Below are positions 1-64,000 of a DNA stretch of 64,000 nt, one piece after another. Made by a program: the position numbers and the translations under genes. Under the pieces are notes generated by a model that did not search any database, was not told the DNA's origin, and worked only from the letters and a program-made list of their open reading frames with translations. Origin of the DNA: Novosphingobium sp. (GTDB taxonomy: Bacteria > Pseudomonadota > Alphaproteobacteria > Sphingomonadales > Sphingomonadaceae); assembly GCA_024236215.1 (NCBI GenBank), contig JACKKX010000001.1, positions 186,001 through 250,000 on the forward strand, in the 5' to 3' direction. The stretch's first letter is position 1; every line of letters starts with the position of its first letter.

Positions 1-152
1 TAAGGGTCCGCCACGGGTTCGCCGAACAGCGTCTCGCTCAGCGGATCGCGCCGCGTCTCGGGATAGGCCGGTGCGGGCCCGCCTACCGCGCCACCCAGCA
101 GCGCCGCCGCCAGCAGCAATGCCGCCGCCTGTGCGCGGCCCCGGCTTGCCAT
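1..152 (-). CDS. Prolyl oligopeptidase family protein, N-terminal part only
   Basis: The frame opens with ATG at 152 and runs off the left edge, so only about 50 residues are visible. They show a signal peptide (MASRGRAQ, then an Ala/Leu core ending near GGPAPA) followed by YPETRRD and ETLFGEPVADP, which resembles the start of the mature chain of S9A prolyl oligopeptidases (YPxTRRDD..ETLHGxxVxDPYRWLE). The product would be a periplasmic serine peptidase that cuts short peptides after proline. The catalytic domain is outside the window. A second S9A gene lies at 48.0-50.1 kb. The assignment rests on this short segment alone. Confidence 0.6.
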   Translation of the reverse strand, partial: MASRGRAQAAALLLAAALLGGAVGGPAPAYPETRRDPLSETLFGEPVADP

Positions 153-168
153 GTGCTCTCCCCGAAAC

Positions 169-209
169 GCAAAGACGGCCGCAAGCCTAGCGCTTGCGAC
201 CGTCTTTGC
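169..209 (-). terminator. Terminator hairpin after rplQ
   Basis: An 18-bp stem (169-186 with 192-209, one G-U type mismatch) closes a 5-nt loop, 23 nt beyond the rplQ stop. Both arms end in AAAGAC/GTCTTT, so the minus-strand RNA ends its stem in a short U-rich stretch. It sits at the 3' end of the alpha operon and just upstream of the next minus-strand gene. Confidence 0.6.
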
Positions 210-231
210 AATTCGTCGCTGGACGATTGGC

Positions 232-642
232 TTATTCGGCTTCGTCGGTGAAGACCGGACCCGAATCCTGGCCCTTGGCCGCGCTGTCGCGATCGACCAG
301 CTCGATCACCGCCATCGGCGCGGCGTCGGAGGCGCGGATCCCGGCCTTGATGACGCGGGTGTAGCCACCGGCGCGACCGGCATAGCGAGCGGCCAGCACG
401 TCGAACAACTTCACCAGCTGGGCATCGTCGAGCAGACGGGCGTGGGCCAGACGGCGGTTGGAAAGCCCACCGTGCTTCGCCAGCGTGATCAGCTTTTCGA
501 CATAGGGACGCAGTTCACGCGCCTTGGGCAGCGTGGTGGTGATCTGTTCGTGCTTGATCAGCGCCGCCGCCATGTTGCGGAACAGGGCCTTGCGGTGGCT
601 GGAAGTGCGGTTGAGCTTACGCCCGCCGAGCTTGTGACGCAT
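232..642 (-). CDS. rplQ: 50S ribosomal protein L17 (bL17)
   Basis: A 136-residue large-subunit protein that binds 23S rRNA on the solvent side near the tunnel exit. The start [18 protein letters not shown] and the run [19 protein letters not shown] are family signatures. The last 20 or so residues (after ELVDRD) form an acidic tail not needed for the fold. It is the last gene of the alpha operon, 215 nt downstream of rpoA, an unusually long gap that holds a perfect inverted repeat. Confidence 0.97.
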
Positions 643-740
643 GGGTCTTTCCTTCGTTCGTTAGGGGGCCGTGCAAGGTACCCCGTACCAGGTGCGATAG
701 GGCCGCACCGTTCCCGTATTTTCCAGCCTCCCGGCTGGAT

Positions 741-822
741 CATCACCGGCCCGCTCCCCCGACCCGACCACCCGTTAAAGGTACCCTGTGGGTGGTCGGG
801 TCGGGGGAGCGGGCCGGTGATG
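741..822. repeat. Perfect 33-bp inverted repeat between rpoA and rplQ
   Basis: The arms 741-773 and 790-822 are exact reverse complements, separated by a 16-nt loop (GTTAAAGGTACCCTGT). No U-run follows on the minus strand, so this is not an ordinary intrinsic terminator. The RNA would form a very stable, very GC-rich stem between the rpoA stop (858) and the rplQ start (642). A small hairpin (TCCAGCC/GGCTGGA, 722-739) abuts it. Possible roles are RNase III processing, message protection or attenuation; none can be decided from sequence. Confidence 0.9.
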
Positions 823-857
823 CAAGGTCAGGCCGGATGGCCTGACCGCACCGGATA

Positions 858-1916
858 TCAGCCCAGCAGCTCCTGTTCGAGCTTCTTGGCCATTTCCTCG
901 ATGTTTTCCGGCGGCCAGCCGGGGATGTCCATGCCCAGGCGCAGGCCCATCGAGCTCAGGACTTCCTTGATCTCGTTGAGGCTCTTGCGGCCGAAGTTGG
1001 GGGTGCGGAGCATCTCGGCCTCGGTCTTCTGGACCAGGTCGCCGATGTAGATGATGTTGTCGTTCTTGAGGCAGTTGGCGCTGCGCACCGACAGTTCCAG
1101 CTCGTCGACCTTCTTGAGCAGGTAGCGGTTGAGCTGGTTGGTGTCGCTTTCCTCGGCGGGCGCGGCGGCCATCCCGATCATCGGCGAGGTGCCGACCGGG
1201 ATCATGTCCTCGAAGTGGACGAACAGCGAGAGCTGGTCCTGAAGGATCCGCGCGGCATAGGCCACGGCATCTTCCGGGGTGACGGTGCCATCGGTTTCGA
1301 CCGTGAGGTTGAGCTTGTCGTAATCAAGCTCCTGCCCGATGCGCGCGTTCTCGACCTTGTAGCTGACCTGGCGGACCGGCGAGTACAGCGAATCGACCGG
1401 GATCAGCCCGATCGGCGCGTCGGCCGGACGGTTCGACACTGCGGGGACATAGCCTTTGCCGGTATCGGCAGTCAGTTCCATGTTGAGCGTCGCACCCTCA
1501 TCGAGGTGGCAGATCACCAGATCCTTGTTCATCACCTCGATATCGCCGGTAACCGCGATATCGCCAGCGGTGACTTCACCCGGGCCGGTGGCCGAAAGCT
1601 GCAGCCGCTTGGGGCCTTCGCCCTGCATCCTGAGCGCGATCTGCTTCACGTTGAGCACGATGTCGGTGACATCTTCGCGCACACCTGCCAGCGAGGAGAA
1701 TTCGTGCAGCACGTTCTCGATCTTGATCGAGGTGATCGCGGCACCCTGCAGGCTGGAAAGCAGCACGCGGCGCAGCGCATTGCCCAGAGTCAGGCCGAAA
1801 CCGCGCTCGAGCGGCTCGGCGACGAAGGTCGCGCGGCGCTTGGGGTCGTTGCCCGCCTTCACTTCGAGGGCGTTGGGCTTCTTGAGTTCCTGCCAGTTCT
1901 TGATGTTGACAGTCAT
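858..1916 (-). CDS. rpoA: DNA-directed RNA polymerase subunit alpha
   Basis: A 352-residue alpha subunit, which dimerises to nucleate assembly of RNA polymerase. The N-terminal domain shows [17 protein letters not shown] near residue 40, the assembly motif. The C-terminal domain (from about residue 260) shows [15 protein letters not shown] and [14 protein letters not shown], which contact UP-element DNA and activators, and ends in the short tail after [12 protein letters not shown]. It lies 106 nt after rpsK in the alpha operon. Length and motifs are standard. Confidence 0.98.
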
Positions 1917-2022
1917 GGACTTCCCCTGGGATCAATTTTTGGCGGAAAGCCGCTGCTCTCGATGAGAGCCGCGGCCGATCCGAAACTGCGACGAGGCGAC
2001 TGCCCCGCCGCGAAGGAAACGA

Positions 2023-2412
2023 TCAGACGCGGCGGCGCTTCGAGGGCCGCACACCGTTGTGCGGGATCGGAGTGACGTCGCGGATCGAAGTAATCGTGAA
2101 GCCGACGGCCTGGAGGGCGCGCAGCGCGCTCTCACGGCCCGAACCGGGGCCCTTCACTTCGACTTCAAGGGTACGCACGCCGTGTTCGGCGGCCTTCTTG
2201 CCAGCGTCGTCCGCAGCCACCTGGGCGGCATAGGGGGTCGACTTGCGGCTGCCCTTGAAGCCCATCATGCCCGCGCTGGACCAGGAAATCGCATTGCCCT
2301 GGGCGTCGGTGATGGTGATCATGGTGTTGTTGAAGCTGGCATTCACGTGGGCGATGCCGCTCGTGATGTTCTTCCGCTCGCGGCGCTTGATGCGCTGGGG
2401 TTCGCGTGCCAT
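2023..2412 (-). CDS. rpsK: 30S ribosomal protein S11 (uS11)
   Basis: A 129-residue small-subunit platform protein that contacts 16S rRNA and mRNA near the E site. Signatures are [18 protein letters not shown] near residue 20 and the conserved C-terminus [11 protein letters not shown]. It lies between rpsM and rpoA, as usual for the alpha operon, with a 58-nt gap to rpsM. Confidence 0.98.
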
Positions 2413-2470
2413 TTTTTCTTATCCTGTCGAATATCGGAAAAGGAAAAGCGATCAGCCGAAAGGCCGAGGC

Positions 2471-2839
2471 TTACTTCTTCTTGCCGGCGATGGGCTTGGC
2501 CTTGCCCTTGCGGGTGCGGGCGTTGGTATGGGTGCGCTGGCCGCGAACCGGCAAGCCCTTGCGATGGCGCAGCCCGCGATAGCAGGCCAGGTCCATCAGG
2601 CGCTTGATGTTCATCGCGGTTTCGCGGCGCAGATCGCCTTCGACCGTGTGGTCGGCGTCGATTGCTTCGCGAATGTGCAGCACTTCCTGATCGCTCAGAT
2701 CGGCCACGCGGCGGCTATGATCGATACCCAGCTTGTCGGCAATCTGCTTCGCCTTGTGGGCGCCGATACCGTGGATATAGGTGAGCGCGATAATCACGCG
2801 CTTGTTGGTGGGGATATTGACCCCGGCAATACGAGCCAC
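2471..2839 (-). CDS. rpsM: 30S ribosomal protein S13 (uS13)
   Basis: A 122-residue protein of the 30S head that makes intersubunit bridges and touches P-site tRNA through its basic tail. It starts [15 protein letters not shown] and ends with [18 protein letters not shown], both diagnostic. It is the first gene of the alpha operon. Upstream, a secreted-protein gene separates it from adk, where most relatives have adk directly next to rpsM. Confidence 0.98.
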
Positions 2840-3015
2840 TTACTTCTCCATGCTCCACAGAGAGCAGCACCTGCGGCCCTCCATCTCAACGCTTCACCCG
2901 GTTTGGAACGGCAAAAAGCCCGGTTGGCGCGCGCATGCGGCTTCGCCTTCCGGACTGACCCGTTCTTTTCGAGTGAAGCGGGCGCTTAGGGCGATTCGCT
3001 CGCCCTGTCAACGCC

Positions 3016-3639
3016 CTACTCGGTAGGCTTTTCCGGTGGTTCCTTGTCCGCGGCCTCGGCAGGTTCTCCCGCGGGTTCTTCGGGCTTGCCCAGCTTGTCC
3101 GCCAACCGCCCGATCTGCTCGCCCAGCACCTTGTCGACCAGCGGCGCCATATCCTCTGCCTTCATCCGCATGTGGCCATCGACCACATAGGTCCACTCGA
3201 TCCGTGTGCCCCCTTCATGCGGCTTGAGCACGACCGTCAGCACCCCGGTAACCGGCTCGCTCTGCAAGGGCCCCAATCCGCCAATCAGGCGCAGGACCCC
3301 GCGCTGGGGATCGGCATAGACGATATGGCCGTGCTCCACACTGCCCATCCGCTGCCCTTCGGGGGCATCGGCCGGGCGCGGTAGCTTCTCGCAAAAGCAG
3401 CCGGTGGCCTGCGAATCGATGTAGAGATTGGCGGCATCGCCCGACCAGGTGTGTTCGGAGGACCACCACTGCGCCGGCGCAGTCAGCATTTTCCAGGCAT
3501 CGCTCTTGCCGGCCGTGGTTTCGGCCGACAGGGCGATCGCAAAGCCATTGTCGAACTGGTCGGTCACTTCCGCGTGGAGCGGCTGCGCAAGAAGGCCCGC
3601 GAGGCCAATCGCCGCTGCTTGAAACCCGAACCGGCGCAT
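3016..3639 (-). CDS. Secreted SRPBCC-like protein of unknown function
   Basis: The start chosen (codon for MRRFGFQAAAIGLAGLLA) gives 207 residues with a clear signal peptide cut after LHA; an ATG 10 codons upstream lacks this logic. The mature part carries the pattern of a START/SRPBCC ligand-binding fold: W-rich segment WKMLTAPAQWWSSEHTWSG, a central VLRLIGGLGPLQ strand, GGTRIEWTYVVDG, and a long C-terminal helix. The last 30 residues are a Glu/Pro/Ala tail. No catalytic residue can be named. It sits on the operon strand between adk and rpsM, 43 nt after adk, so it is probably co-transcribed with translation genes although its product is exported. Ligand and role are unknown. Confidence 0.6.
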   Translation of the reverse strand: MRRFGFQAAAIGLAGLLAQPLHAEVTDQFDNGFAIALSAETTAGKSDAWKMLTAPAQWWSSEHTWSGDAANLYIDSQATGCFCEKLPRPADAPEGQRMGSVEHGHIVYADPQRGVLRLIGGLGPLQSEPVTGVLTVVLKPHEGGTRIEWTYVVDGHMRMKAEDMAPLVDKVLGEQIGRLADKLGKPEEPAGEPAEAADKEPPEKPTE

Positions 3640-3682
3640 CGCATTCAACTCCCAACCGTGCCCGGCCACGCCAGGCTTTCGA

Positions 3683-4330
3683 TCAAGCGGTGATAGTGCG
3701 TTCGATCGCCGCCGTCACGTCATCGATGTCGGCCATGCCGTTGACCCGGGTGACGATCCCGCGCGCTTCGTAGATCGGCAGGATCGGCGCGGTCTTGGCA
3801 CGGTATTCGGCCATGCGGGTGCGGACCGTATCCTCATTGTCATCGGGGCGGCGCTTGAATTCGTGGCTGCCGCACTTGTCGCACACGCCCGGCTCGCGCG
3901 GCTGCTCGAACTTGTCGTGATAGCCCTTGCCGCAATTGGCGCAGGTGAACCGGCCGCAGATCCGTTCGACCAGCGCATCCTCGTCAACATCGAGCTCGAT
4001 CACATGGTCAAGCGTGCGCCCCCGTTCGGCAAGGATTGCATCGAGCGAATCGGCCTGCGCAGCCGTGCGCGGATAGCCATCGAAGATCGCCCCGGCATCC
4101 GGCCCCATCTGATCCAGCTCTTCGCCGATCAAGGCCGAGACGATCGCATCGGAAACCAGCTCGCCCCGGTCCATCACTGCCTTGGCCTGAAGGCCCACCG
4201 GGGTTCCCGCGCGCACCGCAGCGCGCAGCATGTCGCCGGTGGAGAGCTGGCGCATCCCGTGCTTTTCGACCAGTCGCTGGGCCTGGGTTCCCTTGCCCGC
4301 TCCGGGCGGTCCCAACAGGATGATGTTCAC
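3683..4330 (-). CDS. adk: Adenylate kinase, zinc-lid type
   Basis: A 215-residue cytoplasmic enzyme that interconverts ATP + AMP and 2 ADP. The P-loop GPPGAGKGTQA is at residues 7-17, the AMP-binding segment QLSTGDMLRAAV near 28-40, and FDGYPRTAAQ near 84. The LID has four cysteines (CANCGKGY and CDKCGSHEFKRRPDDN), so it should bind structural zinc; many enterobacterial Adk lack these. It follows secY by 24 nt, the usual spc operon arrangement. Confidence 0.97.
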   Translation of the reverse strand: MNIILLGPPGAGKGTQAQRLVEKHGMRQLSTGDMLRAAVRAGTPVGLQAKAVMDRGELVSDAIVSALIGEELDQMGPDAGAIFDGYPRTAAQADSLDAILAERGRTLDHVIELDVDEDALVERICGRFTCANCGKGYHDKFEQPREPGVCDKCGSHEFKRRPDDNEDTVRTRMAEYRAKTAPILPIYEARGIVTRVNGMADIDDVTAAIERTITA

Positions 4331-4354
4331 GGCAATTCCCCCAGGGTTAGACGA

Positions 4355-5722
4355 TCAGCGCAAGCGCCCCTTCAGCTTGGCCTTCTTGATAAGGTCACCA
4401 TACTGGTGCGCCAACAGGTGCGACTGTATCTGGGTGATCGTGTCGACGGTGACATTGACCACGATCAGCAAGCTGGTGCCACCGGCAAAAAACAGCCGCA
4501 TGCCGGTCTGCGCAATCACCCATTCGGGCACAACGCAGACAACCGTAAGGTAAGCCGCGCCGATCACGGTGATGCGCGTCAGCACATAGTCGAGGTAGTT
4601 GGCGGTATTCTTGCCCGGACGGATACCCGGAATGAAGCCACCGTTGCGCTTGAGGTTCTCCGAGGTTTCCTCGGGATTGAACACAACCGCGGTGTAGAAG
4701 AAGCTGAAGAAGATGATCCCGGCGGCATAGAGCAGCATATAGGCAGGCTTGCCGTGGCCAAGATATTGGTTGAGCGCGATGATGAAGGCACCGACCTTGG
4801 AATCGGGCGAAACCGAATTGCCCGCGAACTGGGTAATGGTCAGCGGCAGCAGCAGCAGCGAGCTGGCGAAGATCGGCGGGATCACGCCCGAGGTGTTGAG
4901 CTTGAGCGGCAGGTGGCTGCGATCGGCCTGCATCATTCCGTGCTGGCTGGCGCGTTTGGGGTACTGGATCAGCAGGCGGCGCGTGGCGCGCTCGAAAAAG
5001 CAGATCCCGATCACCAGACCGACCAGCAGCGCGATCAGCATGACGATGGTGAAACCCTGGATCGACCCGGTGCGCCCGCCCTCGAACAGGTTGGCGATGA
5101 AGGTTGGCATCTGGGCGACGATCCCGGCCATGATGATCAGCGAGGTGCCGTTGCCGATCCCGCGGCTGGTGATCTGCTCACCCAGCCAGAGCAGGAACAT
5201 CGTCCCGCCGATCAGGCTGATAACCGCACCGATGCGGAACCCGATGCCGGGCATGACCACTGCCTGAAGCCCGCTCGACGCGCCATAGGCTTCCAGGCCC
5301 GTCGCCACGAAATAGCCCTGCAACGCGGTCAGGAACACCGCGCCATAGCGGGTGTACTGGTTGAGCTTCTTGCGCCCGCTTTCGCCTTCCTTCTTGAGCG
5401 CGGCCAGAGCCGGGTGCAGCGAGGCGGCCAGTTGGACCACGATCGAGGCGGTGATGTAGGGCATCACGCCCAGCGCGATCAGGCTCATGCGCTCAAGACT
5501 GCCGCCCGAGAAGGTGTTGAACAGATCGAGGATTCCGCCCTTGGTCTGGCTATAGAGCCGCTCAAGGATCAGCGGATTGACGCCCGGAAGCGGCACGAAG
5601 CTGAGGAAGCGGAAAACGATCAGTGCGCCGATCGTGAACCAGATGCGGTTCTTGAGCTCGGTCGCCTTCGAGAAGTTGGCGAGGCTGAGGTTGCTCGCGA
5701 TGTTGTCGGCGCGTGATGCCAT
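4355..5722 (-). CDS. secY: Protein translocase subunit SecY
   Basis: The 455-residue channel subunit of the Sec translocon in the inner membrane. Ten transmembrane segments can be followed, with the plug region LPGVNPLILERL near residue 47 and the signatures GVMPYITASIVVQL near 84 and GIGNGTSLIIMAGI near 185. The cytosolic loop containing RNGGFIPGIRPG near residue 360 contacts SecA and the ribosome. It is followed closely by adk and preceded by rplO with a 123-nt gap. Confidence 0.98.
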   Translation of the reverse strand: MASRADNIASNLSLANFSKATELKNRIWFTIGALIVFRFLSFVPLPGVNPLILERLYSQTKGGILDLFNTFSGGSLERMSLIALGVMPYITASIVVQLAASLHPALAALKKEGESGRKKLNQYTRYGAVFLTALQGYFVATGLEAYGASSGLQAVVMPGIGFRIGAVISLIGGTMFLLWLGEQITSRGIGNGTSLIIMAGIVAQMPTFIANLFEGGRTGSIQGFTIVMLIALLVGLVIGICFFERATRRLLIQYPKRASQHGMMQADRSHLPLKLNTSGVIPPIFASSLLLLPLTITQFAGNSVSPDSKVGAFIIALNQYLGHGKPAYMLLYAAGIIFFSFFYTAVVFNPEETSENLKRNGGFIPGIRPGKNTANYLDYVLTRITVIGAAYLTVVCVVPEWVIAQTGMRLFFAGGTSLLIVVNVTVDTITQIQSHLLAHQYGDLIKKAKLKGRLR

Positions 5723-5845
5723 TGTGCGGTCAAGCCTTGCTTTGGGCGCCGGTCTTGCACGGACCGGACTCTCCCCCCATCGGTGAAGGGCCCATATAGG
5801 ACGCGGGCGGGGATTGGATAACCCCCGCCCGCACTTGTCCCGAAA

Positions 5846-6325
5846 TTATTCGGCGGCGTCCGCCTTGGCGGCGGGCACTTCCACCGAGCCACCGGCCTTT
5901 TCGACCGCAGCCTTGGCCCCAGCGGAAACCCCGGCAACCACGAACTGGGCCTTGGCCTTGAATTCGCCCTTGCCGAGCAGGCGCACGCCGTCCTTGCCGC
6001 CGCGCGCGAGGCCGGCCGCCTTGAGCGCGGCATGGTTGATCGGCTTCTTGGCGTCGAGCTTGCCGGCGTCGATCGCCTTCTGCACCAGACCCAGGTTCAC
6101 CTCGGCATAGTCCTTGGCGAAAATGTTGTTGAAGCCGCGCTTCGGGATGCGCATGTGCAGCGGCATCTGGCCGCCTTCGAACCCGGCGATCGACACGCCC
6201 GAGCGCGCCTTGGCACCCTTCTGGCCGCGCCCAGCGGTCTTGCCCTTGCCCGAGCCGATACCGCGGCCCACGCGCATGCGGGACTTGCGGGCACCCTTGT
6301 TGTCGGAAATTTCGTTCAGTTTCAT
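5846..6325 (-). CDS. rplO: 50S ribosomal protein L15 (uL15)
   Basis: A 159-residue large-subunit protein needed late in 50S assembly. The start [20 protein letters not shown] is the family N-terminus; the frame stays open 38 codons further upstream but that part has no family similarity. The Gly-rich segment [18 protein letters not shown] is typical. An Ala-rich acidic tail ([10 protein letters not shown]) extends beyond the usual end. It is separated from rpmD, its normal neighbour, by two acyltransferase genes. Confidence 0.97.
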
Positions 6326-6395
6326 CGTTTGCACTCGCTTTCGCTTTTGTCGCGCTGATAGGAAGGCGCGCGCATAGGCGAAGCGGCCCAGGATG

Positions 6396-7511
6396 TCACC
6401 CCCCTTTTGAGTCTGTCCTGGCTCCGGCGCGCGCGGCAAGGGTGCGGCGCAGCGCCTCGATCCGGCTGTCGACCAGCCGCACCGCAGCCCAGGCCAGCGC
6501 CAGGCCTGCCCCGACGGTTGCCAGACTGAGCAGATCGGGACTGGCCTTGAGCGCAGGAACTCCCGCGATCAGTCCGAGTACCAGCAGGTGGCCGAGATAT
6601 AGCGGATAGGACAGCTCACCCACTGCGCGGTCAGCCGCCGAGCGACCGCGCCAGGCGTGGATCGCGGGCATTCCGGCCGCGACAACCACCAGCAGTGCAA
6701 GCCGTGCCGGAACGAAGAATGCGTCGACCGGCCAGCCGCCCGGCCACCAGCGATAGCTCGCCAGCGCCAGCGGCACCGCCAGGGCCAGCAAGCGCAGGCG
6801 AGGCTGCGCCCAGGCCGCTTTGTGCGCGGCCCAGCACTTGTAGGCCAACGTCCCGGTCAGGAACAGGGCCAGCTCGAAGGGAAAGAAGCGATAGTTGAAC
6901 GGATCAGCGATCAGCCCGTTGGCCGCAGCGATCGCCCGCGCAAGCAGCGAAAGCCCCGCCAGCGCGGCGATCTGCCAGGCCGGGCGCCGCACGATGAAGG
7001 GTGCGAGCGCATAGAAGCACAGCTCGAGGCTGAGCGACCAGGCCGCCGGGATCGCCATGAAGTGGAATACCTCCCCCGCTCCCGATCCGGCGAAGTGGCT
7101 GGTCCAGGCGAGATGCCCGTCGCGAACGGTCAGAAACAGCGGCAGGTCCTGCCCGATCACCGTCAGGTTGAGCAGCGCCAATCCGGCCTTTTCGTGCCAC
7201 GGCAAGGGGCTGTCGAAGTAAGGGCTGAGCGGCGAACCGCCGGTGCGCCAGTGGACGAGCGCGAAGAACGTCAGATGCAGCGCCAGGAACACCAGGTAGA
7301 TGCCATAGATCCGCAGCATCCGGTTGAGGTAGAATGCGCGGTTGAGGCTTGGCCGGTCATAGCGCTCATTGAGCACCAGCCCCATGTAGAAGCCCGAGAT
7401 GATGAAGAAGCACTGCACCGCCAGCGGCCCGCCGATCAGCGTATAGCCCCCGATCCCGCCCGAATGTTCGAGCAGTACCGACAGGGCAAGAAGGACGCGG
7501 AGCCAGCCCAT
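6396..7511 (-). CDS. Acyltransferase 3 family membrane protein (copy 1)
   Basis: The start at [19 protein letters not shown] gives 371 residues with about ten transmembrane segments. The first helix carries the LLEHSGG motif (the conserved histidine of acyltransferase-3 proteins, which usually O-acetylate sugars of exopolysaccharide, LPS or lipids), and [11 protein letters not shown] and [15 protein letters not shown] are further family motifs. The family includes OafA, NodX and MdoC; the substrate here cannot be told. It lies 10 nt after a second family member, inside the spc ribosomal operon between rpmD and rplO, so it probably depends on ribosomal-operon transcription unless it has its own promoter. 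Confidence 0.85.
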
Positions 7512-7521
7512 TCGCTGCCGC

Positions 7522-8670
7522 TCAGACCGATGCCGCCATCCCCGGCCGCGACCGGGGATGCGCCAGATGCCGCAGCCATTCGCGCGCTGGGCGCTCGACC
7601 CACACGAAGCTGAGCCGCGCCCAGCCGACCATGAAGACGATCCATAGCGGCAGGAACCAGCCCTGCGCGGCAAGCGCGGCGGGACTGTACGTTGGCAGTA
7701 GCAGCACCATCAGCGCCAGTTGCAGCGGGACGTGCCACAGATAGATGCCATAGGTACAATCGCCCAGCCACTGCGCAGCGGCGCGCAGCCGTGTGTCGGC
7801 GCGATGCTCGATTGCCGCCAGGGCCAGGATAGCCGCCCCGGCCAGGAACGGCAGCGCGATCACCTCGCGGGCAAAGGCACCCCCTGCGGAAAGGCCAGCC
7901 GCCCCGACGATAGCCGCACCGGCCAGCAGCGCCACTCGGAGACCCTCGCGCCGGCCAAGCCACGCGTGAAGGCGCAACTGAGCAGTGCCGCAAAAGAAGT
8001 AGAACGCGCAGGTCGGAATCCGGCTGACGGTGCCGAAAACGTTGGCCAGCAGACACAGCCCGATTACCGCCGCGAGCCCCGCCGCGCCCATCCGCCTCAG
8101 AGGATCGCGCAGGATCCAGAACAGGGCATAGACCGTCACCTCGACCGAAACCGACCAGATCGGTCCGTTGAACGAATGACCGCCCGCTTCCACCCAGTCC
8201 GAGGCAAAGACCAGTTGGCGCGCGAAATGTGCCAGGTCATAGTTGTCGTAGAACAGGGTGTAGCCGAGGCGGGAAAGCGCCAGCGCCTGCAGACCCGTCA
8301 CCGCCAGCAGGGTAACCATGTGCAGCGGATAGAGCCGTGCCAGGCGGTTGACCGCGAATTCGCGGGTGTCGGCATCGCGCGCGAAATAGACCGCCGCGAA
8401 GACAAAGCCCGAGATCATCCAGAATATCTCGACCGCGTAGAAGCCGTAGTCATAGAGCAAGGCCAGCCAGGGCCGGAACGGCTGATAGGCCAGATATTCG
8501 ACGTAACGACCGCGATCCGGCCCGGTCATGGCGAAATGCATGTAGTGATAGAACAGCACCGCGATCGCCGCGAGCGCGCGCAGACCGTCGATCAGCGCCA
8601 TGCGCGCCGTGCCCGTGCCTTCTCCGCTTCTGGCCGCCTGGCCCATCGCCATCCCTTGCATTGCGACCAT
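7522..8670 (-). CDS. Acyltransferase 3 family membrane protein (copy 2)
   Basis: A 382-residue inner-membrane protein with about ten transmembrane segments. Family marks are IDGLRALAAIAVLFYHY with the conserved R and H of the active site, EIFWMISGFVFAAVYFAR, and PIWSVSVEVTVYALFW. A later ATG (MALIDGLRAL, 8601) is a plausible alternative start. It is only distantly similar to its neighbour, so the pair is not a recent tandem duplication. It begins 88 nt after rpmD. It probably transfers acetyl or another short acyl group to an envelope glycan, but no glycan gene lies next to it. Confidence 0.85.
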   Translation of the reverse strand: MVAMQGMAMGQAARSGEGTGTARMALIDGLRALAAIAVLFYHYMHFAMTGPDRGRYVEYLAYQPFRPWLALLYDYGFYAVEIFWMISGFVFAAVYFARDADTREFAVNRLARLYPLHMVTLLAVTGLQALALSRLGYTLFYDNYDLAHFARQLVFASDWVEAGGHSFNGPIWSVSVEVTVYALFWILRDPLRRMGAAGLAAVIGLCLLANVFGTVSRIPTCAFYFFCGTAQLRLHAWLGRREGLRVALLAGAAIVGAAGLSAGGAFAREVIALPFLAGAAILALAAIEHRADTRLRAAAQWLGDCTYGIYLWHVPLQLALMVLLLPTYSPAALAAQGWFLPLWIVFMVGWARLSFVWVERPAREWLRHLAHPRSRPGMAASV

Positions 8671-8758
8671 GGGCTTAGCGCAACAGGGTTAATTTCAAGC
8701 GAAAGGGCCCCGGATCGCTCCGGAGCCCCTTGCGGATTTCGGTGCCGAGCCTACTGGC

Positions 8759-8935
8759 TCAGTCGACCACGGCCACCATGTGCGGCAGCTTGGCGATCGC
8801 ACCGCGCACTTCGGCGGTGTCTTCCAGCTCGACCACGCGGTGCATCTTGCCCAGCCCCAGACCGATGAGGATCTTCTTCTGGCTTTCCGGGCGACGGATC
8901 GGCGAGCCGATCTGCTTGATCTTGATCTTGGCCAT
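8759..8935 (-). CDS. rpmD: 50S ribosomal protein L30 (uL30)
   Basis: A 58-residue protein translated from ATG at 8935: it begins [20 protein letters not shown] and contains [20 protein letters not shown], the family's single-domain pattern. It binds 23S and 5S rRNA. It lies 6 nt after rpsE as expected. Its usual downstream partner rplO is displaced by two acyltransferase genes. Confidence 0.96.
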
Positions 8936-8941
8936 GAGCGC

Positions 8942-9658
8942 TTACTCCGTAATCGCAGCAGCGTCGGCTTCCGCCTCGGCCGCGCTGGCACCGCCCCGAC
9001 CCAGCAGGTCGGCAACCTTCTTGCCGCGGCGCTGCGCAACCGACTTCGGCGAAGTCTGGTCGGTCAGCGCGTCGAAGGTGGCGCGGATCATGTTGTAGGG
9101 GTTCGAGGTGCCGACCGACTTGGTCACCACGTCGGCAACGCCCAGGCTCTCGAAGACAGCGCGCATCGGGCCGCCGGCGATGATCCCGGTCCCGGCCGGA
9201 GCCGAACGGACGTTGACCTTGCCCGCGCCGAAACGGCCCTTGCCGTCATGGTGCAGGGTGCGGCCTTCCTTGAGCGGTACGCGGACCATCTTCTTCTTGG
9301 CCGAAGCGGTCGCCTTGGTGATGGCTTCCGGCACTTCGCGGGCCTTGCCGTGGCCGAAGCCGACGCGGCCCTTGCCGTCGCCAACCACGACCAGCGCAGC
9401 GAAGCCAAAGCGCTTGCCGCCCTTCACGGTCTTGGAGACGCGGTTGATGTGAACGAGCTTTTCGATCAGCTCTTCGCCACCATCCTCGTCGCCGCCACGC
9501 CCGCGGCGATCGTCGCGCCCGCGACCGCGCCCGCCACGATCGCCACCGCGATCGTTGCCACCGCGACCACGGCCACGACCGCGACCTTCGCGCTCGCCGC
9601 CCTCGGGAGCAGCCGCTTCAACGGCGACTTCGGTTTCGATGTTGTTTTCGTCAGCCAT
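8942..9658 (-). CDS. rpsE: 30S ribosomal protein S5 (uS5) with Arg/Gly-rich N-terminal extension
   Basis: A 238-residue protein at the 30S mRNA entry that influences decoding fidelity. The fold begins near residue 62 ([20 protein letters not shown]) and includes [14 protein letters not shown] and [19 protein letters not shown]. Ahead of it lie about 55 residues rich in RGRGRGG and RDDRRGRGG repeats, after an acidic [11 protein letters not shown] start. Usual S5 is about 165-170 residues, so most of the extra length is this tail. The tail could bind RNA; that is inference. It sits 1 nt after rplR. Confidence 0.97.
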
Positions 9659-9659
9659 C

Positions 9660-10001
9660 TTAGAACTCCAGCCCGCCTTCGCGCGCGGCATCGGCCAGCG
9701 CCTTGACGCGGCCATGGAACAGGAAGCCGCCGCGATCGAACACGACGGTGGTCACACCAGCCTTCTTGGCGGCTTCGGCCAGGGCCTTGCCGACTTCGGC
9801 AGCGGCATTGACGTTGGCACCAACCTTGGATCCCAGCGAATTGGCGGCGGCCACGGTGCGGCCGGCGGCATCGTCGATGATCTGGGCGTAGATGTGACGG
9901 CCCGAACGGTGCACCGAAAGCCGCGGACGGCCACCGGAATGCGCCTTGAGCGCGGTGCGGACGCGCCGACGACGGCGCTCGAAAAGAGACAGCTTGGCCA
10001 T
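9660..10001 (-). CDS. rplR: 50S ribosomal protein L18 (uL18)
   Basis: A 113-residue protein that, with L5 and L25, anchors 5S rRNA in the central protuberance. It begins [15 protein letters not shown] and shows [18 protein letters not shown] and the C-terminal [20 protein letters not shown]. Its start overlaps the rplF stop by one base (TAATG), so the two are translationally coupled. Confidence 0.97.
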
Positions 10002-10534
10002 TACTTCTTCTTCCCTTCCTTGCGGAAGATGTACTCGCCGCGATACTTGATGCCCTTGCCCTTGTAGGGTTCGGGCTTGCGCCAGCGGCGGATCTCGGCG
10101 GCAACCTGGCCAACCTTCTGCTTGTCGATCCCGCTGATCTCGATCGTGGTGTTGTCGGGCGTCTTGATCTCGATGCCTTCGGGAACCGGGAAATCGACGT
10201 CGTGGCTGTAGCCGAGCTGCAGCTTCAGGTTCTTGCCCTGAGCGTTGGCGCGGTAGCCAACACCGGTGATTTCGAGCACCTTGGTGTACCCTTCGGTCAC
10301 CCCGGTAACCAGGTTGTTCACCAGTGTGCGTTGCATGCCCCAGAAGGCGCGCGCCGACTTGCTGTCGTTGGCCGGACGCACCAGGATGCGGCCGTCCTCG
10401 ACGACATAGCTGATCTCGTCGCGCAGGGTCAGGGTGAGAGTGCCCTTGGGGCCCTTCACGCTGAGCACGCCGTTGGCGATCTCGGCGCTGACGCCGCCGG
10501 GAATGGCGACGGGAACCTTACCGATGCGGCTCAT
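10001..10534 (-). CDS. rplF: 50S ribosomal protein L6 (uL6)
   Basis: A 177-residue protein at the base of the L7/L12 stalk near the sarcin-ricin loop. Signatures are [15 protein letters not shown] at the start and the C-terminal [19 protein letters not shown]. It overlaps rpsH by one base and rplR by one base, so all three are coupled. Confidence 0.97.
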
Positions 10535-10929
10535 CAGAACACCTCCGCAAGCACTTCGCCGCCGACGTTCTGCGCGCGCGCTTCGGCATCCGAAAGCACG
10601 CCGCGCGGGGTCGAGACGATGGTGATGCCAAGGCCGTTGCGCACAATCGGAAGTTCCTTGGAACCCGAATAGACGCGACGGCCCGGCTTGGAGACGCGGG
10701 CGACGTGCTTGATCGCGGGTTCGCCCTCGAAATACTTCAGCTCGATGCGCAGCTGCGGGTGGGCGCCGGTGGCGTCTTCCGTATAGCCGCGGATATAGCC
10801 TTCGCGCTGCAGCACTTCGAGCACGCGGGCGCGCAGCTTCGATGCGGGCGAAAGGACGGAATCCTTCTTCGCGCGCTGGCCGTTGCGGATGCGGGTGAGC
10901 AGATCACCCAGGGGATCGGTCATAGCCAT
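10534..10929 (-). CDS. rpsH: 30S ribosomal protein S8 (uS8)
   Basis: A 131-residue primary 16S rRNA-binding protein; in enterobacteria it also represses spc operon translation. Marks are [18 protein letters not shown] at the start and the C-terminal [20 protein letters not shown]. It lies 13 nt after rpsN. Whether it acts as an operon repressor here cannot be seen. Confidence 0.97.
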
Positions 10930-10942
10930 CCTGTATTACCCC

Positions 10943-11248
10943 TTACCAGCTCGACTTGGTCACGCCGGGGACCATGCCCTTGTTGGCAAGATCACGCAGC
11001 TCGATGCGGCACAGGCCGAACTTGCGATAGTAGCCGCGCGGGCGGCCGGTGGTGACGCAACGGTTGCGGACCCGGGTGGGGTTCGCGTTGCGCGGGATTT
11101 CCGCCAGCTTGAGGCGCGCGATCAGGCGTTCGGTATCGTCTGCCGACTGATCGTCGGCGACCGCCTTCAGCTTCGCATACTTCGCGGCATACTTCTTGAC
11201 GAGCTTCTTGCGCCGCTCGTTCTTGTTGATGGAACTCAGTTTCGCCAT
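10943..11248 (-). CDS. rpsN: 30S ribosomal protein S14 (uS14), zinc-free long form
   Basis: A 101-residue protein of the 30S head. It begins [20 protein letters not shown] and carries [19 protein letters not shown]. The zinc ribbon of the short form (two CxxC pairs) is absent, so this is the C-minus form usual in proteobacteria. It lies between rplE and rpsH. Confidence 0.97.
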
Positions 11249-11268
11249 GGACTTAAGCTCTCTCTCGA

Positions 11269-11847
11269 TCAGGCCGCTTGCGCGGCTTCGGCCTCGGCCG
11301 GGAACGGGAAACCGAACAGGCGAAGCAGCTCGCGCGCTTCCTCGTCGGTCTTGGCAGTGGTGGTGACGATGATGTCCATCCCACGCACCTTCTCGATCTG
11401 GTCGTAATTGATCTCAGGGAAAATGATCTGTTCCTTGAGACCCATCGCATAGTTGCCGCGCCCGTCGAACGACTTGGGGTTGAGCCCGCGGAAGTCGCGG
11501 ATGCGGGGCATGGCGATGGTGATCAGACGATCGAGGAATTCGTACATGCGTTCACGGCGCAGGGTAACCTTGCAACCGATCGGCATGCCTTCACGCAGCT
11601 TGAACTGCGCGATCGACTTCTTGGCCTTGGTGATCACCGGCTTCTGACCGGCGATACGGGCCATTTCCTCGGCGGCGGTCTGAACCTTCTTCTTGTCCTG
11701 GCTGCCTTCGCCAACGCCCATGTTGAGCGTGATCTTCTCGATCTTGGGCACTTCGAGCGGATTCTTGTAACCGAACTTCTCGGTCATCGCCTTGGCGATC
11801 TGCTCGTCGTACTTCGTGCGCAGGCGCGGAGTGTACTTGTCAGCCAT
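11269..11847 (-). CDS. rplE: 50S ribosomal protein L5 (uL5)
   Basis: A 192-residue protein that binds 5S rRNA and contacts the P-site tRNA. The start [16 protein letters not shown] is chosen because the frame upstream is unrelated to the family. Signatures are [33 protein letters not shown] and [17 protein letters not shown]. Its first codons overlap the end of rplX by 8 nt. The Ala-rich tail AEAEAAQAA is lineage-specific. Confidence 0.97.
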
Positions 11848-12163
11848 CGATCTTCTCCCCCGACTTGACGGCGACACGGACCTTCTTGCCGTCCTTGCCG
11901 GTCTCAAACCGCACGCGGGTGGCCTTGCCGGTCTTGGGATCGGCCAGGCCGACCTTGGCGATCGCCATCGGCGCCTCGCGGCGTTCGATCCCGCCCTGCG
12001 GGTTGACCTGGGTGGGCTTGCGGTGGCGCACCGCGACGTTCACGCCCGAGACCACGACCTTGCCATCCTTCGGCAGGACCTGAAGGACAGTGCCGCTGCG
12101 ACCCTTGTCCTTGCCCGAACGGACGACGACGCTGTCGCCCTTCTTGATCTTAGCGGCGGCCAT
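11840..12163 (-). CDS. rplX: 50S ribosomal protein L24 (uL24)
   Basis: A 107-residue assembly initiator that binds the 5' end of 23S rRNA. The KOW motif is visible in [20 protein letters not shown] near residue 7, followed by [19 protein letters not shown]. The ATG at 12163 overlaps the rplN stop by one base; the frame further upstream is an antisense-like reading of rplN and is not used. It overlaps rplE by 8 nt. Confidence 0.96.
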
Positions 12164-12531
12164 TACAGCACCTCCGGAGCGAGCGAGATGATCTTCATGT
12201 AGCCCTTGCCGCGCAGCTCGCGGACCACGGGGCCGAAGATACGGGTGCCGATGGGTTCGGCGTTCTTGTTGATCAGCACGGCAGCATTGCTGTCGAAGCG
12301 GATCACCGAGCCGTCGGCGCGGCGCACGTCCTTGCGGGTGCGAACGATCACCGCACGGTGCACGTCGCCCTTCTTCACCTTGGTGCGCGGCTGGGCTTCC
12401 TTGACCGACACCACGATGATGTCGCCAACGCCCGCCGTGCGGCGCTTGGATCCGCCCAGCACCTTGATGCACTGGACGCGCTTGGCGCCGCTGTTGTCAG
12501 CAACGTCGAGCTGGGATTGCATCTGGATCAT
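12163..12531 (-). CDS. rplN: 50S ribosomal protein L14 (uL14)
   Basis: A 122-residue protein at the subunit interface that forms bridges to 16S rRNA and is a docking site for RsfS. It starts [20 protein letters not shown] and contains [20 protein letters not shown]; the length is the family standard. It is separated from rpsQ by 61 nt and overlaps rplX by one base. Confidence 0.98.
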
Positions 12532-12592
12532 TGATCCGGTTCCTTCTCACTGGCTTGCCGGAACCAGTCCGGCAGTTCCAAAAAACTTGTCC

Positions 12593-12862
12593 TCAGACGT
12601 CGGCTTCGACCGCGGTGCCCTTGCTGGCGGTGACGCGTTCGATCACCTTCCAGGTCTTGAGCTTCGACATCGGGCGGGTTTCCTCGATGCGAACGGTTTC
12701 GCCGGTCTTGAAGGCGTTGTCTTCGTCGTGGGCGTGATACTTCTTCGAACGGCGGATGATCTTCCCGTAGAGCGGGTGCTTCACCTTGCGTTCGACCTTC
12801 ACGACCACGGTCTTGTCGGTCTTGTCGGAAACCACGGTCCCGATCAGGATACGCTTGGGCAT
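12593..12862 (-). CDS. rpsQ: 30S ribosomal protein S17 (uS17)
   Basis: An 89-residue primary 16S rRNA binder. The OB-fold signatures are [20 protein letters not shown] and [19 protein letters not shown]. It is the last gene of the S10 block, 12 nt after rpmC. Confidence 0.97.
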
Positions 12863-12874
12863 CTCGTGGGCTCC

Positions 12875-13075
12875 TTACTTGGCCGCGCGGGCGCGTTCGC
12901 CCTGCAGCGTCTTGATGCGGGCGATGTCGCGGCGCACTTCCTTGATGCGCGCCGGACGCTCCAGCTGGTTGGTCGCGGCCTGAAAGCGCAGGTTGAACGC
13001 TTCCCGCTTGAGATCGCCCAGCTCAACGCTCAGCTGATCGTCGCTCTTGGCGCGCAGATCTTCGGTCTTGGCCAT
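12875..13075 (-). CDS. rpmC: 50S ribosomal protein L29 (uL29)
   Basis: A 66-residue helical-hairpin protein at the tunnel exit, part of the docking site for trigger factor and SRP. It begins [19 protein letters not shown] and ends with [19 protein letters not shown]. The ATG overlaps the rplP stop by one base, which fixes the start and couples the two genes. Confidence 0.96.
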
Positions 13076-13509
13076 TATTCGGCTCCCAGATGGCTGGTGT
13101 CGCCCAGACGGGCAACGACCTTGGTCTTGATCGGCAGCTTCATCGCGGCGCGGCTGAAAGCTTCGGCGGCAAGCGGACCGGCAACGCCGTCCAGCTCGAA
13201 CAGGATCCGGCCCGGCTTGACGCGGGCGGCCCAGTATTCGACCGAACCCTTGCCCTTGCCCTGGCGGACTTCGGCGGGCTTCTTCGACACCGGTACGTCG
13301 GGGAACACGCGGATCCACAGACGCCCCTGGCGCTTGATGTGGCGGGTGATCGCACGGCGGGCCGCTTCGATCTGGCGCGCGGTGATCCGCTCGGGTTCCA
13401 TCGCCTTGAGGCCGTAGGAGCCGAAGTTCAGATCGGTGCCGCCCTTGGCGTCACCCTTGATCCGGCCCTTGAAGGCCTTGCGGAACTTGGTTTTCTTGGG
13501 TTGCAGCAT
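13075..13509 (-). CDS. rplP: 50S ribosomal protein L16 (uL16)
   Basis: A 144-residue protein near the A-site and peptidyl transferase centre. Signatures are [39 protein letters not shown] and [21 protein letters not shown] segment containing [19 protein letters not shown] is the conserved rRNA-contacting loop. It follows rpsC by 5 nt. Confidence 0.98.
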
Positions 13510-13514
13510 GTGAC

Positions 13515-14225
13515 TTAGTTCCTGCGATCATCGCGCGCGGGGCGCACGCCGGAGGTCTGGGCCTCCATCATCAGGCGGTCCTGGGCCATCGGATCGTGAC
13601 CAAGGATTTCGCCCTTGAAGATCCACACCTTGATGCCGATGATGCCATAGGCGGTCAGCGCCTCGGCTTCGGCATAGTCGATGTTGGCGCGCAGCGTGTG
13701 CAGCGGCACCCGGCCCTCGCGGTACCATTCGACGCGGGCGATTTCCGCCCCGCCGAGGCGGCCACCGCAGGTGATCTTGATGCCTTCGGCGCCCAGACGC
13801 AGGGCCGATTGCACCGCGCGCTTCATCGCACGGCGGAAGGCAACGCGGCGGATCAGCTGATCGGCCACGCCCTGGGCGACGAGCTTGGCGTCGATTTCGG
13901 GCTTGCGGATCTCGACGATGTTCAGCTTGACGTCGCTGTCGGTCATCTTGGCGAGCTGCGAGCGCAGCTTTTCGATGTCCGCGCCCTTCTTGCCGATGAT
14001 GACGCCCGGACGCGCGGCATAGATCGAAACCCGGCACAGCTTGGCCGGACGCTCGATCACCACTTTGGAAATCGCCGCCTGGGGCAGGGTTTCCATCACG
14101 AACTTGCGGATCTTGAGGTCTTCCTCAAGCAGCTGGCCGTAATTCTTGCCCTCGGCGAACCAACGGCTGTCCCAGGTCCGGTTGATCTGAAGGCGCAGGC
14201 CGACGGGGTTGGTCTTGTGACCCAT
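13515..14225 (-). CDS. rpsC: 30S ribosomal protein S3 (uS3)
   Basis: A 236-residue protein with an N-terminal KH domain ([20 protein letters not shown] near residue 75) that lines the mRNA entry channel with S4 and S5. It begins [20 protein letters not shown] and has the C-terminal-domain segment [16 protein letters not shown]-like (here [19 protein letters not shown]). It lies 3 nt after rplV. Confidence 0.98.
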
Positions 14226-14228
14226 GAC

Positions 14229-14606
14229 TTACGCCTCCTCGACTTCGCGAACCACGATCCTGAGCCGGCTGAACGGCTTGAGGATCCGGGTCGACTTGCC
14301 GCGGCCACGGGTGTGGAACCGCTTCATGGTGATCGACTTGCCGACGCTGGCTTCGCTAACCACCAGCGCGTCAACATCCAGATTGTGGTTGTTTTCGGCA
14401 TTGGCGATCGCCGAGGCGAGGACCTTGCGCGCATCCTGCGCCATGGCCCGCTTCGAGAAAGCCAGGATGTTCATGGCCTCTTCGGCCTTCTTGCCGCGGA
14501 TCAGACCGGCGACGAGGTTGAGCTTCTGGGCCGAACCACGGATCGTGGTGCCGACCGCCAGCGCTTCCTTGTCGCCGACGCGGCGCGGGGCTGCCTGCTT
14601 GCTCAT
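14229..14606 (-). CDS. rplV: 50S ribosomal protein L22 (uL22)
   Basis: A 125-residue protein whose beta-hairpin lines the exit tunnel; insertions there can give macrolide resistance. Marks are LNLVAGLIRGKKAEEAMNIL and the hairpin FHTRGRGKSTRILKPFSRL. The hairpin looks standard in length. Its start overlaps the rpsS stop by one base. Confidence 0.97.
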   Translation of the reverse strand: MSKQAAPRRVGDKEALAVGTTIRGSAQKLNLVAGLIRGKKAEEAMNILAFSKRAMAQDARKVLASAIANAENNHNLDVDALVVSEASVGKSITMKRFHTRGRGKSTRILKPFSRLRIVVREVEEA

Positions 14607-14884
14607 CAGCGCTTACCCTTCTTGTCGGCGGCGTGGCCGGGGAAGCTGCGCGTGGGCGCGAACTCGCCAAGCTTGTGGCCGACCATGTCTTCGTTGACCG
14701 AGACGGGGATGAACTTGTGACCGTTGTAGACGTTGAACGTCAGACCAACGAACTGCGGCAGGATCGTCGAGCGCCGCGACCAGGTCTTGATCGGAGCGGC
14801 GCGGGTGCCGGCATCCTGCTGGGCTTCCGCCTTCTTCAGCAGGTGCAGGTCGACGAAGGGGCCTTTCCAGACGGAGCGTGCCAT
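14606..14884 (-). CDS. rpsS: 30S ribosomal protein S19 (uS19)
   Basis: A 92-residue head protein that pairs with S13. It begins [20 protein letters not shown] and has the signature [20 protein letters not shown]. It lies between rplB (6-nt gap) and rplV (1-nt overlap). Confidence 0.98.
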
Positions 14885-14890
14885 GGGGGC

Positions 14891-15727
14891 TTACCTCTTC
14901 TTCTTGGCGTGACGCGAACGGATAATCATCTTGTCCGTCTGCTTGTTGTTGCGGGTGCGGGCGCCCTTGGTCGGCTTGCCCCACGGAGTGACCGGATGAC
15001 GGCCACCCGAGGTGCGGCCTTCGCCGCCGCCGTGCGGGTGATCGACCGGGTTCTTGGCGACACCGCGGGTCAGCGGACGGCGCCCCATCCAGCGGGTGCG
15101 GCCGGCCTTGCCCAGGTTCTGGTTCTGGTTGTCGGGGTTCGAAACCGCGCCAACCGTACCCATGCAATCGCCGCGCAGGTAGCGCTGCTCGCCCGAGTTG
15201 AGGCGAACGATCACCATTCCGCGGTCACGGCCGACGACCTGGACATAGGTGCCAGCGCTGCGGGCGATCTGGCCGCCCTTGCCCGGCTTCATCTCCACGT
15301 TGTGGCAGATCGTGCCGACCGGCATCTGGCTGAGCAGCATGGCGTTGCCCGGCTTCACGTCGGTCTTCTCACCGGCGACGACACTGTCGCCAACGGCGAG
15401 GCGCTGCGGAGCCAGGATATAGGCCAGCTCACCGTCCTCATACTTGATGAGGGCGATGAAGGCGGTGCGGTTGGGATCGTATTCCAGACGCTCGACGACG
15501 GCAGGAGCATCCCACTTGCGGCGCTTGAAATCGATGTAGCGATACTTCTGCTTGTGACCGCCAGCGATCCCGCGCGAAGTGACGTGGCCCTTGTTGTTGC
15601 GCCCGCCGGTCTTGCGCTTGCCTTCGGTAAGCGCCTTGACCGGCTTGCCCTTCCACAGGGACGACTTGTCGACCAGGATCAGGCCGCGGCGGGCCGGGCT
15701 GGTCGGGTTGTAGTTCTTGAGTGCCAT
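14891..15727 (-). CDS. rplB: 50S ribosomal protein L2 (uL2)
   Basis: A 278-residue protein required for subunit association and peptidyl transferase activity. The start [19 protein letters not shown] is chosen over an upstream in-frame codon because the preceding 34 codons have no family match. Signatures are [38 protein letters not shown] and the C-terminal [19 protein letters not shown], which carries the conserved His needed near the catalytic centre. Confidence 0.98.
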
Positions 15728-15735
15728 GGTGCGCC

Positions 15736-16041
15736 TCAGATCCCGCTGGTGACGTCGATCGACTGGCCCTCGGCCAGACGGACGACCGCCTTCTTCACAT
15801 CGCTGCGGCGATAGGGCTTGCCCTTCCACCGCTTGGTCTTGCCCTTCTGGGTCAGGGTGTTCACCGAGATCACCTTGACGTCGAACAGGGCCTCGACCGC
15901 AGCCTTGATCTGCGGCTTGGTGGCGCTTTCGGCTACCTTGAAGACCACGGCGTTGTTCTCGCTCGCGAGCGTCGCCTTTTCGGTGATGTGGGGAGCCACG
16001 ATCACGTCATAGTGCCGCGTATCGATTGCGTCCTTAGCCAT
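15736..16041 (-). CDS. rplW: 50S ribosomal protein L23 (uL23)
   Basis: A 101-residue protein at the tunnel exit, the main docking site for trigger factor and SRP. Marks are [20 protein letters not shown] and the rRNA-binding loop [20 protein letters not shown]. It overlaps the rplD stop by one base and is 8 nt ahead of rplB. Confidence 0.97.
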
Positions 16042-16682
16042 TAGTTAGCCCCTCCCGGGAGGGCGAAGCGCGCCTCCAGCTTTTCGACTGCGGCGCGGGT
16101 GAGCACCAGCGTGTCATGCTTCAGGATGTCGTAGACGTTGGCGCCGATCGCGGGGAGCACGTTGACACCGACGAGGTTGCCGGCAGCGCGGGCAAAGCCC
16201 TCGTTCACCGCTTCACCGTCGATCACCAGCACCTTCTTGCCCCAGTTCGCCTTGGCGAGCTGCGCGGCGAGAGCCTTGGTCTTGGCGTCCTTCAGCTCGA
16301 GGCTGTCGACGACCACCAGACCCTGCTTGGCCTTGCTCGAAAGCGCCATCTTGAGGCCCAGTGCACGGACCTTCTTGTTGAGCGACACGTCGAACTCGCG
16401 CAGACGGGCACCGTGGGCCTTGCCGCCGCCGATGAAGACGGGAGCGCGGCGATCGCCGTGACGGGCCGTGCCGCCGCCCTTCTGGCGCCCGAACTTCTTG
16501 CCGGTACGGGCAACGTCCGAACGCTCACGGGTGGCGCGGGCGATGCCGCGGCGATTTTCGAGCTGCCAGGTGACAACGCGGTGCAGGATGTCAGCGCGCG
16601 GCTCAAGGCCGAACACCGCATCGTTCAGTTCGATGTCGCCCTTGCCGGCGCTACCATCGAGAGTGGAAAGCTTGACCTTCAC
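16041..16682 (-). CDS. rplD: 50S ribosomal protein L4 (uL4)
   Basis: A 213-residue protein whose extended loop lines the tunnel; in enterobacteria it also represses the S10 operon. The loop signature is [20 protein letters not shown] near residue 62, and the globular part includes [18 protein letters not shown]. It follows rplC by 3 nt. L4-mediated attenuation is not obvious in the leader here. Confidence 0.97.
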
Positions 16683-16685
16683 GAC

Positions 16686-17447
16686 TTAGCCCTCCTGACC
16701 TTCGGTTGCCTCGACGGCCACGGTGTCTTCCGCGGGGGTGTCGGCAGCAGCCGGAGTTTCATTGCTGTTGGCAGCGCTCTTGATACCGGCCGGGTACGGA
16801 GCCTCGGCGTGGCGGGCTTCCTTCACGGCGTCCTTGACGGTGAGCCACGAATTCTTCGCGCCCGGGACCGAACCCTTGACGAAGATCAGCCCGCGTTCGT
16901 CATCGACGCGAACCACTTCGAGGTTCTGCTGGGTACGCGCGCGGTCACCCATGTGGCCGGCCATCTTCTTGTTCTTGAAGACCTTGCCCGGATCCTGGCG
17001 GTTACCGGTCGAACCGTGGGCGCGGTGGCTGATCGAAACACCGTGGGTGGCGCGCATGCCGCCGAAGCCCCAGCGCTTCATCGCACCGGCAAAGCCCTTG
17101 CCCTGCGTGGTGCCGGAAATATCGACCAGCTGGCCCGGAACGAAGTGCGAAGCGGCGATCGTCGCGCCCACTTCGAGCACGGCATCATCGGCGACGCGGA
17201 ATTCCACGACGCGCGCCTTGAGCGGCACTTCGGCCTTGGCGAAATGTTCACGCTGCGGCTTGGCAACGTTCTTCTGCTTGGCACTGCCGGCACCCAGCTG
17301 CACCGCAACGTAACCGTCGCGATCAGCGGTGCGGACCGACACCACCTGGCAATCTTCCAGCGCCAGAACGGTAACCGGCACGTGCCGTCCGTCCTCCTGG
17401 AAAAGGCGGGTCATCCCCACCTTCTTGGCGATCACGCCTGTGCGCAT
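16686..17447 (-). CDS. rplC: 50S ribosomal protein L3 (uL3) with acidic C-terminal extension
   Basis: A 253-residue protein near the peptidyl transferase centre. ATG at 17447 is preferred over a TTG two codons earlier because GGAG lies 8 nt ahead of it. Family marks are [17 protein letters not shown] and [20 protein letters not shown]. About 30 residues after the usual end form an Ala/Glu/Thr tail ([20 protein letters not shown]). It is separated from rpsJ by 270 nt, where many relatives have a much shorter gap. Confidence 0.96.
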
Positions 17448-17717
17448 GATCAAGTCTCCTACAGAGGCCTAACGAGGACCATCCCCGAGAGGCGTGTTCA
17501 GCCCATGTGTGTGATACGAGCCCCGTCCGGGCTGAGTGCCCCCTGAAACCAGGGAGCGAGACGGGGGACGCATGCCCGGAGCAAGCCCCGGAGGTATCCC
17601 TTGTGTCCCCGGCCTGTGCCGGGGCTCTGTCTCGTCGCGGGTATTTTCCCGCTTGGAGCCGGGCCGAAGCCCGGAAGGATGTGGACCGAGAGGTCCGAAA
17701 CTTTGGAACCGAGCGGC
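17448..17717. other. Structured spacer between rpsJ and rplC
   Basis: This 270-nt gap has no convincing gene. It holds several short inverted repeats: CCCCGTC with GACGGGG near 17522-17567 and a 7-bp hairpin CCCCGGC-CTGT-GCCGGGG at 17608-17625. The latter resembles the GC-rich repeated hairpins common between genes in sphingomonads. No internal promoter stands out. It breaks the usual close spacing of the S10 operon. Confidence 0.5.
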
Positions 17718-18029
17718 TTAGGCCAGCTTGATTTCCACGTTGACGCCGGCCGCCAGGTCGAGCTTCATCAGCGCGTCCACGGTGGTGGCGTTGGGCTGCA
17801 CGATATCGAGCAACCGCTTGTAGGTGCGCACCTCGAACTGCTCACGCGACTTCTTGTCGATGTGCGGGCCGCGGTTGACGCAGAACTTCTCGATCTTGGT
17901 CGGCAGAGGAATGGGGCCCCGGATCAGCGCGCCGGTACGGCGGGCGGTGTCCGCGATTTCGCCGGTCGCCTGGTCAAGCACGCGGTGATCGAATGCTTTC
18001 AAACGAATGCGAATATTCTGAGCTTCCAT
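17718..18029 (-). CDS. rpsJ: 30S ribosomal protein S10 (uS10)
   Basis: A 103-residue head protein that also forms the NusB-S10 antitermination complex. It contains [19 protein letters not shown] and [19 protein letters not shown]; length and motifs are standard. It opens the S10 operon; tuf, its usual upstream neighbour, is about 2 kb away with other genes in between. The NusB-binding loop looks intact. Confidence 0.98.
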
Positions 18030-18088
18030 TGTGTCCTACCGATGAGAAAGAGCCACGGGGCTTGCACCCCGACCAAATTCGAGCCGCG

Positions 18089-18117
18089 CCCCTACACAGG
18101 ACGGGGGATTCGCGCAA
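18089..18117 (-). promoter_or_regulatory. Candidate sigma-70-type promoter for the S10 operon
   Basis: Read on the minus strand, TTGCGC (18117-18112) and TAGGGG (18094-18089) are separated by 17 nt, about 60 nt ahead of the rpsJ start. The same spacing occurs in the candidate str promoter upstream of rpsL. A separate S10 promoter would be needed because tuf has its own terminator. The -10 match is weak. Confidence 0.4.
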
Positions 18118-18580
18118 GGGGGGAATTGGGGGTTTTTTGGGTGGGGCACCGGGGACCTGCTATCGCGTGTCCCCCATCCAACGGTTCGGCTTTGCATAAA
18201 GCCAGAGGCCGCAAGCCTGAGTTGGGGCGCAGGCAAACTGTTGCAGCAATTCCATCGCTGAAAACAAACGGGAATCACCGTAGTCCCGCAATCCCGGAGC
18301 TGAGCCGGGGCCGGACAAGCCGCGCCAAAAGGTGACACCCCTGTCCGGGTAGTTTCTCCCTAAAGATCAGCATGTTGCTGCGAATAAAGTGACACATGTG
18401 CGCTTTTGGGTGTCACCTTTTTGCGCCCGGCGTGCGGGAGAGGCTGCGCGAAGCGGAGATTCTGACTGTCAAAGAGCGCAGATGAATGGACCGGGCGCGC
18501 AGCATGGCAGGATCGGGAGGTGTAGGAAAATTCGGAGTTCGGGGATTGTTGCAGCTGTCACGGTAAATCCCCAGGATTGG
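18118..18580. other. Gene-poor stretch upstream of rpsJ with inverted repeats
   Basis: No reading frame here has recognisable content. It holds a palindrome at 18151-18174 (GGGGAC / GTCCCC around CTATCG, related to copies near 19.2 kb) and a pair of perfect 14-bp inverted arms at 18327-18340 and 18408-18421. The base composition turns AT-rich after about 18560. Confidence 0.5.
18327..18421. repeat. 95-bp segment bounded by perfect 14-bp inverted repeats
   Basis: AAAAGGTGACACCC at 18327-18340 and its exact reverse complement at 18408-18421 enclose 67 bp. The GGTGTCACC-type end is reminiscent of REP-like or miniature inverted-repeat elements mobilised by RAYT transposases. No transposase is encoded in it. 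Confidence 0.6.
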
Positions 18581-18991
18581 CTATAAAAATACGATATTAT
18601 TGTTATCAACAAACAAATAAAAATCTCCAGAGCACGGCCCTCTGCTTACGTATCTGCCTTTTATTTTAAGCCTATCAAAGTCAAACAAAATTGGGAATTT
18701 AAGTTTTTCCCCATATACCTCGACTTCACTCGATCCACCTCGCCTTCGAACGGCATTCATCCGGCGTCTCGGCAGCGAGATATTATAGCATTTTCCTTGT
18801 TCCATGCTTATTGTTGCTGAGTAATCCTTAGAAGTCCTGTGGACGCTGATCACTCCTCTGAATCGGCAATATTCAGCATTGTCGCACTCCTGCGGCGACA
18901 TCCAGGCAGCGCTACCTTCCCAACTCTGTTTGGGGCTGGACGCGCTCATAAGCATGAGAACAAATGCCCAAATTGGGTTCGCTATCTGCAT
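18581..18991 (-). CDS. Hypothetical secreted protein, AT-rich gene
   Basis: From ATG at 18991 the product has 136 residues and begins with a plausible signal peptide (MQIANPIWAFVLMLMSASS). An in-frame codon 74 triplets upstream would bury that segment, so I prefer the internal ATG. The rest contains SWEGSAAWMSPQECDNAEYC, CYNISLPRRRMNAV and a C-terminal LFVDNNNIVFL; four cysteines may form disulphides. No family is recognised. The 3' part is clearly richer in A+T than the ribosomal genes on either side, which suggests acquisition. It stands alone between rpsJ and the HNH gene. Confidence 0.45.
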   Translation of the reverse strand: MQIANPIWAFVLMLMSASSPKQSWEGSAAWMSPQECDNAEYCRFRGVISVHRTSKDYSATISMEQGKCYNISLPRRRMNAVRRRGGSSEVEVYGEKLKFPILFDFDRLKIKGRYVSRGPCSGDFYLFVDNNNIVFL

Positions 18992-19170
18992 TGCGATTTC
19001 AATGCGCCGGAGTTTGCTGGATTCACCGTTGCTGAACCTGATTGTTCCCGGAATTACGGTGACACTTTTGCTTAACCCCCGAACTCGGTCAAGCTCCCCG
19101 AATGCCATCGAAAGGCCATGCCATTGTGAAGCGTTGCTGGGGGACACGCAATAGCCTTCTACAACGACGC

Positions 19171-19194
19171 GTGGACACGTAATAGCGTGTCCAC
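19171..19194. repeat. REP-like palindrome, GTGGACACG-TAATAG-CGTGTCCAC
   Basis: The 9-bp arms are perfect and enclose TAATAG. It is one of at least four related palindromes between rpsJ and the HNH gene that share GGGGACA-type arms and an AATAG or CTATT core. Confidence 0.65.
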
Positions 19195-19205
19195 GGTTGC
19201 GTAAC

Positions 19206-19228
19206 GGGGACACGCTATTGCGTGTCCT
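19206..19228. repeat. REP-like palindrome with inverted core
   Basis: GGGGACACG and CGTGTCCT flank CTATTG, so the core is in the opposite orientation to the copy at 19171. A partial copy (GGGGACACGCAATAG) begins at 19140. Confidence 0.6.
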
Positions 19229-19253
19229 CTTGTCGTTGGCGGCTACGTTGGAT

Positions 19254-19277
19254 GGGGACAGCCAATAGACTGTCCCC
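19254..19277. repeat. REP-like palindrome, GGGGACAG / CTGTCCCC
   Basis: Perfect 8-bp arms enclose CCAATAGA. It lies 17 nt beyond the stop of the HNH gene, where it could also serve as the 3' end of that message. Confidence 0.65.
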
Positions 19278-19294
19278 TTGGCACCCCTTCCCCC

Positions 19295-19648
19295 TCACCG
19301 CCCCTTCCTCTTCCCCACCGCAGCGTTGAAATCGGGGTCCTTGTTCGCCACCCAGGCGACGAACTTCTCCACCCGCGGATCGGTCCGCAGCAGGCTGGCG
19401 TCCATGCCGTAGCGTTGCAGCTCGGAATTGGTGAAGGTGGTGTTCAGCATGTTCTGGCAGATGGCATGCATCGGCACCACCTCGCGCCCGCCCCGGCTCT
19501 TGGGGATCGGGTGGTGCCAGATCACCGTTTCTCCGCAGGGCCGTTCGCATAGCCAGCAATCGGGCGGCGGCGGGGCTGCGTCGGCGTCATCTCCGCTGTC
19601 GTCGTAAATGTCCTCGCGCGGGCCGTGTTTTGAGTATTTGCGTGCCAT
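19295..19648 (-). CDS. HNH endonuclease-like protein
   Basis: From ATG at 19648 (AGGAC 6 nt upstream) the product has 117 residues. After an acidic start it shows CWLCERPCG, VIWHHPIPKSRGGRE and HAICQNMLNTTFTNSEL: a Cys-pair, a His-His motif and a final His-Asn-type helix, the order of a small HNH nuclease domain. It lacks a fused specificity domain. Close homologues often sit free in bacterial genomes and may act in DNA repair or restriction; the role here is unknown. It lies alone on the operon strand between tuf and rpsJ. An in-frame extension upstream has no domain content. Confidence 0.7.
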   Translation of the reverse strand: MARKYSKHGPREDIYDDSGDDADAAPPPPDCWLCERPCGETVIWHHPIPKSRGGREVVPMHAICQNMLNTTFTNSELQRYGMDASLLRTDPRVEKFVAWVANKDPDFNAAVGKRKGR

Positions 19649-19841
19649 GTGTTTGTCCTGCACCTGCGGAGGCATGGCTGCAACTGGAAAGCCCGCGCCG
19701 TTGATGGGGCGAGGGATAGGCAGACTTGCAAGATTGCTCGCTGGTATGGCGAAATCGCAGTCCACTCCATTTTCAAACAACCACCCGTCGGCCCGCACTT
19801 GATGCGGGCCTTGGCTCACCTTTGAGCTCAAGAGCAGCCAA

Positions 19842-19862
19842 GCCCCGTGTCAAGCACGGGGC
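19842..19862. repeat. GC-rich hairpin repeat
   Basis: Perfect 8-bp arms GCCCCGTG and CACGGGGC enclose TCAAG. Related hairpins are at 17608-17625 and 18054-18072. Confidence 0.5.
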
Positions 19863-19999
19863 GACGAGGGATTTTTGGTGATACGAAAGTCAGTTCCAGG
19901 CGACTGGCCGGAGTTGGGAGAGGCGGGTTTGCCTCGCGCGCCGCGCTGGGCCGCTCACTCACCCCCTGCCGAGCTTCGGTGCCCCCTCCCTCGCCCACG

Positions 20000-20032
20000 A
20001 AAAAGCCCGGCCTCCCCTGGGGGAGACCGGGC
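20000..20032 (-). terminator. Intrinsic terminator of tuf
   Basis: On the minus strand a 12-bp GC-rich stem (GGCCCGGTCTCCC with GGGAGGCCGGGC, CAG-type loop) is followed by TTTTT. It lies 28 nt after the tuf stop and closes the str operon. Confidence 0.85.
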
Positions 20033-20059
20033 CAATTCGTTTGGCAGATCGGCCGAAGC

Positions 20060-21250
20060 TTACTTCGTGATCTTGGCAACCACGCCCGAACCGACGGTGC
20101 GGCCGCCTTCGCGGATCGCGAAGCGCAGACCTTCGTCCATGGCGATCGGGGCGATCAGCTTGACCGACAGGGTCACGTTGTCGCCCGGCATCACCATTTC
20201 GGTGCCTTCGGGAAGGATCACTTCGCCGGTCACGTCGGTGGTGCGGAAGTAGAACTGCGGGCGGTAGTTGGCGAAGAACGGCGTGTGACGGCCACCTTCG
20301 TCCTTCGACAGCACGTAGACTTCGGCGCTGAATTCGGTGTGCGGAGTGACCGAGCCGGGCTTGGCCAGAACCTGGCCGCGCTCAACTTCTTCGCGGCCCA
20401 CGCCGCGGATCAGCGCACCGACGTTATCGCCGGCTTCGCCCTGATCGAGCAGCTTGCGGAACATTTCGACGCCGGTCACGACGGTCTTCTTGGTGTCCTT
20501 CAGACCGACGATTTCGACTTCGTCGCCAACCTTCACGATGCCGGTTTCGATACGGCCGGTCACCACGGTGCCGCGGCCCGAGATCGAGAACACGTCTTCG
20601 ACCGGCATCAGGAACGGCTTGTCGGTCGGACGCGGCGGCTGCGGGATGTAGCTGTCAACCGCGGCCATCAGTTCCTTGATCGAATCCTTGCCGATCGCAT
20701 CGTCGCGACCTTCGAGGGCGGCCAGGGCCGAACCCTTGATGATCGGAATATCGTCGCCCGGGAAGTCATACGAGCTGAGCAGCTCGCGCACTTCGAGCTC
20801 GACCAGTTCGAGGATTTCCGGATCGTCGACCTGATCGACCTTGTTCATGTAGACGACCAGAGCGGGCACGCCGACCTGGCGGGCCAGCAGGATGTGCTCG
20901 CGGGTCTGCGGCATCGGGCCGTCAGCGGCGTTCACCACGAGGATGGCGCCGTCCATCTGCGCCGCACCGGTGATCATGTTCTTCACATAGTCGGCGTGGC
21001 CCGGGCAGTCGACGTGCGCATAGTGGCGGTTTTCGGTCTCATACTCGACGTGGGCGGTCGAGATGGTGATGCCGCGCTCGCGCTCTTCGGGAGCCTTGTC
21101 GATGTTGGCATAGTCGGTGAACGTGGCGCCGCCGGTTTCGGCCAGCACCTTGGTGATCGCGGCAGTCAGCGTGGTCTTGCCGTGGTCGACGTGACCGATC
21201 GTGCCGATGTTGCAGTGCGGCTTGTTCCGCTCGAATTTTGCCTTCGCCAT
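20060..21250 (-). CDS. tuf: Elongation factor Tu
   Basis: A 396-residue GTPase that brings aminoacyl-tRNA to the ribosomal A site. G motifs are [10 protein letters not shown] near residue 18, [12 protein letters not shown] near 80 and NKVDQVDD near 135. The kirromycin/EF-Ts region and the C-terminal [14 protein letters not shown] are standard. It is the last gene of the str operon, 90 nt after fusA, and has its own strong terminator. The window shows one copy; others may exist elsewhere. Confidence 0.98.
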
Positions 21251-21340
21251 TGTCTCAAACCTTCTTTCGCTTGAATTGAATCTGCGGGGTTTGGACGGCG
21301 CCCGCTGAATCAGGCGCCGCCCCTAGAACGATCCTGCCTA

Positions 21341-23413
21341 TTAGGCAAGCTTCTCCTTGACCTCGGCCGCGACGTTCGCCGGGACCTCGTCATAGTGCGA
21401 GAATTGCATGGTGTACTGCGCACGCCCCTGGGTGAAGGAGCGCAGCTGGTTCACATAGCCGAACATGTTCGCCAGCGGGACCATGGCTTCGACCACCTGG
21501 GCGTTGCCCCGGCTGTCGGTGCCCTGGATCTGGCCACGGCGGCTGTTGAGGTCGCCGATCACGTCGCCCATGAATTCTTCCGGAGTCACGACCTCGACCT
21601 TCATGATCGGTTCGAGGATCTTGATCCCGGCCTTCTGGGCGGCCTCGCGCATCGCACCGCGACCGGCGATTTCGAAGGCCAGGGCCGACGAGTCGACGTC
21701 GTGGTACTTGCCGTCGAGCAGCTCGATCGAGAAGTCGACGATCGGGAAGCCGATCAGCGCCCCGGTCTCGGCAGTCTCGCGCATGCCCTTCTCAACCGAG
21801 GGGATGTATTCGCGCGGGATGTTGCCGCCCTTGATCGAATCGATGAACGCGATACCCGCACCGCGCTCGGCCGGGGTAAGCTTGACCTTGACTTCACCGA
21901 ACTGGCCCGAACCACCCGACTGCTTCTTGTGGGTGTAGGTCAGCTCGACCGGCTTGGCGAGGTATTCGCGGTAGGCCACCTGCGGCGCACCGACGTTGGC
22001 CTCGACCTTGAATTCGCGGCGCATGCGATCGACGATGATGTCGAGGTGAAGCTCGCCCATACCCTTGATGATCGTCTGGCCGGATTCGTGGTCGGTCGAA
22101 ACGCGGAACGAGGGATCCTCGGCCGAGAGGCGGTTGAGTGCGATGCCCATCTTTTCCTGGTCGGCCTTGGTCTTGGGTTCGACCGACAGCTCGATCACCG
22201 GATCGGGGAATTCCATCCGCTCGAGGATGATCGGCGCGCGTTCGGCGCACAGGGTATCCCCGGTGGTGGTTTCCTTGAGCCCCGCCAGCGCGACAATATC
22301 GCCGGCATAGGCGGTATCGATGTCTTCGCGGTTGTTGGAGTGCATCAGCAGCATGCGGCCGACCTTCTCCTTCTTGCCCTTCACCGAATTCAGGTAGCTG
22401 CCTTTGGTCAGCGTGCCCGAATAGATGCGCAGGAAGGTGAGCGAGCCCACGAACGGGTCGTTCATGATCTTGAACGCCAGGCCCGAGAACGGCGCGTCGT
22501 CAGCGGTCGGACGGGTGTCGGCCTCGTCGGTGTCGGGGTTGATGCCCTGCACGTCGGGAATATCGAGCGGCGAAGGCAGATAGTCTACCACCGCGTCGAG
22601 CAGCGGCTGGACGCCCTTGTTCTTGAACGCCGAGCCGCAGCACACCGGAACGAACGCCTGGTTCAGCGTGCCCTTGCGGATCAGCGCCTTGAGCGTCGCC
22701 ACGTCGGGCTCGTTGCCTTCGAGATAGGCTTCCATCGCATCGTCGTCCTGTTCGACGGCGAGCTCGATCAGCCTTTCGCGGTATTCGGCGGCTTCGTCCT
22801 TCATGTCGGCCGGGATTTCTTCGTGGAAGAATTCGGCGCCGAGCGATTCATCCTTCCAGATGATCGCGCGGTTCTCGACCAGATCGACCAGGCCCTTGAG
22901 ATCGGCTTCGAGGCCGATCGGCAGGAACAGCACGGCCGGCTTGGCGCCGAGACGGTCGATGATCGACTGGACGCAGAACTTGAAGTTGGCGCCGGTGCGG
23001 TCGAGCTTGTTGATGAAGCACATCCGCGGCACGCCGTACTTGTCGGCCTGGCGCCAAACGGTTTCCGACTGCGGCTCAACCCCGGCGACGCCGTCGAAGC
23101 AGGCCACCGCGCCGTCGAGCACGCGCAGCGAACGCTCGACTTCGATGGTGAAGTCAACGTGGCCGGGGGTGTCGATGATGTTGATCCGGTGATCGTTCCA
23201 GAAGCAGGTGGTGGCAGCCGAGGTGATCGTGATGCCGCGCTCCTGTTCCTGCTCCATCCAGTCCATGGTCGCGGCGCCGTCGTGGACTTCGCCGATCTTG
23301 TAGGACTTGCCGGTGTAATAGAGGATACGCTCGGTGGTCGTGGTCTTGCCGGCGTCGATGTGCGCCATGATACCGATGTTGCGGTATTTTTCGAGCGGAT
23401 GGCTGCGTGCCAT
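21341..23413 (-). CDS. fusA: Elongation factor G
   Basis: A 690-residue translocase GTPase. G motifs are [19 protein letters not shown] near residue 18, [16 protein letters not shown] near 83 and [10 protein letters not shown] near 137. The domain IV segment [18 protein letters not shown] and the C-terminal [12 protein letters not shown] are family-typical. It lies between rpsG (81-nt gap) and tuf. Confidence 0.98.
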
Positions 23414-23494
23414 TGTCTGGGTTTCCTTAGGTCTGCGGGCGGGGCCAGATTGCCGCCGCCCACTGGTTCAGTTTTGTGACCGCCGCGTGACAGC

Positions 23495-23965
23495 CTACCA
23501 GCGGTAGTGGCTGAACGCGCGGTTGGCGTCGGCCATGCGGTGGGTGTCTTCGCGCTTCTTGACCGCGCTGCCGCGGTTGTTGGCGGCGTCGAGCAGCTCG
23601 GCCGAAAGGCGCGCGCTCATCGTGGTTTCGCTGCGGTTGCGCGCGGCGGTGATCAGCCAGCGGATCGCCAGCGCCTGGGCGCGCTCGGGACGAACCTCGA
23701 CCGGCACCTGATAGGTGGCACCGCCGACCCGGCGCGACCGCACCTCGATCTGCGGCTTCACGTTGTTGAGCGCATCGTGGAACAGCGCCACCGGATCGCT
23801 CTTGGCGCGGGTTTCCATGGTTTCGAGCGCACCGTAAACGATGCTTTCGGCAACCGACTTCTTCCCGTCGAGCATGAGATTGTTCATGAACTTCGACAGC
23901 ACCTGATCTCCGAACTTGGGATCGGGCAGGATTTCCCGCTTCTCGGGACGACGACGACGAGACAT
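23495..23965 (-). CDS. rpsG: 30S ribosomal protein S7 (uS7)
   Basis: A 156-residue primary binder of the 16S 3' domain. Marks are [39 protein letters not shown] and the C-terminal [20 protein letters not shown]. It follows rpsL by 65 nt in the str operon. Confidence 0.98.
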
Positions 23966-24030
23966 CTCGTGTATTCCTTATGCTGGGCCGCGCACTGATG
24001 CCGGCCTGCTGAAACCTTGAGCCCTAGGGC

Positions 24031-24402
24031 TTACTTCGGACGCTTGGCGCCGTACTTCGAGCGGCTCTGCTTGCGGTCCTTGACGCCCTGGGTATCGAGC
24101 ACGCCGCGCAGCACGTGATAGCGCACGCCCGGAAGGTCGCGAACACGGCCCCCGCGGATCAGCACCACCGAGTGCTCCTGCAGGTTGTGGCCCTCGCCCG
24201 GAATGTACGAGATCACCTCGCGCTGGTTGGTCAGGCGGATCTTGGCCACCTTGCGCAGCGCCGAGTTCGGCTTCTTCGGGGTCGTGGTATAGACGCGGGT
24301 GCAGACGCCACGCTTCTGCGGGTTCTGCTCCATCGCAGGGACCTTGCTTTTGGCCTTCTGCGGCTCGCGGCCCTTGCGGACCAGCTGGTTGATCGTGGGC
24401 AT
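24031..24402 (-). CDS. rpsL: 30S ribosomal protein S12 (uS12), Arg at position 88
   Basis: A 123-residue decoding-centre protein. ATG at 24402 ([15 protein letters not shown]) is the family start; the frame upstream is not conserved. It aligns without gaps to E. coli S12: [13 protein letters not shown] keeps Lys43, but [13 protein letters not shown] has Arg where E. coli has Lys88. Lys-to-Arg at that site is a known streptomycin-resistance change in E. coli and Mycobacterium, so the ribosome may be intrinsically less sensitive. It heads the str operon. Confidence 0.98.
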
Positions 24403-24624
24403 GAAGTACTCTTCACCTTGCTCTGTGGCCGATGCGGCTGGGTGAAGCAGGTGCGAGTCGCGATCCGCAGCCGCCACCCCGGAAAGAATCCGCAAGCCGC
24501 CGCAATCGCGAGCCGAAAACGCTCCACCCGACTGATAAGACCGGGTTACTTTGACGGATTACCCCAACGAGCAGGACGCACCGGCAATGTTCAGCTCAAT
24601 CCGGACAGTGCCCGGAAGCGCGCG

Positions 24625-24653
24625 CCATTAGGGGGATAATGGGAAAGGGTCAA
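24625..24653 (-). promoter_or_regulatory. Candidate sigma-70-type promoter of the str operon
   Basis: On the minus strand TTGACC (24653-24648) and TAATGG (24630-24625) are spaced by 17 nt, about 220 nt ahead of rpsL. The site lies just beyond the stop of the upstream NTPase gene on the same strand, so it separates ribosomal transcription from that gene. The remaining leader (24403-24618) has no gene. Confidence 0.55.
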
Positions 24654-24690
24654 GCCAGGAACGCAACACAATTGCGCCACCAATCGGCAT

Positions 24691-25680
24691 TCATGGCTGC
24701 GCCGCTGCCGACCAAAGGTCACTCGGGAACCTTCGCGATACCAGCGCAAGGAATTCGGCAAATGCCGGTGCGCCATGATCTGAGCGGGCGAGCATCTGTG
24801 CATAGGCAATGAGCCCGCACCGATCCCGATCGACATCAAGATACCCGTTGCGCAGGGCCTCAAACACAATCCTCGGCAAGCCGAACCCTTGCACAAAATT
24901 GGCCTCCGAGTGAAAAACTCTGCCCGAGGAGACTGCGGCAGCAAGGTTGCGCAAGATGCGATCCTCGAATTCGGGCGCCTGCCAGACGTCCGTCAGGAAA
25001 TTGAAGACGATTGCAACTGGCAGGTGAGATTCCTGATTCAACTGACCATCGGCACAATGTATCTCAAGGCAGTCCAACGCGGTTCTTATGATCTCTCTGG
25101 CCAGGTCCCACGAATCTTGACTGATATGCCAACACAGCCGCGAAGTCCGCCAGAGTGAATCGGGATCATTACGAAACCCACCGCACATCGAGCAAATGGC
25201 GCGAATCGATCGCTCGGGCAGATCGCGCCATCCGGATGCGAACTTGGTGAGAAACCAGGCTTTCTCACTGGTCGGAAACTGCTCGATCAAGGCCAGAACC
25301 AGATCGCGGTAACGGCCTTGATCGCCACCGTTGTGATACCAGGCACAAAAAACCAGCAACGCCTCGTGACAAGTTCCATTCTTCCCTGTCCACCGATCGA
25401 CATAAGGCGCAACTTCGCCGACATCGTCCAGGCGATATATCCAACTGGCCAGGACGAACCGCGCCTCCAGATGGGTTCCGTGCCTTCCAAGCCATCGCCT
25501 GGCATGAGTCACAACTTCACCGCAATCTGTAGTGGCATCGAACCAGGCACTGAGCAGGTGCGGCGCTTCCAGCTCTTCTCCGTGAAGCTCAAACCAGCGC
25601 CCAAGCCGACCCCCAAGGCCTTCGACGGGAAGGCCAAGCTTCATCCAGATCACCAAAGGAACCCAGGCCGCGCATTCCAA
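24691..25680 (-). pseudogene. STAND-type NTPase, C-terminal repeat fragment cut off by IS256
   Basis: This frame (reopening at a TTG, 329 residues) is the severed 3' part of the NTPase gene that starts at 29720. Its first half continues the same 34-residue repeats: WFELHGEELEAPHLLSAWF, WLGRHGTHLEARFVLASWI and WTGKNGTCHEALLVFCAWY each match the pattern WL-x3-G-x5-A-x-x-(V/L)L-x-(A/S)W. Reading through the insertion joint (one 8-bp duplication and the element removed) joins ...RDMLLA to QVDERRLECAAW in frame. Real coding sequence continues to 25698. No ribosome binding site precedes the TTG, so it is probably not translated alone. Confidence 0.8.
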
Positions 25681-25698
25681 CCTGCGTTCATCGACCTG

Positions 25699-25706
25699 CG
25701 CGAGCA
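25699..25706. repeat. Target-site duplication, left copy (CGCGAGCA)
   Basis: The 8 bp CGCGAGCA immediately left of the insertion sequence recur at 27129-27136 immediately right of it. Eight or nine bp is the usual duplication for the IS256 family. Confidence 0.9.
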
Positions 25707-25753
25707 GTTAGCGTCCGCGCTCGTGGTGTAATTTCCGGTGTAGGCGATGGTGT

Positions 25754-25785
25754 ATTCCGGGGTGGGGCATGCCCCACCCCGGAAT
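25754..25785. repeat. Perfect 32-bp palindrome at the left end of the IS
   Basis: Positions 25754-25769 are the exact reverse complement of 25770-25785, centred on GCATGC. It sits between the left inverted repeat and the transposase start. It may act as a hairpin that blocks readthrough into the transposase gene, a common safeguard in insertion sequences, or as a transposase-binding site. Confidence 0.85.
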
Positions 25786-25863
25786 GCGGCGTCGCTGGTG
25801 GCCACCGGGTTCATCGTTATGGTGGAGTTTGCACACTTCAACCGTGACGAAGAGGAGTTCCCG

Positions 25864-27078
25864 ATGACCGAGGACAGATTACTGATCGAAGAGCTTGCTG
25901 CGAAGGGCGGCCAACCGGATTTTTTGCGCACCATCGCCGAGAACGTGCTGCAGCTGATCATGGAGGCCGACGTTGATGGCCTGATCGGCGCGGGTCGCCA
26001 CGAACGCAGCAGCGAGCGCGCGACCTGGCGCAACGGCTATCGCGACCGTTCGCTGGATACCCGGGTAGGCACGCTGAACCTGAAAATCCCCAAGCTGCGT
26101 GCTGGGTCCTACTTTCCGGGCTTCCTTGAGCCCCGCAAGATGGTCGAGAAAGCGCTGGTTGCGGTGATCCAGGAAGCGTGGATCGGCGGGGTCAGCACCC
26201 GGCGGGTCGATGAACTCGTCCAGGCCATGGGCATGACCGGCATCTCCAAGTCCACCGTCTCCAAGCTTTGCAAGGACATTGACGAGCGCGTCCATGCCTT
26301 TCTGAAACGCCCGCTCACCGGCGAATGGCCGTATCTCTGGCTCGATGCCACCTATCTCAAGGTACGCGAAGGCGGGCGGATCATCAGCGTTGCCGCAATA
26401 ATCGCCATGGCCGTCAACACCGAGGGCCGGCGCGAGATCGTCGGCCTGCATATCGGCCCCTCGGAAGCGGAGGTCTTCTGGTCCGACTTCCTGAAGGACC
26501 TTGTTCGGCGCGGTCTTACCGGCGTGAAGCTGGTCATCTCCGATGCTCACGAGGGCCTCAAGGGCGCGATCACCCGCGTCATGGGCGCCACCTGGCAGCG
26601 CTGCCGGGTGCACTTCATGCGCAATGCCCTGTCCTATGTGCCCAAGGGCCAGAACACTGTCGTCGCCGCCGCGATCCGCCAGGTCTTCCTGCAGCCCGAT
26701 CAGAAAAGCGCAACGCAGGTCTGGCGACAGGTCGCCGACCAGTTGCGCACCCGTTGGCCCAAGCTCGGCGCCTGCATGGACGAGGCCGAAACCGACGTGC
26801 TCGCCTACACCGGCTTTCCCACCCAGCACCGCACGAAGTTACACTCAACCAATCCGCTCGAGCGGCTCAACAAGGAGGTCAAGCGCCGCGCCGACGTCGT
26901 CGGAATCTTCCCGAACGAAGACAGCATCATCCGCCTCGTCGGGGCTGTGCTGATGGAGCAGAACGACGAGTGGCAGCTCCAGCACCGATACATGCAGATC
27001 GAAGGCATGGCCGAACTCAACCAACCCATGATCGAGGAGGAAAATCAGCCCCTACACATCACCGCCAAAGCCGCCTGA
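25864..27078 (+). CDS. IS256 family transposase
   Basis: From ATG at 25864 (GAGGAG upstream) the product has 404 residues. The DDE residues lie in YLWLDATYLKVREGG, LVISDAHEGLKGAI and STNPLERLNKEVKRRADVVG, with the helix-rich insert (CRVHFMRNALSYVPK) typical of the family between the second Asp and the Glu. It is antisense to the NTPase gene it interrupts. The frame is open for 39 more codons upstream but the palindrome lies there, so the later ATG is preferred. The gene is intact and probably active. Confidence 0.93.
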   Translation: MTEDRLLIEELAAKGGQPDFLRTIAENVLQLIMEADVDGLIGAGRHERSSERATWRNGYRDRSLDTRVGTLNLKIPKLRAGSYFPGFLEPRKMVEKALVAVIQEAWIGGVSTRRVDELVQAMGMTGISKSTVSKLCKDIDERVHAFLKRPLTGEWPYLWLDATYLKVREGGRIISVAAIIAMAVNTEGRREIVGLHIGPSEAEVFWSDFLKDLVRRGLTGVKLVISDAHEGLKGAITRVMGATWQRCRVHFMRNALSYVPKGQNTVVAAAIRQVFLQPDQKSATQVWRQVADQLRTRWPKLGACMDEAETDVLAYTGFPTQHRTKLHSTNPLERLNKEVKRRADVVGIFPNEDSIIRLVGAVLMEQNDEWQLQHRYMQIEGMAELNQPMIEEENQPLHITAKAA

Positions 27079-29720
27079 CGATGGCCCACGGCCACAGCCG
27101 AAATTACACCACCTTGACGGACGCGACCCGCGAGCAACATGTCCCGTGCGGCGCCTACATCTCCGCCAATTTGTTTCCAGGCCAACGCGACATAGATCGC
27201 GCCCTCGTGATAACCATGAAGATCAAGCCAGCGCAGCACCCGCTCTTGCGCCTGGGGCAGTTCAACCCCCGACCTCAACCATGCGCTGAGGACCAGCCCC
27301 GAGACCTGCGATTCCCCGTTCTTATCTAGCCACCTTGCCGCGACATCGCTTGCCGCTTCTGGATTTCCCACCTTGTTGAACCAGGCGGCCAGTACGTAGT
27401 GCGCGCGCTCTTCGCTGACAAAGGTTTCAAGCCATCCGAGCATGGCTTGTTCGATCGCATCGGTATCGCCCTTTGCATCAATCCAGGCGGTGAAGATGAA
27501 ACTGGCCTTTGGATCAGTCGTGCCCCTGGCTTCTAGCCAGGCCAGCATCGCATTCCTGACAACGACGAAACCTGGCTCTTGCCTGATAAACTCGGCGATC
27601 AAAAAATGTGTCTGGCTGGCCTTTGGAAATCGTTCGATCGATTCAAGCACCTTGGCCCGATAGCGCAAAGGAAAGCACCGGTATGCGCGCCGGATAAGCC
27701 GGTTCGAGCCGGCTGCATACTCAAGCGACTCGTCGATTAGGGGGATAATGGATGCAGCGACTTCATCCCATTCTTTATCCCGTTCCTCGAAGGCAAACTC
27801 CTGCAACAGACGGGCAAGCTGCAGCCGCATGGAAATCCTCAATCCCACCAACTCGCTCAGCCGCTTATCGTGGCCCAGCAACCCCAGCTTCGCCTTGGCA
27901 GCCATCAGTCTGGAGTTGAGCAGCGGACCCGCGAGTGCCGAATGGTCAAACGCTGGCCCGGCAAGCAAGCGGCGCATTATTCGTGCGCCGTCGACCTGCT
28001 CAAATTTATCGTGTGCTGCAAGCCGGTCTGCGGCGACCAGCGCGGCCTGCAAGGTTCCCTGATCGAGTGACCGCAGCAAACACTGTTCCAGTCGGCCTGT
28101 CACCTGACCCGGTTTTTCAAAAACCCAGGCTGCGGCGATTCCATCGGCCAGAACGTCGTGGCTCGCCTCCAGGCGTTGCCCCACGACCTCGACCCATTGA
28201 TCTTCTTCCAGCTTGCGCAACAGCTCAGCAAGCTGCCCGCCAGCCCCAAGCAGGGCATCGCGCCGATCAAGGTCCATCGGCAGGGCAAGGGCAATGTCGG
28301 CAAGCAACTGCCGGTTTGCCTCTACCCCGCCAATCAGGGTGCGCAGCCTTTGGCGCATCCACGCCTCGAAATCCGCAATCGCTTGCAGTCCGCGGAACTG
28401 CTGCTCGAAGCGATCAGGGTGCACGTCATGAAGGAATACGGCAAATGCCGCCAGGAACGGGCGGACGCACAAGTCCACCAGCGTTTGGTCACTATCCAGA
28501 CCGCGGCTTGAAAGGATTTCCCTGACCACGTGGGCCTGGAATGCCCGCTCGTCGATTTCCTCCGAACCAAGCCACACCTCGAAGGGATGAAGCGTCTCGA
28601 GCGCGTCCCTTACAGGCCCGATCGCGCTGGCCCGACAGGTTACGATCAAGGCCACGTGGAAGCCGCTTTCGTTCAGGGCCTCAACCGTGAGGATCAGGTG
28701 GTCGAGATTTTGGGCAATCTCTGCATAGTCGAGCAAGAAGACGACCCGCAGTCCGGCGCCATGCTGGCGCACGAATCCTTCGATATCCTGCCCTGTAACC
28801 CGGGGATCAAGCGAGCGTACCAGCCAGCCTTGCCTGACCTCAAGCCTTCGGCCAAGTTCCAGCGCCAGCCTGGTCTTGCCGACGCCGCCCGGCCCGGCAA
28901 TCAACAAAGTGGCCGGAATCTCACTGAGCAGCTTGCTGGCTAGCGCATCTTCGTCAAGCCGGTCACCGGTGTGCTTCCCCTCCACGAACGCGGCACGTGA
29001 GACATAGGCCAGCTTGCCAGAATGGAGATACTGCTTGAAGCCGACGCCCGCGCCCGCGCCGCCCAGCAGCGGGCGAATTCCCTTTGAGATCGGCACGCCC
29101 AGCGCAAACAACCGTATCAACTCGGCAATCTGATCCTGCAGATCGATGGACCGCTGCACAATCTCGTTAAGCCGCTGGCTTGACGTGATGTTGAAAACGT
29201 TGGGATCGGTCTTCAGTTCGTGGCCGAAAAACAGCTCGAACTGATCCGACCAGCTTGGCAGGGGCGGCTTGGCGGCCAAGCCCTTGTGAAAGATTTCGCG
29301 GAATTGGCGCGGCATCGTTTCGCCCACACCGGCCTCGATCACGGCGATTACGGTGTCCGTTGCCGCAGTGACCGCATCCTGATCCTGATCGCGATAAATG
29401 TGCCGGGTACGTTCCTCCAGCGCCGTAAAAGGCACCTGATTGTCAGCCGAACTCCAACGTTGCAGTTCGTCGTTTCCGGCATAGGTCTTGAACGCATCGG
29501 CAAATGACTGAGTGGATGCCTCTGCTGCGCGGCCAATTGCTTCTGCCATGCCGAACAGGGACTGCCGGTAGGCCTTGTGCAAAGCCTTGGCGACATGGTG
29601 GTTGGCTGGGAGGTCGCCCGGTGCAACTTCTTTCAAGCGGGCAAGGGCGCCATCCAGGCCAGCATCGCAGCCTTTGGAAATCACCCAGCCAAGCAGGGTT
29701 GCACCCAGTTCTATCGCCAT
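27045..29720 (-). pseudogene. STAND-type NTPase with TPR-like repeats, N-terminal part, truncated by IS256
   Basis: The frame from ATG at 29720 gives 891 residues, of which the last 27 are read out of the insertion sequence. Residues 1-220 are helical and unassigned. Residues 270-365 form a P-loop NTPase: GPGGVGKT at 276-283, Walker B VVFLLDYAEI at 326-335 and a sensor-like ALIVTCRAS near 357. A helical region (370-700) follows, then 34-residue repeats from about 728 (WLEARG..SFIFTAWI, WLDKNG..GLVLSAWL, WLDLHG..IYVALAW). Joined to the 24691-25698 part the full protein would have 1199 residues and about eight repeats. NTPase plus repeat sensor is the layout of STAND proteins, several of which are antiphage (Avs) or regulatory; a defence role is inference. 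The gene starts 36 nt after a hydrolase gene. Confidence 0.8.
27129..27136. repeat. Target-site duplication, right copy (CGCGAGCA)
   Basis: It is identical to 25699-25706 and lies directly after the right inverted repeat. It corresponds to the TG CTC GCG codons of the interrupted NTPase gene. Confidence 0.9.
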
Positions 29721-29756
29721 CGCTCACCCCAGACCAACTGCAGCCAAATTTGCCCC

Positions 29757-30686
29757 CTAATGCTTGGCCAGGAAAGCCAGGTGATGGCGGGCGGTTTCGG
29801 CGGGTTTTTCGATCATCGGCACGTGGCCGACATCCTCGAATATCACCAGCTCGCTGTCGCGAATTCCTGCGTGCTGGACGGTAGCGCAGGAGACATCGAG
29901 CAACCGGTCATGCCGGCCCCAGACGATCTGGGTCGGCACGCTGACTTCGCCCAGCCGCGCGTTGAGCGGTTTGGCCAGCGCCTCTTCGGCGATCTGGGCG
30001 AAGATCGCATCGAGCAGGCCTTGGTGCGGGGCCATATCCTGCCACATCACCTTCTTGAACGCGCCGGGGATGTAGCGCGGCTTGTGAACGATGAAATCCA
30101 TCAGCTTATCGACATCGGCCAGCGAACGCGGCACCAGCGGGCTTTCGCCGCGCCCGACCATCCGTTGCAGCTCGCTTTCATCGGGGCCGATCACCCCGGC
30201 GTTGTTGAACAGGGTGAGCGAGCGCAGCCGCTGCGGGTATTTGAAGGCGAAGTGCAGCGCGATCAGCCCGCCCATCGAATTGCCGCCAAGGTGGCAAGTC
30301 TCGATCCCCAGCGCATCGAGGAAGGCGGCGAGCCGTTCGGCCTGGGCGGCGCCGGAATAGTCCAGCCCGGCAGCCCGCGTGTTTTCGCCAAAACCCGGCA
30401 GATCGGGGGCGATCACCCGGTAATGGTCCTTCACGTGGGGCGCATAGAACGACCAGTTATCCTTGTCGCCGCCGAAGCCGTGAACCAGCACCAGCACCGC
30501 GCCATCGGCCTTGCCGCCTTCAAGGTAGGGCCAGGTCAGGCCACCGGCCTCTATGCTTTTCTGCGCCATGCCGCCCTTGCGGCGCTGGGCATTGCGGGCC
30601 CAGCCGAACACGGTGCGCGGGGCGAGGAAATAGAGCGCCACCACAGCGGCGAGCGCCAGGGCAAGGATCAGGGCTAGCGTGTTCAT
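29757..30686 (-). CDS. Alpha/beta hydrolase, membrane-anchored
   Basis: From ATG at 30686 the product has 309 residues. It starts with a transmembrane segment (MNTLALILALALAAVVALYF), followed by the hydrolase fold: oxyanion segment LVHGFGGDKDNW, nucleophile elbow HLGGNSMGGLIALH (Ser in GNSMGG), an Asp in VWGRHDRLLD and the final His in FEDVGHVPMIEKP. The substrate is unknown; esterase, lactonase or epoxide hydrolase relatives share this pattern. It lies 14 nt after the GST gene and 36 nt ahead of the NTPase gene, so all three may be one transcript. Confidence 0.85.
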   Translation of the reverse strand: MNTLALILALALAAVVALYFLAPRTVFGWARNAQRRKGGMAQKSIEAGGLTWPYLEGGKADGAVLVLVHGFGGDKDNWSFYAPHVKDHYRVIAPDLPGFGENTRAAGLDYSGAAQAERLAAFLDALGIETCHLGGNSMGGLIALHFAFKYPQRLRSLTLFNNAGVIGPDESELQRMVGRGESPLVPRSLADVDKLMDFIVHKPRYIPGAFKKVMWQDMAPHQGLLDAIFAQIAEEALAKPLNARLGEVSVPTQIVWGRHDRLLDVSCATVQHAGIRDSELVIFEDVGHVPMIEKPAETARHHLAFLAKH

Positions 30687-30700
30687 CCTGGGAGCCTTCC

Positions 30701-31333
30701 TTAGAGATTGAACGCCGGGCGCTGGGCCATCTTCGCGCGCCAGGCGGCGATCGCGGGGCGGCCAGCATTGACGTCGACTTTGATCCAGCCGGCGAAATCG
30801 AGCGCGACGGCGGCGGTGATGTCGGCGAGGGAAAAGGCGCTGCCCGCCACCCATTCGCGGTGCTGCATGTGCTCCTCGAACCGGTCGAGGAAATGGATCA
30901 GCCGCGCCCGGCCGCGGGTCGCCAGCTCGGGAATCTGGGCATAATCATGCGGGCCAGGCAGCGCGCGGCCTTTCATGGCCGGGGCGGTGTTGCGCAGCAC
31001 CTCGGCGATGGCCATGAAGCATTCGGCCTCGAGCTTCGCGTTCCAGCTCGCCACTTCGGCCTTTTCCACCGCGGTGCGGCCTAGCAAGGGCGGCTCGGGA
31101 TGGACCGCCTCGGCCCAGGCGGTGATCGCGGCATTGTCGCCCAGCACGGTACCATCATCGAGCACCAGGGTGGGAACCGTGCAGCCGGGATTGATCGCGC
31201 GGTAAGCCGGATCGAGCTGTTCCCCGGCGGCCAGATCGACGTTCCGGGTCTCATGCGCGATGCCCTTTTCGGCGAGCAGGATGCGCGCGCGGCGCGGACT
31301 GGGAGCGCGGGCGAAGTCATACAATATCGGCAT
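30701..31333 (-). CDS. Glutathione S-transferase family protein
   Basis: A 210-residue protein from ATG at 31333. The thioredoxin-like N-terminal domain shows ILYDFARAPSPRRARILLAE, the cis-Pro segment CTVPTLVLDDGTVLGDNAAI (Pro before TLV, then the glutathione-binding D-N pair in place of E-S) and the C-terminal helical domain contains FSLADITAAVALDFAG, the N-capping motif. It probably conjugates or reduces with glutathione; the substrate is unknown. It is divergent from the TonB-like gene at 31531. Confidence 0.85.
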   Translation of the reverse strand: MPILYDFARAPSPRRARILLAEKGIAHETRNVDLAAGEQLDPAYRAINPGCTVPTLVLDDGTVLGDNAAITAWAEAVHPEPPLLGRTAVEKAEVASWNAKLEAECFMAIAEVLRNTAPAMKGRALPGPHDYAQIPELATRGRARLIHFLDRFEEHMQHREWVAGSAFSLADITAAVALDFAGWIKVDVNAGRPAIAAWRAKMAQRPAFNL

Positions 31334-31530
31334 AGAGCCTCTCCTTCGCAGCCACCCTAGCACGCCCGCGCCGCTTGGCGAGCGTGCCCGGGTTGACCCT
31401 ACGGAAAGGGGATTGATTTGGCGATTGGTATGTTATATTGTGACATCATAACGGGCCGATGCGGGAGCGACTCGCAAGTCACGCGGGCAGCTTCCAGGGC
31501 GGCAACAAGCCAAGCAAGAAGGAGGGTGCC

Positions 31531-32190
31531 ATGTCCTACGTTGAAAGTGTCCGCCGCCAGCGTCATCCCGGCGCCGTGATCGCCGTTCTGGCGATCGAGG
31601 CCGGGATTGCCTGGGGCCTGATGAGCGGCTTGGTGGGGAGCTATGTCCCCCGCATCGATACCCCTATCAAGACGACCGACATCAAGCTGCCCCCGCCCGA
31701 GCAGACCAAAAAGGATCCGCCGGTCCACCACGAAACCTCACCCAGCATCCCGCAGCACACCGAAACCCAGATCACGCTGGTTCCGCAGAACCTCGATACC
31801 CTTACCCCCACCTTCACCGATCACGGCGAGACCGGATCGATCGGCGAGGTTGAATTTGTCCGCCACCCGGTCGATCCGCCCCCGCCGCGCTTCACCCCCA
31901 GGGCGCCGCGGGCGCGGGGCAAGCCCGGGCTGTGGGTGACGCCCAACGACTATCCGAGCAGCGAACTTCGGCTTGAGCACCAGGGCACCACCCACTTCGC
32001 TGTCACTGTCGGCGCCGATGGCAAGCCCAAGGCCTGCATGGTCACCGGATCGAGCGGCTGGCCCGCTCTCGATGCCACCGCCTGCGCCAAGATCATGGCC
32101 CGCGCCAACTTCGATCCGGCCACGGGCAGCGACGGCGAGAAGTCCGCCGGAACCTGGAACAGCGCGGTGCAGTGGCAGATTCCCGAATAG
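31531..32190 (+). CDS. TonB family protein
   Basis: ATG at 31531 has a strong AAGGAGGG 5 nt upstream and gives 219 residues. There is one N-terminal transmembrane segment (AVIAVLAIEAGIAWGLMSGL), a Pro/Lys-rich periplasmic linker (KLPPPEQTKKDPP, PVDPPPPRFTP), and a C-terminal TonB-like domain with HFAVTVGADGKPKACMVTGS and a W..A.....P ending. It would transmit proton-motive force or act as a TonB-box binder, but ExbB/ExbD are not adjacent. The N-terminal SVRRQRHPGAVIAVL lacks the classic SHLS histidine motif, so energy coupling is uncertain. Confidence 0.75.
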   Translation: MSYVESVRRQRHPGAVIAVLAIEAGIAWGLMSGLVGSYVPRIDTPIKTTDIKLPPPEQTKKDPPVHHETSPSIPQHTETQITLVPQNLDTLTPTFTDHGETGSIGEVEFVRHPVDPPPPRFTPRAPRARGKPGLWVTPNDYPSSELRLEHQGTTHFAVTVGADGKPKACMVTGSSGWPALDATACAKIMARANFDPATGSDGEKSAGTWNSAVQWQIPE

Positions 32191-32340
32191 GAGCTTGCAC
32201 CTGCCCCGCTGGCCCCGCCCGGCGCCCGACTGTGACGGCAACCCTTGGCCGCCACAGGCCGGGCGGGGCAATCCCAGCAAGGCAAACGGGGCGTTAACCC
32301 CAGGGCGCTATCACGCGGGCGAACAACGAGGATTCGCCCG

Positions 32341-33198
32341 ATGACCCAGCCCGCCTTTCCGCCAGCGGCGCGCACGGCCTTTGCCGCGCTCTATCCCAAC
32401 ATGCCCGGCAAGCTGAGCCACGCGCTGACCGGCCATCCGCTGCTGACGCTCGATGCGCTGGCCGCCCTGGCCGAGGCGTTGCCGGCGGATTCGATCGAAT
32501 ACAATCCGGGCGACCTGCCGATCGGGATCGCGCCCGAAGCCGTGCCGCAGAGCGAGCTGGGTGTGGTCGAAACCATCCGCACCATTGCCCGGGCGGGATC
32601 GTGGGTAGCGCTCAAGCGGATCGAGCAGCACCCGGACTACGCCGCGCTGCTCCACGATGCGCTGGCCGAGCTGCGCGATGTGGTCGAGCCGCGAACAGGC
32701 GCGATGATGCAGCTCGAAGGGTTCGTCTTCATCACCTCGCCCGGCGGGGTCACTCCGTTCCATTTCGATCCCGAGCACAACATCCTGCTCCAGATCATGG
32801 GCCACAAGACCATGACTCTGTTCCCGATCGAGGACGAGGTGCTGTTTTCGGCCGAAGTACATGAAAAATACCACCTTGGCATGCACCACCGCAACCTGCC
32901 CTGGCAGGATGCCTTCGCTGCCAAGGGCGAGGCGATCACGATCCATCCCGGCGAGGCGATCCACGTTCCGGTCAAGGCGCCGCACTGGGTGCAGAACGGC
33001 GACGAGGCCTCGGTCTCGCTGTCGGTCACCTGGCGCTCGCAGTGGTCCTATGCCGAGGCCGACGCGCGCGCCTTCAACCACCTGCTGCGCGAAGCCGGCT
33101 TCGCCCCCGCCAGCCCCGGCCCCTTCCCCGCCCAGAACCGCGCCAAAGCCTACGCCTACCGCGCGGTTCGCAAGTTGAAGAGCGTGGCCGGGGGGTGA
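32341..33198 (+). CDS. Cupin-like / JmjC-type 2-oxoglutarate oxygenase-like protein
   Basis: From ATG at 32341 the product has 285 residues. The jelly-roll core shows GFVFITSPGGVTPFHFDPEH with a possible HxD iron ligand pair (HFD), a middle MTLFPIEDEVLF, and the distal histidine in IHVPVKAPHWVQNGDEASVS. This is the pattern of cupin_8/JmjC oxygenases. In sphingomonads such genes often lie next to TonB receptors or tryptophan halogenases; none is adjacent here. Substrate unknown. It follows the TonB-like gene by 150 nt, a gap with no other gene. Confidence 0.75.
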   Translation: MTQPAFPPAARTAFAALYPNMPGKLSHALTGHPLLTLDALAALAEALPADSIEYNPGDLPIGIAPEAVPQSELGVVETIRTIARAGSWVALKRIEQHPDYAALLHDALAELRDVVEPRTGAMMQLEGFVFITSPGGVTPFHFDPEHNILLQIMGHKTMTLFPIEDEVLFSAEVHEKYHLGMHHRNLPWQDAFAAKGEAITIHPGEAIHVPVKAPHWVQNGDEASVSLSVTWRSQWSYAEADARAFNHLLREAGFAPASPGPFPAQNRAKAYAYRAVRKLKSVAGG

Positions 33199-33233
33199 TC
33201 CAAGGGGGGGCTGACTGCTTCCGGTGCAACCCC

Positions 33234-35300
33234 TCACCGCCCCGATTTGATATCCTTGCCCGGCGCATCGCTGTGTCCGGCGGCGTGTTCGGCCTGTTCC
33301 TGACGGCGGGTCTCGGCCTTTTCCTGATCGGTCGGGGCATAGTCGCTGGGCGCGCGCACGAAAACTGAATTGGTCGCCAGTTCGGCCATCTCGGCGCGCA
33401 CCCGCGCAGCGCGGGCGGCGGGGAGCTGGTCGGACAGGGCCTTGGTCTCCGATTCCATCACCACCACCCCGGCCAGCATCAGCACCGAGCGGCGGAAATG
33501 GTAGAGATCGCCCACGGTCTTATCGACCGAATCCCCCTGGAGGCGAAAGCCCTTGCCCGCATAGGGAAGCTTGATCGTCACCCGCGCGCCCCACCAGTCG
33601 GGATAGTCCACCGCATAGGGAGCATTTGAATTGAGCTCACCCTCGCGCGCGATGTCGAAGCGCCAGCCGAGCCGCGAACGGTCAATCTCGAACCAGCGGG
33701 TGCCAAGGTCCGCGGTCCATTCCATCGCCGCGGTGCCTTCCATGAAGACGATGAAATCGCCGCTGGCGGCATCCTCACGGGTGCCGACCTTGCCCGGGGA
33801 AACGAAATCGAACGTATCGCGCCACAGCTTGCGCAGCTCGCGGTTGCGATCGGCCATCGAATATCCGGCATAGCGCAGCCGCATGTCCGAAGCGGTTTCG
33901 CCGTGAAAACGCATCTCGCCCTTGGCCGGGGCCGGAAGATCGAGCCCGCGGCTGGCATCGAGGTTGAGCGCGATCACCTCGGTCGGAGCATCGAGCGGTT
34001 CGGGCACCATCGGCACCAGCGCTGCGCCCTCGGTTGTTACCGGCAAGCCCACCCGGTAATTGGGGGTGCGCAGCCGTGCCAGGCTGAGATCGCCCAGCCG
34101 GGTGCCATCGAGCCAATAGCTCTTGCCCTCGATCCGTGCCTCGACGATCACGTGATCGAAGGCTTCCATGCTGGGCAGCCGATCGGCCACCAGATCGCCG
34201 CTTTCGGTGTGGACCAGCACCGGGCGGGCATCGATCCCCAGCTCGTTCAGCAGCGCCACCAGCAGCACGGTCTTGCCCTTGCAATCGCCGAAGCGGCGGG
34301 CCCAGGTCTGATCGGCCGCGGCGGGGACGAAGCCACCGTCGTTCATTCCCAGGAACAGGTAGCGCACCTGTTCCTGCACCAGTTGCAGCGCCAGTTCGGC
34401 GCGGCGCCTTGGGTCCGTGCTCGCCGCTCGGATGCGTGCCGCCTCGGCATGGAGCGGACTGTCCGGGGCCAGCCGCGCGGCATTTGCATAGAGCGGAGCG
34501 AAGGTGCGCGAAACGCCCTGCCAGTCGGCAAACTGGGTGATCTCCACCGCGTTGACGAGGCGGTAGCGCGCCGGGGCGGCCTCAGGCGCGAGCGGCGCCG
34601 ACATGTCGGTGACATCGGCCACCAGTTCGCTGCCCTGCGCGGTTTGCTTGAGCCTGGGCTGGATCACCCCGGGCAGCACGCGCCAGTGCATCGGCTTGTC
34701 CTTGTCCCACAGCAGACGGACGCGAAACCGGCCGAAGGCGGCGCCATCGCGCGGGCCGGCGATATACTGGCTCATCCCCTGCATCGCCGGATCGCGCCGG
34801 GTGAGCGAATAGGACAGGTCGATCACATCGCCCACGCGCAGATCCTCGGGCTGCATGGTCGCGGTCAGCTCGCCATCGAGCATGGCGTTTTCCATCCGCG
34901 TTTCGCGCTGGATCACGTTGAGCCGCGAGCCGTCGCCTAGAAGGTCGATCGGCTTGCCATCGCGCAGGATGCGGTAGCGATGGACCACCAGCGTCTCGAG
35001 CGCGGGATCCCAGTTGAGCTGGAGCGCGCCGTCATCGAGCCCCTGGGCAGTGCCGATCTTCCACGACTGGGCGATGAAGGTGGTATCGCCTTCGTTGCTG
35101 AAACGAACCTGGAGATCGCCGAGCAGATCGACTGTGGCGGCACCTTCGGAATCGCTCGGCGGCTTGGGCTGCGGGGCAATGTCCGCCCAGGCCGGGGGCG
35201 GAGCGACCTGCGGCCGCGCCAGCGACGGCGCTGCATCGGGCGCTCCCAGCGCGAGCGAGGGCCAGGCAGCCAGCGCCAGAATCAGCCTTGAAAACCGCAT
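33234..35300 (-). CDS. DUF3857 and transglutaminase-like domain protein, exported
   Basis: From ATG at 35300 the product has 688 residues with a signal peptide (MRFSRLILALAAWPSLALGA). A DUF3857 beta domain fills roughly residues 50-260 (RYRILRDGKPIDLLGDGSRL, QPEDLRVGDVIDLSYSLTRR). A transglutaminase core follows: Cys in ARRFGDCKGKTVLLVALLN, His in AFDHVIVEARIEGKSYWLDG and Asp in WLDGT, a full catalytic triad. A beta-rich DUF3858-like C-terminal part ends in a charged tail. It probably acts in the periplasm; the substrate is unknown. It is convergent with the cupin gene. Confidence 0.8.
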   Translation of the reverse strand: MRFSRLILALAAWPSLALGAPDAAPSLARPQVAPPPAWADIAPQPKPPSDSEGAATVDLLGDLQVRFSNEGDTTFIAQSWKIGTAQGLDDGALQLNWDPALETLVVHRYRILRDGKPIDLLGDGSRLNVIQRETRMENAMLDGELTATMQPEDLRVGDVIDLSYSLTRRDPAMQGMSQYIAGPRDGAAFGRFRVRLLWDKDKPMHWRVLPGVIQPRLKQTAQGSELVADVTDMSAPLAPEAAPARYRLVNAVEITQFADWQGVSRTFAPLYANAARLAPDSPLHAEAARIRAASTDPRRRAELALQLVQEQVRYLFLGMNDGGFVPAAADQTWARRFGDCKGKTVLLVALLNELGIDARPVLVHTESGDLVADRLPSMEAFDHVIVEARIEGKSYWLDGTRLGDLSLARLRTPNYRVGLPVTTEGAALVPMVPEPLDAPTEVIALNLDASRGLDLPAPAKGEMRFHGETASDMRLRYAGYSMADRNRELRKLWRDTFDFVSPGKVGTREDAASGDFIVFMEGTAAMEWTADLGTRWFEIDRSRLGWRFDIAREGELNSNAPYAVDYPDWWGARVTIKLPYAGKGFRLQGDSVDKTVGDLYHFRRSVLMLAGVVVMESETKALSDQLPAARAARVRAEMAELATNSVFVRAPSDYAPTDQEKAETRRQEQAEHAAGHSDAPGKDIKSGR

Positions 35301-35365
35301 TGTGCCCCCGGAATGTCGCTGTCTGTCCAACACTTCGCGCAATTGCGCGGCGCTGTCGAGGGGGG

Positions 35366-36232
35366 CTAGCGCGGAGGCATGACCCGGGTGAGAAAAGCGA
35401 TCACCGCGGCGTTGAACTCGTCATTGCGGTCGCCCGCGACCATGTGTCCGGCGCCGCGGATGTCGGCGATTTCGAGCCTGGGCACGCGGCGGCGCAGATC
35501 CTCCACCCCGTCATCGTCGACGATATCGCTCTTCATCCCGCGCACCAGCAGGGTGGGTACGCGGTCGGTCCAGTCGGCGCGGTCCATGATCGCCAGCAGG
35601 TGGCTGGGATCGCCGCGCATTTCCTGCATCATCGCCGGATCCCAGTGCCAGCGGTAGCGCCCGTCACCGTGAAGGCGCAGGTTCTTGTTGAGGCCCGAGA
35701 GGTCCTTGGGCCGGGGCCGCGCGGGATAGAAAGCCGAGATCGTGTCGGCCGCCTCTTCCAGGCTGGCGAAGCCATCGGGGTTGGCGGCCATGAATGATTT
35801 GATCTTGTTGGCTCCGGCAAGCGACATCTTGGGCACGATATCGACCAGCACCAGCGCGGCGATATCGAGCCCGTGGGTCGCCGCGACCAGCGAGGTGATC
35901 CCGCCCAGCGAAGCCCCGACCAGCGCCAGCGGGCGAGCGGCCCCGGCCGCAATCGCTTCCAGATCGCGCGCGCGGGTCTCGATCGAATAGTCGCCATCGG
36001 GCGACCAGCCGGAATCGCCGTGGCCGCGCAGGTCATAATTGATCGCACGGTATCCTGCTCCGGCCAGCTGCAGTTCGGCCTTGTCCCACGAATGGCGGGT
36101 CTGCCCGCCGCCGTGACCGAGGATCACCGTCGGCGCGCCTGGCGGACCTGCAACATCGGCGGCAATCTCTACCCCGGGCGCGACGGGAATGCGGATCGTT
36201 TGCGGGTCCATCGGCACAGGCGATGCCCGCAC
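35366..36232 (-). CDS. Alpha/beta hydrolase
   Basis: A 288-residue cytoplasmic hydrolase; an alternative ATG 21 nt later (36211, MDPQTIRIPV) is equally possible since neither has a good ribosome binding site. The fold shows ILGHGGGQTRHSW, YDLRGHGDSGWS, the nucleophile elbow ALVGASLGGITS and the final His in RGAGHMVAGDRNDEF. The GxSxG serine is in GASLG. It lies 37 nt after the rubredoxin and P450 genes on the same strand, suggesting a shared degradation or modification pathway. Substrate unknown. Confidence 0.85.
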   Translation of the reverse strand: MRASPVPMDPQTIRIPVAPGVEIAADVAGPPGAPTVILGHGGGQTRHSWDKAELQLAGAGYRAINYDLRGHGDSGWSPDGDYSIETRARDLEAIAAGAARPLALVGASLGGITSLVAATHGLDIAALVLVDIVPKMSLAGANKIKSFMAANPDGFASLEEAADTISAFYPARPRPKDLSGLNKNLRLHGDGRYRWHWDPAMMQEMRGDPSHLLAIMDRADWTDRVPTLLVRGMKSDIVDDDGVEDLRRRVPRLEIADIRGAGHMVAGDRNDEFNAAVIAFLTRVMPPR

Positions 36233-36268
36233 ATCCAGCGCGGGTCAATCGTCATTTTAATCGTGCGA

Positions 36269-36430
36269 TTAATCGAGCAGTTCGAAGTCTTCCTTCTCGG
36301 TGCCGCAATCGGGGCAATACCAGTCGTCGGGAATATCCTCGAAGCGGGTGCCCGGGGCGATGCCTTCTTCGGGCATGCCCAGCGCCTCGTCATAGATCAG
36401 CCCGCAATTGCGGCAACGCCACTTGCGCAT
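36269..36430 (-). CDS. Rubredoxin
   Basis: A 53-residue protein starting with ATG at 36430. It has the two iron-binding pairs, [13 protein letters not shown] and CPDCG, and the rubredoxin core [16 protein letters not shown]. It is a one-iron electron carrier. Its start is 1 nt from the P450 stop, so it is certainly co-transcribed and may pass electrons to that P450 in place of the more usual ferredoxin. A rubredoxin reductase is not in the window. Confidence 0.95.
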
Positions 36431-36431
36431 C

Positions 36432-37703
36432 TCAATTCACCGCGAAGCGGATCGGAACGTGCTTGGGGCCGCAGACGAAGTTGGAGATCGTGCGCTCGCC
36501 CGCGCCGCTCATCTCGACGGACTTCAGCCGCTTGAACAGTTCCTCCCACAGGATCCGCATCTCCATTCGCGCCAGATGCTGGCCCAGGCAGACATGGACG
36601 CCATAGCCAAAGGCGATCTGCGGGTTCTGCTCGCGGTCCATGCGGAACTCGAACGGATCGGCCCAGACGCTCTCGTCGCGGTTGCCCGACTGGTAGGACA
36701 GCATCAGCCAGTCCCCCGCCCTGATCTGCTGCCCGCCGATCTCGCAATCGGAAACGGCGCTGCGCATGAAGTGCTTGACCGGCACCTCCCAGCGGATCGA
36801 TTCCTCGACGAAGGCGTTGATCGCCTCGGGATTGTCCTGCATCTGCCGCAGCAGTTGCGGGCGCTCGGCCAGGGCCCACATCGCGCCAGCAGTGGTGTTG
36901 CTGGTGGTATCGTGCCCGGCAGTGGCGGCGATGATGTAATAGCCCATCAGCTGACGGTGATTGAGGTAATCGTCGCCGATCCGCGCGTTGGCGATCAGGC
37001 TGTTGATCGCCCCGGTCGGGTTCTCGCGATACCGTTTGGTGACCGCAGCGAAATAGTTCTCCAGCTCCATCGTGGTTTCCCACAGCGACTTGAGCTGTTC
37101 TTCGGGGCTCAGCTCGGCGCGGCGGCGGTTCAGTTCGGGATCGGCGTTGTTGAACAGCTCCTGGGTGAGCTTGAGCATGAACGGCTCATCCTCCTGCGGA
37201 ACGCCCAGCACGGTCATGATCACCCGCAGCGGATAGAGAAAGGCCACGTCCTGTGCGAAATCGCACTCTCCGCCGAAGCCCAGCATGTGATCGACGAATT
37301 CACGGGCGATGCCCCGGATTGCCTCTTCCAGCGGTTTGATCGCGCGCGGGGTGACGTGGGGGAAGACCACAGAGCGCAGCGCCTTGTGCTCATCCCCATC
37401 GACCGAAACCAGGCTGCGGATCAGATTGGGCTCGCCCCCGGTCAGCGCCTTGACCCGCTCGTTGCCGTCGCGGTTGGTGATGAAGGTGCTCTTGTCGCCG
37501 TTGTGGAACACTGCTGGCTGGCGCTCGATCTCCTTGATATCGGCATGGCGGCTGACCACCCAGAACGGCTCGAATTCTTCCATCTCGGCCTTGTCGAGCG
37601 GGCTTTCGGCGCGGATCGTACGGAACGCCTCGTCAACGATCTCGCGCCTGGAATAGGCGTGGGGATCGATGATCGTGCGGGCCAGCTGTTCCGAAATCGC
37701 CAT
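36432..37703 (-). CDS. Cytochrome P450
   Basis: A 423-residue soluble P450 from ATG at 37703 (AGAGGA upstream). The I-helix oxygen-activating motif is AGHDTTSNT (262-270), the ExxR motif is E301-R304, and the heme thiolate is Cys372 in [18 protein letters not shown] long D-E region resembles CYP enzymes of steroid or terpene catabolism in sphingomonads and actinobacteria; the substrate is unknown. The same transcript carries rubredoxin and an alpha/beta hydrolase. A TetR gene is divergent, with an operator in the gap. Confidence 0.95.
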
Positions 37704-37770
37704 GTCTGTCTTCCTCTCAACCAGGCGAAGCGCGGCGCAAGGGGCGCCGGATTCGGACGCGACGCTATGG

Positions 37771-37802
37771 GCAAGATAGTTGCCGGTCAACAACTATCTT
37801 GC
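37771..37802. promoter_or_regulatory. Operator-like inverted repeat in the P450/TetR gap
   Basis: Perfect 12-bp arms, GCAAGATAGTTG (37771-37782) and CAACTATCTTGC (37791-37802), enclose CCGGTCAA. The site is 68 nt ahead of the P450 start and 32 nt ahead of the TetR start, where a TetR dimer could shut both promoters. TTGACC lies inside it on the minus strand and may be a -35 box. Confidence 0.75.
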
Positions 37803-37833
37803 ATGAGAGGCGCGGATCGGGCAGATCCCAGGC

Positions 37834-38457
37834 ATGGACATTGCCACCCTGCCCCGGCGCACCCAGGCCCAGCGGCGCGAGGAATCGGACGGACGGCTGC
37901 TTGCCGCCGCCGCCGCAATCATCGCCGAGGAAGGCTATCTTGCCGCCACGCTGGAACGGGTGGGTGAGCGCGCCGGGTTCAGCCGCGGGCTGGCCGGGCG
38001 CAAGTACGGATCGAAGGACGGTCTGATCGAGGCGGTGATCCGCCACGTCTCGATCCGGGTCCACGCCGAGGTTGATCGCGCCACCGCCGGGATCGCCGAT
38101 CCGCTGGAACGGCTGCTGGCGCTGTTCGACCGCTTCGTCGAGCTGGCCGAACGCGACGTGCCGGTGCGCGCCTATTTCGTGCTGTTCAGCGCGATGCTCG
38201 CCAACCGGCTCGAAACCCGCGCCACCTTCGATGAGATCCAGCAGCGCTTTGGCGACCGGATCGAGGCGCTGGTGATCGAGGCCCAGGCCGCGCATCGCAT
38301 ACCCCCTGCCCTGCCTTCCCAGCACATTGCCTACATGATCGGCTGCCTTCTTGCCGGCCTCGCCATCGAAAGCGCGGTCGAGGCCCCGCAGGTGGACGAC
38401 CCGGCCGCCCTGCGCGCCGACATCCGCGCCCTGCTGCGGCGGGCGCTGGGGGGCTGA
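37834..38457 (+). CDS. TetR family transcriptional regulator
   Basis: A 207-residue regulator. The helix-turn-helix lies in residues 20-65 (IIAEEGYLAATLERVGERAG then FSRGLAGRKYGSKDGLIEAV), followed by an all-helical ligand-binding domain (DPLERLLALFDRFVELAERD, AYMIGCLLAGLAIESAVE). It probably represses the divergent P450-rubredoxin-hydrolase genes through the inverted repeat at 37771-37802 and responds to a substrate of that pathway. Confidence 0.9.
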   Translation: MDIATLPRRTQAQRREESDGRLLAAAAAIIAEEGYLAATLERVGERAGFSRGLAGRKYGSKDGLIEAVIRHVSIRVHAEVDRATAGIADPLERLLALFDRFVELAERDVPVRAYFVLFSAMLANRLETRATFDEIQQRFGDRIEALVIEAQAAHRIPPALPSQHIAYMIGCLLAGLAIESAVEAPQVDDPAALRADIRALLRRALGG

Positions 38458-38472
38458 TCGCTCTCAGCGCCA

Positions 38473-40176
38473 TCAGGGTCTTGGGATAGGTCCGGTCCTG
38501 ATCGTTCCGGGCTTGATCCCCGAGGGCGGAGCGATCGGACCCGGTCCGGCCTTTCCAACCCGCTGCAACGCCTTGAGGTATTCCTGCTCCATTGCCCCCG
38601 ATGCATCCGCGAACAGCGACGAAGTGGCCGAATAGGACATAGTCGGCTTGGTCTTGTGCAGATAGCCGACTGCCCCGACGATCGCGTCCGAGACCTGAAG
38701 CGCCATGTCCCGGCACTGCGCATCGACGCACCTTCGGCTCCAGCCGGCATCGAAGCGCGCCTTCCAGACCGGGGGCAAGAGACGGAACCGCTCGTTGTCA
38801 ACCAGATCACGCGCCTTGTTCTCAGCGTCAAGGAAAGGCAGCGCGGTGACGAAGGCATAGCTCGAACCGGGCATCGCCTTGTGATCCTTGAGCACCGCGT
38901 TTTGCGCGGTTATCCAGAACCCAGCGATCAGGTTGCGGCACTGGTCGTTGCCAAGCGGGCACTGCGCTTGCCAGCGCGCGGCAAAGACCTTGCCCCAGGG
39001 GATCAACTTGGCATCGAAATCCGCCTGGATCAGCTCTTGCTGCTGCGCATCCCAGGCGAGACGATCGGCGTGGAGCTCGCACTGCGATGGTTTGCCCGCC
39101 CGCACCCGGCACTGCGAACCATCCGTGCAGCGAAACCGGTTTTCACCCGGCACGATCGATTGCTGCGAAACACCGCCATAGGGCGCGCACCATTTCTTTG
39201 CCATCCACTGGGCGGCCAGGACCGGATCGGGCGGCGCGGCTTTGCTACAACCGCTGCCGAACAGCGAATAGACCAGACACACCCCTTCCTTGCCCTTGTC
39301 CCAGGCATAGGACACTCCGTCCTCGACCAGTCCGACACCGCCCTTCACCAGCCCGCTAGCACCGTCGATCACCGCGCCGGCAAAGCCCGAGCAAGCCCCC
39401 TTTGCCAGACTGCCAAGCCCCGGTGTGCGTCCGATCAGGCCGCCGCCCACGCTTGAATCGATCAGCGAGCAGGCCGCGTCCGCGCTGGCGCCCAGCTTCA
39501 TCATCTCGCTGACACCGGTCACGACATCGCCGTTGGAAAGCGCGAAGAAGGCGGCACGGATCGACCGGACCGAGGCAGAGGCCTGGTTCTGCAGGTTGCG
39601 TTCCTGTGTGAACTGGGTCTCGAAAGCGAACGAGCAGATCGTCCCCAGCTCTGCGAAGTAAGGAATGTTGGCTTCGAGTTCGGCCATGGCTTCCTGCTTG
39701 CCCTGGTCGGTTGCCAGTTTGGCCTGATTGCCGACAATTGCCTTGGCCGCACTGACGATGCTGCTGGTCTTCTGCTTGCCCTGGGCATTGTCGATCATGG
39801 CATCGGCCTTGCCGAAGACGCTGTCTATCGCAGTCACAGGGGTCATGCAGGCCGCCTGGTCGAACACCTGGCCCCCGGGCAGAGCCTTGCCCCGCCCGGC
39901 CTTGGCCGCGCCGACCAGGGCAAAGAAGGGATAGTCCTGCTCGGCCGCATGGGCCAGCACGCTGGTTCCCTCACTGGGCCGCCGGATGGTGTAACGCGCC
40001 ATTTCGATCGCATTGGGATCGGTACCGGCGCTAACCAGCACTTTGGCCAGCTTGTTGAACAGTCCCTCACCGGCAAAGGCTCCGACCGGACCGCTCGCGC
40101 TCAGTCCAAGCGGCAGCAGGAACAGTACCAGCAGCGAACCGAAACGGCGCGCAGCACTCATGCGGGCAAAGGGCAT
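38473..40176 (-). CDS. Large secreted cysteine-rich protein of unknown function
   Basis: A 567-residue protein with a signal peptide (RRFGSLLVLFLLPLGLSASG). It has 14 cysteines, an even number scattered over the chain (ACMTP, TICSF, AACSL, SGCSK, CRVRAGKPSQCE, CPLGNDQCRN, RRCVDAQCRD), consistent with disulphides. A Gly-rich segment near residues 265-300 (GFAGAVIDGASGLVKGGVG) could be membrane-active or flexible. The second half is rich in Trp and charged residues. The C-terminal tail is Pro-rich. I recognise no family or catalytic motif. It stands alone, convergent with tetR and followed upstream by the TonB receptor. Confidence 0.7.
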   Translation of the reverse strand: MPFARMSAARRFGSLLVLFLLPLGLSASGPVGAFAGEGLFNKLAKVLVSAGTDPNAIEMARYTIRRPSEGTSVLAHAAEQDYPFFALVGAAKAGRGKALPGGQVFDQAACMTPVTAIDSVFGKADAMIDNAQGKQKTSSIVSAAKAIVGNQAKLATDQGKQEAMAELEANIPYFAELGTICSFAFETQFTQERNLQNQASASVRSIRAAFFALSNGDVVTGVSEMMKLGASADAACSLIDSSVGGGLIGRTPGLGSLAKGACSGFAGAVIDGASGLVKGGVGLVEDGVSYAWDKGKEGVCLVYSLFGSGCSKAAPPDPVLAAQWMAKKWCAPYGGVSQQSIVPGENRFRCTDGSQCRVRAGKPSQCELHADRLAWDAQQQELIQADFDAKLIPWGKVFAARWQAQCPLGNDQCRNLIAGFWITAQNAVLKDHKAMPGSSYAFVTALPFLDAENKARDLVDNERFRLLPPVWKARFDAGWSRRCVDAQCRDMALQVSDAIVGAVGYLHKTKPTMSYSATSSLFADASGAMEQEYLKALQRVGKAGPGPIAPPSGIKPGTIRTGPIPRP

Positions 40177-40307
40177 GGACCTAATCCTCTAAACCAGTGT
40201 CAACCGCGCCCGGCATGTTCTGGAACAAGGCATGCCCTCTGCAGCAGGGGCTGACAAGCCCCCGGGCCGGCCGCTCCGGGATCGGGGCGGGCGACCGGCC
40301 CTGGCGG

Positions 40308-42419
40308 TTAGGGCATCGCCAGACGCATCCGCACGAAGGCCGAGCGGCCCATTCCCGGTAGGCGGCTGCCAAGCGGCACATCGCCGCCGGCATTGCGGTT
40401 GTAGCCGCTCAGGAAATCGGCATAGCGGCGGTCGAACAAGTTTTCGATACCCCAGTCGATCCGCAAGCCGTGGCGCATCTGCCAGTGCCCGAAGATGCCC
40501 GCAACGACATGTCCTTCGCCCGGCTGTTCGCTATTGCTCAGCGATACCCGCTTCTGCGCCGTCGCACCTTCCAGCTCAAAGGCCAGCGACCAGTCTCCCG
40601 CATCCCAGGCCAGCGCCAGCCGGCCCGAAGTGGGGGCAATGCGATAAAGATTGTCGGCAATGTCGGTGCGCCGCCCCCGCAGCCATGTCGCCACACCGTC
40701 AAGCCGCAGCGGCCCGGCCAGACGCAGACCAAAGGCGATGTCGGCGCCGTAAAGCTCGGCCCCGACATTGGCGAAGCGCAGCGGGGTCGAATCTCCGCTG
40801 GCGGCGGCCACCATTTCGACCGGAGTGTTCACCACCCCGGGGGTGGCATCGTAGGGCACGCCCTGGATGTAGTTTTCGATCCTGCGGTAGAACAGGCTGG
40901 GCCGCGCATAGGCGCCGCCCTCTTGCCAATCGATCCCGGCTTCGGCCTGCCAGGCGATTTCGGGCTTCAACCCGGGATCGCCGACATAGATGTTGCCGTC
41001 GGCCAGACCGCCGCTGGCCTCGGTCGGTAGCCATGAAAAACGCTCGATCAGGCTGGGCACGCGGGTCTTGCGGGCGAGCGCCAGACGGGGGGTAAGGTTT
41101 CCTGCATGGCCCCAGAGCCTGAGCGCGGCATCGAAAGTGGTGCCCTGCCAGTCGCGCTGGGCGGCGGCAAAGGTAGCCGCGAGCCCGGCGGGTCCGGCCG
41201 GAACCGCGCTGCCCAGACGCGGTGCCCCGGCAGAGGCCTCGTGCCGGTCGATCCGCGCGCCGGCCTCGATCTCGATCCCGCCCAGCGCACCGCGCGCCTC
41301 GGCGTAACCGCCGGTCCGAAAGCTCGATCCATGATCGAGCGCGAAGATCGAGAAGGCCGTCATCAGCGGGTTGTAGATCCGGAACTGCTTGTCCTGCTGC
41401 TCGAAATCGGCGCCCAGACGCAGATGGCGCTCCGCGCTGCCCAGCCGCAAGGCAATCCCCGCCGCCAGGGTTCTGGCGGTGGTATCGCTCTGGCGGGTCA
41501 TGGCAGCGGCAGGCGCAGGACGCAGGCTGAAATTGTTCATCCGGTGCCCGATCCCGGCATAGTCGAAGCGGCTCTCCAGCCGCACCCCCTCGGCAAGCTC
41601 GCCCGAAAAGCGGGCCTTGAGGAAGTCGGCATGGAAATAGACGATATCCATCGCGAAGGGCGGATTTCCAGAGGCGCCGGTCTGCTGGCGGCGATATTCG
41701 AGCGACAATTCGCTGCTGCCCTGGCGCCAACCGAACTGCGCCCCGAACACCGCGCGGCGGTATGAGGTTCCGGCAATCCTGCCCCCCGGGAAGCGGGTAT
41801 CGCCGCCCTGCTCCCACGAACCGATCACCCCCAGCCGCAGGTTCGCGCTGGCCAGCCCGGCCACCCCGCCGATCGCCCGGCCATCGTCACCGCTGCGATA
41901 AAGCGCGGTCAGATCGAGCTGCGGTGCCAGGCCGGCGCCGGTCCCGAAATGCACCGCCTTAAGCCGCGCATCGATCCCGCCGCCCAGCCCCGGCCCGTCG
42001 CGCACCGGAGAGACGCCGCGCGCGATCTCGACCCGGTCGAGCAGCACCAGCGGGGCGTAATGCATCGGCGGGTCCATCGCATTGGGGCCGCCGCCGGTGA
42101 AATGCTGTCCATCGACCCGCAGCAGGATCCGTTCGCCGAACAGCCCGTGATACTGGACCTGGCCCGAGATCGCGCCGTTGTCGATCAGCGCCATCCCCGG
42201 CTGGCGGGCAATGAAAGCAGCGGCGTCGGGGGCGCTGACCGGTTCGTCGAGGCTGGTGCGGGTGGTCTGGGTTGCGGTGGGCACAGCCGAGGGGCGCGGC
42301 GCGGTGACCACGATGGTATTGGGATCGGATAGGGTATCGGCATCTTCGGCCAGGGCGGCCTGAGCCAGGCCCAGCGCCAGCAGGGCCGCGCCGCAGCGCA
42401 GCGCAATGACGGTCTTCAT
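40308..42419 (-). CDS. TonB-dependent receptor, copper-receptor (OprC/NosA) type
   Basis: From ATG at 42419 the product has 703 residues with a signal peptide ending AALA. The plug domain carries QPGMALIDNGAISGQVQYHG and the Met/Pro-His stretch GGGPNAMDPPMHYAPLVLLD, the pattern of the copper-receptor subfamily. The barrel ends in an aromatic-poor RMRLAMP rather than a terminal Phe. A DUF2946 gene lies upstream by 64 nt on the same strand, a pairing often seen with copper TonB receptors. It probably imports copper or a copper complex across the outer membrane. Confidence 0.88.
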   Translation of the reverse strand: MKTVIALRCGAALLALGLAQAALAEDADTLSDPNTIVVTAPRPSAVPTATQTTRTSLDEPVSAPDAAAFIARQPGMALIDNGAISGQVQYHGLFGERILLRVDGQHFTGGGPNAMDPPMHYAPLVLLDRVEIARGVSPVRDGPGLGGGIDARLKAVHFGTGAGLAPQLDLTALYRSGDDGRAIGGVAGLASANLRLGVIGSWEQGGDTRFPGGRIAGTSYRRAVFGAQFGWRQGSSELSLEYRRQQTGASGNPPFAMDIVYFHADFLKARFSGELAEGVRLESRFDYAGIGHRMNNFSLRPAPAAAMTRQSDTTARTLAAGIALRLGSAERHLRLGADFEQQDKQFRIYNPLMTAFSIFALDHGSSFRTGGYAEARGALGGIEIEAGARIDRHEASAGAPRLGSAVPAGPAGLAATFAAAQRDWQGTTFDAALRLWGHAGNLTPRLALARKTRVPSLIERFSWLPTEASGGLADGNIYVGDPGLKPEIAWQAEAGIDWQEGGAYARPSLFYRRIENYIQGVPYDATPGVVNTPVEMVAAASGDSTPLRFANVGAELYGADIAFGLRLAGPLRLDGVATWLRGRRTDIADNLYRIAPTSGRLALAWDAGDWSLAFELEGATAQKRVSLSNSEQPGEGHVVAGIFGHWQMRHGLRIDWGIENLFDRRYADFLSGYNRNAGGDVPLGSRLPGMGRSAFVRMRLAMP

Positions 42420-42483
42420 CGTTGGGTTTCCTTCGCAATTCGCGTGAATGCAGAGACCCCGCGCGCGGCGGGGCGGTTTGGGT

Positions 42484-42882
42484 TCAGGCGAGCGAAGGCG
42501 GTCCGGTCTGCGGGGGTGGCGGCGCGGCCAGGCCGCGGCCGATCGCCACTGCCAAGGGTGGCAGCGGAGCGGCCTGGGATGGCTCCGGCGGCAGTGCCAG
42601 GGCAGGCGCATCGGCATTGGCAGCCAGTGTTCCCAGCCCGGCAAAGGCGCAGGGACCATCCTTGGCCTCGTGCTCGCGCTGGGTCGATCCCTTGCCGGGC
42701 AGAGCAAGCTCGATCTGTTGCGGCGCGGATCCGGTACAGACCGTGACGGTAAGCGTACGCCCGTCCTGCGTCGGAGCGAACATGTAGCCCGCCGGAACCG
42801 CGGCGCGCAGCAGCAGCGCGGCGGCCAGCACCAGCGCCGCAAGCGCGCGTTGACGCATCACCAATGTTCGCAGCCGCTGCAT
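42484..42882 (-). CDS. DUF2946 family protein
   Basis: The start at 42882 (MQRLRTLVMRQRALAAL) gives 132 residues; an ATG eight codons later (MRQRAL) is possible. A signal peptide or N-terminal anchor (ALAALVLAAALLLRAAVPAG) is followed by the family motif VPAGYMFAP, then VTVCTG and GPCAFAG cysteines. Members sit beside copper receptors and copper chaperones and may bind metal; function is unproven. It is 64 nt ahead of the copper-type receptor. Confidence 0.75.
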   Translation of the reverse strand: MQRLRTLVMRQRALAALVLAAALLLRAAVPAGYMFAPTQDGRTLTVTVCTGSAPQQIELALPGKGSTQREHEAKDGPCAFAGLGTLAANADAPALALPPEPSQAAPLPPLAVAIGRGLAAPPPPQTGPPSLA

Positions 42883-42952
42883 GACCGTGCCCTTATCCAC
42901 ACCATCGCGGCGCGTCACTGATTTTCGTCAAGGGCACCGCGCCTTGCGGCCC

Positions 42953-43720
42953 CTAACCCCCGGTCAGAAACGCCACCAGCGCCTTGACCTTCTTTTGCCG
43001 CCACTGCGGCAGCGGAGCGACCAGCCAGTAGGCGCGGCGGCAGGGTTCGCGCTCGCCCGGATCATCGTTGTCGAGCAACAAAGCGGGGATTCGCGCGCGG
43101 CCCAGACCGCTGCGCGCCGCCGCCAGTGCCTGCCCGGCATCGCCGACGCTGAGCGGGGCGCCCTCGGCATTCGAGCCGCCAGGATTGGGATCGCCCGGCC
43201 AGGCGATCCAAGGCCCCTCCCCCACGGTCACCCGGCTGGGTTCGCCAAGCGCGGTGCCCTCAAGATCGCCCGGCCCTTCGGCCCAGCGCACCGCGAGATC
43301 GAGGTTGGCCTCGGTGAAATCGACCCCGGCATCGGGCACCAGGTTGATGCGCACCTCGGGATTGGCGGCGCGGAACGCGGCGAGCCGCGGCGCCAGCCAG
43401 GCGGCGAAGAAATCGCGCGGACAGGCGATGGTATAGACCAGACTTGATTGGCCTTCCTGCATTGCGCGGACCGCATCTTCGAAGTGAAGGAACCCGATCC
43501 GCAGCGCCTCTAGCCCGGCACTGGCCTCGTCGGTAAGTTCCAGCCCCTTGGGAGTGCGGCGAAACAGCACCACCCCCAGCGCGTCTTCCAGCGCGCGGAT
43601 TTGCTGGCCGACCGCCGCAGGCGTCACCGCCAATTCATCCGCAGCGCGGGTGAACGACAGGTGCCGCGCGGCGGCATCGAACACGCGCAGGGCGTTAAGC
43701 GGCAAAAGCGTGCGTTTCAT
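42953..43720 (-). CDS. LysR family transcriptional regulator, GcvA-like
   Basis: From ATG at 43720 the product has 255 residues. The helix-turn-helix is at the start (LNALRVFDAAARHLSFTRAA then ELAVTPAAVGQQIRALED), which is the GcvA/AmpR subtype. The effector domain is shorter than the usual 300-residue form and ends near QKKVKALVAFLTGG, so some C-terminal structure may be trimmed. The target is not clear. It is 7 nt after apaG. Confidence 0.88.
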   Translation of the reverse strand: MKRTLLPLNALRVFDAAARHLSFTRAADELAVTPAAVGQQIRALEDALGVVLFRRTPKGLELTDEASAGLEALRIGFLHFEDAVRAMQEGQSSLVYTIACPRDFFAAWLAPRLAAFRAANPEVRINLVPDAGVDFTEANLDLAVRWAEGPGDLEGTALGEPSRVTVGEGPWIAWPGDPNPGGSNAEGAPLSVGDAGQALAAARSGLGRARIPALLLDNDDPGEREPCRRAYWLVAPLPQWRQKKVKALVAFLTGG

Positions 43721-43727
43721 GGAAAAA

Positions 43728-44126
43728 TCACCCCGCCGTCGCGGGGGCGGCGAGCGGGAAATGCGGGATCGCCACTTCAAACCGGCTGCCGTCTTCGCGG
43801 CGGAAACCGTAGTGGCCCTGCATCGCACCCATCGGCGTGGTCAGCGGGCAGCCCGAGACATAGTCGTGGCTCTGCCCGGGGTGCAGCACCGGCTGCTCGC
43901 CCACCACGCCTTCACCCTCGACCAGATTGACCATCCCGCGCCCGTCAGTGATCCGCCAGTGGCGGGTGAGCAGTTGCACGGTCTCGTCCGAGCCGTTCTC
44001 GATCCGGATGTGATAGACCCAGAACCACTTGCCCGCCTCGATCGCCGACTGCTCGGGCAGGAAGTTCACCGCAACGCGCACGGTAATGCCCCGGGTGATG
44101 GCGGCGTGCTGAAACAGCTCCTTCAT
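43728..44126 (-). CDS. apaG: Co2+/Mg2+ efflux protein ApaG
   Basis: A 132-residue protein from ATG at 44126; the upstream in-frame region is not family-like. Fibronectin-III-like fold motifs are WFWVYHIRIENGSDETVQLL, RHWRITDGRGMVNLVEGEGV and GEQPVLHPGQSHDYVSGCPL, ending MGAMQGHYGF. ApaG influences cobalt/magnesium levels in enterobacteria, but the mechanism is not known. It is next to the LysR gene and divergent from the antiporter. Confidence 0.95.
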   Translation of the reverse strand: MKELFQHAAITRGITVRVAVNFLPEQSAIEAGKWFWVYHIRIENGSDETVQLLTRHWRITDGRGMVNLVEGEGVVGEQPVLHPGQSHDYVSGCPLTTPMGAMQGHYGFRREDGSRFEVAIPHFPLAAPATAG

Positions 44127-44229
44127 GGCCCCAAGGTAGCGATGGAATAGCCGTGCGACAATGGCGCGGTGCGGCCAAATCCACCTGCGGGCTTGGCTGC
44201 GCGGCGGGCCGTTGCTAATCCCCGCCGCG

Positions 44230-45450
44230 ATGCACATTGCCCCGCCCGCAAGCGAGCTGTTCCTGCTCGCGCTGATCGTGATCTTTGCCCTGCCCTGGGC
44301 GGTCTGGCGGCTCGGGCACACGGATTATTGGGCACCGCTGGTAGTGGTCCAGATCGTGGGCGGGATCCTGCTTGGCCCGGGCGTGCTCGGCGCAATGTTT
44401 CCAGCCTATTACACTACGATCTTCACACCACAGGTGATCGGATCGCTCAACGGCATCGCATGGTGGGCGGTGATGCTGTTCGTGTTCGTCGCCGGGCTTG
44501 AGCTCGACCTCAGGCAGGCCTGGAAGTGGCGTGGCGAGACCGGGCTGACCGCCGGCCTGGCGCTTGGTGTGCCCTTGCTGCTGGGCGCGGGCGCGGCGCT
44601 GATCCTGCTGGAGTTCAGCGATCGGGCACTGTGGATCGGGCCCGATGGACGCGAATGGCAGTTCGTTGCCGGAACGGGCATGGCCTGTGCGGTTACGGCA
44701 CTGCCGATCCTGGTGCTGTTCATGCAAAAGCTGGAAATCCTGCGCACCCCGCTGGGCCAGCGGATCCTGCGCTATGCCAGCCTTGATGACGTGGCGATCT
44801 GGGGCGTGCTGGCACTGATCCTGCTCGATTGGGAACGGGTTACGCGCCAGCTTGGATTCCTGATCGGATTTGCCCTGGCGGTGGTGCTGGTGCGCAAATT
44901 TATCGCCGCGATCCCGGCGCGCGATCGTTGGTATGTCGCGCTGGTCTGGCTGGCGGCCTGCGGCTACCTGGCCGACTGGTCGGGGCTGCATTTCATGGTC
45001 GGGGCGTTTCTGGCCGGGGCTGCGCTCGATGCCGACTGGTTCGGGATCGAGGAAATCGACCGCTTTCGCGATACCGTGCTGCTGGCCTTCATGCCGGTGT
45101 TCTTTCTTTCCACCGGCCTCAGGACTAGCTGGGAGATGGGCGGATATGCGGCCTTTGCAGCCGCAGCGCTGCTGCTGGCGGCGATGATCGCGGGCAAGCT
45201 GGCGGGGATCGGCCTTGCCGGAAAACTGCTCGGCTGGGGCAAGGGCGAGGCCTGGACGATCGGCTGGCTGCTTCAGACCAAGGCGCTGATCATGATCATC
45301 TTCGTCAACGTGCTGTTCGACAAGCAGATCGTCACCAGCGGCGCTTTCACCGCGCTGCTGCTGGCGGCGGTGGGCAGCACCATGCTGTCGATCCCGATGG
45401 TTGCGCCCCGGCTGAAAGACCTCGCAGCGCTGAAGACCAAGGCGGGTTAG
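44230..45450 (+). CDS. Cation:proton antiporter (CPA2 type)
   Basis: A 406-residue inner-membrane protein with about 12 transmembrane segments. The transport core shows GGILLGPGVLGAMFP near residue 45, FVFVAGLELDLRQAWKWRG near 88 and the acidic pair RYASLDDVAIWGVLALILLD near 190, as in KefB/NhaP-related CPA2 exchangers. There is no C-terminal TrkA-N domain, so it is not a classical KefB/C. The ion (Na+ or K+) cannot be told. Its last 4 nt overlap the end of metZ on the other strand. Confidence 0.88.
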   Translation: MHIAPPASELFLLALIVIFALPWAVWRLGHTDYWAPLVVVQIVGGILLGPGVLGAMFPAYYTTIFTPQVIGSLNGIAWWAVMLFVFVAGLELDLRQAWKWRGETGLTAGLALGVPLLLGAGAALILLEFSDRALWIGPDGREWQFVAGTGMACAVTALPILVLFMQKLEILRTPLGQRILRYASLDDVAIWGVLALILLDWERVTRQLGFLIGFALAVVLVRKFIAAIPARDRWYVALVWLAACGYLADWSGLHFMVGAFLAGAALDADWFGIEEIDRFRDTVLLAFMPVFFLSTGLRTSWEMGGYAAFAAAALLLAAMIAGKLAGIGLAGKLLGWGKGEAWTIGWLLQTKALIMIIFVNVLFDKQIVTSGAFTALLLAAVGSTMLSIPMVAPRLKDLAALKTKAG

Positions 45451-46652
45451 AGGCCCGCCGCCTTCAGCGCCTGGTCGAGGTCTTCGATCAGATCGCGCGG
45501 ATCCTCAAGCCCGACGTTGAGCCGCAGCATGCCTTCGCGCACCCCCATTTCCTCGCGCGCCTCGGCGCTGACCGAATAGTGCGTGGTCGAGGCATTGTGG
45601 CACATCAGCGAGCGCGAATCCCCGATGTTGTTCGAGATGTCGATCAGGCTGAGCGCGTTGAGCAGAGCAAAGGCCTGGGCGCGGTCCTCCACCTCGAAGC
45701 TGAAGATTGAGCCGCAGGCGTCCATCTGTTGCACGGCAAGGTTGTGCTGGGGATGGCTGGCAAGCCCCGGATGGTTGATCCGCGGCACCCGCCCATCCAG
45801 AAATTTCCCAACCAGTAGAGAGTTTTCACTCTGCCTCTTCACACGCAGGCCGAGCGTTTCCAGCCCCTTCAGCACTACCCAGGCGTTGAACGGCGAAAGG
45901 TTTGGCCCGGTGTTGCGCTGGAACGGCAGCAGCTTGTCGTTGATGAATTCGGCGCTGCCCGAAACCGCGCCGGCCAGCACCCGGCCCTGCCCGTCCATCA
46001 GCTTGGTGGCGGAATAGGCCACCACATCCGCGCCCCATTCGATCGGGCGCTGCAAGGCCGGGGTGGCAAAGGCGTTGTCGACCACGGTGACGATCCCGTG
46101 GCGCCTGGCCAGATCGCAGACGAATTTCATATCGACGATGTCCATCGTCGGGTTGGCCGGGGTCTCGAAGAAGAACACCTTGGTGTTCGGACGGATCGCG
46201 GCTTCCCACTGGGCATTGTCCCAGGCGTCGATCGTGGTCCCTTCGATCCCGAAGCGCGGGAACAGCTGGTCGACCAGCCAGCGGCACGAACCGAACGCCG
46301 CCTTGGCCGCAACCACGTGATCGCCCTGGCTGAGCTGGCAGAGCAGCGCCGCAGTCATCGCCGCCATGCCCGAGGACTGGACCCGGCAGGCCTCGGCCCC
46401 GTCCATCAGCGCGATGCGTTCTTCCAGCATCGCCACGGTGGGGTTTTGCAGCCGCGAATAGGTCATCCCCGGATCTTCGCCACGGAAGCGCGCGGCGGCG
46501 GTTTCCGCGTCGTCATAGGCATAGCCCGAGGTCATGAAGATGGCCTCGCTGGTTTCGCCCTGTTCGCTGCGCCAGGTGCCCGCACGCACGGCCTGGGTGG
46601 CCGGGCGCCAGGTGCGGGTGATCGAGCGGTCTGTGCCGGTGGTGCGTTTCAT
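45447..46652 (-). CDS. metZ: O-succinylhomoserine sulfhydrylase
   Basis: From ATG at 46652 the product has 401 residues. It is a PLP enzyme of the Cys/Met metabolism class: SGYAYDDAETAAARF at the entrance, the phosphate-binding SSGMAAMTAALL, the Asp in TVVDNAFATP and the Schiff-base Lys in VAYSATKLMDGQGRVL. It replaces O-succinyl with sulphide to give homocysteine, the direct sulfhydrylation route to methionine. Related CgL or CysK-like specificity cannot be fully excluded. It is convergent with the antiporter. Confidence 0.9.
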   Translation of the reverse strand: MKRTTGTDRSITRTWRPATQAVRAGTWRSEQGETSEAIFMTSGYAYDDAETAAARFRGEDPGMTYSRLQNPTVAMLEERIALMDGAEACRVQSSGMAAMTAALLCQLSQGDHVVAAKAAFGSCRWLVDQLFPRFGIEGTTIDAWDNAQWEAAIRPNTKVFFFETPANPTMDIVDMKFVCDLARRHGIVTVVDNAFATPALQRPIEWGADVVAYSATKLMDGQGRVLAGAVSGSAEFINDKLLPFQRNTGPNLSPFNAWVVLKGLETLGLRVKRQSENSLLVGKFLDGRVPRINHPGLASHPQHNLAVQQMDACGSIFSFEVEDRAQAFALLNALSLIDISNNIGDSRSLMCHNASTTHYSVSAEAREEMGVREGMLRLNVGLEDPRDLIEDLDQALKAAGL

Positions 46653-46732
46653 GGTGCCAGCGGCTCTAGGAGCGCGTCGGGCTGCGTGCAAGGCCGTTGC
46701 GCTTGCCCCCGCCGCCCCGTAAATCCGGCGCG

Positions 46733-48013
46733 ATGCAGCCCCGCTTCACTCCGCAGCAGGATCCCGCCGACTGGTGCGCGACGATCGCGGTGTCGTTCCT
46801 GGCGCTGGCCTGGTGGCGGCTGGGGATCCCCTCGCAGATCTATTTCGACGAGCTTCACTATGTGAACGCGGCGCGCATGCTGCTGGATGGCGTGCGCGCC
46901 AATCCCGAGCATCCGATGCTGGGCAAGGAGGCTATCGCCGCTGCGATGCGCCTGCTGGGGGACCAGCCGCTCTATTGGCGCGTGCCCTCGGCCCTGTCCG
47001 GTGCGCTCGGGCTGTTTGCCTTTTCGCGGCTGGTATGGTTCGCCAGCGGACGCCGCGCCGCAACCATCGCCGCGACCTTTCTGCTGGCGACCAATTTCAT
47101 GTGGTTCGTGCAGAGCCGGATCGCGATGCTCGATATGGTCATGGCCGGGCTGGGAATGGTCGGGCTGTGGCAATTCGCCGCCGCGATCCGCCTACCCCAC
47201 CAGGGCCGCTGGCGGCTGGCGCTCGCCGGGCTGGCCCTGGGGCTGGCGCTGGGGACCAAATGGTCGATCGCGCCCGCCGCGATGCTGCCGGGACTGTTGT
47301 TCCTGGCGCTCAAACTGCGCGACAACGGCTTTCGCTTCCTCACCACGCGCGGCGGCAGGCCGGTGCCCGGAATCAGCCTGATCGAGGCCGCGCTGTGGCT
47401 TGGCCTTGTGCCGCTGGCGGTCTATTGGCTGACCTTCTGGCCGGCCTTTTACTATGCCACCGGCGCGGTCGATCCGTTCGATCCGCTCGGCTGGCATCGC
47501 TACATGCTCCAGTTGCAGGACAGCGTGAAGAAGCTCCATCCCTATCGTTCGGTGTGGTACGAATGGATCGGGAATGTCCGCGCGATCTGGTATCTCTACA
47601 AGGAGGTTGACGGGGTCCAGCGCGGGATCCTGATGATCGGCAACCCTTTCACCATGCTCGCCGGGCTGCCCGCGCTGGTCTGGGCGGCCTGGGCGGGGAT
47701 CATGCGCCGCCGCCGCGATGCGCTGGCGCTGCTGGTGCTCTATGCGGTCAGCCTGGGGATGTGGGCAGTCTCGGGCAAGCCGATCCAGTTCTATTACCAT
47801 TATCTGCTGCCCGGCGCCTTCCTGATGGGCATGCTGGCGCTGGCGCTGGAAGAGCTGTGGCACACGCGCGGCCGCTGGCGCTGGCTGGCCCCGGCCACGC
47901 TCATCGCAAGCGCCGCGCTTTTCGCGTGGTTCTACCCGATCCTCTCCGCCGCCCCGCTCCATAACGGGCGCGCCAGCTTCGAACACTGGATGTGGCTGGC
48001 AAGCTGGCGTTAG
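46733..48013 (+). CDS. PMT family (dolichyl-phosphate-mannose-protein) glycosyltransferase
   Basis: From ATG at 46733 the product has 426 residues and about ten transmembrane segments. The first periplasmic loop holds the acidic pair in IPSQIYFDELHYVNAARMLL, and EHPMLGKEAIAAAMRLLGD follows, typical of protein O-mannosyltransferases. It would move a sugar from a polyprenyl phosphate to a protein or envelope glycan at the outer face of the inner membrane. The polyprenol-P-sugar synthase/GtrA gene at 50185 is a plausible donor-maker. It is convergent with the prolyl oligopeptidase gene. Confidence 0.88.
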   Translation: MQPRFTPQQDPADWCATIAVSFLALAWWRLGIPSQIYFDELHYVNAARMLLDGVRANPEHPMLGKEAIAAAMRLLGDQPLYWRVPSALSGALGLFAFSRLVWFASGRRAATIAATFLLATNFMWFVQSRIAMLDMVMAGLGMVGLWQFAAAIRLPHQGRWRLALAGLALGLALGTKWSIAPAAMLPGLLFLALKLRDNGFRFLTTRGGRPVPGISLIEAALWLGLVPLAVYWLTFWPAFYYATGAVDPFDPLGWHRYMLQLQDSVKKLHPYRSVWYEWIGNVRAIWYLYKEVDGVQRGILMIGNPFTMLAGLPALVWAAWAGIMRRRRDALALLVLYAVSLGMWAVSGKPIQFYYHYLLPGAFLMGMLALALEELWHTRGRWRWLAPATLIASAALFAWFYPILSAAPLHNGRASFEHWMWLASWR

Positions 48014-48020
48014 CGCCAGA

Positions 48021-50117
48021 TCAGTCCATCAGCTTCTGCATGAAATAGACCATCCGCAGCGCCGCAGTGTGGGCGGATTGCTTGATATCGGCGCCCGAAC
48101 CGTGCCCACCCTCGGTGTTCTCGTAGAAATAATAGGGCAGCCCCAGCTCTTCCATCCGCGCGGCGAACTTGCGCGCATGCTGCGGGCCGACCCGGTCGTC
48201 GCGGGTGGTGGTGAAGATATAGGGTTCGGGATAGGCCACCCCGGCGCGCAGCGCATGATAGGGCGAAACCTTTTCCCAGAAGGCGCGGATGTCCGGTTCC
48301 TTGTCGGGATCGCCGTATTCGCCCTGCCACGAGGCGCCGCGCGCAATCTTGCCGATCCGCAGCATGTCGAGCAGCGGCACCTCGATCGAGACCGCGTGAT
48401 AGAGATCGGGATTCTGGGTCATCGCCACGCCCATCAGCAAGCCCCCGTTCGATCCGCCGAAAATCCCCAGCCGCCGTGGAGAGGTCAGCTTGCGGGCGAT
48501 CAGATCGCGCGCCACCGCGGCGAAATCGTCATAGGCGCGCTGGCGGTTGGTGCGCAGCGCGGCCTCATGCCAGGCCGGGCCGAATTCGCCCCCGCCGCGG
48601 ATATTGGCCAGCACATAGGCCCCGCCGCGCTCCAGCCAGTTCTTGCCCAGAGTGCCCGAATAGAACGGGGTACGGCTGACCTGGAACCCACCATAGGCAT
48701 TGAGCAGGGTAGGGGTCGATCCGTCGAACCTGGCATCCTTGGGCCGAACCACGAAATAGGGAATCCGGGTACCATCGACCGAGGTCGCCTCGAACTGCTC
48801 CACGATATGGTGCGAGGCATCGAAGCGCGCGGGCAGGCTCTTGGCCGGACGGGCGCTGCCCTTTGCCGCATCGGCGAGGTAGAGCGTGGTCGGGGAAAGA
48901 AAGCCCTCGGCGTTGAGAAACAGGGTGTTATCGGTCAGCCGGGTAGTGACAACGCCCAGCGCCATGTTGTCGGGCAAGGTGATCCGCCGGGTCTTCCATG
49001 CGCCGCCCTTGGTCGGTGCCAGCGACCAGGCGCGGCCGCGCACGTTGTCAATCGTCACCAGCACCACGCGGTCGCGGGTTACCGCAACCTGTTCAAGGCT
49101 TTCGCGCGGCCCCGGCGCCCAGACCAGCCCGGGCGTCAGTCTGGCCGGATCGGCAAGCAGTGCAGCGCGATCGAGCGCGACCAGCGAGCCGGCCTTGAAG
49201 CTCGTTCCCGCCACCGCCCAGTCCTCGTCGAGCTTGACCAGAACCCGCCCCGCGACCATCCCGGAAATGCTTGCCTTTTCGGGAATCGCCAGCCGCGTCA
49301 GCCCCCCGGCGGCGGTGGGAACCAGCACCTGTGTGTGATAAAAATCGCGCGAAAGCTGGATAGTGGTCAGCCGGTTTCCGGCCCCGTCGATCAGCACCGA
49401 AGCCCCTGCGCCCAGATCCTCCTTGGTGCCGCGGAAAAGTTCCTGCGCAGCGGCCAGCGCCTGCCCGCGCCGCACGCGCTTGACGATGTAGGGATAGCCA
49501 GAGGCGGTCAGATCATCTCCGCTCCAGTTGGTCGAAACCAGAAGCGTATCCTGGTCTTCCCAGCTGATCCACTGGATCGAGCGCGGCAGGGCAAAACCGC
49601 CGTCGACGAATTTACCGGCGGCAAGATCGAATTCGCGCACCTCGGTCGCGTCCTCGCCGCCGATCGAAAGCGAAACCAGACACCGCGTCTCCTCCGGCGG
49701 CAGACAGTTTGCGCCCTTCCACACGAACGACTTGCCCTCGGCCTTGCCCAGGGCATCGACATCGAGCAGCGTCTGCCACGCCGGTTCGGCCTTGGCATAA
49801 TCGGCCAGAGTGGTCTTGCGCCAGATCCCGCGCAGGTGCTGCTCGTCCTGCCAGAAATTGGTCACCGCCGCGCCCGAAAGCCCCGGCATGGCGATGCGAT
49901 CCTTGGCCCCCATGATCGCCAGGGCCTCTGCGCTGAGCGTCTGATAGCGCGGATCGGCGGTCAGCCGCTTTTCGGTGGCGCCATTGTGTTCGGCAATCCA
50001 CGCATCGACCTTGGGCGAGTTCCACTCTTCCAGCCAGACATGCGGATCATCCTCGGCCAAGGCGGCTCCCGGCACGGTCATCAGGCCAAGGGCAGCAGCA
50101 GCAAGTGGCAGGCGCAT
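48021..50117 (-). CDS. Prolyl oligopeptidase (S9A), exported
   Basis: A 698-residue serine peptidase with a signal peptide (MRLPLAAAALGLMTVPGAAL). The propeller starts with DDPHVWLEEWNSPKVDAW. The catalytic triad is Ser in FGGSNGGLLMGVAM, Asp in TTRDDRVGPQHA and His in EGGHGSGADI. It cleaves short proline-containing peptides in the periplasm. A second S9A gene begins at the left edge of the window. It is the last gene of a long minus-strand run beginning with tlyA. Confidence 0.92.
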   Translation of the reverse strand: MRLPLAAAALGLMTVPGAALAEDDPHVWLEEWNSPKVDAWIAEHNGATEKRLTADPRYQTLSAEALAIMGAKDRIAMPGLSGAAVTNFWQDEQHLRGIWRKTTLADYAKAEPAWQTLLDVDALGKAEGKSFVWKGANCLPPEETRCLVSLSIGGEDATEVREFDLAAGKFVDGGFALPRSIQWISWEDQDTLLVSTNWSGDDLTASGYPYIVKRVRRGQALAAAQELFRGTKEDLGAGASVLIDGAGNRLTTIQLSRDFYHTQVLVPTAAGGLTRLAIPEKASISGMVAGRVLVKLDEDWAVAGTSFKAGSLVALDRAALLADPARLTPGLVWAPGPRESLEQVAVTRDRVVLVTIDNVRGRAWSLAPTKGGAWKTRRITLPDNMALGVVTTRLTDNTLFLNAEGFLSPTTLYLADAAKGSARPAKSLPARFDASHHIVEQFEATSVDGTRIPYFVVRPKDARFDGSTPTLLNAYGGFQVSRTPFYSGTLGKNWLERGGAYVLANIRGGGEFGPAWHEAALRTNRQRAYDDFAAVARDLIARKLTSPRRLGIFGGSNGGLLMGVAMTQNPDLYHAVSIEVPLLDMLRIGKIARGASWQGEYGDPDKEPDIRAFWEKVSPYHALRAGVAYPEPYIFTTTRDDRVGPQHARKFAARMEELGLPYYFYENTEGGHGSGADIKQSAHTAALRMVYFMQKLMD

Positions 50118-50184
50118 CGGGGAATCCTTCGACGGAATTTCTCGCGAAAATCATACCGTGCGCGCTCGCGACCGGCAACCTGGC

Positions 50185-51309
50185 TCAATACTTGCCCCAA
50201 ACGAACTTGCTCGACAGCGCGAAGTTCCACACCGAACCCAGCACGATCCCGACGATTGCGGCGGGGTATTCGTGGAAGCCCAGCCGCACCAGCGCGGTGG
50301 CGGCGCCGATGTTGGCGAGGAGACCAAACGAGCAGGTCAGCGCGAAGCGCGCCCAGCCGGTGCATAGCGGCAGAAAGCCGCGCAGCCGCTTGTCGGCATA
50401 GGTCAGCTCGTTGTTGAGCACGAAGTTGAAGGTCATCGCCACCACCGCCGCCGTGGTCTGGCCGACGATGAAGGCGGCTTCCTTGGGATAGTGGGTGACG
50501 AGGAACTTGGCCCCGAACAGGTTGAGCACCACGGCCAGCACCGCCATGTGCACCACCACCCCCAGGCCGCCGATCGTGCCAAACAGCGCGAAGCGAGTTG
50601 GAATCCAGCGCCCCAGCCACTTGTCATAAAGCCCGACGAGGAATTCGAACACCACGGTGCGATCAAGCTTGCTCTCGCCCTCGGCGCGGGCGGCGAAGTT
50701 CATCGGCACTTCCTTGATCCGCAAGGGCGTTTCGACCGTGGCGAGGATATCGAGAAGGATCTTGAAGCCCACCCCCGAAAGCCGGTGCGCATCGGCCCGC
50801 AGGGTTTCGGTGCGGAGCATGAAAAAACCGCTCATCGGATCGCTCAGCTCAACCCCGGTAACCTTGTTGGCGATGCGGTTGGCCAGGTTCGACGCCTTGA
50901 CCCGGTCGGGGCGCCCCCATTCCTCGGTGCTGGCGCCCTCGGCAAAGCGGCTTGCATAGGCCAGATCGTGTTCGCCGCTCTCGATCGCTTCCAGCATGCC
51001 CACCAGCAGCGCGGGATCGTGCTGGTGATCGGCATCCATCACCGCCACCACCGGGGCGGCGGTGGCGCACATCCCCTCGATCGCCGCCGAGGACAGCCCG
51101 CGCCGTCCGATCCGCTGGATCACCCGCACCCGCGAATCCTGCTGTGCCAGCGCGCGCGCCTCGTCGGCGGTGCCGTCGGGGCTGTTGTCATCGACCACGA
51201 TCACCTCCCAGGTGATCGCGCCCAGCGCCCGGTCGAGCCGCTCGACCATGCCGCGCAGGTTGCCGCGCTCGTTATAGGTGGGAAGGACGACGCCGAGCCG
51301 GATGGTCAT
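50185..51309 (-). CDS. Glycosyltransferase family 2 fused to GtrA (polyprenol-phosphate sugar synthase type)
   Basis: From ATG at 51309 the product has 374 residues. The N-terminal 235 residues are a DPM1-like GT2 domain: VLPTYNERGNL, VVDDNSPDGTADEARAL, the DxD metal site in VMDADHQHDP and SDPMSGFFMLRTETL. The C-terminal 130 residues form a GtrA domain with four transmembrane segments (FALFGTIGGLGVVVHMAVLA... WNFALSSKFVWG). It would make and help flip a polyprenyl-phosphate sugar, a suitable donor for the PMT-like enzyme at 46733. It starts 1 nt after the leuB stop. Confidence 0.88.
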   Translation of the reverse strand: MTIRLGVVLPTYNERGNLRGMVERLDRALGAITWEVIVVDDNSPDGTADEARALAQQDSRVRVIQRIGRRGLSSAAIEGMCATAAPVVAVMDADHQHDPALLVGMLEAIESGEHDLAYASRFAEGASTEEWGRPDRVKASNLANRIANKVTGVELSDPMSGFFMLRTETLRADAHRLSGVGFKILLDILATVETPLRIKEVPMNFAARAEGESKLDRTVVFEFLVGLYDKWLGRWIPTRFALFGTIGGLGVVVHMAVLAVVLNLFGAKFLVTHYPKEAAFIVGQTTAAVVAMTFNFVLNNELTYADKRLRGFLPLCTGWARFALTCSFGLLANIGAATALVRLGFHEYPAAIVGIVLGSVWNFALSSKFVWGKY

Positions 51310-51310
51310 G

Positions 51311-52354
51311 TCACAGCCTTTCCAATACGGCCTGACCGATCGCCGCGGTGCCGTGGCTGCCGCCCAGATCGCCGCCGCGAACGCCATCGGTCAGCGCCGA
51401 TGCCACTGCCGCCTCGATCCGCGCGGCCTGTTCCTCAAGCCCCAGCGAATGGCGCAGCAGCATCGCGGCGGAAAGGATCGTCGCCATCGGATTGGCCAGC
51501 CCCTTGCCGGCAATGTCAGGAGCGGAACCGTGGATCGGCTCGTAAAGCCCGAAGCTGCCCTCAGCGAGGCTGGCCGAGGCAAGCAGCCCGATCGAGCCGA
51601 CGCACATGCTGGCCTGATCGGACAGGATATCGCCGAACAGGTTGCCGGTCACGATCACGTCAAAGCTACCGGGGCTGCGAACCAGCTGCATCGCGGCGTT
51701 ATCGACATACATGTGGCTGAGCTCGACATCGGGATAGTCCGCTGCCACCGCGATCACGGTATCGCGCCAGACCTGCGAGGTTTCGAGCACATTGGCCTTG
51801 TCGACCGAGCACAGCTTGCCGCCGCGAGTGCGCGCGGCGCGGAAACCTGCATGAGCGATGCGGCGCACCTCGGCCTCGGAATAGCTCATCATGTCCCAGC
51901 CCCGGCGGGTGCCATCGGGCAGGGTTTCGATCCCCTTGTCGCCAAAATAGACGTCGCCGTTGAGCTCGCGCACGATCAGCAAGTCGATCGCACCGGCCAC
52001 TTCGGGGCGCAGCGCGGAGAAATCCTCAAGCCCCGCGAACACCTTGGCGGGCCGCAGGTTGGCAAACAGCCCCAGTTCCTTGCGCAGGCCCAGGATCGCC
52101 TGCTCGGGGCGCAGGTGGCGCTCCAGATTGTCGCAATCGAAATCGCCCACCGCGCCGAACAGGATCGCATCGCTGGCGCGCGCGGTTTCCAGCGTTTCCG
52201 GCGGGAGCGGGTGGCCGTGCTTCCTGTAGGCCATGCCGCCGACATCGCCTTCCACCAGTTCAAGCCCGGGAAGGCCGAGCGCCTGAAGCACCCGCACCGC
52301 CTGTTCGGTCACTTCGGGGCCGATCCCGTCACCAGCGAAAACCGCAATCTTCAT
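51311..52354 (-). CDS. leuB: 3-isopropylmalate dehydrogenase
   Basis: From ATG at 52354 the product has 347 residues. It oxidises and decarboxylates 3-isopropylmalate in leucine synthesis. Motifs are [40 protein letters not shown] (substrate Arg residues), and the metal and cofactor region [20 protein letters not shown]. leuA, leuC and leuD are not adjacent. It lies between recO (14 nt) and the GT2-GtrA gene. Confidence 0.97.
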
Positions 52355-52368
52355 CGAACCCACTGCCC

Positions 52369-52971
52369 TCAAATCATCCGTGCCAGCCGCTCGCGCAGCA
52401 GGGTGCGCGCCCCCATAACATCGCCGCGTCTTTCGGCAAGCACGTAGCGTTCCAGCACCTCGCCCTGCCGATCGAACTGGGCGAAATGCCCGGCCGCGTC
52501 GGCTTCGCCCTCTGGTGCGGCCAGGGTGCCATAGCCGAGCTCGCGCAGCACCAGCGCCTCATAGCGCAGCAACCCCGGCAGCCAGCCGCGTGCCGATGGG
52601 GCATGGCATACCGCATCGAGCAGCCCGCCCAGCGCGGCATGGATCGCGGGATAGGGATGGCGTTCTGGCAGGGCGGCGGTGGCGAGCGCACTCGCCCAGC
52701 CGATCGCCGCGGCGGCCAGCGGCTCGCCCAGCCAGGGCCCGCGGCTGACCAGCAGCTCAAGCCGGACCGAGGGCATCTGCGCTTCACTGCGCAGACGAAA
52801 TTCTGCCTCGACCACGTTTCCGGGGATCAGCAGCGGGCGCAACTGGCGCCCGCGCGCGCCCGCAACATAGGCCGCGATCATCCCCTGCTCCGCGCTCAGC
52901 AAGCGCACCACCGCGCCGGTCTCGCCATGCGGACGGCTGGAGCAGACGATGGCAGGCGCGCGCAGGTGCAT
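52369..52971 (-). CDS. recO: DNA repair protein RecO, short form
   Basis: A 200-residue recombination mediator with an N-terminal OB-fold ([19 protein letters not shown] then [19 protein letters not shown]) and a helical C-terminal part with [20 protein letters not shown]. It loads RecA onto SSB-coated single-stranded DNA with RecR. Alphaproteobacterial RecO is commonly about 230-240 residues, so this one is slightly short at the C-terminus. It follows ubiK by 42 nt. Confidence 0.93.
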
Positions 52972-53013
52972 CGCCGCGATGTGGCGGTAAAGCGCGGCGC
53001 CTTCAAGCGGTGG

Positions 53014-53268
53014 TTATTTGCGGGCCTTGGAAGCAGCCTCGAGCGCGACGAGGCGCTCCTTCAGCGCATCGAGTTCGTCGAGCGCCTTGGCGGCCATGTC
53101 CTTGACCGCGTCGAATTCATCGCGCGAGACGAAGTCCAGCCCGCCAAGGCCTTCCTTGAGTCGTTCGCGCGCGGCATCGCGCGCTTCGCGGCCCATGCCC
53201 GCGACGGTGCCCGCCGCGCTGTTCACCAGCTTGGCAAGATCGGAGAAAAGGGGGTTTTCGCTTTGCAT
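53014..53268 (-). CDS. ubiK: Ubiquinone biosynthesis accessory factor UbiK family
   Basis: From ATG at 53268 (MQSENPLFSDLAKLVNSAAG) the product has 84 residues; an ATG three codons earlier is less likely. The amphipathic start is followed by a coiled coil (DEFDAVKDMAAKALDELDAL), the BMFP/UbiK pattern. In E. coli it helps the ubiquinone-synthesis complex under aerobic conditions. It lies between tspO and recO. Confidence 0.85.
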   Translation of the reverse strand: MQSENPLFSDLAKLVNSAAGTVAGMGREARDAARERLKEGLGGLDFVSRDEFDAVKDMAAKALDELDALKERLVALEAASKARK

Positions 53269-53307
53269 GGGCTTCACATGGCTCTGCTGCTTGCGGCTTT
53301 CAAGCCG

Positions 53308-53865
53308 TCAGTTGAAATCGACCGTCGCGGCCGCGCCGGAAACCTCGGCCCCGTCGGCATCGGGGTTGGCGGCCAGGAACTGCCAGTTGAGCGTGGTGGC
53401 GAACAGGCACCATGCAAGGTAGGGCACCAGCAGCAGCGCGGCGAGCGGGCGCACCTTCCAGAACGCCGCCAGGCACAGCACCACCGCCAGATCGAGCGCC
53501 ACCAGCAGATAGAGCGCAAAGCTGATCTGGTGCATCGCGAAGAACAGCGGCGACCAGGCGAGGTTGAGCAGCAGCTGGAGCACGAATAGCCCCACCGCCA
53601 GCGCCCGCCCCGGCGCGCCGCGCGCGGTGACCACCATGGCCAGCGCCAGCCCCATCACCAGATAGAGCAGCGACCAGACGATCCCGAAAGTGGCCGGCGG
53701 AGGATAGAGCGAAGGCTTGGTCAGCCCCATGAACCACGGATTGCCCGCCCCGCTGCCCGAAACCGCGCCCGAGACGAAACCCAGCAGCAGCACCAGCGGC
53801 CCCAGAAACAGCCACCAGCGCAGCAGCGATGCGCGCAACTGTTCGGGCGATGCAAGTTCAGACAT
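53308..53865 (-). CDS. tspO: TspO/MBR family protein
   Basis: A 185-residue protein with five transmembrane helices. Motifs are GLTKPSLYPPPATFGIVWSL (conserved WxxPx-type ligand loop region), NLAWSPLFFAMHQISFA and LLVPYLAWCLFATTLNW. TspO relatives bind porphyrins and cholesterol-like ligands and in alphaproteobacteria modulate pigment gene expression. Its start overlaps the tlyA stop by 8 nt, so they are one transcript. Confidence 0.92.
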   Translation of the reverse strand: MSELASPEQLRASLLRWWLFLGPLVLLLGFVSGAVSGSGAGNPWFMGLTKPSLYPPPATFGIVWSLLYLVMGLALAMVVTARGAPGRALAVGLFVLQLLLNLAWSPLFFAMHQISFALYLLVALDLAVVLCLAAFWKVRPLAALLLVPYLAWCLFATTLNWQFLAANPDADGAEVSGAAATVDFN

Positions 53866-54682
53866 TCGGCGGTTCCGATTCGGTTTCGCTCAGGCCCGGA
53901 TTGTGGCCGCCCGCCGCCGCGCTGGCAATGCCGGGGGACTTTTCGCGCTGTGCCGACACAAGAAACTCCACATTTCCTTCGGGTCCCGTGATCGGGCTTT
54001 CGACGATTCCCTGCACCTGCCAGCCAACTTGTTCCAGCCAGTCGCGCACCTCATCGCAAACGCGTTGATGGAGCGCGGAATCGCGCACCACCCCACCCTT
54101 GCCCACCTCACCCCGGCCAACCTCGAACTGGGGTTTGATCAGGGCCACCAGACGGCAACATGGTGCAGCCAGTTTCAGTGGTACTTCCAATACTTTGGCT
54201 AGCGAAATGAAACTGGCGTCGCAAACAACCCAGGTGCACGGCCGGTCGATCTGCTGCGCCGTCAACACCCGCGCGCTGGTCTGTTCCAGCACCGTCACGC
54301 GATCATCCTGGCGCAGCTTCCAGGCGAGCTGGTTAGTGCCCGAATCGACCGCAAAGACATGCGCCGCACCCTTGCTCAGCAGCACATCGGTAAAGCCCCC
54401 GGTCGAGCTGCCGATATCCATTGCCACAACCCCGGCGGGGTCCAAACCGAAGTGGTCGATCGCGTGGGCCAGCTTGATCCCGCCGCGCGAAACCCACGGG
54501 TGATCGCGCCCGCGCACCTCAAGCGCTGCGTCGGCGGGCAAGGTCTGGCCCGGCTTGGCAATCTTCGTCTCGCCGGAAAAGACCGTGCCCGCCAGGACCA
54601 GCGCCTGGGCACGGGTGCGGCTTTCTGCGAGGCCGCGCTCGACCAGCAGCTGATCGACCCGGGCTTTGGGCACCTTGCTCAT
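53858..54682 (-). CDS. tlyA: TlyA family rRNA 2'-O-methyltransferase
   Basis: A 274-residue protein. An S4 RNA-binding domain opens it (RVDQLLVERGLAESRTRAQA), followed by a Rossmann methyltransferase with VAMDIGSSTGGFTDVLLSKG (SAM site), VFAVDSGTNQLAWKLRQD and KPQFEVGRGEVGKGGVVRD. It methylates 16S and sometimes 23S rRNA; the hemolysin name is historical. The C-terminal 25 residues are extra. It is the first gene of the minus-strand run towards leuB. Confidence 0.93.
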   Translation of the reverse strand: MSKVPKARVDQLLVERGLAESRTRAQALVLAGTVFSGETKIAKPGQTLPADAALEVRGRDHPWVSRGGIKLAHAIDHFGLDPAGVVAMDIGSSTGGFTDVLLSKGAAHVFAVDSGTNQLAWKLRQDDRVTVLEQTSARVLTAQQIDRPCTWVVCDASFISLAKVLEVPLKLAAPCCRLVALIKPQFEVGRGEVGKGGVVRDSALHQRVCDEVRDWLEQVGWQVQGIVESPITGPEGNVEFLVSAQREKSPGIASAAAGGHNPGLSETESEPPNV

Positions 54683-54709
54683 CGGCCCGGCTCATTCCAT
54701 AGGTGGGGC

Positions 54710-55300
54710 GTGAAGGCAATTGCTCCCCGTTTTCGTCCGCTCGCCGCAATGGCGGCCTATGCGCTGATTGGTCTTGCCGGTTCGTGCACCACCCCGCACG
54801 AAGCGCCAACTCCTGCTCCGGCACCTGCACCGGCGCCGCAGCCGACCGTTACCCCTGCGCCGCCGCCCGCGCCCCTTCCCCCTGCCCCCGCCGACTGGCG
54901 CGATGCACCGCGCACGCCGGGCGACTGGCGCTGGGGGATCATCGCGGGTCGTTCCAGCGCGGGCTATGGTGCCGATCCGGTGGTGCCGCTGGTCACGCTG
55001 ACCTGTGACCGGGCATCGGGCCAGGTGCTGCTGGCGCGCGCCGCGCTGGGCGGCGATGGTGCGCGCGAACACGTGCCGATGGCGCTGACCACGGTCAGCG
55101 GCACCCGCGCCCTGCTCAGCGAGCCGCTGCAAAGCCCGGCGGGTTGGCTGGTAGTGCCGATCAGGGCTGACGATCCGATCCTCGATGCAATCGCCTTTTC
55201 GCGCGGCCGCTTCGCGCTGGAAGCGCAGGGCCAGCCGACGCTCTATCTGCCCAGCTGGCCAGAGGTCAGCCGGGTGATCGAGGATTGCCGCCAGAAATAG
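54710..55300 (+). CDS. Putative lipoprotein with a Pro/Ala-rich linker
   Basis: A GTG start at 54710 gives 196 residues; ATG at 54749 (MAAYALIGLAGSC) is a possible alternative. The signal peptide ends in a lipobox LAGSC, so the protein is probably lipid-anchored. A Pro/Ala linker (APTPAPAPAPAPQPTVTP-like) precedes a 120-residue beta-rich domain with TLTCDRASGQVLLARAALGG and AIAFSRGRFALEAQGQPTLY. No family name can be given with confidence; the layout resembles small envelope lipoproteins of sphingomonads. It is divergent from tlyA. Confidence 0.6.
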   Translation: MKAIAPRFRPLAAMAAYALIGLAGSCTTPHEAPTPAPAPAPAPQPTVTPAPPPAPLPPAPADWRDAPRTPGDWRWGIIAGRSSAGYGADPVVPLVTLTCDRASGQVLLARAALGGDGAREHVPMALTTVSGTRALLSEPLQSPAGWLVVPIRADDPILDAIAFSRGRFALEAQGQPTLYLPSWPEVSRVIEDCRQK

Positions 55301-55324
55301 AAAAGGGCCCGCCGAAGCAGGCCC
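55301..55324 (-). terminator. Terminator with a UUCG loop
   Basis: On the minus strand GGGCCTGC-TTCG-GCGGGCCC forms an 8-bp stem with one wobble pair, followed by TTTTC. It would stop minus-strand transcription coming from the lipoprotein gene at 55689. It lies directly after the stop of the plus-strand lipoprotein. Confidence 0.6.
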
Positions 55325-55454
55325 GAAGTGACGAATTCTGACGTCGAAAAAAACTTTTGCAAGACTTGTTGTGCGGCGCGGAATGATTCACACCTAGGCC
55401 CGAGGCCGGGTGGCGATCCCCGCTTTCCGGTCCGGCCGCTTCAAGGAGCGGCAA

Positions 55455-55481
55455 ATGGCTCAACAGCGCGAAAGGAGGTGA
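55455..55481 (+). CDS. Possible 8-codon leader peptide (MAQQRERR)
   Basis: AAGGAG lies 6 nt ahead of the ATG. The stop TGA is built into the next ribosome binding site (AGG AGG TGA), so its translation would be coupled to the following frame. It is too short for a stable protein; a leader role is inference. Confidence 0.35.
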   Translation: MAQQRERR

Positions 55482-55484
55482 CCG

Positions 55485-55541
55485 ATGTCTCATGGTTCAG
55501 CAGGGAGGTCGGTAACCCGCTTGATGGAGCATTATCGCTGA
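55485..55541 (+). CDS. Possible 18-residue micropeptide with near-perfect ribosome binding site
   Basis: AAAGGAGGTGA, an 11-nt match to the anti-Shine-Dalgarno end of 16S rRNA, ends 3 nt before ATG at 55485. The frame reads MSHGSAGRSVTRLMEHYR and stops at 55541. Such a strong site ahead of a tiny frame suggests real translation or a deliberate ribosome-stalling leader. The transcript would end at the hairpin(s) at 55594-55695. No family is recognised. Confidence 0.4.
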   Translation: MSHGSAGRSVTRLMEHYR

Positions 55542-55593
55542 TCCGATTTGCGATAGAGGCTTCGTGAGCGGCGCTTGCGGCCGCTGACCATGC

Positions 55594-55695
55594 GAAGGGC
55601 TGCTTCCGGTTAGGCCGGGGCAGCCCTTCTCATTTCCGCAGGATGCGGATTTTGGGGGCTGCTTCCGGTTAGGCCGGGGCAGCCCTTCTCATTTC
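55594..55695 (+). terminator. Tandem duplicated hairpins (40-bp direct repeat)
   Basis: The 40 bp at 55597-55636 recur exactly at 55656-55695. Each copy folds into a stem (GGGCTGC with GCAGCCC, extended to GAAGGGCTGC/GCAGCCCTTC in the first) with an inner CCGG...GGCCGG, followed by TTCTCATTT. They look like two successive plus-strand terminators. The second copy overlaps the last codons of the minus-strand lipoprotein gene. Confidence 0.6.
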
Positions 55696-56372
55696 TGCCG
55701 CCAGTTGAGGCTGATCTCGTCGACGAAGATCCGCCGCCCGGCCGCCGCCTTGTCGTCAGAACGCACAGCGCTGTCTCCCATCAGGCCTTCGCCCTGCTGC
55801 GGATCGTCGGCGGCGAGGTCGAGCCGCAGCCCCAGCGAGCAACCGCCCGGCAGCTGTTCCAACCGTCCCTTGCCCAAATCGCTGACATAGCCGCCATAAT
55901 CCCAGCCAAAGCCCCAGAAGCCGATCGCCGCGCCATTGGCCGCGACCACCCGCTCCAGCGGGGCACCGATCCCCAGCCCCTGGGCCTGCCATTGCGATTT
56001 TTCGCCCGAAACGCGCAGACCGGCAATGTGTTCGCCGGGGCGCTCGTCGTCGAGGATCAGTTCCACCTCGCGCACGGGATCGCCCGGCCACAGCACCACC
56101 CCGGCCAGCTCCATGCCCTCGGGCCCGGCAATGGTCGCACGGCGGGCCTGCTTGCCGAAGCGGGCGAGAACGCTGGCAGCGGTGTCCATTGTCCCATCGA
56201 CCGGATAGTCGCAGGCCAGATCAGTGCGGGACGCGCTGGGGGTTTGCTTCACCTCATTCGACGCGGTGGCGGACGCGGGCTGGGCAGCATTTTCGCCCGG
56301 CGCCCGATCGCCCGGCCCGCAAGCGGCAAGCAACAGCAATCCCGGCGCGGCGGCGTATTTCAGGGCCTTCAT
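55689..56372 (-). CDS. Putative lipoprotein of unknown function
   Basis: From ATG at 56372 (GGGAG upstream; a GTG two codons earlier is less likely) the product has 227 residues. The signal peptide ends in LLLLAAC, a lipobox, followed by a Ser/Ala/Thr linker. The mature domain has CDYPVDGTMDTAASVLARFG, GVVLWPGDPVREVELILDDE, GFWGFGWDYGGYVSDLGKGR and a C-terminal VDEISLNWRQK. No family is recognised. It is divergent from ilvE and its 3' end overlaps a duplicated hairpin of the opposite strand. Confidence 0.65.
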   Translation of the reverse strand: MKALKYAAAPGLLLLAACGPGDRAPGENAAQPASATASNEVKQTPSASRTDLACDYPVDGTMDTAASVLARFGKQARRATIAGPEGMELAGVVLWPGDPVREVELILDDERPGEHIAGLRVSGEKSQWQAQGLGIGAPLERVVAANGAAIGFWGFGWDYGGYVSDLGKGRLEQLPGGCSLGLRLDLAADDPQQGEGLMGDSAVRSDDKAAAGRRIFVDEISLNWRQK

Positions 56373-56533
56373 GGGCACTCTCCCTCGGGGCGGACAATGC
56401 GCGCCCTTGGCCTTTTGGGCAATTCCGGCCTAGACTAACAGCGCAAATGCCGATGTTTCCATTTATTTCATCTCTCTTGCACATGACGTAATTTTCGTTC
56501 AAAGGCGCCTGCCGACCAATTGAGGATCATTCG

Positions 56534-57634
56534 ATGGCCACCCTTGCCGATTCGCCCAGCCACTTCGCCCGCCTGCCCCACCCCGCCCCGGCGGACGCTG
56601 CGGTACGTGCCGAGGTATTGGCAAATCCCGGCTTCGGCAGCCGCTTCACCGATCACATGGTGACGATCGACTGGGACGAGGGGCAAGGCTGGCACAATGC
56701 CACGGTCGCGCCCTATGGCCCGATCCCGCTCGATCCCGCCGCCTCGGTGCTGCACTATGCGCAGGAAATCTTCGAGGGGCTCAAGGCCTATCGCCATCCC
56801 GACGGGTCGATGGCGCTGTTCCGGCCCGAGGCCAATGCCGCGCGCTTCAACGCCTCGGCCCGGCGCCTGGCCATGCCCGAGATTCCCGAAGCGCTGTTTG
56901 TCTCCGCGATCGAGGAATTGGTCCGCGCCGATGCGGCCTGGTTTCCCACGGTCGAGGGCGGATCGCTCTATCTGCGCCCGTTCATGATCGCGACCGAGGC
57001 TTTCCTGGGGGTTCGCCCGGCCAAGCAGTACAAGTTCGTGGTCATCGCCAGCCCGGCGGGCAATTATTTCAAGTCGGGCGCCCCGGCGGTTTCGATCTGG
57101 GTATCGGACTATACCCGTGCCGCGCCCGGCGGCACCGGTGCGGCCAAGTGCGGCGGCAACTATGCCGCCAGCCTGGTCCCCACCGCCGAGGCCTTTGCCA
57201 AGGGGCACGATCAGGTGCTGTTCCTCGACGCCGCAGAGCACAAGTGGATCGAGGAACTCGGCGGCATGAACCTGTTCTTCGTCTTTGCCGACGGCAGCTT
57301 GCTGACCCCGCCGCTCAGCGGAACGATCCTTGCGGGCGTTACCCGCAACAGCCTGATCCAACTCGCCCGCGAGGAAGGGCTGAGCGTGCGCGAGGAGCCC
57401 TACAGCCTCGCGCAATGGGCCGATGACGCGCGCTCGGGCAAACTGATCGAGGCTTTCGCTTGCGGAACCGCAGCGGTGGTCACGCCGGTCGGCAAGGTTG
57501 CGGGCCGCGATGGCGAATTCACCATCGGCTCGGGCGGTCCGGGGCAGATCACCGGCAAGCTCAAGGCCCGCCTCACCGCGATCCAGCGCGGCGAGGAGGC
57601 AGACGGCCACGGCTGGGTGCACCGGATCGGGTGA
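56534..57634 (+). CDS. ilvE: Branched-chain amino acid aminotransferase
   Basis: A 366-residue PLP enzyme, the long BCAT type. The Schiff-base lysine lies in GGTGAAKCGGNYAASLVPTA, the entry in VLHYAQEIFEGLKAYRHPDG, and the phosphate site in SGTILAGVTRNSLIQLA. It does the last step of valine, leucine and isoleucine synthesis and the first of their breakdown. It has GAGGATCATTCG rather than a strong ribosome site ahead of the ATG. Confidence 0.96.
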   Translation: MATLADSPSHFARLPHPAPADAAVRAEVLANPGFGSRFTDHMVTIDWDEGQGWHNATVAPYGPIPLDPAASVLHYAQEIFEGLKAYRHPDGSMALFRPEANAARFNASARRLAMPEIPEALFVSAIEELVRADAAWFPTVEGGSLYLRPFMIATEAFLGVRPAKQYKFVVIASPAGNYFKSGAPAVSIWVSDYTRAAPGGTGAAKCGGNYAASLVPTAEAFAKGHDQVLFLDAAEHKWIEELGGMNLFFVFADGSLLTPPLSGTILAGVTRNSLIQLAREEGLSVREEPYSLAQWADDARSGKLIEAFACGTAAVVTPVGKVAGRDGEFTIGSGGPGQITGKLKARLTAIQRGEEADGHGWVHRIG

Positions 57635-57734
57635 AGCCAGGCTTGACCGGTTGCAAGATGCAATGCGCTTGCCCGGTCGCCGGTTTTTGGTCAGACAGAG
57701 GGAAACCAAAACACACCTCCCTGGGAGCCCCGCC

Positions 57735-58583
57735 ATGTCCGATGCCGAATACACCCCGCCCGCCGTCTGGACCTGGGATCCAAGCAACGGTGGCCCCTTC
57801 GCCAGCATCAACCGCCCCACAGCCGGCGCGCAAAGCGAGCGCGAGCTTCCGCTGGGCGAGCATCCCTTTCAGCTCTATTCGCTGGGCACGCCCAACGGGC
57901 AGAAGGTCTCGATCCTGTTCGAGGAACTGCTTGAGGCCGGGTACAGCGGCGCCGAATACGATGCCTGGCTAATCAACATCGGCACCGGCGATCAGTTCGG
58001 CTCGGGCTTTGTCGCGCTCAATCCCAACAGCAAGATCCCGGCCCTGCTCGACAGGTCGGGACCGCAGCCGATCCGGCTGTTCGAAAGCGGAGCGATGCTG
58101 CTCCACCTGGCCGAAAAGTTCGGCGCCTTCATTCCCGCCGACGCCGCCGGGCGGGCCGAATGCCTTTCGTGGCTGATGTGGCAGATGGGCAGCGCGCCGT
58201 TCATCGGTGGGGGCTATGGCCACTTCTATCACTATGCGCCGGTCAAGATCGAATATGCGATCAACCGCTATGCGATGGAAGTGAAGCGGCTGTTCTCGGT
58301 TGCCGACAACCGGCTCAAGGAAACGCGGTTCCTGGCGGGTGAGGACTATACCATTGCCGACATGGCGGCATGGCCCTGGCTGGGCAATCTCACCAACGGC
58401 CTCGCCTATGGCACCACACGCGAGTTCCTCCAGCTGCACGAATACGAGGCGGTGGGACGCTGGGTCGAGGAAATCATGGCCCGCCCGGCGGTGCAGCGCG
58501 GCCGCATCGTCAACACCGCCAAGATGCCTGAGCGCCATTCGCGCGCCGATTTCGACAAGGTTGAAGAACCCGCCGCCGGGTAA
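57735..58583 (+). CDS. yghU: YghU-type glutathione S-transferase / disulphide-bond oxidoreductase
   Basis: From ATG at 57735 (GGGAGC upstream) the product has 282 residues. It starts with the long YghU N-terminal arm (WTWDPSNGGPFASINRPTAG), followed by the thioredoxin fold HPFQLYSLGTPNGQKVSILF, GSGFVALNPNSKIPALLDRS and the C-terminal helical domain DYTIADMAAWPWLGNL. YghU reduces organic hydroperoxides and disulphides with glutathione. It ends just upstream of the tRNA-Gln gene. Confidence 0.92.
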   Translation: MSDAEYTPPAVWTWDPSNGGPFASINRPTAGAQSERELPLGEHPFQLYSLGTPNGQKVSILFEELLEAGYSGAEYDAWLINIGTGDQFGSGFVALNPNSKIPALLDRSGPQPIRLFESGAMLLHLAEKFGAFIPADAAGRAECLSWLMWQMGSAPFIGGGYGHFYHYAPVKIEYAINRYAMEVKRLFSVADNRLKETRFLAGEDYTIADMAAWPWLGNLTNGLAYGTTREFLQLHEYEAVGRWVEEIMARPAVQRGRIVNTAKMPERHSRADFDKVEEPAAG

Positions 58584-58634
58584 GCTTTCCCCCTTCCCTT
58601 GGCAGCGCGGCCTATCTATAGGCCGCGCTCCTGC

Positions 58635-58709
58635 TGGGGCGTCGCCAAGTGGTAAGGCACCGGTTTTTGGTACCGGCATTCGCAGGTTCGAATCCTGCCG
58701 CCCCAGCCA
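58635..58709 (+). tRNA. tRNA-Gln (anticodon TTG)
   Basis: A 75-nt gene including an encoded CCA. The acceptor arms TGGGGCG and CGCCCCA pair, the anticodon stem CCGGT/ACCGG closes a TTTTGGT loop with anticodon TTG, and the T arm GCAGGTTCGAATCCTGC is canonical. An integrase gene starts 100 nt downstream, so its 3' end is the likely attachment site of the element that follows. Confidence 0.95.
58684..58709. other. Probable attachment site (attL) at the tRNA-Gln 3' end
   Basis: The T arm, acceptor strand and CCA of the tRNA are the usual crossover site for tyrosine integrases. The integrase lies just downstream, pointing away. The other copy of the core would be beyond the right edge, so the boundary cannot be checked here. 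Confidence 0.35.
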
Positions 58710-58809
58710 TGTTTTGATCAAGACTCTGTAATATCACGTTTTTTGGAAGGCGCCGTAACCGGCGTGGGGATTTTGCTACAATCCCCTGCCCCACTGAAGG
58801 GCCAAACCA

Positions 58810-60555
58810 ATGACGTCGATACCCAACACCATCCGTCGGCGAGGGGTCTATCATCTTCGCAGGCCGGTCCCCGCTGACCTGCGCAAGGCCTTCCGTCGCA
58901 AGGAATTATCGGTAAGCTTGCGGACCAGCGATCCCGCCACTGCAAGAAATCTCTCGCGCTTTGCCTATCTCCAGTCGGATGCCCTGTTTGACACCGTGCG
59001 GTCGGACCCGATGCTAGGCCCCGACGACATCCGGGCTTTGGTCAGGGACTTCTACGAGTCGATCCTCGACCGTGACAATGCGGCGCGCCTGGCCAGTGAT
59101 GCGCCGATGCCGGAAGCCGCCCGCCAGGCCCGCATCGACCACTACGAGGAACTGGCCGAGAACTCGCGGCGTGACCTCGCCGCCAATGCGTTCGGTTCGA
59201 CGCGCTCGATCGCGATGGCGCTGCTCGCCAAGCGCTACGGCCTCGATGCCAGTTTCGACCAGGTTGACAATCGGCTGGTCATGCAGTCGCTCCTGCGTGC
59301 CGGCATCGATGTGTGCGAAGCTCTTGCCGCACGGTATCGCGGTGACTTCAGCTACCAGCCGAAGGACAAGGTTCTGGCCGAGGCGCTGGCGATGGCAGCG
59401 CTGCCCGCAGGTCCTGTTGCTGCACCGGCCGGGCCGGTCGTTGCCGATCCCGCCGTACCGTCCCGGCTGTTTTCCGAAGTTGCCGAGGAGTTTCGTGCCA
59501 AGCAGGTGCGCCAGAAGCTCTGGACCCAGCACAACTCCCAGCAGGTGCGCAAGACCTACGACATTCTGATCGAGGTACTGGGTGACCGGCAGTTGAGCGA
59601 CTATGCGCGGTCGGATGCCGGCACCCTCAAGAGCCACCTCGAAGACCTCCCGGCAAATTACGCCAAGTCGACCGACTACACCGACCTCACGACAATCCAG
59701 ATTGTCGATCAGACGCGAAACCTGACGCCGGACGAGCCCCAGATCGAACGGCTTTCGTCGCGCACGGTCCAACGGCATTTTTCGGCTCTCTCCGCGCTGT
59801 GGCGCTACGGACTGGAACGCGGCTGGGCGGCCAGGAATCCGTTCATCGATTTCAAGTTCCCGGCCCCCAAACGTGCGCGCGATCAGCGCAGCATGTGGAG
59901 CGACAGCGAACTTGCCGCCTTGTTTGACACGCCCGTCTGGCGCGGCTGCCAGTCGAAGGACCGCCGGGCCAAGCCAGGCAATCTCGTTCTGAAAGACAGC
60001 AAGTTCTGGATTCCGCTCATCGGTTTGCACTCGGGCATGCGGCTCGATGAAATCTGCGGGCTGGCTGTCGATGACGTGCGGCTGGAAGGCGGGATTCTCG
60101 TCTTTGACACGACGGACCGCACCTTGAAGACGCGCAAGTCCAGCCGGATCGTTCCGGTTCACAAGCAACTCCTCGCGTTCGGCTTCGGAGCTTACCTGGA
60201 TGAGCAGCGGTCCCGGAAAAGTGCCCTGCTCTTCCCCGAACTGAAGCCGGGTGGGCCGGACGGCAAGATGAGCGCGAACTTCACCAAGTGGTTTTCGCGC
60301 TACCGTTCCGACGTGGGCGTCTACGCCAGGAAGCGCGATTTCCACTCGTTCCGCCACAATGTGCGGACCCTGTTGGCGCAGGCCGATGTCGCCGAGCCCG
60401 TGATTGACGAGATCATGGGCCACGAAGGCAAGGGCATGGGCGCGCGCTACACGAAGGGTTTCACGATCGAGCAGCTCAAGGATGCTGTCGATGCGATTTT
60501 CCCGCCCGTCGACCTGACGTGGCTGGTCCAGCCGCAAGAGCCTGTCGAGCTTTAG
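58810..60555 (+). CDS. Tyrosine recombinase / integrase
   Basis: A 581-residue integrase. It begins with a DUF6538-like segment (IRRRGVYHLRRPVPADLRKA), followed by an arm- and core-binding region and, from about residue 360, the catalytic domain. Catalytic residues are Arg411 in LHSGMRLDEICGL, His512 and Arg515 in FHSFRHN, His538 in MGHEG and the nucleophile Tyr547 in GARYTKG. It would integrate and excise the element whose left end is the tRNA-Gln gene. The gene is full length and intact. Confidence 0.93.
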   Translation: MTSIPNTIRRRGVYHLRRPVPADLRKAFRRKELSVSLRTSDPATARNLSRFAYLQSDALFDTVRSDPMLGPDDIRALVRDFYESILDRDNAARLASDAPMPEAARQARIDHYEELAENSRRDLAANAFGSTRSIAMALLAKRYGLDASFDQVDNRLVMQSLLRAGIDVCEALAARYRGDFSYQPKDKVLAEALAMAALPAGPVAAPAGPVVADPAVPSRLFSEVAEEFRAKQVRQKLWTQHNSQQVRKTYDILIEVLGDRQLSDYARSDAGTLKSHLEDLPANYAKSTDYTDLTTIQIVDQTRNLTPDEPQIERLSSRTVQRHFSALSALWRYGLERGWAARNPFIDFKFPAPKRARDQRSMWSDSELAALFDTPVWRGCQSKDRRAKPGNLVLKDSKFWIPLIGLHSGMRLDEICGLAVDDVRLEGGILVFDTTDRTLKTRKSSRIVPVHKQLLAFGFGAYLDEQRSRKSALLFPELKPGGPDGKMSANFTKWFSRYRSDVGVYARKRDFHSFRHNVRTLLAQADVAEPVIDEIMGHEGKGMGARYTKGFTIEQLKDAVDAIFPPVDLTWLVQPQEPVEL

Positions 60556-60585
60556 CCAAGGTCGCCGATCCGCCGCCGCGTGACG

Positions 60586-60618
60586 CAACTTGCACGCAAT
60601 TCGGCCCCAACTTGCACG
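60586..60618. repeat. Two 11-bp direct repeats ahead of the DnaX-like gene
   Basis: CAACTTGCACG occurs at 60586-60596 and 60608-60618, 22 bp apart, two turns of the helix. The pair lies 72 nt ahead of the DnaX-like start and 31 nt after the integrase stop. It may be an operator or a short iteron. The rest of this gap is unremarkable, and no strong ribosome site precedes the next ATG. Confidence 0.6.
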
Positions 60619-60689
60619 TGTGACAGCCGCCAGATCGCCACGATAGCGACGCACCGCCGCCACCAGACCCTTTTTAACGTTTAATTTCA

Positions 60690-62990
60690 ATGACTTGCAA
60701 TTTACCATCGACCAGCGAGATCGAAGTCCCGGAAAACACCCCCGATTTTTTTGGACAGGAGGTTTACGCCGCAGACCGCTCCACGGACGCGGTGCTCAAC
60801 AACGACGCCGCCGCTGACGACGGGCAGTTGCACGCGCCTTCCAGCCTCTTCGAAGACGCGGACGCTCAGCCCGAAGACGACACGCCTCCGGTCAGTCCCG
60901 AACTCTTCAGGCGCAAGTACCAACCCAGGACCTTTTCCGAACTCATCGGCCAGGACCAGATCGCGACCCAACTCCGCGACTATGTGAAAAACGCGGAAAC
61001 CGGCCACCTGTTGCTTGCCGGTCCTTCCGGGTGTGGCAAATCGACTACCGCGCTGATCCTTGCCAAGGCGCTCAACTGCGAGGGTGGTGTCTCCGGCGAG
61101 GCGTGCAACGCCTGTCGAAGCTGCCGAGCGATGGATGTGCCCGACGGTCACGACGCTTACATCAAGCTCAACGGAGCCAGTTCCCAAGCGCACAAGGCAG
61201 AACTCGAGTATCTTTTCCGCGAACACTTGGCATTCCGGCCGCTGGACGGCCCCCGGCCGGTCGTCTTCATCGACGAGGCCCACGAACTCTCCAGGAACGC
61301 GCGCGACTTTCTCCTTATGGTTCTGACAGACGCGCAGGACGTAACCGTCGTGCTGGCGATGATCGACGACAGCCACCTTCCGCCGCAGTTCGTCAACCGC
61401 TTCTCGCGCATGGCGCTGACGCCGCCATCAATGCTGCACCGCCTTCAGCATGTGAAACGCATCTGTGACGGCGAGGGCATCGCTGCCGATCCCGCCGCGC
61501 TCGAACTCATCGCGGAACGGTCCTGCGACTTTCGCCACGCGGAGGTGCATCTCGCGTGCATCATGCGGGAACTGGGCCAGCGCGATCTGGACCTCGCCGT
61601 AGTGCGGGACACGCTCATCCGGCCGCAGTCGAAGCCCTACGTCGATTATCTCACGGCCCTCGCGAACGGCAATTTGCAGGACCAGATCAATGCCGTTGCC
61701 AGGGCCAGCGACAGCCCGGCGGTCAGGATGGACAAGATCCTCCGACTGCTGCTGCACTTGAAGACGGCTTACGTCGGCCCCACGCTGCTCCTTCCCGAAC
61801 GCGAGGCCGCCCTTGCTTTCGATCCGGCCACGTGCCGCGAGATTGTCGATCACCTCGCAGGCATCGCCCACAGCTTCAGCCTGTCCCTCGCAGAGCTCGT
61901 GGACCACCTGCTGGAGCACTGGTCATTCCAGCCGCACCGCGTCACCGAGGAAGTCGCCAAAGCGGCTGTCGTGCGCTGCCACGATCTCCTGGCAACCGCA
62001 CGCGATGACCGGGCGGCTCCAGTCCTGCCGAGCGAGAGCGCCTTCGCCTCGTCGCGCGGCCTTCGCAAGCCACGCATTCGGCAGCGTCTTGCGAGCATCG
62101 CGAACACGGGAACCCATCTCACCGGCCAGCAGGCATACGACATCTACGAAGCTGCCACCTTCCTGATCCAGGAACATGGCCTCTACTTCAATGCACGCCT
62201 CCTGATCCGCTTCAGCGCCCTGGGCATCAGCGACGAGAAGCAGGCCGCGTCGGCTTTCACCGATTTCTGCCGGAACCTTGCCCAACGCCTCAAGGAATGG
62301 GGCTCGCCCCTTCATCGCATTGCCCTGCTGGAGCGCACTCCAGAAGGCATCCACGGGCGGCTGGTTTTCCACCTGCCCGAACCGCTCAGACAGCAGGCCC
62401 ATGACTGGTGGAAAGTCTATCTCACGGACCGCCTGCACGGTGCCGCGACGCTTGAGGACGCCTGCGATGCCGCCGGAAGGAACGAAACCCAGCCCAAGCG
62501 CCGCACCGTGCAGCACTGGACCCTGGTGCGCGAGCTTTGGGCGGGTGTCGATCCGTCGCTGACCATCGACGGCGTTCCGCTGATCGATCGGCTGGGGGTG
62601 CCGCGCCAGTTGCAGCGGCCTGCAGGACGCATCGAAGGCCGGCGCAGGCACAACTTTTCGCAGAGCATTGGGCAGAGCGGCCAGGACCATGCTCGCGACG
62701 CGATGATGCCCCATGTTTCCGCCATCGCGGAAGGTGCCTGGGATCAGATCGCGACCGGCTGGGAATTCCTTGAGCACCGCGAACGCCAGGCCGAGCGCAA
62801 TCGACGCCAGGACATCGTTTCCACCTTGGAAGAGCGGCTGGCCTGCACGGGCGACCCGCTCGCCCGCACCGCTCTCAACCAGCAGTTCCAGGCCGAACGC
62901 CGGTCCTGGGCAGTCGATGCCCGGCATCGTCTCCGCCAGCGCGTCAGCTGGATCAATTCCACCCCCGCCCCCAACCCCTGTCAGGAGTAA
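60690..62990 (+). CDS. DnaX-like clamp-loader ATPase with unassigned C-terminal region
   Basis: A 766-residue protein. After an acidic N-terminal 70 residues, about 75-245 match the DNA polymerase III tau/gamma ATPase: YQPRTFSELIGQDQI, P-loop GPSGCGKS at 111-118, the DnaX-type zinc set C130-x8-C139-x2-C142-x2-C145, Walker B VVFIDEAHELS at 191-201 and an arginine-finger equivalent at R237 (NRF, where DnaX has SRC). A lid and collar-like helices follow to about 430. The region after 490 is not DnaX; 500-580 (HRIALLERTPEGIHGRLVFHLP) resembles a degenerate rolling-circle Rep core. Host DnaX is about 600 residues and lies elsewhere. The gene overlaps no neighbour; the next gene starts 5 nt on. Confidence 0.75.
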   Translation: MTCNLPSTSEIEVPENTPDFFGQEVYAADRSTDAVLNNDAAADDGQLHAPSSLFEDADAQPEDDTPPVSPELFRRKYQPRTFSELIGQDQIATQLRDYVKNAETGHLLLAGPSGCGKSTTALILAKALNCEGGVSGEACNACRSCRAMDVPDGHDAYIKLNGASSQAHKAELEYLFREHLAFRPLDGPRPVVFIDEAHELSRNARDFLLMVLTDAQDVTVVLAMIDDSHLPPQFVNRFSRMALTPPSMLHRLQHVKRICDGEGIAADPAALELIAERSCDFRHAEVHLACIMRELGQRDLDLAVVRDTLIRPQSKPYVDYLTALANGNLQDQINAVARASDSPAVRMDKILRLLLHLKTAYVGPTLLLPEREAALAFDPATCREIVDHLAGIAHSFSLSLAELVDHLLEHWSFQPHRVTEEVAKAAVVRCHDLLATARDDRAAPVLPSESAFASSRGLRKPRIRQRLASIANTGTHLTGQQAYDIYEAATFLIQEHGLYFNARLLIRFSALGISDEKQAASAFTDFCRNLAQRLKEWGSPLHRIALLERTPEGIHGRLVFHLPEPLRQQAHDWWKVYLTDRLHGAATLEDACDAAGRNETQPKRRTVQHWTLVRELWAGVDPSLTIDGVPLIDRLGVPRQLQRPAGRIEGRRRHNFSQSIGQSGQDHARDAMMPHVSAIAEGAWDQIATGWEFLEHRERQAERNRRQDIVSTLEERLACTGDPLARTALNQQFQAERRSWAVDARHRLRQRVSWINSTPAPNPCQE

Positions 62991-62995
62991 CGACA

Positions 62996-63937
62996 ATGGT
63001 ACAATCAATCGAAAGCAATGGTGCTGACGACACGGTCAACGCAAGCGATCCCGGCGACTTTCCCTTCGGCGAAGAGCTGATCATCGCGGCCTTGGACGCT
63101 CTGCTAGAAACGCTCACGCCGGGCCGCCATGCGCCGCCACAGATCCTTCCGAGCACTCCCGATCCCCGCCCGGTGATCTCGGTCGAAGCCGACCTTCTTC
63201 ATGACGCGGTCGTCAGCCTGTGCCTCCCGGCCTTCAAGGGCGGGGACAAGGGGGCTGCAAGCCCGATCAAGCAGCGCCTCGCTCGCCAGAAGGTTCCGCA
63301 CCTGACCCTCATCCTGAGCGCCGATTCCTTGAGACTGCGTAACGAGGCTCACCAGATTGCGGTGGAGGTCGAATTGCCGATCAAGGCGGCGACGGTAGAC
63401 GTACCGACCCAAGGGATCGCGGTAAGCGTCCCGTATCATTTCATTTCCGGTCTCTATGGCAGCCGTGGCTGCGGGCTCAAAAGGGCAATCGTACAACTGA
63501 GCTACGATGCCCAAACCGGCACTCTGCACCTGGTGGAAGGTTCCACGTGCCTCGCAATCACGGTGCAGGAGTTGCCGGAACCTCCCCGCCCCCTTGCCGA
63601 AGAAGCGATCGACGCCAAACGAGTCGATTTTGCCGCCTGCGAATATGCAAAGGCATTGAAACGTCTGAAAGGCATAACGAGCGACCAGCACGATACGACT
63701 TCCCGCACGAAATTCTGGCTTGAAGAAGGCCGTGTGCTCGTCGCGGGACATCAGCAACCGGCAGAATACCTCTCCAGCGAACTGATCGGCCTCAAGGTCT
63801 GCCTGTCTCCTGGCCAGTTTCCTACTGTGCTCTCGCTCCTGGCTCGCCTCGGCAGGAAGCAGTCCACCATGCGCAGCCACCAGAACCTGTTCCTGCTCAG
63901 CAACGAGGCATTGACCGTGATGTTCCGCGTGGTCTGA
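62996..63937 (+). CDS. Putative beta sliding clamp-like protein of the element
   Basis: A 313-residue protein. AGGAG overlaps the stop of the DnaX-like gene 8 nt ahead of this ATG, so the two are coupled. After a 55-residue acidic start, residues 58-195 follow a DnaN domain pattern: ISVEADLLHDAVVSL, TLILSADSLRLRNEA, GIAVSVPYHFISGLYG and a strand pair VQLSYDAQTGTLHLVEG. Residues 208-313 (ALKRLKGITSDQHDTTSRT, VCLSPGQFPTVLSLLARLG) may be a second and partial third domain. Host DnaN is about 370 residues with three domains, so this one is shorter. The assignment rests on pattern and on its partner gene. Confidence 0.5.
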   Translation: MVQSIESNGADDTVNASDPGDFPFGEELIIAALDALLETLTPGRHAPPQILPSTPDPRPVISVEADLLHDAVVSLCLPAFKGGDKGAASPIKQRLARQKVPHLTLILSADSLRLRNEAHQIAVEVELPIKAATVDVPTQGIAVSVPYHFISGLYGSRGCGLKRAIVQLSYDAQTGTLHLVEGSTCLAITVQELPEPPRPLAEEAIDAKRVDFAACEYAKALKRLKGITSDQHDTTSRTKFWLEEGRVLVAGHQQPAEYLSSELIGLKVCLSPGQFPTVLSLLARLGRKQSTMRSHQNLFLLSNEALTVMFRVV

Positions 63938-64000
63938 GCCCGCAGTTTCTACCAACTACGAGTAGAGCCTTGGGCCGTTTTGATGCCCTTCGCTGGGCGT

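Follow-up and report, generated by a model that had tools for sequence, protein, structure and literature searches.

A genomic island integrated at a tRNA-Gln gene of Novosphingobium sp. encodes a protein in which a DnaX-type clamp-loader ATPase is joined to a domain homologous to HUH Rep-like proteins, next to a gene for a divergent relative of the DnaN clamp. We propose, with a probability of about one-half, that this loader-Rep fusion is the replication initiator of the integrative element, in which an inactivated HUH module would bind the origin and the ATPase would load a private clamp there. The Rep/HUH-like fusion without its metal motif is the real novelty of the locus, and it points to replication.

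An integrative island at tRNA-Gln

The window (the whole 64,000-nucleotide stretch of DNA that was analyzed) contains the left end of the island. Coordinates without a contig label are window positions, and the genes, domains and motifs that they locate are on the forward strand. The attachment site is a tRNA-Gln gene with anticodon ttg (58635..58709; ARAGORN), whose last 18 nt (58692-58709) form the left attachment core. An exact 18-bp copy of this core at C1:294287-294304, outside the window, is the right island end, and the island measures 49,613 bp from the 3′ end of tRNA-Gln to this repeat. Beside the tRNA lies the gene for a 581-aa tyrosine integrase with a DUF6538 domain (58810..60555; Pfam Phage_integrase, E 1.5e-14; DUF6538, E 1.8e-16). 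The first-pass annotation had placed an integrase at the 3′ end of tRNA-Gln and had expected the element to extend past the window; the tRNA and Pfam matches and the second att copy bear out both claims. Judged by its integrase at a tRNA end and its direct att repeats, the element is an integrative genomic island.

The loader is a fusion with an HUH Rep-like domain

The gene at 60690..62990 encodes a 766-aa clamp-loader/Rep fusion protein, with a DnaX-type AAA+ part and a C-terminal HUH Rep-like domain. The AAA+ domain (about residues 71-280; 60900..61529) has a P-loop (GPSGCGKS), four cysteines, a Walker B motif (VFIDEA) and an Arg-finger region. Residues 73-356 match TIGR02397 (dnaX_nterm; E 4e-38) with 131.6 bits, which falls short of the curated NCBIfam DnaX cut-off of 250 bits, and residues 13-277 are 33% identical to the host DnaX. 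In a motif table of six fusions and the host DnaX, the Walker A motif (P-loop), the Walker B motif, the four cysteines and the Arg finger are found in 6/6 fusions, and in all six the four-Cys zinc module is placed after the P-loop. The fusion therefore has in common with bacterial DnaX (gamma/tau) an AAA+ domain, P-loop, Walker B motif, four-Cys zinc set and Arg finger, whereas its C-terminal half contains an HUH Rep-like domain. The earlier recognition of a DnaX-type ATPase from its P-loop, four cysteines and Walker B motif was correct, but the label "DnaX" suits only the ATPase half, as the Rep/HUH-like domain had been missed. Like DnaX, the fusion ATPase may load a clamp onto DNA with ATP.

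The Rep-like domain covers about residues 475-668 (62112..62693; hhalign probability 98.9). When the C-terminal domains of two fusions were compared with eleven stand-alone HUH proteins, the hhalign score was 118.7 (E 3.9e-17), and 0/200 column shuffles of the same comparison scored as high (best, 24.4). These profile comparisons show that the domain is homologous to the HUH Rep-like proteins of a stand-alone alphaproteobacterial family. The nearest Pfam family is REP_ORF2-G2P (PF23343), which is matched by three stand-alone members of the family with E values of 2e-4 to 2e-3, under its cut-off.

Unlike HUH Rep proteins, the fusions are joined to a clamp-loader ATPase and have lost signature motifs. 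The HxH metal motif is present in 0/6 fusions versus 17/18 stand-alone relatives, and the catalytic Tyr in 2/6 versus 18/18. According to the motif tables, the HxH position of the window's fusion reads H-G-R (62352-62360) and the catalytic-Tyr position reads Glu (62532-62534). The two fusions that keep the Tyr are closely similar copies from genomes G1185 and G1199, and it is absent from the window's fusion and three others (4/6); its retention in G1185 and G1199 is an observation against the initiator reading. Loss of HxH would mean loss of nicking. The 18 stand-alone proteins include the second HUH gene of G1117, and the H51 sequence is one part of a longer frame. Matches in G635 and G492 contain stops or a break, and the open 174-aa part of G635 was used only in the hhalign profile. 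The rows of G1007, G1109 (stops inside), G077 and G1105 from the genus search of 61 genomes were left out.

Related islands and their gene content

Five further fusions, making six with that of the window, were found in other genomes by a full-length loader query (195 genomes, best 5 candidates per genome) and by genus searches of 61, 71 and 94 genomes (the 71 overlapping the 61; best 23 candidates per genome in the 94). Two other genome searches scored the best 4 and the best 6 candidates per genome, and negatives are lower bounds. The loader C terminus or its profiles had no match in IMG/VR or GTDB, and among the best 4 candidates per genome in 385 class genomes, the C terminus found its own copy only.

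The loader-clamp pair recurs in G1185 and G1199. In G1185, the stretch that bears the pair also has a related DUF6538 integrase, likewise at this tRNA-Gln gene, which answers the earlier question of whether the pair occurs near integrases elsewhere. The integrases beside tRNA-Gln in G1117 and G1185 are 44.5% and 50% identical to the window's. An integrase lies beside a tRNA at 4/6 fusion loci; three have tRNA-Gln and a DUF6538 integrase, and the G795 locus has tRNA-Leu with another integrase. Neither a tRNA nor an integrase was found in the stretches read from G1118 and G1199. Within the same island or fetched stretch, 6/6 fusions have a Cas4-like gene (at 30 kb in the window's island and within about 10 kb elsewhere), 6/6 have ArdC, 4/6 PDDEXK_13 and 2/6 PP2C. 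All four are present, together with a stand-alone HUH protein, on a 20-kb stretch of G1082. Related islands hold a stand-alone HUH protein in place of the fusion.

These neighbors bear on an alternative in which the fusion serves defense or conflict between elements. The dead Rep domain would then act as a sensor of, or decoy for, rolling-circle replicons; a foreign Rep-origin or ssDNA intermediate would trigger clamp loading by the ATPase, and the clamp would recruit one of the element's nucleases, Cas4-like or PDDEXK_13, to destroy the intruder. Genes for PD-(D/E)XK nucleases of two kinds are found repeatedly on the islands, and the island of the window also encodes a type IIG restriction enzyme-methyltransferase and McrBC. 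With defense genes on the same island, a defense role fits the address of the fusion as well, which counts against the initiator reading. However, in G1082 these nucleases occur with a stand-alone HUH protein that has both HxH and Tyr, and therefore look like part of the island core and not like partners of the loader. Moreover, the PADLOC matches of the fusion are short, and most of them lie near the P-loop; the best is to mad8 (E 1.6e-7) at residues 93-128. We consider a role in defense unlikely.

A divergent clamp gene cut by an insertion sequence

As described in the first-pass annotation, the next gene (62996..63937) starts 5 nt past the loader stop; in G1185 and G1199, taking the nearest ATG as the start puts a clamp homologue 2 nt behind the loader gene. 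Tblastn and profile searches identify the product as a truncated DnaN-like clamp protein of 313 aa, which has the first two of three clamp-like domains. It matches the 558-aa clamp frame of G1185/G1199 (tblastn, E 1e-11); counted from its likely start, the G1199 clamp has 530 aa. A profile of the window and G1199 clamps matches DnaN (E 4.4e-5; score 42.5; 294 columns; 0/200 shuffles) and is colinear with DnaN 42-359 across three domains, and a three-row clamp profile gives a similar match (E 5.9e-5; 309 columns; 0/200 shuffles). The relation is significant only once a relative is added to the profile: the window clamp alone reaches at best 0.014 against DnaN, and none of the single-sequence tests with it matched DnaN domain II. 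The score of domain III, 19.0, is barely above the best real-ORF control of 18.9. Out of 132 scanned ORFs, one that runs antisense to the Cas4-like gene in L108 scored 29.5 against DnaN, compared with 42.5 over 294 columns for the clamp pair.

For the window protein, neither Pfam (E up to 1), NCBIfam, PADLOC nor PDB sequences (E up to 10) returned a match, and the matches in PHROGs fell short of significance (E 0.33 and 0.36). When its halves were scanned separately, LTM (E 0.13) and a PHROG (E 0.061) were the sole hits. Single-sequence searches for clamp relatives found nothing in plasmids, IMG/VR or a GTDB short-peptide scan, and only the window's own copy in 298 family genomes. The neighbor of the G1118 fusion reaches 0.028 alone against DnaN (1/60 shuffles higher; separate domains not significant) and 0.024 against the window clamp; the window-G1199 profile matches it, in a comparison made without a shuffle control. 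The 854-aa neighbor of the G795 fusion gives a weak profile signal and no match to the clamp pair, and is not clearly a clamp. The fusion of G1117 has no detectable clamp. This absence, the doubtful neighbor in G795, the weak single-sequence clamp signals and the truncation of the window clamp are observations against the initiator reading.

On the strength of the colinear three-domain match of the window-G1199 pair, we assign the 62996-63937 protein to a divergent family of DnaN-like proteins. It differs from the DnaN beta clamp in that the family is too divergent for sequence matches in Pfam, NCBIfam or PDB, and the window copy has two domains only. The earlier suggestion of a clamp pattern was thus right about the family, but the copy on which it was based is truncated by an insertion sequence.

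The left end of this IS3-type insertion sequence (63930..64000), with a 12-bp terminal repeat TGGTCTGAGCCC, was recognized by identity to a second island copy and a matching inverted end; its transposase frames were assigned to IS3 by eye. Beyond the window, this insertion sequence reaches C1:254185, interrupted by a gene for an ArsP permease and by an ISL3 transposase (Pfam ArsP_1 and DDE_Tnp_ISL3). It supplies the stop of the clamp frame, the last codon and two bases of the one preceding it. In view of this boundary and the longer G1185/G1199 clamp, we rejected the reading of the window protein as a natural two-domain, PCNA-like clamp. The clamp here has lost its third domain to the insertion, and the system may be crippled or may be served by the host clamp.

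The pair could also be a decaying remnant in this genome, with a cut clamp and a loader deprived of a full private partner. The end of the clamp frame within the terminal repeat is in line with decay, as is a tblastn search (E 0.01) that recognized no third-domain sequence on the rest of the island. Yet the loader frame is open for 766 codons and keeps all ATPase motifs, the loss from the clamp may be recent, and its task may be done by two domains or by the clamp of the host. We regard decay as rather improbable.

Clamp and loader genes of the host and of other mobile DNA

At C2:620770 the host genome has its own PF13177 protein, with motifs that align as those of DnaX; a second such protein at C5:221481 is probably HolB, and dnaN lies at C2:306910. 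The island genes are therefore not the only dnaX and dnaN of the genome, and a misplaced ordinary host pair was rejected. The first-pass annotation had described clamp and loader as normally chromosomal, and this host does keep its own, but private clamps are not rare on mobile DNA: relatives of DnaN occur in 556/72,556 plasmid records (some chromosome-sized) and in 186/50,697 phage records (some of them unannotated fecal contigs). The cyanobacterial plasmids pCHRO.01 and pP742402, which carry dnaN, dnaX and holA together, are likewise mobile and have a clamp and loader of their own; these, however, are annotated as ordinary dnaN and dnaX and are on conjugative plasmids. Literature searches of open-licence PMC papers listed no title or abstract that describes a clamp loader-Rep fusion.

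Proposed role in replication of the element

The view of the locus as an element with a private loader and clamp stands in that an integrative element, a loader-type ATPase and a co-encoded clamp relative are present, and is amended in that the "DnaX" is a fusion and the clamp copy is truncated. We hypothesize that the Rep/HUH domain, having lost its metal site, was retained as an origin-binding module. After excision, the DnaX-type AAA+ motor, alone or with the host delta and delta′ subunits, would load the co-encoded clamp at the element's origin, and the loaded private clamp would draw a host polymerase onto the element. Origin binding, clamp loading, choice of polymerase and replication of the excised form are all parts that we infer.

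The island ORF lists, of which part was scanned against families, showed no evident polymerase, primase, helicase loader or delta subunit. A search for an iteron-like origin beside the loader genes found none, the repeats there being few and weak. Both results are observations against the initiator reading.

Alternatively, clamp loading by the pair may serve second-strand synthesis or the filling of gaps once the element has moved or been excised, and not initiation at an origin. For that, a clamp and its loader are enough, and the partly scanned ORF lists showed no partner of the helicase-loader type beside the genes. Repair or post-transfer synthesis would, however, leave unexplained both the Rep-derived domain fused in 6/6 members and the stand-alone Rep-like protein on a related island, and we think it improbable. 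For transposition targeting, also suggested in the first-pass annotation, we found nothing in support.

Known initiators couple DNA-binding domains, dead HUH domains included, to helicase-type ATPases, and we know of no initiator that uses a clamp loader. The initiator reading of the fusion has a parallel in the polyomavirus and papillomavirus initiators, in which, as described in PMC6668415, an HUH domain without its signature motifs is joined as an origin-binding domain to a P-loop ATPase. Their ATPase is an SF3 helicase, whereas here it is a clamp loader with a co-encoded clamp; the likeness is one of architecture and does not imply common descent of the fusion. Tentatively, and with more doubt than confidence, we suggest a new class of initiator, in which a dead Rep domain would aim a clamp loader at the origin. 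Replication would be started or captured by private clamp loading instead of nicking or helicase loading, and the clamp would give the element preferred access to a host polymerase.

If the fusion acts as inferred, it would be a natural case of clamp loading aimed at a sequence, and the compact loader-clamp pair would allow a test of whether clamp placement suffices to attract a replicative polymerase. On the related islands, the Rep-like protein either stands alone or is fused to a loader, which suggests a route by which clamp and loader became private to an integrative element.

A DnaX-type clamp loader fused to a Rep-like domain

The 766-aa protein encoded at window positions 60690..62990 (+) was called a DnaX-type ATPase in the first-pass annotation. 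It does contain a DnaX-type AAA+ domain (TIGR02397, E 4e-38, under the model's curated cut-off), but it is not a plain DnaX, as its C-terminal part is HUH Rep-like. In a search of 195 genomes of the genus, genome G795 held the one full-length relative besides the island's own copy (31% identity, residues 72-749), and among the matches listed no other extended beyond residue 366. A profile of these two C termini matched proteins of 249 to 307 aa in three genomes, which stand alone without a loader, carry the metal-binding motif (HxH) and catalytic tyrosine of HUH Rep endonucleases, and match Pfam REP_ORF2-G2P under its cut-off. Compared with eleven stand-alone members, the two-row C-terminal profile scored 118.7 (probability 98.9, E 3.9e-17), while the top score among 200 column shuffles of that alignment was 24.4; the single rows gave E 1.6e-11 and 6.7e-11. 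From these profile comparisons, we conclude that the loader is a fusion of a DnaX-type AAA+ protein with a HUH Rep-like C-terminal domain. Among the open-licence PMC papers listed by literature searches, none describes a clamp loader-Rep domain fusion in its title or abstract.

Further searches brought the known fusions to six (window, G795, G1118, G1117, G1185, and G1199), with identities of 24-36% over aligned columns, except for the G1185 and G1199 copies (94%). When all were aligned jointly, 17 of the 18 stand-alone proteins but none of the six fusions had HxH, and the tyrosine was found in all 18 stand-alone proteins and in two of the six fusions (G1185 and G1199). All six fusions keep Walker A, Walker B, the four cysteines, and the Arg finger. 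The HUH-family C-terminal motif GKR-x-x-x-S-x-x-[LI]-G is retained in altered form in the fusions. Judged by these motifs, the Rep domain of the fusions lacks a metal site and the motor is intact.

Other frames with HUH domains were also seen. A ~776-aa frame of Roseomonas haemaphysalidis p546-4 (L068:4765-7095) has a HUH domain with HxH and the tyrosine, preceded by an N-terminal part that by eye resembles a transposase. On a Sphingomonas sp. AP4-R1 plasmid, a frame without the first His of HxH (L067:5944-6558, unannotated on its strand) lies directly upstream of an annotated retron Ec67-type reverse transcriptase gene. A 4.3-kb Sphingopyxis terrae plasmid (L066) carries a family member plus an annotated RepA and a recombinase.

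The adjoining gene probably encodes a DnaN-like protein

The protein encoded 5 nt after the loader stop (313 aa, 62996..63937 [+]) had been described as clamp-like. On its own it matches a DnaN profile built from ~40 sequences weakly: residues 135-191 resemble domain I (0.014, 0/60 shuffles; domain I piece alone, 0.0054, 0/60) and residues 208-251 resemble domain III (0.018, 1/60 shuffles; piece alone, 0.0067, 0/60). These matches are colinear, and no domain II match was found in this single-sequence profile comparison. In 126 control tests for each domain with pieces of real ORFs, and in 63 at full length, none reached the scores of the window clamp, with a narrow margin for domain III (19.0 versus 18.9). 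By eye, its strand and helix order is compatible with two clamp domains.

The relation to DnaN emerged once a relative was added. In G1185 and G1199, the fusion is followed by a homolog of the window clamp gene (22% identity, E 1e-11) that encodes one domain more, in a frame of 558 aa, or 530 aa if an ATG 2 nt past the loader stop is used. The window-G1199 profile aligned with DnaN 42-359 over 294 columns (E 4.4e-5, probability 69); 0 of 200 column shuffles reached this score (best, 31.3). It also matched the 438-aa product of a divergently transcribed neighbor of the G1118 fusion (E 1.6e-5, without shuffle control). A three-row profile matched DnaN over 309 columns (E 5.9e-5, 0/200 shuffles, best 24.7). 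At the G1117 fusion locus, no clamp was detected, and the neighbor of the G795 fusion gave no clear clamp assignment. We consider DnaN-like ancestry of the clamp highly probable (about 0.85).

The window clamp gene is truncated by an insertion sequence (window 63930 = C1:249930 to C1:254185; terminal repeat TGGTCTGAGCCC, with the inverse repeat at the far end), which supplies the stop of the frame, its final codon, and two bases of the one before. No target-site duplication was seen, and a G1199-type third clamp domain was not recognized on the remaining island at E 0.01. An ArsP permease gene and an ISL3 transposase lie in a segment that interrupts the insertion sequence. This insertion sequence occurs twice on the island (also at L006:16263-17525), and the aligned parts are 100% identical.

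The island pair is not the genome's sole dnaX and dnaN, as another DnaX, a further PF13177 protein (by inference HolB), and a dnaN are encoded elsewhere; the best match of this host dnaN in the plasmid collection is from Sphingomonas (72%), by which the host is probably a sphingomonad. Private clamps are a known and common feature of mobile DNA. Relatives of DnaN occur in 556 of 72,556 plasmid records and in 186 of 50,697 phage records (E 1e-3), counts that include some chromosome-sized or unannotated contigs. Two cyanobacterial conjugative plasmids (L012 and L014) carry dnaN, dnaX, holA, and a polymerase-domain or 3'-5' exonuclease gene in one stretch. RFC-type loaders and PCNA-type clamps are reported for certain jumbo phage groups (PMC7824862) and divergent clamp-loader subunits for the ocean (PMC12153180). 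Genome G347 encodes a 614-aa protein twice (L069:6153-7997 and L070:5817-7661); it matches the middle domain of DnaN (E 9.8e-6), and the surroundings look prophage-like by eye. In Xanthomonas hortorum CFBP8129_p211 (L086), PRTRC-system genes adjoin a plasmid dnaN.

The island and its relatives

Both the integrase at the tRNA-Gln 3' end and the extension of the element past the window were borne out. A DUF6538-type tyrosine integrase follows tRNA-Gln(ttg) (58635-58709), and the 18 3'-most nt of this tRNA recur exactly, and only once in the 60 kb read, at C1:294287-294304, delimiting an island of 49,613 bp in a 3.08-Mb genome of seven contigs, of which the window covers C1:186001-250000. The island also carries ArdC genes and a Cas4-like nuclease (~30 kb from the fusion), McrBC, a WYL regulator, additional tyrosine recombinases and insertion sequences, and a type IIG restriction enzyme-methyltransferase, whose gene adjoins that of a 2015-aa helicase (PDC-S37/Hhe models; L005:9866-18828, minus strand) with a 4-nt frame overlap.

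In G1117 and G1185, tRNA-Gln(ttg) is likewise adjoined by DUF6538-type integrases, which share 44.5% and 50% identity with that of the window. The G795 fusion shares contig C202 with a tRNA-Leu at the contig start and, following it, an integrase of the Arm-DNA-binding type (L072:87-1556); since this integrase is unlike the window's, the module has traveled with integrases of two kinds. Neither a tRNA nor a match to any of three integrase queries was found in the stretches read of G1118 (13.9 kb) and G1199 (14 kb). Over 5,557 bp, the modules of G1185 and G1199 are 97.7% identical at the DNA level, with differing genes past the Cas4-like gene, which is consistent with recent transfer.

Within the island or the fetched stretch around each one, the fusions are accompanied by Cas4-like (6/6), ArdC (6/6), PDDEXK_13 (4/6), and PP2C (2/6) genes. 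In G1082, a stand-alone HUH protein with both HxH and the tyrosine is encoded on a 20-kb stretch together with Cas4-like, ArdC, PP2C, and PDDEXK_13 genes and a small-ORF-A relative. This arrangement suggests that the fusion may have replaced a Rep-like protein. Ten other loci with stand-alone HUH genes were read, and nine of these stretches include an integrase gene (seven found by Pfam, one by tblastn, and one by eye, in L113), which in five of the nine adjoins a tRNA.

The loader-clamp pair could serve in repair. A role in defense, to which the recurring nucleases might point, is somewhat weakened because these nucleases also accompany the stand-alone, motif-intact HUH protein. We propose instead a role at the element's own origin. 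Papilloma- and polyomavirus initiators are reported to join an inactivated, origin-binding HUH domain to an SF3 helicase (PMC6668415). By analogy, the dead Rep domain would keep the clamp loader at the origin of the element, where the fusion's loader would load the private clamp.
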